Positions 1 to 15,571 of a stretch of 15,571 nucleotides of DNA are shown here, in pieces; position 1 is the first letter of the stretch; each line of letters begins with the position of its first letter. Below the pieces are notes generated by a model, which was not told the DNA's origin, searched no databases, and saw only the letters and a program-made list of their open reading frames with translations. Both the position numbers and the translations under genes were made by a program. The DNA lies in contig JAPLLP010000077.1 of the NCBI GenBank assembly GCA_026387515.1, forward strand, positions 3,524 to 19,094, written 5' to 3'. This DNA comes from Candidatus Omnitrophota bacterium. GTDB lineage: Bacteria > Omnitrophota > Koll11 > Gygaellales > Profunditerraquicolaceae.

Positions 1-1
1 A

Positions 2-703
2 AAGGAGGTAAAGCATCCTTATATAATCAGGAAAAACTATTCCGTAGAGCTTAAAAACGGCTTGATTGTTTCGTTGGTTGAGAAACCCCAGATCATCAAA
101 AATAATCTTTTAGGGTGCGGGACATATATTTTTAAGCCGGAGATTTTTGATTTTATCAAGATAACCCCACTTTCCTTAAAAAGCAAAAGAATAGAGTTGA
201 TGGATGCCATCGATTTGATGGCCAAAAGAAATAAGCGGGTTGCGCCCTTTATGCTAAAAGGCGAATATATCAATATAAACAATATCGACGATTATAATTC
301 AGCTAACTATATGCTTAGGTCGGTGAATTTTTCTAAAAAAACCACCAGCCTGATAATTCCTGCCTATAATGAAGAAGGCTCCATCGGGTATGTGGTCGAG
401 GATTTTAAAGGAAGGGTTGATGAGATATTGGTGGTAAATAATAATTCCTCCGATAATACCGAAAAAATCGCTTTAGAAAAAGGGGCCCGCGTATTGACTG
501 TACGGAGATGCCCTGCAAAAAGGCATGGCTCAGGCTTCCGGAGATATATTAATCCTGACCGAGGCGGACGGGTCTTTTTTTGCCCGGGACCTGGGCAAGA
601 TCATGGAATACATGAAGGATGCCGATATGGTATTGGGCACCCGGACCACAAAGCAGATGATCGAGCAGGCAGCCAACATGCATGTCCTTTTAAGGTGGGG
701 TAA
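2..703 (+). CDS. Nucleotidyltransferase-GT2 fusion, N-terminal part (partial, frameshifted)
   Basis: The frame is already open at the window edge, so the start lies upstream. Residues 1 to about 110 look like the C-terminal end of a sugar-nucleotide nucleotidyltransferase: LVEKP, then GCGTYIFKPEIFDFI, then the closing motif YININNIDDYNSANYML, which corresponds to the usual W.NVNTPEDL..AN ending. A GT-A glycosyltransferase family 2 domain follows in the same frame from about base 350 (SLIIPAYNEEGSIG, then DEILVVNNNSSDNT). Similarity stops at GARVLTV (about base 502); the rest of this frame to the stop at 701-703 is nonsense. The GT2 domain continues in the next frame from YGDALQKG. I read this as one gene broken by a frameshift, ending at 1055. 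Likely role: nucleotide-sugar activation coupled to glycosyl transfer in the cytoplasm. The sugar is unknown. Confidence 0.75.
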   Translation, partial: KEVKHPYIIRKNYSVELKNGLIVSLVEKPQIIKNNLLGCGTYIFKPEIFDFIKITPLSLKSKRIELMDAIDLMAKRNKRVAPFMLKGEYININNIDDYNSANYMLRSVNFSKKTTSLIIPAYNEEGSIGYVVEDFKGRVDEILVVNNNSSDNTEKIALEKGARVLTVRRCPAKRHGSGFRRYINPDRGGRVFFCPGPGQDHGIHEGCRYGIGHPDHKADDRAGSQHACPFKVG

Positions 704-1055
704 TGTCGTAGTTGCCAAGCTGATCGAGTTCTTATGGCTCTATAAAAATGAGCCGCGACTGACCGATGTAGGATGCACTTATCGCGGGATCTGGAAATCT
801 GTATACTTAGAGATTAAGGGTTCCCTTGCGGCGGCTGGTCCGGAATTTTCTCCGGAGATGATTATTGAGGCGATGCACCATAATAAACGCATAATAGAGA
901 TACCTATTACTTATTCCGGTAGGATCGGCGGTGAGTCAAAATTTTCTAAAAGTATTTTTTCCAATATCAGGACCGCAAGTAAAATGCTTAAGTTGATCTT
1001 TTATAAAAAGTATTTGGATGTACTTGAACGTTATTCTATAACTCGTATCCAGTGA
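525..1055 (+). CDS. Family 2 glycosyltransferase, C-terminal part of the frameshifted fusion
   Basis: This is the downstream half of the gene that begins upstream of the window. Recognisable sequence begins at base 501 (YGDALQKGMAQASGD), before the first ATG at 525. The acidic metal/nucleotide motif of the GT-A fold is seen as ILTEADGSF (residues 9-17). It is followed by GTRTTKQMIEQAANM, LLRWGN, the DVGCTYRGIWK block, GPEFSPEMIIEAM and the C-terminal RIGGESKFSKS, all typical of the cytoplasmic GT2 group related to polyprenyl-phosphate mannosyl/glucosyl transferases. No transmembrane tail is seen. The gene ends in TGA at 1053-1055, overlapping the GTG start of the next gene. If the frameshift is real, this half could only be made by internal initiation and would lack the nucleotide-binding first strand, so it would probably be inactive. 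Confidence 0.75.
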   Translation: MAQASGDILILTEADGSFFARDLGKIMEYMKDADMVLGTRTTKQMIEQAANMHVLLRWGNVVVAKLIEFLWLYKNEPRLTDVGCTYRGIWKSVYLEIKGSLAAAGPEFSPEMIIEAMHHNKRIIEIPITYSGRIGGESKFSKSIFSNIRTASKMLKLIFYKKYLDVLERYSITRIQ

Positions 1056-2266
1056 ATAAGAATAAACCTTTATCGGAAAAAAAAGTAATTATCGCAAGCT
1101 ACACCCATATTTCCCATGGGGCCTATACTACTATCGGGGGGCCCGCCCTTACCGTTAAGAAGTATTTACTGGCAAATAAAATAAAATGTTTAGTGTGTAT
1201 TTGGCAGCCGGTTCCCATTTCCGATACCTTATCTACTATCGAAGAGGTATTTGAAAACGGTAAAGAGGTTATAAAGAGAAAATTTTATGTTGTTAATTGG
1301 CCTTTTGGCAGGAAAAAAGCGATTTCTCTTATTTATGTATTGTTAAAATTCAGGGATATTATATCAACGCTTACCTTTTCTTTTGGGTTAAGGGGGAGTT
1401 TCGATATTTTTATTGGGGTCGAATCTTTAAATACGATTATAGGGATTTTATTGCGCAGGATCAGGTTAGTCAGAACGGTAATATATTACAACCTTGATTA
1501 CGCCGAAGTAAGATTCAAGAATCGGGCGCTGAATTATATTTTTCATGCTTTGGATATATTTGCCGTTAGGCACGCAGATTATACCTGGAATCTCGCAGAA
1601 GGTATAATTGACGCCCGAAACAAGAGGGGCGTTCTTAATAAGAAAATTAGGCCTCCGTTACTTGTGCCTATAGGTATTGATTTATCCGCAATTAAGCCGT
1701 TAGATATCGAACAGATTGAACGAAACACATTGGTCTATCTGGGGATACTCGCCCCGATGCAGGGAGTTCAGTTAATTGTCGAAGCGCTTCCTGAAATATT
1801 AAAAAGCATGCCCGATGTCAAATTAATCATTATTGGTTCCGGGCAGCTTGAGGAAACTCTTAAGCTCGTGGTAGCCAAAAATGACTTGGCCAAACACGTT
1901 ACCTTTACCGGCATTATAACCAATGAGGAAGCCAATAGCATTCTATGCAGCTGCGCTTTAGGAATTGCCCCTTATTTTCCTGATCCTAATTCAGCAATGA
2001 GGGGGTCTGATCCCACCAAACCAAAAATGTATTTAGCGTGTGGTTTACCGGTTATAATAACAAGGGTGCCTCCCATAGCCCGCCTAATAGAAGAAAATAA
2101 GGCAGGTCTTGTTATAGGTTATAGCAAAGAAGAACTTGTGGGTGCGGTTTTAAGGCTGCTTAGCGATGAAAAGCTTTATCTTGAGTGCAGAAAGAATGCC
2201 CTTGAGGTCGCCAAGCAATTCGATTGGATAAACATAATGAACAATGCCTTTAGTTATGATTATTGA
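1052..2266 (+). CDS. GT-B (GT4-like) glycosyltransferase, copy 1
   Basis: A 404-residue protein starting at GTG 1052, overlapping the upstream stop by four bases (GTGA). The N-terminal Rossmann half has ASYTH (residues 15-19) and a TTIGGPAL glycine loop (26-33) typical of GT-B enzymes. The C-terminal half has VPIGID, YLGILAPMQGVQLIVEAL, LIIIGSG, VTFTGII and TKPKMYLACGLPVIIT. That fits a retaining GT4/GT1 enzyme acting on a cytoplasmic lipid- or sugar-linked acceptor with a nucleotide-sugar donor. The donor-site region normally reading K..EY reads KPKMY here, so the usual acidic residue is not obvious. It is paralogous over its full length to the gene at 4846-6078. Arginine codons are mostly AGA/AGG (15 of 20 by my count), unlike the next three genes. 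Donor and acceptor cannot be told from sequence. Confidence 0.88.
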   Translation: MNKNKPLSEKKVIIASYTHISHGAYTTIGGPALTVKKYLLANKIKCLVCIWQPVPISDTLSTIEEVFENGKEVIKRKFYVVNWPFGRKKAISLIYVLLKFRDIISTLTFSFGLRGSFDIFIGVESLNTIIGILLRRIRLVRTVIYYNLDYAEVRFKNRALNYIFHALDIFAVRHADYTWNLAEGIIDARNKRGVLNKKIRPPLLVPIGIDLSAIKPLDIEQIERNTLVYLGILAPMQGVQLIVEALPEILKSMPDVKLIIIGSGQLEETLKLVVAKNDLAKHVTFTGIITNEEANSILCSCALGIAPYFPDPNSAMRGSDPTKPKMYLACGLPVIITRVPPIARLIEENKAGLVIGYSKEELVGAVLRLLSDEKLYLECRKNALEVAKQFDWINIMNNAFSYDY

Positions 2267-2271
2267 TATAA

Positions 2272-2377
2272 CACCCGGCCCAGATCGGCTACCCGGCGCA
2301 AATCTGAATTGCGCCAGTGTCCCCCGGTGGGGAAATTGGGCCGGTGTTCGCTGCTGCGAAGGAGGCGGGTTAAGAAA
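2272..2377 (+). ncRNA. Structured leader element, copy A
   Basis: A GC-rich 106-base spacer that begins five bases after the GT stop. It can fold as a closing stem P1 (CACCCGGCCC 2272-2281 with GGGCCGGTG 2338-2346, one bulged C). P1 encloses P2 (GGCGCAA 2295-2301 with TTGCGCC 2309-2315) and P3 (CCCC 2321-2324 with GGGG 2329-2332). A hairpin P4 (TTCGC 2347-2351, loop TGCT, GCGAA 2356-2360) directly abuts P1. The Shine-Dalgarno GGAGG (2361-2365) follows P4 immediately. The same architecture and core recur at 11439-11535. There is no U-tract, so it is not a Rho-independent terminator. I do not recognise it as a named riboswitch class. Confidence 0.6.
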
Positions 2378-3643
2378 ATGCTAATTCAAAAAAAGCGGTC
2401 GGCTTGTATTTCTTGCGGCGCGGCTCTGGCTGAGGACATAGTGATCATTGGTGAGCAGTATCCTAGCGCTGTTTTTGTCTCTGAAAATAGTCCGGTTGCG
2501 AGCGAACTAAAAGCTACCAGCCTTAATCTCACGCGTTGCACCAATGAAAGTTGCGGCTTGGTTCAACTCGCCAACGAATACGACCTTCAGTACGTTTTTG
2601 ACCATTATCCCTACGAAAGCGGCTCAACGGCTACGATGAAGCAGATCTTACAGGATGTTGTCGATGATGCCCAGCGCATAGCTACGCTTGGAAGCGATGA
2701 TGTTGTTCTTGATATCGGAGGAAACGATGGCACATTATTGAGCTTGATCCGTCAACCTGTGCGGGCCCGCGTGAACATTGACGCTGCTGCCGGAGTCGCG
2801 CAACTGGTTTCGGCCCCGGACTATCGGCACGTCCACGCCCGGTTCAGCGCGCAAGTTTATGGTGACCTGGGGCTTCCCAATCCGCGGCTCATTTTCAGCG
2901 TGGCGATGTTCTATCATCTGAACAATCCCATAGATTTCTGCCGCAGCATCAGCCAGATCATGTCGGATGATTCAGTTTGGGTGCTTCAGATGACATATCT
3001 GGGGACAATGTTGCGCGACAACATCTTTGATAATATTGTCCATGAACATGCGGCCTACTACTCATTATCATCGCTTGAGGCTTTATTGTCGCGGGTTGGC
3101 TTGCGTATCGCAGAGGCCCGCTGTATTGATAGTTACGGTGGTAGCCTTCGGGTCTTTATTGTCAAAGATCCGGAAAAGTTTCCCAAGAAATATTGGCGTA
3201 AGGACTATGTTGATCTTCAACGTTTTGAAACCGAGCAGCAAACCAACACCTACGAGGCGCTTTGCGCCTTCAATAGCCGCGCCCAGTTGCTCCGCGACTC
3301 TATCGGAGCGATCGTAGACCATCTGGTGCAACGCTACGGGCCATTGTGGGGGTTCGGCGCCAGTACCAAGGGCAATATGATCCTGCAGTATCTTGGGATC
3401 AAGACGGACCGCATGTCCTGTATTCTCGACAATAGTCCCAAAAAGATCGGCACATGGACTATGGGTTCGATGATCCCGATTGTCGATGAGGCATCGTATC
3501 TTGACCGTTTGCCTGAATACCTGTTCGTATTGCCTTATTATTATACAAATGCGTTTGTTAAGATCATTCAGAAGCGGATCTCTGCTGGACGCAAAGTGTA
3601 TCTATTTGTTCCATTGCCGTATCCGCATTTCGTAACAGTATAA
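2378..3643 (+). CDS. SAM-dependent sugar C-methyltransferase (TylC3/NovU/TcaB9 type)
   Basis: Starts at ATG 2378 (MLIQKKRSACISCG), 12 bases after GGAGG. An in-frame TTG at 2309 would translate the structured leader and is rejected. The 421-residue protein has the three-part family layout. First is an N-terminal zinc-binding region (C10, C13, C54, C59). Second is a class I methyltransferase fold with motif I VLDIGGNDGTLL (about 110-121). Third is a C-terminal Rossmann-like domain with GFGASTKGN (325-333) and PYYY near the end. The HEH..YY motif (H222, E223, H224, Y227, Y228) matches the catalytic/substrate region of NDP-keto-sugar C-methyltransferases. It probably adds a branch methyl (usually at C3) to a nucleotide-linked keto-sugar in the cytoplasm. 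All 24 arginines use CGN codons, which differs sharply from the gene upstream and suggests horizontal acquisition. First gene of a three-gene cassette. Confidence 0.88.
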   Translation: MLIQKKRSACISCGAALAEDIVIIGEQYPSAVFVSENSPVASELKATSLNLTRCTNESCGLVQLANEYDLQYVFDHYPYESGSTATMKQILQDVVDDAQRIATLGSDDVVLDIGGNDGTLLSLIRQPVRARVNIDAAAGVAQLVSAPDYRHVHARFSAQVYGDLGLPNPRLIFSVAMFYHLNNPIDFCRSISQIMSDDSVWVLQMTYLGTMLRDNIFDNIVHEHAAYYSLSSLEALLSRVGLRIAEARCIDSYGGSLRVFIVKDPEKFPKKYWRKDYVDLQRFETEQQTNTYEALCAFNSRAQLLRDSIGAIVDHLVQRYGPLWGFGASTKGNMILQYLGIKTDRMSCILDNSPKKIGTWTMGSMIPIVDEASYLDRLPEYLFVLPYYYTNAFVKIIQKRISAGRKVYLFVPLPYPHFVTV

Positions 3644-3653
3644 AGGAGGGCTG

Positions 3654-4139
3654 ATGAAAAGCATGCTTGGCAATATTGAAGTTTTGGACGCATCATGCAA
3701 TATAAGCACCGTGCAAGATGGCCGTGGAGCGATATTCACCTGGCTGCCGGACCAACCGATCGTAGAATTTAATATGCTTTACTTCCTGCCTAACAAGATC
3801 CGCGGAAACCACTATCATCCGGAAGTCGTGGAATATTTTTTGATTGTTGATGGATCGGTAGTCATGGTTACAAAAGATCCCACTACCGGCAAGGAGATCA
3901 ACATGCTCGCTAGCCGCGGGGTTTGTTTTCGCACCCCGCCCAATACCCCTCATGCGGTACACGCGATAACCCAGTCTATCTGTATATCGTGCCTGAGTAA
4001 GCCATGGGACAAGTGTGGTCGGCCTATCGTCTATGAAGACTTGATACCGTTCGATTCCGATTACGTTAATCATATGAAGTCGTTAGATCCTAACTACAAT
4101 CCAAATAACAATACCGGTAAATCCCCTGACCAGAAATGA
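3654..4139 (+). CDS. Cupin-fold protein (sugar epimerase/isomerase-like)
   Basis: 161 residues, ATG at 3654 preceded by a good Shine-Dalgarno AGGAGGG. A single cupin domain is visible: GNHYHPEVVEYF (H53, H55, E60) is the first metal-binding cupin motif, and PPNTPHAVHA (H100/H103) is the second. The protein is short and has no other domain. Its place between a C-methyltransferase and an NAD-dependent epimerase suggests action on an NDP-keto-sugar, for example as an epimerase, isomerase or WxcM/FdtA-like enzyme. The sequence alone does not prove this, and a binding or regulatory role is possible. All five arginines I find use CGN codons, like the methyltransferase. Its stop overlaps the next start (ATGA at 4136-4139), implying translational coupling. 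Confidence 0.75.
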   Translation: MKSMLGNIEVLDASCNISTVQDGRGAIFTWLPDQPIVEFNMLYFLPNKIRGNHYHPEVVEYFLIVDGSVVMVTKDPTTGKEINMLASRGVCFRTPPNTPHAVHAITQSICISCLSKPWDKCGRPIVYEDLIPFDSDYVNHMKSLDPNYNPNNNTGKSPDQK

Positions 4140-4846
4140 AAACCGTTGCCGTGGTTGGCGCGGCGGGTTTTGTGGGTACGCAAGTTGCCCGTGCCGTCGC
4201 AGCTAGTGGCCGTTATAACCTGATTCCCGTGTTGCGTAATGATCCTGCTAGAGACCTATTGGCCAAAGCGGAGATCGTCGTTTATGCCGCCAATCCGGCT
4301 CGACGCTTTCAGGCAGAAAAAGATCCAACGCATGATTTTGAAGAGACGGCTGAGAAGACGGCCAGGTTTCTTGCCTTGTCAGGCGGTAAACGTTTCGTAT
4401 TGGTTTCTACTTTATCCTGTCGAACCCAACTCAATACCAACTACGGACGTAACCGGCGTGCCTGCGAACTAATGGCCTTGGAAGATAACGCGCTTGTCAT
4501 TCGCTTGGGGCCAATGTACGGCGGCAATCGTACAGATGATACGCTCCATAGGATTCTTTCGGGTCTTGCGGTATTTGTGGCGGCTGAGACACGATATGCC
4601 TACGTTGATGTTGTCTGGGCAGGGGAAAAGATAGTTGAATTACTTGAAGAGCCCGGTGGTATCCGCGAGATAGGAGCCCGAAACGCTGTTTGCCTCGGAG
4701 ATCTACGTGATCATTTTGCCTCGGTCAGCACGTTCTCTGGCATTGACGACACGCAGATCCCCGAAGGTTGCAACGACGGTCCTGATGCCCGGGATGTATT
4801 TCGCTTTGCGCAGCAGTTAAGGCGAGCATACGGGTCGAAAGATTAA
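4136..4846 (+). CDS. NAD(P)-dependent epimerase/dehydratase-like SDR
   Basis: 236 residues. The N-terminus has the extended-SDR nucleotide-binding motif GAAGFVG (G8, G11, G14). The active-site region has STLS (91-94) and then Y103-G-R-N-R107. The usual catalytic YxxxK therefore reads YxxxR, a conservative change that may be normal for this subgroup. ETRYAYVDVVWAG and the terminal DDTQIPEGCNDGPDARDVF look like a conserved substrate-side region. The protein is shorter than typical sugar epimerases (about 300 residues or more). It probably reduces or epimerises the keto-sugar made by the two genes before it. It starts with a 4-base overlap with the cupin gene and ends with a 1-base overlap (TAATG) with the downstream glycosyltransferase. 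Arginine codons are mainly CGN, so it belongs with the cassette. Confidence 0.78.
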   Translation: MKTVAVVGAAGFVGTQVARAVAASGRYNLIPVLRNDPARDLLAKAEIVVYAANPARRFQAEKDPTHDFEETAEKTARFLALSGGKRFVLVSTLSCRTQLNTNYGRNRRACELMALEDNALVIRLGPMYGGNRTDDTLHRILSGLAVFVAAETRYAYVDVVWAGEKIVELLEEPGGIREIGARNAVCLGDLRDHFASVSTFSGIDDTQIPEGCNDGPDARDVFRFAQQLRRAYGSKD

Positions 4847-6078
4847 TGGAAAACACAGTTTCATTATTATCGGACAAAAAGATTATCGTAGCCAGTTATA
4901 CCCATTTTATCGACGGCAAAGAAACGACCATCGGAGGTCCGGCGTTAGCTTTGCGGGAGTATTTGCGGGATAAGGTCAACCTGTTAATGTTTATCCGGCA
5001 ACCCATGCCGCTCTCAGATACCCTGACTGCAACAGCAATGATTGTTCGTCGTGGGCAGGCTGTTACGATACGCAGGCTTCCCGTGATTAATTGGCCTTTT
5101 GGCAGGGAAAAGGCCATCTCCGCGCTCTATGTGGTCTTAAAATTGAGGGATATTTTTTCTGACCTGTATTTTGTTTTAAGTTCAGGTGTACATTTCGATA
5201 TATTTATCGGAGTGGAAGCGGTAAATGCCCTGGTAGGGGTTTTCTTGCGAGGGATCGGTTGTGTTGAAAAGGTAGTGTACTATAACCTTGATTATGGCGA
5301 ACACAGGCTTCCCAACCCCATCTTAAATTTTATCTTCCATTTTTTGGACCGCAAGGCGGCTTCTCACAGCGACTACACCTGGGGGCTTTCAGGCGAGATG
5401 GCCAAGGCGCGCAAAAGAATGGGGTTGGATGATGCGCGCGCTTCTTTCCATTTGGTCGTGCCTGTTGGGATACATTTTTCACGCATACGGCGCCTTCCGA
5501 CGAGAGTAATAGATAGGCAACGCATCGTATACCTGGGAGTTTTGTCAGAACATCAGGGTGTTCAGCTTATTTTGGAGGCGCTCCCGGATATAGTTAAGGA
5601 TATCCCGGGCGTTAAATTGACAGTAATTGGTACCGGCCCGCTTGAGGCGAAACTAAAATCCATGGTAAAGGAGAATAAGCTGGAGGGACATGTTGATTTT
5701 ACCGGCCTTATCCCCGATAAGGAAGCTGAAGATATTCTTTGCAGTTCTGCGCTCGGATTAGCCCCTTATTTAGACGACCCCCGTTCTAATAAAAAAACCA
5801 CCGAGCCTACAAAACCTAAAACCTACATGTCCTGCGGATTACCGGTAATAATTACCAGGGTTCCCCCTAATGCCGGTGAGATCGAAAAAAACGGGGCCGG
5901 TATTTTAATCGACTATGAGAAGAATGATTTAATAGATGCCGTAAAATTGTTGCTGACAAATGACCAGGTATATAATGAATATAGAAGCAGGGCTATCGAA
6001 TATGCCTCAAGATTTGATTGGCAGAATATTTTTGATAACGCCTTTAGACCATTATTATGGCAAGAAAATTTAAAGTAG
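4846..6078 (+). CDS. GT-B (GT4-like) glycosyltransferase, copy 2
   Basis: 410 residues, starting at ATG 4846, which overlaps the preceding TAA. It aligns end to end with the gene at 1052-2266. Shared blocks include ASYTH, TTIGGPAL, QPxPxSDTL, NWPFGRxKAIS, FDIFIGVE, YYNLDYxExR, SDYTW/ADYTW, VPxGI, GVQLI.EALP, VDFTG/VTFTG and TKPKxY..CGLPVIITRVPP. Roughly half the residues look identical by eye. It is most likely a cytoplasmic nucleotide-sugar-dependent transferase acting on a related but different acceptor or donor. As in copy 1, the usual acidic residue before the conserved Tyr is replaced (KPKTY). Arginine codon use is mixed. Its 3' end overlaps the radical SAM gene by 22 bases. Confidence 0.88.
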   Translation: MENTVSLLSDKKIIVASYTHFIDGKETTIGGPALALREYLRDKVNLLMFIRQPMPLSDTLTATAMIVRRGQAVTIRRLPVINWPFGREKAISALYVVLKLRDIFSDLYFVLSSGVHFDIFIGVEAVNALVGVFLRGIGCVEKVVYYNLDYGEHRLPNPILNFIFHFLDRKAASHSDYTWGLSGEMAKARKRMGLDDARASFHLVVPVGIHFSRIRRLPTRVIDRQRIVYLGVLSEHQGVQLILEALPDIVKDIPGVKLTVIGTGPLEAKLKSMVKENKLEGHVDFTGLIPDKEAEDILCSSALGLAPYLDDPRSNKKTTEPTKPKTYMSCGLPVIITRVPPNAGEIEKNGAGILIDYEKNDLIDAVKLLLTNDQVYNEYRSRAIEYASRFDWQNIFDNAFRPLLWQENLK

Positions 6079-7490
6079 GGCTTATATCTTTAAAGAAGGG
6101 TGATAGCTGTCCTCCGGCAGGATTGCTTTATGTCGGCACATACCTTAAGAAGCATTTAGGTAACGATATAGATATAAAAATCATCGACCGTAATTTTGAG
6201 GATATCGGCGAGTCAGTGAGAGCGGGTAATTTTGATTTAATCGGGATGGGCGCCATGACCGTGCATTATGGTCAAGCCTTGCGCTTAGCCAGGGCGATAA
6301 AAAAAGAGATGCCCATACCCATTATTATTGGCGGCGTGCATATTTCTACTCTCCCTGAATCTTTTGAAAATTGCTTTGATGCGGGAATAATAGGTGAAGG
6401 CGAAGAGACAATGTTGGATATTATCAAACATTCTTTAAATAAGGGTTTTCCGCGCCTGGAAGATTTAGCTAAGATTAGAGGGGTGATATGCCTTGACGCG
6501 GGCAAGCTGGTTAAGGCAGAAGATAGGTCTTTCATAAAAGTCCTGGATGATCTGCCCAGGCCCGATTGGAGCATGATTGACAGGAGATATTTCGCGGAGA
6601 CCGCCTCGACTACTTTCGGAGAATTCGGGGTAGCTGGCAATATCCTGACCTCCCGGGGATGTCCTTATAAATGTATTTTTTGCTCGACCACTAAATTCTG
6701 GAATAATTTGCGTTTTCATTCCGCGGAATACGTTTTGCAACAGTTGCGCGATATCATCGTAAATTATAAATGCACCCACATACAGATATGGGATGATCTG
6801 TTTACCATTAACCGGCCAAGGTTATTGAAGATATCGGAGCTGTTAAAGAAGGACCGGCTTTTAAATAAGAGGATCAAATTTAATTGCCAGCCAAGGCCGA
6901 ATCTGGTCAATGACCGGCTTTGCGAGATATTAAAAGACATGAACGTGAAGCTTGCGATCTTTGGTTTTGAGACGGGAAGCGAAAAAGTGCTTAAGTATTT
7001 AAAACGCGGCACAGTGACTGTCGAAGACAATAAAAGGGCTATTCTTTGCTGCCGTAAGCACGGGATTAAGGTGCAGGGAAGCGTAGTACTGGGTAGTCCC
7101 GGAGAAACAATAGAAGATATGCGCCAGACTCTTGATTTTTTGGATTTTGCCGTAAAAAACAAGGTGCAGCGATTATGGGCTTTTGTATTAACTCCCTTTC
7201 CCGGTACTCAGATCTGGGAGATAGCCAAGCAGCGCGGAAAAGTCAGCGATAAGGGTTTTGACTGGGATTCGCTTGATCATCAGAATATAGATAGGCCACT
7301 TTTATTGGATGATACGGTTGACCTAAAGGAATTTCAGAAGATTTTTGACGGAATAAGGAAACGCATAATAAGATTTAGATTAAATAAGCTTATTTCATTT
7401 GTTCTTAGCAATCCGTTTAAAACTTTTGCCTATGCCTTAAAAAATCCTATTAGCGGGATCAACCTTTTATTTACCAAAAAAGATGTATAG
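6057..7490 (+). CDS. B12-binding domain radical SAM protein
   Basis: 477 residues. The N-terminal half is a cobalamin-binding-like Rossmann domain: PPAGLLYVGTYLKK (19-32), FDLIGMGAMT, IPIIIGGVHISTLPE and the GEGEETM motif (113-119). After the linker LDDLPRPDW comes the radical SAM domain. Its 4Fe-4S cluster motif is SRGCPYKCIFCS, with C202, C206 and C209 (CX3CX2C). Later blocks are IQIWDDLFTIN, FGFETGSEKVL.YLKRG and VVLGSPGETIEDM. The family includes methylases of unreactive carbons and ring-remodelling enzymes. In polysaccharide loci such genes are common, but the substrate is unknown here. ATG at 6057 lies inside the upstream gene (22-base overlap), consistent with coupling. The C-terminal 60 or so residues are basic and hydrophobic and may contact the membrane. 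Confidence 0.9.
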   Translation: MARKFKVGLISLKKGDSCPPAGLLYVGTYLKKHLGNDIDIKIIDRNFEDIGESVRAGNFDLIGMGAMTVHYGQALRLARAIKKEMPIPIIIGGVHISTLPESFENCFDAGIIGEGEETMLDIIKHSLNKGFPRLEDLAKIRGVICLDAGKLVKAEDRSFIKVLDDLPRPDWSMIDRRYFAETASTTFGEFGVAGNILTSRGCPYKCIFCSTTKFWNNLRFHSAEYVLQQLRDIIVNYKCTHIQIWDDLFTINRPRLLKISELLKKDRLLNKRIKFNCQPRPNLVNDRLCEILKDMNVKLAIFGFETGSEKVLKYLKRGTVTVEDNKRAILCCRKHGIKVQGSVVLGSPGETIEDMRQTLDFLDFAVKNKVQRLWAFVLTPFPGTQIWEIAKQRGKVSDKGFDWDSLDHQNIDRPLLLDDTVDLKEFQKIFDGIRKRIIRFRLNKLISFVLSNPFKTFAYALKNPISGINLLFTKKDV

Positions 7491-7508
7491 CCGCATTTTG
7501 ACTGTATA

Positions 7509-9418
<1,910 letters not shown>

Positions 9419-9501
9419 GAGGGATTAAGGCAGGAGATCTGGATTATGTAGTATTTTATGACAAACCCTTTATTAAATTCGAAAGGATCCTGGAGACATC
9501 T

Positions 9502-11034
9502 TTGACCTATGCGCCTAGCGGGATCCGGCAGTTCATTCAGGCCATGCCATTATGGTTAAAGCAGAAGCTTTGGATCCCCGAGATCATCAAAAAGGAATTA
9601 AATTATAAGGGCAAGATTTTATTCTCCGGCCACCATGAATCTCACGCGGCAAGCGCTTTTTACCCTTCACCGTTTAAAGAAGCGGCTTTTTTGACCATAG
9701 ACGGAGTAGGTGAATGGGAGACCGCCAGTTTCGGTGTTGGACGCGGAAATGATTTAGAGCTAGAGTGCTACCTGCGTTTCCCGCATTCGCTGGGATTGCT
9801 ATATTCGGCCTTTACTTATTATGCCGGTTTTAAGGTAAATTCGGGAGAATATAAACTTATGGGGCTTGCTCCCTATGGAGAGCCGAGATTCGCGGATTTG
9901 ATCTTAAATGAACTTATTGATCTTAAAGATGACGGTTCTTTTAAACTGAATATGGCTTATTTTGGCTATTGTAACGGCCTGCGCATGACTAACGGGAAGT
10001 TTGACAGGCTTTTTGGAGGATCGCCTCGAAAACCGGAGACCAAGATCAGCGAAAAAGATATGGATATAGCTGCTTCGATCCAGAAGGTTACCGAAGAAAT
10101 TATGTTGAGGATGAGCCGGCACGTGCGTAAAGTTACCGGGCAGGATAAGCTTTGTCTTGCCGGCGGTGTGGCCTTGAACTGCGTGGGAAATGGCCGCATC
10201 CTGAGCGATGGGATTTTTAAGGATATCTGGATTCAACCGGCAAGCGGAGATGCCGGAGGGGCTCTTGGGGCAGCGTTATTGGTTTGGTATAAATATTTAG
10301 GCAACGGACGTTTTACGGATGAAACCCACGATGTGCAGCAGGCCTCTTTATTAGGCCCGGAGTATAAAGACGCAGAAATCGAATCTTTCCTCAAAGAAGA
10401 AAGGGCCCTTTATCGTAAATTAAACAGAGAAGAAATCGTCCGGTTTATCGCCGACTTGATTGTTAAGGGAAACGTGATCGGTTGGTTTCAGGGTAGGATG
10501 GAGTTCGGGCCAAGGGCCTTGGGCTCACGCAGCATTATCGGAGACGCCAGAAGTCCCGAGATGCAGTCTAAAATGAATTTGAAGATTAAATATCGGGAAT
10601 CATTTAGGCCATTTGAGCTGGATTGCCCAAGTCCCTACATGCTTTTGGTGGCAGGGGTAAAGACTGCAAAACAAGAGCTTGTTGATGCTAGTAGGTTAAA
10701 GGGGTTTGATAAATTAAAGGTTAGGCGTTCTCAGATTCCGGCGGTTACCCATGTTGATTTCTCGGCCAGGATTCAAACGGTTAGCCGTGAGGATAACCCC
10801 TTATATTATGATATGATTGAGCACTTTGCGCAAAATACCGGATGCCCGGTAATCATCAATACATCTTTCAACGTGCGCGGCGAGCCATTGGTGTGCACTC
10901 CGCAGGACGCCTTTAAATGTTTCATGCGCACGGAGATGGATTATTTGATGATTGGTAGTTTTATTTTAGACAAGAAAGACCAAAAGCCGCTTGATAAAGA
11001 CATAAAGTGGCAAAAGGTATTTGAGCTGGATTAG
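9502..11034 (+). CDS. O-carbamoyltransferase (NodU/TobZ/SxtI family), main part
   Basis: Family similarity in this frame begins at 9418; the first possible start codon I see is TTG 9502. The product transfers carbamoyl from carbamoyl phosphate, through carbamoyl-AMP, to a hydroxyl, usually of a sugar. Visible: metal-site histidines in HHESHAASAFYPS (H44, H45, H48), TIDGVGEWE, EYKLMGLAPYGEP, CLAGGVALNC, IQPASGDAGGALGAAL, WFQGRMEFGPRALGSRS, PAVTHVDFSARIQTV and NTSFNVRGEPLVCTP. Intact homologues are about 590-610 residues; the two fragments together reach about 576. Besides the upstream frameshift, about 13 conserved residues (APSVL....EYF) appear missing in frame between FRPF and ELDCPSPYMLLVA, at base 10614/10615. 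The next genes are SxtJ-like and DUF5989 (SxtK-like), the usual companions. As written the gene would probably be inactive. Confidence 0.88.
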   Translation: MTYAPSGIRQFIQAMPLWLKQKLWIPEIIKKELNYKGKILFSGHHESHAASAFYPSPFKEAAFLTIDGVGEWETASFGVGRGNDLELECYLRFPHSLGLLYSAFTYYAGFKVNSGEYKLMGLAPYGEPRFADLILNELIDLKDDGSFKLNMAYFGYCNGLRMTNGKFDRLFGGSPRKPETKISEKDMDIAASIQKVTEEIMLRMSRHVRKVTGQDKLCLAGGVALNCVGNGRILSDGIFKDIWIQPASGDAGGALGAALLVWYKYLGNGRFTDETHDVQQASLLGPEYKDAEIESFLKEERALYRKLNREEIVRFIADLIVKGNVIGWFQGRMEFGPRALGSRSIIGDARSPEMQSKMNLKIKYRESFRPFELDCPSPYMLLVAGVKTAKQELVDASRLKGFDKLKVRRSQIPAVTHVDFSARIQTVSREDNPLYYDMIEHFAQNTGCPVIINTSFNVRGEPLVCTPQDAFKCFMRTEMDYLMIGSFILDKKDQKPLDKDIKWQKVFELD

Positions 11035-11045
11035 TTTTTGAAAAA

Positions 11046-11435
11046 ATGGAAAAACTGGATCTGAGCAAAAAAGGGCTAAAGAAATTCGGGATAACTATGG
11101 GAATAGCTTTTTTGGTTATCGCTCTTCTGATTTTAATAAGGCACAGGCATAACCCATGTCCATTTTTTATCGTTTCTGCCTTATTTTTTGTTTTAGGGGT
11201 AATCTTTCCGTCGTTCTTAAGGCCTGTTTATATTTTTTGGATGCGCCTAGCGTATGTATTAGGCTGGATTAATACGAGGCTGTTGTTGTTGGCTATGTTT
11301 TATTTAATCTTTTCTCCTGTAGGCTTGTTCTTGCGTCTTATGCGTATTGACCCTTTAAAGAGGGCAATAGATAAAGAGAAGGATACCTATTGGATAAAAA
11401 AAGAAGACAGGGTTGATTACGAACGTCAATTTTAA
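11046..11435 (+). CDS. SxtJ-family small membrane protein
   Basis: 129 residues with an amphipathic basic N-terminus and about three hydrophobic segments (roughly 14-31, 38-57 and 76-98). A short charged C-terminus follows (DPLKRAIDKEKDTYWIKKEDR). The FPSFLRPVYIFWMRLAYVLGWINTR region and the final D..K.A....TYW match the SxtJ membrane protein family, which sits next to carbamoyltransferases in saxitoxin and many polysaccharide clusters. Biochemical role is unknown. It may help present the carbamoyl acceptor or anchor the transferase at the membrane; that is inference. It lies 11 bases after the carbamoyltransferase with no strong Shine-Dalgarno. The leader element copy B begins three bases after its stop. 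Confidence 0.85.
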   Translation: MEKLDLSKKGLKKFGITMGIAFLVIALLILIRHRHNPCPFFIVSALFFVLGVIFPSFLRPVYIFWMRLAYVLGWINTRLLLLAMFYLIFSPVGLFLRLMRIDPLKRAIDKEKDTYWIKKEDRVDYERQF

Positions 11436-11438
11436 ACG

Positions 11439-11535
11439 CACCCGGCTATAAAGCACCCCGCCTTATCGGATCGGCGGGTGCGCCGCCTTCTGCGGCGGAA
11501 TTGGGCCGGTGCTCACTACTGTGAGGAGGTAGGGA
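11439..11535 (+). ncRNA. Structured leader element, copy B
   Basis: A GC-rich spacer between the SxtJ-like and DUF5989 genes. P1 pairs CACCCGGC (11439-11446) with GCCGGTG (11505-11511), leaving one bulged C exactly as in copy A. Inside P1 are P2 (GCACCCCGCC 11453-11462 with GGCGGGTGC 11473-11481, one bulge) and P3 (CCGCC 11483-11487 with GGCGG 11494-11498). P4 (CTCAC 11512-11516, loop TACT, GTGAG 11521-11525) abuts P1 and overlaps the Shine-Dalgarno GGAGG (11525-11529). The core AATTGGGCCGGTG (11499-11511) is identical to 2334-2346. P4 pairs differ from copy A but keep pairing. No U-tract follows, so it is not an intrinsic terminator. Confidence 0.6.
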
Positions 11536-11685
11536 ATGAGTATTCTGAGGGAATTCTGGGATTTTCTGAAGGTGCGTAAAAAATGGTGGCTGGCGCCAAT
11601 TATTATTTGTTTATTACTTTTGGGCGCGCTTATTTTCTTTACGCAATCTTCGGCGGTAGCCCCGTTTATTTATACGCTATTTTAG
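11536..11685 (+). CDS. DUF5989 (SxtK-like) small membrane protein
   Basis: A 49-residue gene, ATG 11536, TAG 11683-11685, six bases after GGAGG. The protein begins MSILREFWDFLKVRKKWWL, continues with one hydrophobic segment (about 20-36), and ends TQSSAVAPFIYTLF. This is the characteristic DUF5989 pattern: an amphipathic FWxFLKxRKKWW head, a single membrane helix, and a Q.SA.APFIYTLF tail. These proteins occur with carbamoyltransferase and SxtJ genes and correspond to the small SxtK of saxitoxin clusters. Molecular function is unknown; the size and helix suggest a membrane adaptor. Its start is directly below the structured leader, so leader folding could control its translation. Confidence 0.88.
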   Translation: MSILREFWDFLKVRKKWWLAPIIICLLLLGALIFFTQSSAVAPFIYTLF

Positions 11686-11712
11686 CGGCGGTTTAAAAAA
11701 AGGAGTAGTTCT

Positions 11713-12474
11713 ATGAAAAAGGTAGGGATGGTCTTTCTAGTATTTTTGGGCCTGCTTGTTATGGTTGTCCTATTTAAGAATCTGGGCCAGCGCAGGATCC
11801 TTAGACAACTCGTTTCTGCGGACATGGCAAAAATAAAAGAATTACATTATCGGCTTAATATGCTTGGGTTGATCCCTGTTGGGGAGGCGGTGATCTTCAG
11901 GGAAAGGCAGGAAGAGTACGATGGACGCAAGGTTTATCATCTTCGCGCTGCGGCTTTTAGCGGGAAAGTCATTTCTATTTTTTTCTCAGCCAAAGCTGAG
12001 GTTGATTCCTTTGTAAGTATGGATGATCTTAATCCTGTGATGTTTAAGCAAAAGCTATTTGTTAAGAATAAATATGACACTGAAAAGGAAGTTTATTATG
12101 ACCAGAAACAGGGCGTCATGACCTTGGCCGGGGTAAGCCGCATTATCCCTATTGGCACCAAGGATCCGCTTTCCGCGATGTTTTTTCTTAGGCGCATGGA
12201 TGCGCAAGCCATTAAGGACTTCGAGTTTAATATAAATACCAACCAGAAAACTTATGTCCTAAAGGGCGCAGCACAAATACAGGATGAGTCTATTGATGGG
12301 AAACCTTGCCAGTTGATAAGATTGAGGGCTGATATCAGGAGGCGCGACAAGAATCCGTATCATAAGTCTTCTATTGCTATGTTGCTGTTAAGAGTGAGTG
12401 AAAATATACCGTTTAAAATTAATGTTCTTGCCGGGGGGGTTTACCTTGAGGCCGTGCTTATAGGGGTGAGGTAA
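11713..12474 (+). CDS. DUF3108-type envelope protein
   Basis: 253 residues. ATG 11713 follows AGGAG by seven bases. An N-terminal signal or anchor helix (about 4-21) is followed by a soluble, beta-rich domain. Typical DUF3108 features are LGLIPVGEAVI, YDGRKVYHLRAAA, VDSFVSMDDLNPVMF, then YYDQKQGVMT and TKDPLSAMFFLRRM, followed by a CQLIRLRADI strand and a final YLEAVLIGVR. DUF3108 proteins are periplasmic and uncharacterised, resembling lipoprotein-carrier-like half-barrels. Here the protein may bind a lipid-linked intermediate or other envelope component of the locus; this is inference. It stops seven bases before the next gene. Confidence 0.75.
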   Translation: MKKVGMVFLVFLGLLVMVVLFKNLGQRRILRQLVSADMAKIKELHYRLNMLGLIPVGEAVIFRERQEEYDGRKVYHLRAAAFSGKVISIFFSAKAEVDSFVSMDDLNPVMFKQKLFVKNKYDTEKEVYYDQKQGVMTLAGVSRIIPIGTKDPLSAMFFLRRMDAQAIKDFEFNINTNQKTYVLKGAAQIQDESIDGKPCQLIRLRADIRRRDKNPYHKSSIAMLLLRVSENIPFKINVLAGGVYLEAVLIGVR

Positions 12475-12480
12475 TTAAAA

Positions 12481-13191
12481 ATGGGGCAAAATCCTAATTT
12501 AACCGTCCTTATCCCCACATTTAATGAGGCGGAGAATATTGCGGGATTACTACAGCGAATTATAGCAGTCTTGAATAATGCTGGAGTAGTTTATGAGATA
12601 ATCGTTATTGATGATGCCTCTGTTGATTCGACGCCGCTTCTAGCCGAAAATACGCTAGGGGTAAGGGGGAGGGTTATCAGGAGGCGGGGAGTAAAAAGAA
12701 GCCTTTCTTTATCGGTGATGGACGGGATAAACGCGGCAGGCGGGGAAAATATAATTGTCATGGATGCCGACGGCAGCCATCCTCCTGAAGTTTTGCCGGA
12801 ATTAATCCATTGTCTTAAATCAGGATACGAATTAGTCGTCCCCAGCCGTTATGTAAAGGGCGGCGGCGTAAAGGATTTTCCTTTTACGCGCAGGCTTATT
12901 TCGAGATTTGCCTGTAGTGTGGGAAGGTCGGTAACGAGCATCAATGATACTTCTTCAGGTTTCTTTGGTATTAAAAAATCTTGTTTAGGGGGTGAGAGGC
13001 TTAGCCCTCAAGGTTTTAAGATCGGTTTAGAGGTATTTGTTAAGGCGCGTTATCGTAATTTTATCGAGATCCCCTATATTTTTGAGAATAGAAAAAAGGG
13101 AAAGAGCAAGCTTAAAGGGTTTACTGTGCTGCAATATTTTCTCCAGGTATTAGGGTTGATCGGATACAATTTGACTAAAAAATGCCGCTAA
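12481..13191 (+). CDS. GT2 polyprenyl-phosphate glycosyltransferase (DPM1-like)
   Basis: 236 residues in one GT-A domain. Motifs in order: VLIPTFNEAENI (9-20), IVIDDASVDST (41-51), the metal-binding DAD in IVMDADGSHPP (92-102), VVPSRYVKGGGVKDF, and DTSSGFFGIKK in the acceptor region. GFKIGLEVFVKARY and then IFENRKKGKSKLKG match the C-terminal block of dolichyl-phosphate mannose synthase-like enzymes. It probably transfers a sugar from a nucleotide donor to polyprenyl phosphate at the inner face of the membrane, supplying the GT-C proteins that follow. There is no long membrane tail. It overlaps the DUF2079 gene by ten bases, implying coupling. Sugar identity unknown. Confidence 0.87.
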   Translation: MGQNPNLTVLIPTFNEAENIAGLLQRIIAVLNNAGVVYEIIVIDDASVDSTPLLAENTLGVRGRVIRRRGVKRSLSLSVMDGINAAGGENIIVMDADGSHPPEVLPELIHCLKSGYELVVPSRYVKGGGVKDFPFTRRLISRFACSVGRSVTSINDTSSGFFGIKKSCLGGERLSPQGFKIGLEVFVKARYRNFIEIPYIFENRKKGKSKLKGFTVLQYFLQVLGLIGYNLTKKCR

Positions 13192-14825
13192 AAGTTTTTG
13201 ATTTCATGCTAAATATATACTTTTTTCTTTACCTCGGGCTTTTTCTTACCGATTACCATATCATTTCAAACATCTCCGGGCCAACAATGGGCTTGATTGC
13301 CCTGCTTGTCTTCCGTTATTATTCTCACAAAGAATCTTTTTTTGAAATTGGTTTCATTTCTAATATCAAAAAGATCGTTGATTCCAAGGATAATACTTTA
13401 ATTTTTTCTTTCATGGCGATTTTAGTCTTTGTTTTTTCCGGCGTAAGTATAGCCAGGCATTTTGCCCTTTCTTCGGGCTCGCAGGATCTGGGTATCTTTG
13501 ATCAGGCCATATGGAATACTACGCAAGGTAGATGGCTTTTTTCTTCCTTAAAAGGGAATATGAGCTTGCTTGGTGACCACTTTGAGCCGATCCTGTTATT
13601 TGTCGCGCCGTTGTATCTAGCCTGGAACAGCCCGCTGGTTTTATTGATCCTGCAGGCATTATTATTAGCATCTGCTGTCATACCGCTATTCTTGATTTTA
13701 AAGCATATAGTCAAAGATCGCGCGCCGATAATCGCTTTTATTGTGTCTTATATGCTCTCTAAACCGCTTAGGGGGGTAGCTTATTCTGACTTTCATCCCG
13801 AGTGTTTTATGGTGCCGTTATTATTTTGGTGTTGTTATTTCGTTATCATAAAAAAAGACGGTTTGTTTTGTGGTTCTTTATTTTTATTAGCGTTCTGCAA
13901 AGAAGACGCTGTTTTGTATGTTGTGGCATTTGGATTGTTTATCTTCATTATACAGAGGCGCTACCTTTTGGGTTTAAGCCTATGCGTTATGGGGATAGCG
14001 CTTTGGATTATGGAAACTAAACTTTTTATACCGTTTTTCAACCCAAAATGCGTATACACATATGTGGACAGGCTGCCCTTTGGGCCAAGCTACACCGCCA
14101 ATATAAAAGGGGTTATTTATGAGCCTATGAGGTTCTTAAGCATAATTTTCACCCCGCAGAAGTTGGAATATTGCCTGAAGATGTTTGGGCCGCTTGGTTT
14201 TATGTCTTTCTTAAGCCCGGCTCATTATATACTTATCGCCTTGCCGCTCTTAAGAAATCTCCTGCCGCAGGACATAAATTTTTCCGGTTACTACAATATA
14301 ACTTCTCACTACACCGCGGGGTTGATCCCTTTTATATTTGTCTCGGCTATTTACGGCTCAAACTTAATTATACGTAGACTAAAAGTAAAAAATATAGCGT
14401 TGCACTTATCTTTATTTATCATTTTTTCGTCTTTATTTTTCTTCAGTAAGACTGACGGTTATAAATTATCGCGTTTTATATCAACGATCAAAAAAGAGGG
14501 CACTCTAAGAAAGCTCTCACATTTAAAAGGGATCCCGCAAAATGCTTCAGTGGCCGCGAATTTTAACCTTGTGCCGCACCTGGCGCACAGAAAATATATT
14601 TTTGAATGGAATCCTGCGGCTAAAAGCATGTCCATTGCTGAATACATCGTGATTGATAAGGATCTATTGGGATATATTGTCAAGGCGGACCTGCCTAAAG
14701 TGGAAAGCTTCTTAGAGAATTGTGCTAACCAGGGTTACCGGGTTGCCTTTATGAGCCATGATGGCAGGTTTGTGATTCTTCATAATCCAACTATCGATAA
14801 AACGCTGGTTGAGGGGGCGTTTTAA
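13182..14825 (+). CDS. DUF2079 polytopic membrane protein (GT-C-like)
   Basis: 547 residues with roughly ten membrane helices and a soluble C-terminal end. DUF2079 signatures: SSGSQDLGIFDQAIWNTTQGRW in the first outside loop, then LLGDHFEPILLFVAPLYLAW, YSDFHPECFMVPLLFW and AFCKEDAVLYV. The tail contains ASVAANFNLVPHLAHRKYIF and AEYIVID. The acidic residue in the first outside loop and the overall layout match GT-C glycosyltransferases that use polyprenyl-phosphate sugars. Its position right after a DPM1-like enzyme supports that donor. Starts at ATG 13182 inside the upstream gene. It stops immediately before the next ATG (TAA 14823-14825, ATG 14826). Precise reaction unknown. Confidence 0.87.
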   Translation: MPLKVFDFMLNIYFFLYLGLFLTDYHIISNISGPTMGLIALLVFRYYSHKESFFEIGFISNIKKIVDSKDNTLIFSFMAILVFVFSGVSIARHFALSSGSQDLGIFDQAIWNTTQGRWLFSSLKGNMSLLGDHFEPILLFVAPLYLAWNSPLVLLILQALLLASAVIPLFLILKHIVKDRAPIIAFIVSYMLSKPLRGVAYSDFHPECFMVPLLFWCCYFVIIKKDGLFCGSLFLLAFCKEDAVLYVVAFGLFIFIIQRRYLLGLSLCVMGIALWIMETKLFIPFFNPKCVYTYVDRLPFGPSYTANIKGVIYEPMRFLSIIFTPQKLEYCLKMFGPLGFMSFLSPAHYILIALPLLRNLLPQDINFSGYYNITSHYTAGLIPFIFVSAIYGSNLIIRRLKVKNIALHLSLFIIFSSLFFFSKTDGYKLSRFISTIKKEGTLRKLSHLKGIPQNASVAANFNLVPHLAHRKYIFEWNPAAKSMSIAEYIVIDKDLLGYIVKADLPKVESFLENCANQGYRVAFMSHDGRFVILHNPTIDKTLVEGAF

Positions 14826-15571
14826 ATGGCGATATATATGCAAAGAATGTTTTTATTTTTATTGATGAATTTACTTGTCGGGTCTTGCGCGTACTTGCTT
14901 GCCTTTCGCTACTTTAAATTCAAAAACGCACTTGATTCATGGATTTTTTGTTTCCTGCTGTATTTGGCCCAGATAGTTTCTACGGAATTGATGCTGGGTA
15001 TAGAAGCCAGATTATTTTTATTAAATCTGCTAATTTTAAATTCAGCGATCCTGTTTGCCGTATGGATGATTACAAGGAAACGGCAGTCAAATATTTTTGA
15101 ACATGACAATTTTCTTAAAATTATAACTGCGGATAGATCCTTACTTTTCGTACTCTCCGTCTTATTAGGCTTTGCTTTAGTGGAAATAGGCATTAATCTC
15201 GTTAATCCGCCTTTTGGTTGGGATTCTTTGAATTATCATTTTACTTTCCCTGTAGAATGGCTTAAAAATGGCAACCTCAATATACCTATAACTATCAACG
15301 ATGACCCCAGCCCCACATATTATCCTATAAACGGGAGTTTGTTCTTTTTATGGTTAATGCTGCCGTTTAGGAGTGTATTTTTCGCGGATTTAGGCCAGGC
15401 CCCATTCTTTTTCCTTTCACTGCTGCTGGCTTTTAGTATTGCCAGGAAAATGGGGGTTTCTAAAGAATTATCATACCTTGCTGCCTGTCTATTCGTTTTA
15501 ATACCAAACTTTTTTAAGCAATTGCAGATTGGCTATGTGGATTTGATGGTAGCCGCGCTTTTTATGGGCGC
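14826..15571 (+). CDS. GT-C family membrane glycosyltransferase, 3' truncated by the window
   Basis: The start ATG 14826 directly follows the TAA of the DUF2079 gene; a second ATG four codons later (14838) is also possible. About 248 residues are visible, running off the window edge. There are at least five hydrophobic segments. The first large outside loop has NPPFGWDSLNYHFTFPVEWL, which carries the Asp and the D..xYH pattern of ArnT/RgtA-D-like GT-C transferases. It is followed by YYPINGSLFFLWLMLPF and IGYVDLMVAALF. It probably transfers a polyprenyl-linked sugar on the outer face of the membrane. With the two genes before it, it forms a donor-synthase plus transferase set. Confidence 0.78.
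   Translation, partial: MAIYMQRMFLFLLMNLLVGSCAYLLAFRYFKFKNALDSWIFCFLLYLAQIVSTELMLGIEARLFLLNLLILNSAILFAVWMITRKRQSNIFEHDNFLKIITADRSLLFVLSVLLGFALVEIGINLVNPPFGWDSLNYHFTFPVEWLKNGNLNIPITINDDPSPTYYPINGSLFFLWLMLPFRSVFFADLGQAPFFFLSLLLAFSIARKMGVSKELSYLAACLFVLIPNFFKQLQIGYVDLMVAALFMG

Follow-up and report, generated by a model that had tools for sequence, protein, structure and literature searches.

The two spacers A and B of the DNA stretch analysed here (15,571 nt of an Omnitrophota contig, hereafter the window) very probably carry copies of a family of non-coding dispersed DNA elements of Omnitrophota, which is built from units of ~44 nt and would have spread in a transposition-like manner, with its insertions being tolerated. 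The units occur in many copies, are present or absent between relatives, form tandems as well as nests of two and three levels, are inserted between ..GG and AATT of the HP1 loops of other units, and mostly lie in sense direction immediately 5' of a Shine-Dalgarno (SD) sequence.

One unit consists of two hairpins: i) HP1, CAC[C]YGGCGC–TTATNGGAATT–GCGCCRGTG, with a one-base bulge in its 5' arm, and ii) HP2, TNNNC–TNNT–GNNNA, which begins at the base right after HP1. In both window copies, as in many matches of model R1 (built from the two window copies, with P1 and P4 paired, the rest unpaired and SD columns included), a whole second unit sits inside the HP1 loop of the first. The original prediction had described two spacers sharing a bulged closing stem, an identical core and a hairpin running into the SD, and the sequence is as described; its P1 and P4 make up the outer unit and its P2 and P3 the inner one. 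It had also placed two hairpins in the interior of each copy, which is correct, while holding them to be completely different in sequence, which is not: the inner pair of both copies is a second copy of the outer pair, with the same CAC[C]Y...RGTG bulged hairpin and the same kind of abutting hairpin. The features are given below, together with the support from R2 (a model built from 24 single units of other genomes, with neither the window nor SD columns included) or from L389, the contig of the closest relative compared.

2267..2377, forward strand: site A in full (comparison with L389)
2272..2360, forward strand: element A, a two-level nest (sequence; R2; covariation)
2272-2281 / 2338-2346, forward strand: arms of the outer HP1 of A, with the inner unit within its loop; outer HP2 at 2347-2360
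2290..2333, forward strand: inner unit of A (R2, E 2.5e-9)
2290-2319, forward strand: inner HP1 of A (TAC[C]CGGCGC...GCGCCAGTG); inner HP2 at 2320-2333 (TCCCCCGGTGGGGA)
2334..2346, forward strand: 3' half of the outer HP1 of A, AATT (remaining loop) plus GGGCCGGTG
2361..2365, forward strand: SD GGAGG of A, adjoining the outer HP2
2378-2380, forward strand: ATG, start codon of the methyltransferase gene (PF08484/PF13489) after A
11436..11535, forward strand: site B in full (comparison with L389)
11439..11525, forward strand: element B, a two-level nest (sequence; grammar parse)
11439-11446 / 11505-11511, forward strand: arms of the outer HP1 of B; outer HP2 at 11512-11525
11454..11497, forward strand: inner unit of B (R2, E 3e-4; grammar parse)
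11454-11480, forward strand: inner HP1 of B (short TTATCGGAT-loop type); inner HP2 at 11481-11497
11525..11529, forward strand: SD GGAGG of B, overlapping the end of the outer HP2
11536-11538, forward strand: ATG, start codon of the DUF5989 gene after B

Within the window, CACC-C-GGC is present at 2272 and at 11439, and the 13-mer core AATTGGGCCGGTG is identical at 2334-2346 and 11499-11511, its only two exact occurrences, with a repeat of 31 nt (81%) around it; in A the inner unit lies directly 5' of the AATT of the outer loop. With up to three mismatches the core was no commoner in the window than chance (6 matches vs 5.29 expected). P1, P2 and P3 appear together in the MFE structure of B and in the centroid of A, while the MFE of A pairs P1 differently and in that of B a different hairpin, which includes the SD, stands in place of P4, and the stability of the folds relative to shuffles was unremarkable (z -1.11 and -1.43 for the two copies). 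Two copies are thin evidence by themselves; the case goes beyond chance because the window-free R2 finds the inner units and because the stems covary in an alignment of 53 rows.

A search for further copies in related genomes, which had been proposed as a check, found them. The 384 genomes searched were drawn evenly from a larger group and are taken as Omnitrophota by inference. R1 matched in 60 of them at E<=1, and its 62 best matches, in 60 loci, were read by eye. With the best 16 candidates per genome scored, R2 placed units in 88 of the 384 at E<=0.001 and none at this threshold in the other 296. Each of 12 genomes chosen as positive held at least 9-68 R2 units at E<=0.01 (best 150 candidates per genome); these are many near-identical copies at unrelated sites, as a dispersed element should show, and five identical copies stand at different loci of genome G462. 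Comparison of 23 single copies showed similarity to drop left of CAC and right of AGGAG. On the other hand, R2 found no unit in 52 unrelated loci (646 kb), and units in only one of 387 control genomes (G301, with two); this control set consists of 'relatives' of G007, that is, one phylum with spill-over from others, and at least one of its members, the unit-free G369, also belongs to the Omnitrophota set. Both G301 units (L386 and L387) adjoin an SD. Among 57 carbamoyltransferase relatives in viral contigs the core AATTGGGCCGGTG was absent, and the 20 of these that were run against R2 gave no match. Two plain DNA patterns were discarded, as their matches (32 for a strict pattern over genome contigs and 29 for a looser one over viral contigs) were taken as chance on reading the sequences.

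Units were found free-standing (L176, L191, L209, L181, L182, L331 and L366) and, by eye, in tandem (L171, L187, L209, L218 and L223) and in nests of three levels (L265:9427, L272:7682 and L206). A strict parser, which locates units, excises them and searches again, resolved the 62 R1 matches into 22 two-level, 29 one-level and 11 without a unit. In the window it returned B as a two-level nest and missed A owing to a single C.A mismatch within the inner stem; when the window was Markov-resampled 20 times, it found 0.35 units per copy on average and no nests. After in-silico excision of the inner unit, the outer loop was mostly the single-unit consensus (e.g., TTATATGAATT and TAATCGGAATT), with lengths of 5-14 as compared to 7-12 for single-unit loops, and at the junctions the inner CAC mostly followed ..GG or ..G, while the inner HP2 was mostly followed by AATT or ATT. 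Thus a fixed four-hairpin RNA fold, which the two window copies alone would resemble, is extremely improbable beside a nest of two units, given the free-standing units (e.g., L331, L366 and L176), the three-level nests just named, and the occurrence of single and double forms at the same gene. Upstream of the same small gene, L209 (genome G596) and L218 (G716) share a two-level plus tandem layout, with stems that differ in sequence, and in L201/L269 a two-level element follows an apparent tRNA 3' end, by eye.

Pairing within the units is under constraint. Covariation was read from alignment A6, a MAFFT alignment of 53 rows (window copy A and 52 of the 62 R1 matches; lengths outside 92-112 nt, duplicates and window copy B were left out, and the outer HP2 was unscored); A6 was relied on because the rows of A4 had been preselected for pairing, which biases its covariation, and A5 was fitted to the model. 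Both sides had changed in 21 of 23 pairs, with 92.0% of cells paired; none of 500 shuffles scored as high on any measure, and sliding the partner lowered pairing to 34-51%. The inner stems are absent from R1, the model that had found the rows, while the outer HP1 stem is present in it: for the inner HP1, eight of nine pairs had changed on both sides with 96.0% paired, for the outer HP1 eight of nine with 92.6%, and for the inner HP2 five of five with 82-86%. In A5 (64 distinct units) the numbers were six of nine pairs for HP1 and four of five for HP2. Covarying stems, as in a structured RNA, are therefore present, and the inference of a selected fold, which the original prediction had drawn from compensatory changes between two copies, gains support from the 53 rows; the covariation it had asked for was seen in eight of nine pairs for P1 and, in the structure-fitted A5, in four of five for the P4-type second hairpin. 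In four loci from three genomes (L177, L212, L221 and L169), P1-P3 are almost identical (slightly changed in L169), while the HP2 by the SD differs and is paired in each.

Dispersed copies share history, so covariation marks a constraint on pairing and not necessarily an RNA function. Moreover, P1-P3 of A6 contain 49 G.U and 38 A.C cells (12 and 4 in the structure-fitted A5), and a fold acting solely as sense RNA should favour G.U by more than 49 to 38; a constraint at the DNA level, or a mixed one, is thus possible.

The position of units relative to genes was assessed in 60 loci around R2 matches of six genomes, in which R2 gives 72 units; SD placement was not built in, since R2 has no SD columns (R1 has them and hence was unused here). 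A sense start codon with an SD lay within 110 nt downstream of 62 of the 72 units, as compared to 2 of 72 on the opposite strand and side. Under a tighter rule (SD and start 6-16 nt after HP2) 56 of the 72 qualified, 49 of these 56 at 9-13 nt, while the remaining 16 were partly inner or first tandem units and partly located elsewhere. Units began right after a stop codon in 9 of the 39 cases with a recognisable upstream gene. In 325 kb of genome G552, 19 of 22 units (E<0.01) pointed toward a same-strand gene and three did not (L260:19095, L272:9538 and L265:18643), as judged by a simple ORF caller. Since most units are in sense and immediately precede an SD, they would form the intercistronic leader of the gene that follows. 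The reading as a dispersed element with a ribosome-binding site (RBS) of its own, one of the two first offered, is hence well supported by the many copies per genome, mostly in sense and directly 5' of an SD. In L372:701-746 (genome G678), an R2 unit lies within an open frame of 329 codons, perhaps as an insertion into a gene.

Such a position would also suit an RBS insulator, i.e., hairpins kept for holding upstream sequence off the SD, although we consider this quite improbable. HP2 adjoins the SD, and SD openness in 54 leaders was 0.550 for the native sequence vs 0.505 with the element shuffled (35 of 54 higher, p 0.06); removal of the element in silico, on the other hand, had little effect on openness (0.550 native and 0.527 without the element; 31 of 54 higher, p 0.31), so that the test on these 54 leaders was not significant, and the lone-fold MFE of copy B pairs part of the SD.

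At orthologous sites units are present in some genomes and absent from others. L389, a contig of genome G552, holds 11 of the 15 window genes in conserved order; those not located at the expected place are the first two ORFs, the radical SAM gene and the second group 1 glycosyltransferase. R2 finds no unit on it at E<=0.1, and copies A and B are both absent: site B is TAATAGGAGCTAAGAATG, with stop, SD and start but without an element, its sequence TTTTAATAGGAGCTAAGAATG being a clean spacer, while site A is TGATCCTTAACGCGGGAAGTTGGTTAGAAAAATG, which has no unit but carries CGCGGG, which could be a deletion scar instead of the original empty site. In the SxtJ-DUF5989 spacers of 13 relatives (L226-L238, L226 being from G552) the strict parser found no unit, while by eye there is a clear but different nest in L232, a possible remnant in L237 and nothing in the other 11. 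No target-site duplication was seen at sites A and B as compared base by base with L389, the only two sites so compared, and the ends of the element, CAC and HP2, are not mutual inverted repeats; on both counts it differs from a MITE in the strict sense.

Depth of nesting varies between orthologous sites as well. The comparison had 152 entries (62 R1 matches, 69 of the 72 units, 19 of 24 rows from the ORF-caller analysis and the two window copies), including some elements twice, which left 124 distinct downstream proteins. The same downstream gene recurred across genomes in 15 groups with 34 members; one group, made up of two short lipoproteins, is possibly spurious. Inspection by eye showed about nine groups in which a single unit in one genome corresponds to a two-level nest in another: P-II, PilT-like, phosphoheptose isomerase, aspartate kinase, aminotransferase, ClpP, L370/L223, L383/L179 and a further one, which we take to be L6 (named by reading alone). 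The most direct case is L190 vs L185, which have a similar flank and the same HP2 and start, with a full unit held in the loop of L185. Shared-site pairs numbered 21, vs 5.3 expected for independent placement among 1300 genes (a crude estimate from a non-random sample). As sites are common to genomes above this expectation, vertical inheritance or function also matters.

These shared sites, together with the covariation, the sense orientation and the near-fixed distance to the start codon, are what a cis-regulatory RNA class would predict, that is, a sensor or protein-binding leader controlling translation of the downstream gene and selected at each site. We nevertheless consider this reading unlikely, for several reasons: i) no shared regulon is visible among the 20 named downstream genes of G462 and G519; ii) both window sites are empty in L389; iii) the units nest to three levels; iv) neither window copy is matched by Rfam; v) of the 23 R2-positive genomes tested, only 1 has CsrA. 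The genes under i) are those of the 30 downstream proteins computed for the two genomes that were scanned by NCBIfam. Their best matches (several with scores under the curated cut-off, and many from proteins cut by the locus end) were PstB, PAPS reductase, PurU, P-II, S20, PilT, a hydrogenase/sulfite-reductase subunit, an aminotransferase, SHMT, S7, ClpP, phosphoglucosamine mutase, ParB, aspartate kinase, EF-Tu, L20, GroEL, an acetyl-CoA decarbonylase/synthase subunit, S8 and phosphoheptose isomerase. The suggestion of a new cis-regulatory RNA upstream of envelope genes is thus not supported, the named genes being unrelated and both copies being absent from the closest relative compared.

Neither window copy had an Rfam match up to E 5, in agreement with the first impression that it matches no riboswitch consensus, and with no regulon in sight a riboswitch was rejected. 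In 10 further loci one Rfam match overlapped an element, namely cspA in L209 (1461-1806), which scored 49.5 bits vs a gathering score of 78 and overlaps both the element at 1501-1541 and the downstream gene; the match is probably due to the coding part. CsrA as a reader of the loop GGA was likewise rejected, with PF02599 present in 1 of 23 R2-positive and 4 of 19 R2-negative genomes.

For the dispersed element we infer a route of spread and an effect on mRNA: i) units would spread by a transposition-like process supplied in trans; ii) they would land 5' of an SD-like sequence or within the loop of a unit of their own; iii) insertions sparing the stop codon and the SD would be tolerated and so persist; iv) once transcribed, the hairpins may perhaps influence processing, decay or initiation of the mRNA, which may be why some sites are kept. 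If mobile, the unit would to our knowledge be among the smallest mobile units, and its landing would follow a rule linked to the ribosome-binding site; if function keeps some of the sites in place, a repeat would have been turned into a standard 5' leader. In this phylum, where genetics is almost lacking, a ~44-nt element that also occurs within its own loop makes up the leaders of essential genes (such as S7, S8, S20, L20, EF-Tu, GroEL and ClpP), the depth of a nest is a relative record of successive insertions, and the one- and two-level forms of orthologous sites make mobility and function directly testable.

As to what moves the units, they might be REP-like or IS200-type passengers, transferred as single-stranded hairpins by a Y1 (RAYT) transposase, a route that we regard as possible though doubtful. 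The hairpins are short and bulged, their placement is strand-polar, and Y1 genes occurred in all 23 R2-positive genomes tested (including G431, counted as positive since it carries units per R2); moreover, A.C was kept nearly as often as G.U in P1-P3 of A6, as expected if it is the DNA hairpin that counts, and one unit of genome G460 (C24) lies ~2.6 kb from a Y1 gene. However, Y1 genes also occurred in 16 of 19 R2-negative genomes, G.U exceeds A.C in the structure-fitted A5, and the hairpins beside a Y1 transposase gene that characterise REP/RAYT systems were not seen, as 20 Y1 loci (~3 kb each, 62 kb in all, one locus per genome, 16 from R2-positive genomes) held no unit.

Another proposal, to which we give a small chance, is that the unit is a self-propagating mRNA leader, which would move as RNA or as a single strand exposed by transcription and land only at single-stranded SD-like purines (SDs between cistrons and the AAGGAATT loop of units like itself). 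Such a landing rule would explain strand polarity, near-fixed spacing and nesting together, and, if true, the leader would represent a mobile element of a new class, guided by RNA or by ribosome sites.

Among known systems, the dispersed element of Omnitrophota resembles in form the mitochondrial GC clusters (GC42) and double-hairpin elements (PMC4478555 and PMC2800124, with Paquin et al. 2000 cited there), which in the parts available of these sources are likewise very short, GC-rich hairpin elements that are sporadic between relatives. GC42 is described as having stand-alone and merged forms at the same homologous site (PMC4478555), reminiscent of the single and nested units here, and the Omnitrophota unit too has two adjacent hairpins with merged or nested forms; it works like a mitochondrial double-hairpin element, with common descent not being claimed. 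In contrast, those elements are mitochondrial and the available parts of PMC4478555 and PMC2800124 do not describe SD-abutting sense leaders, while in the Omnitrophota unit the bulge is strand-specific and the landing point within its own loop is near-fixed.

Bacterial repeats offer further parallels. NEMIS/Correia, ERIC, RUP and RPE, as summarised in the part available of PMC2229807, are small intergenic repeats that are co-transcribed and fold in the mRNA, and NEMIS and ERIC have been proposed to affect mRNA cleavage or stability, ERIC in an orientation-dependent manner; these repeats are however ~100-200 bp long, and most of them have terminal inverted repeats and several show target duplications, whereas the unit here is of ~44 nt, self-nesting and mostly SD-abutting. 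REP/REPIN sequences with RAYT transposases share short imperfect hairpins, high copy number and intergenic location, judging from portions of PMC3116915 and PMC2817692, while the Omnitrophota unit differs in its absence from the 20 Y1-transposase loci, in its position at start codons and polarity, and in its nesting. The TAACTGA repeats of Beggiatoaceae are also intergenic, in sense and just upstream of start codons, including those of ribosomal-protein genes, with no common downstream function and a mechanism given as unknown in the available text of PMC4679880; according to the same text they are direct repeats of 7 nt for which hardly any fold is predicted and which overlap the position expected for the SD, whereas the Omnitrophota element is folded and precedes an intact SD. 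A published description of the element was not recognised in a brief search of the open-access literature; in PMC10066038, where Omnitrophota genomes were annotated with Rfam, the main text contains none of the words repeat, riboswitch and leader.

The genes around the two copies include glycosyltransferases, a methyltransferase, radical SAM, carbamoyltransferase, SxtJ and DUF5989 genes, and others. At least 120 relatives of the carbamoyltransferase showed 73-83% identity, and the names among the matches listed are all Candidatus Omnitrophica/Omnitrophota. The trio of carbamoyltransferase, SxtJ and DUF5989 (window 9502-11685) also occurs in genomes of a set drawn from outside Omnitrophota, and DUF5989 (49 aa) is 100% identical between the window and L389. 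A protein of 598 aa (window 7509-9305) has no Pfam match at E 0.001, and its relatives adjoin the carbamoyltransferase in L389, L390 and L392 (45-52%). The group 1 glycosyltransferases at 1052-2266 and 4846-6078 are apparently diverged duplicates of each other, as judged from the repeats D1 and D2 and from the same L389 gene being matched by both.
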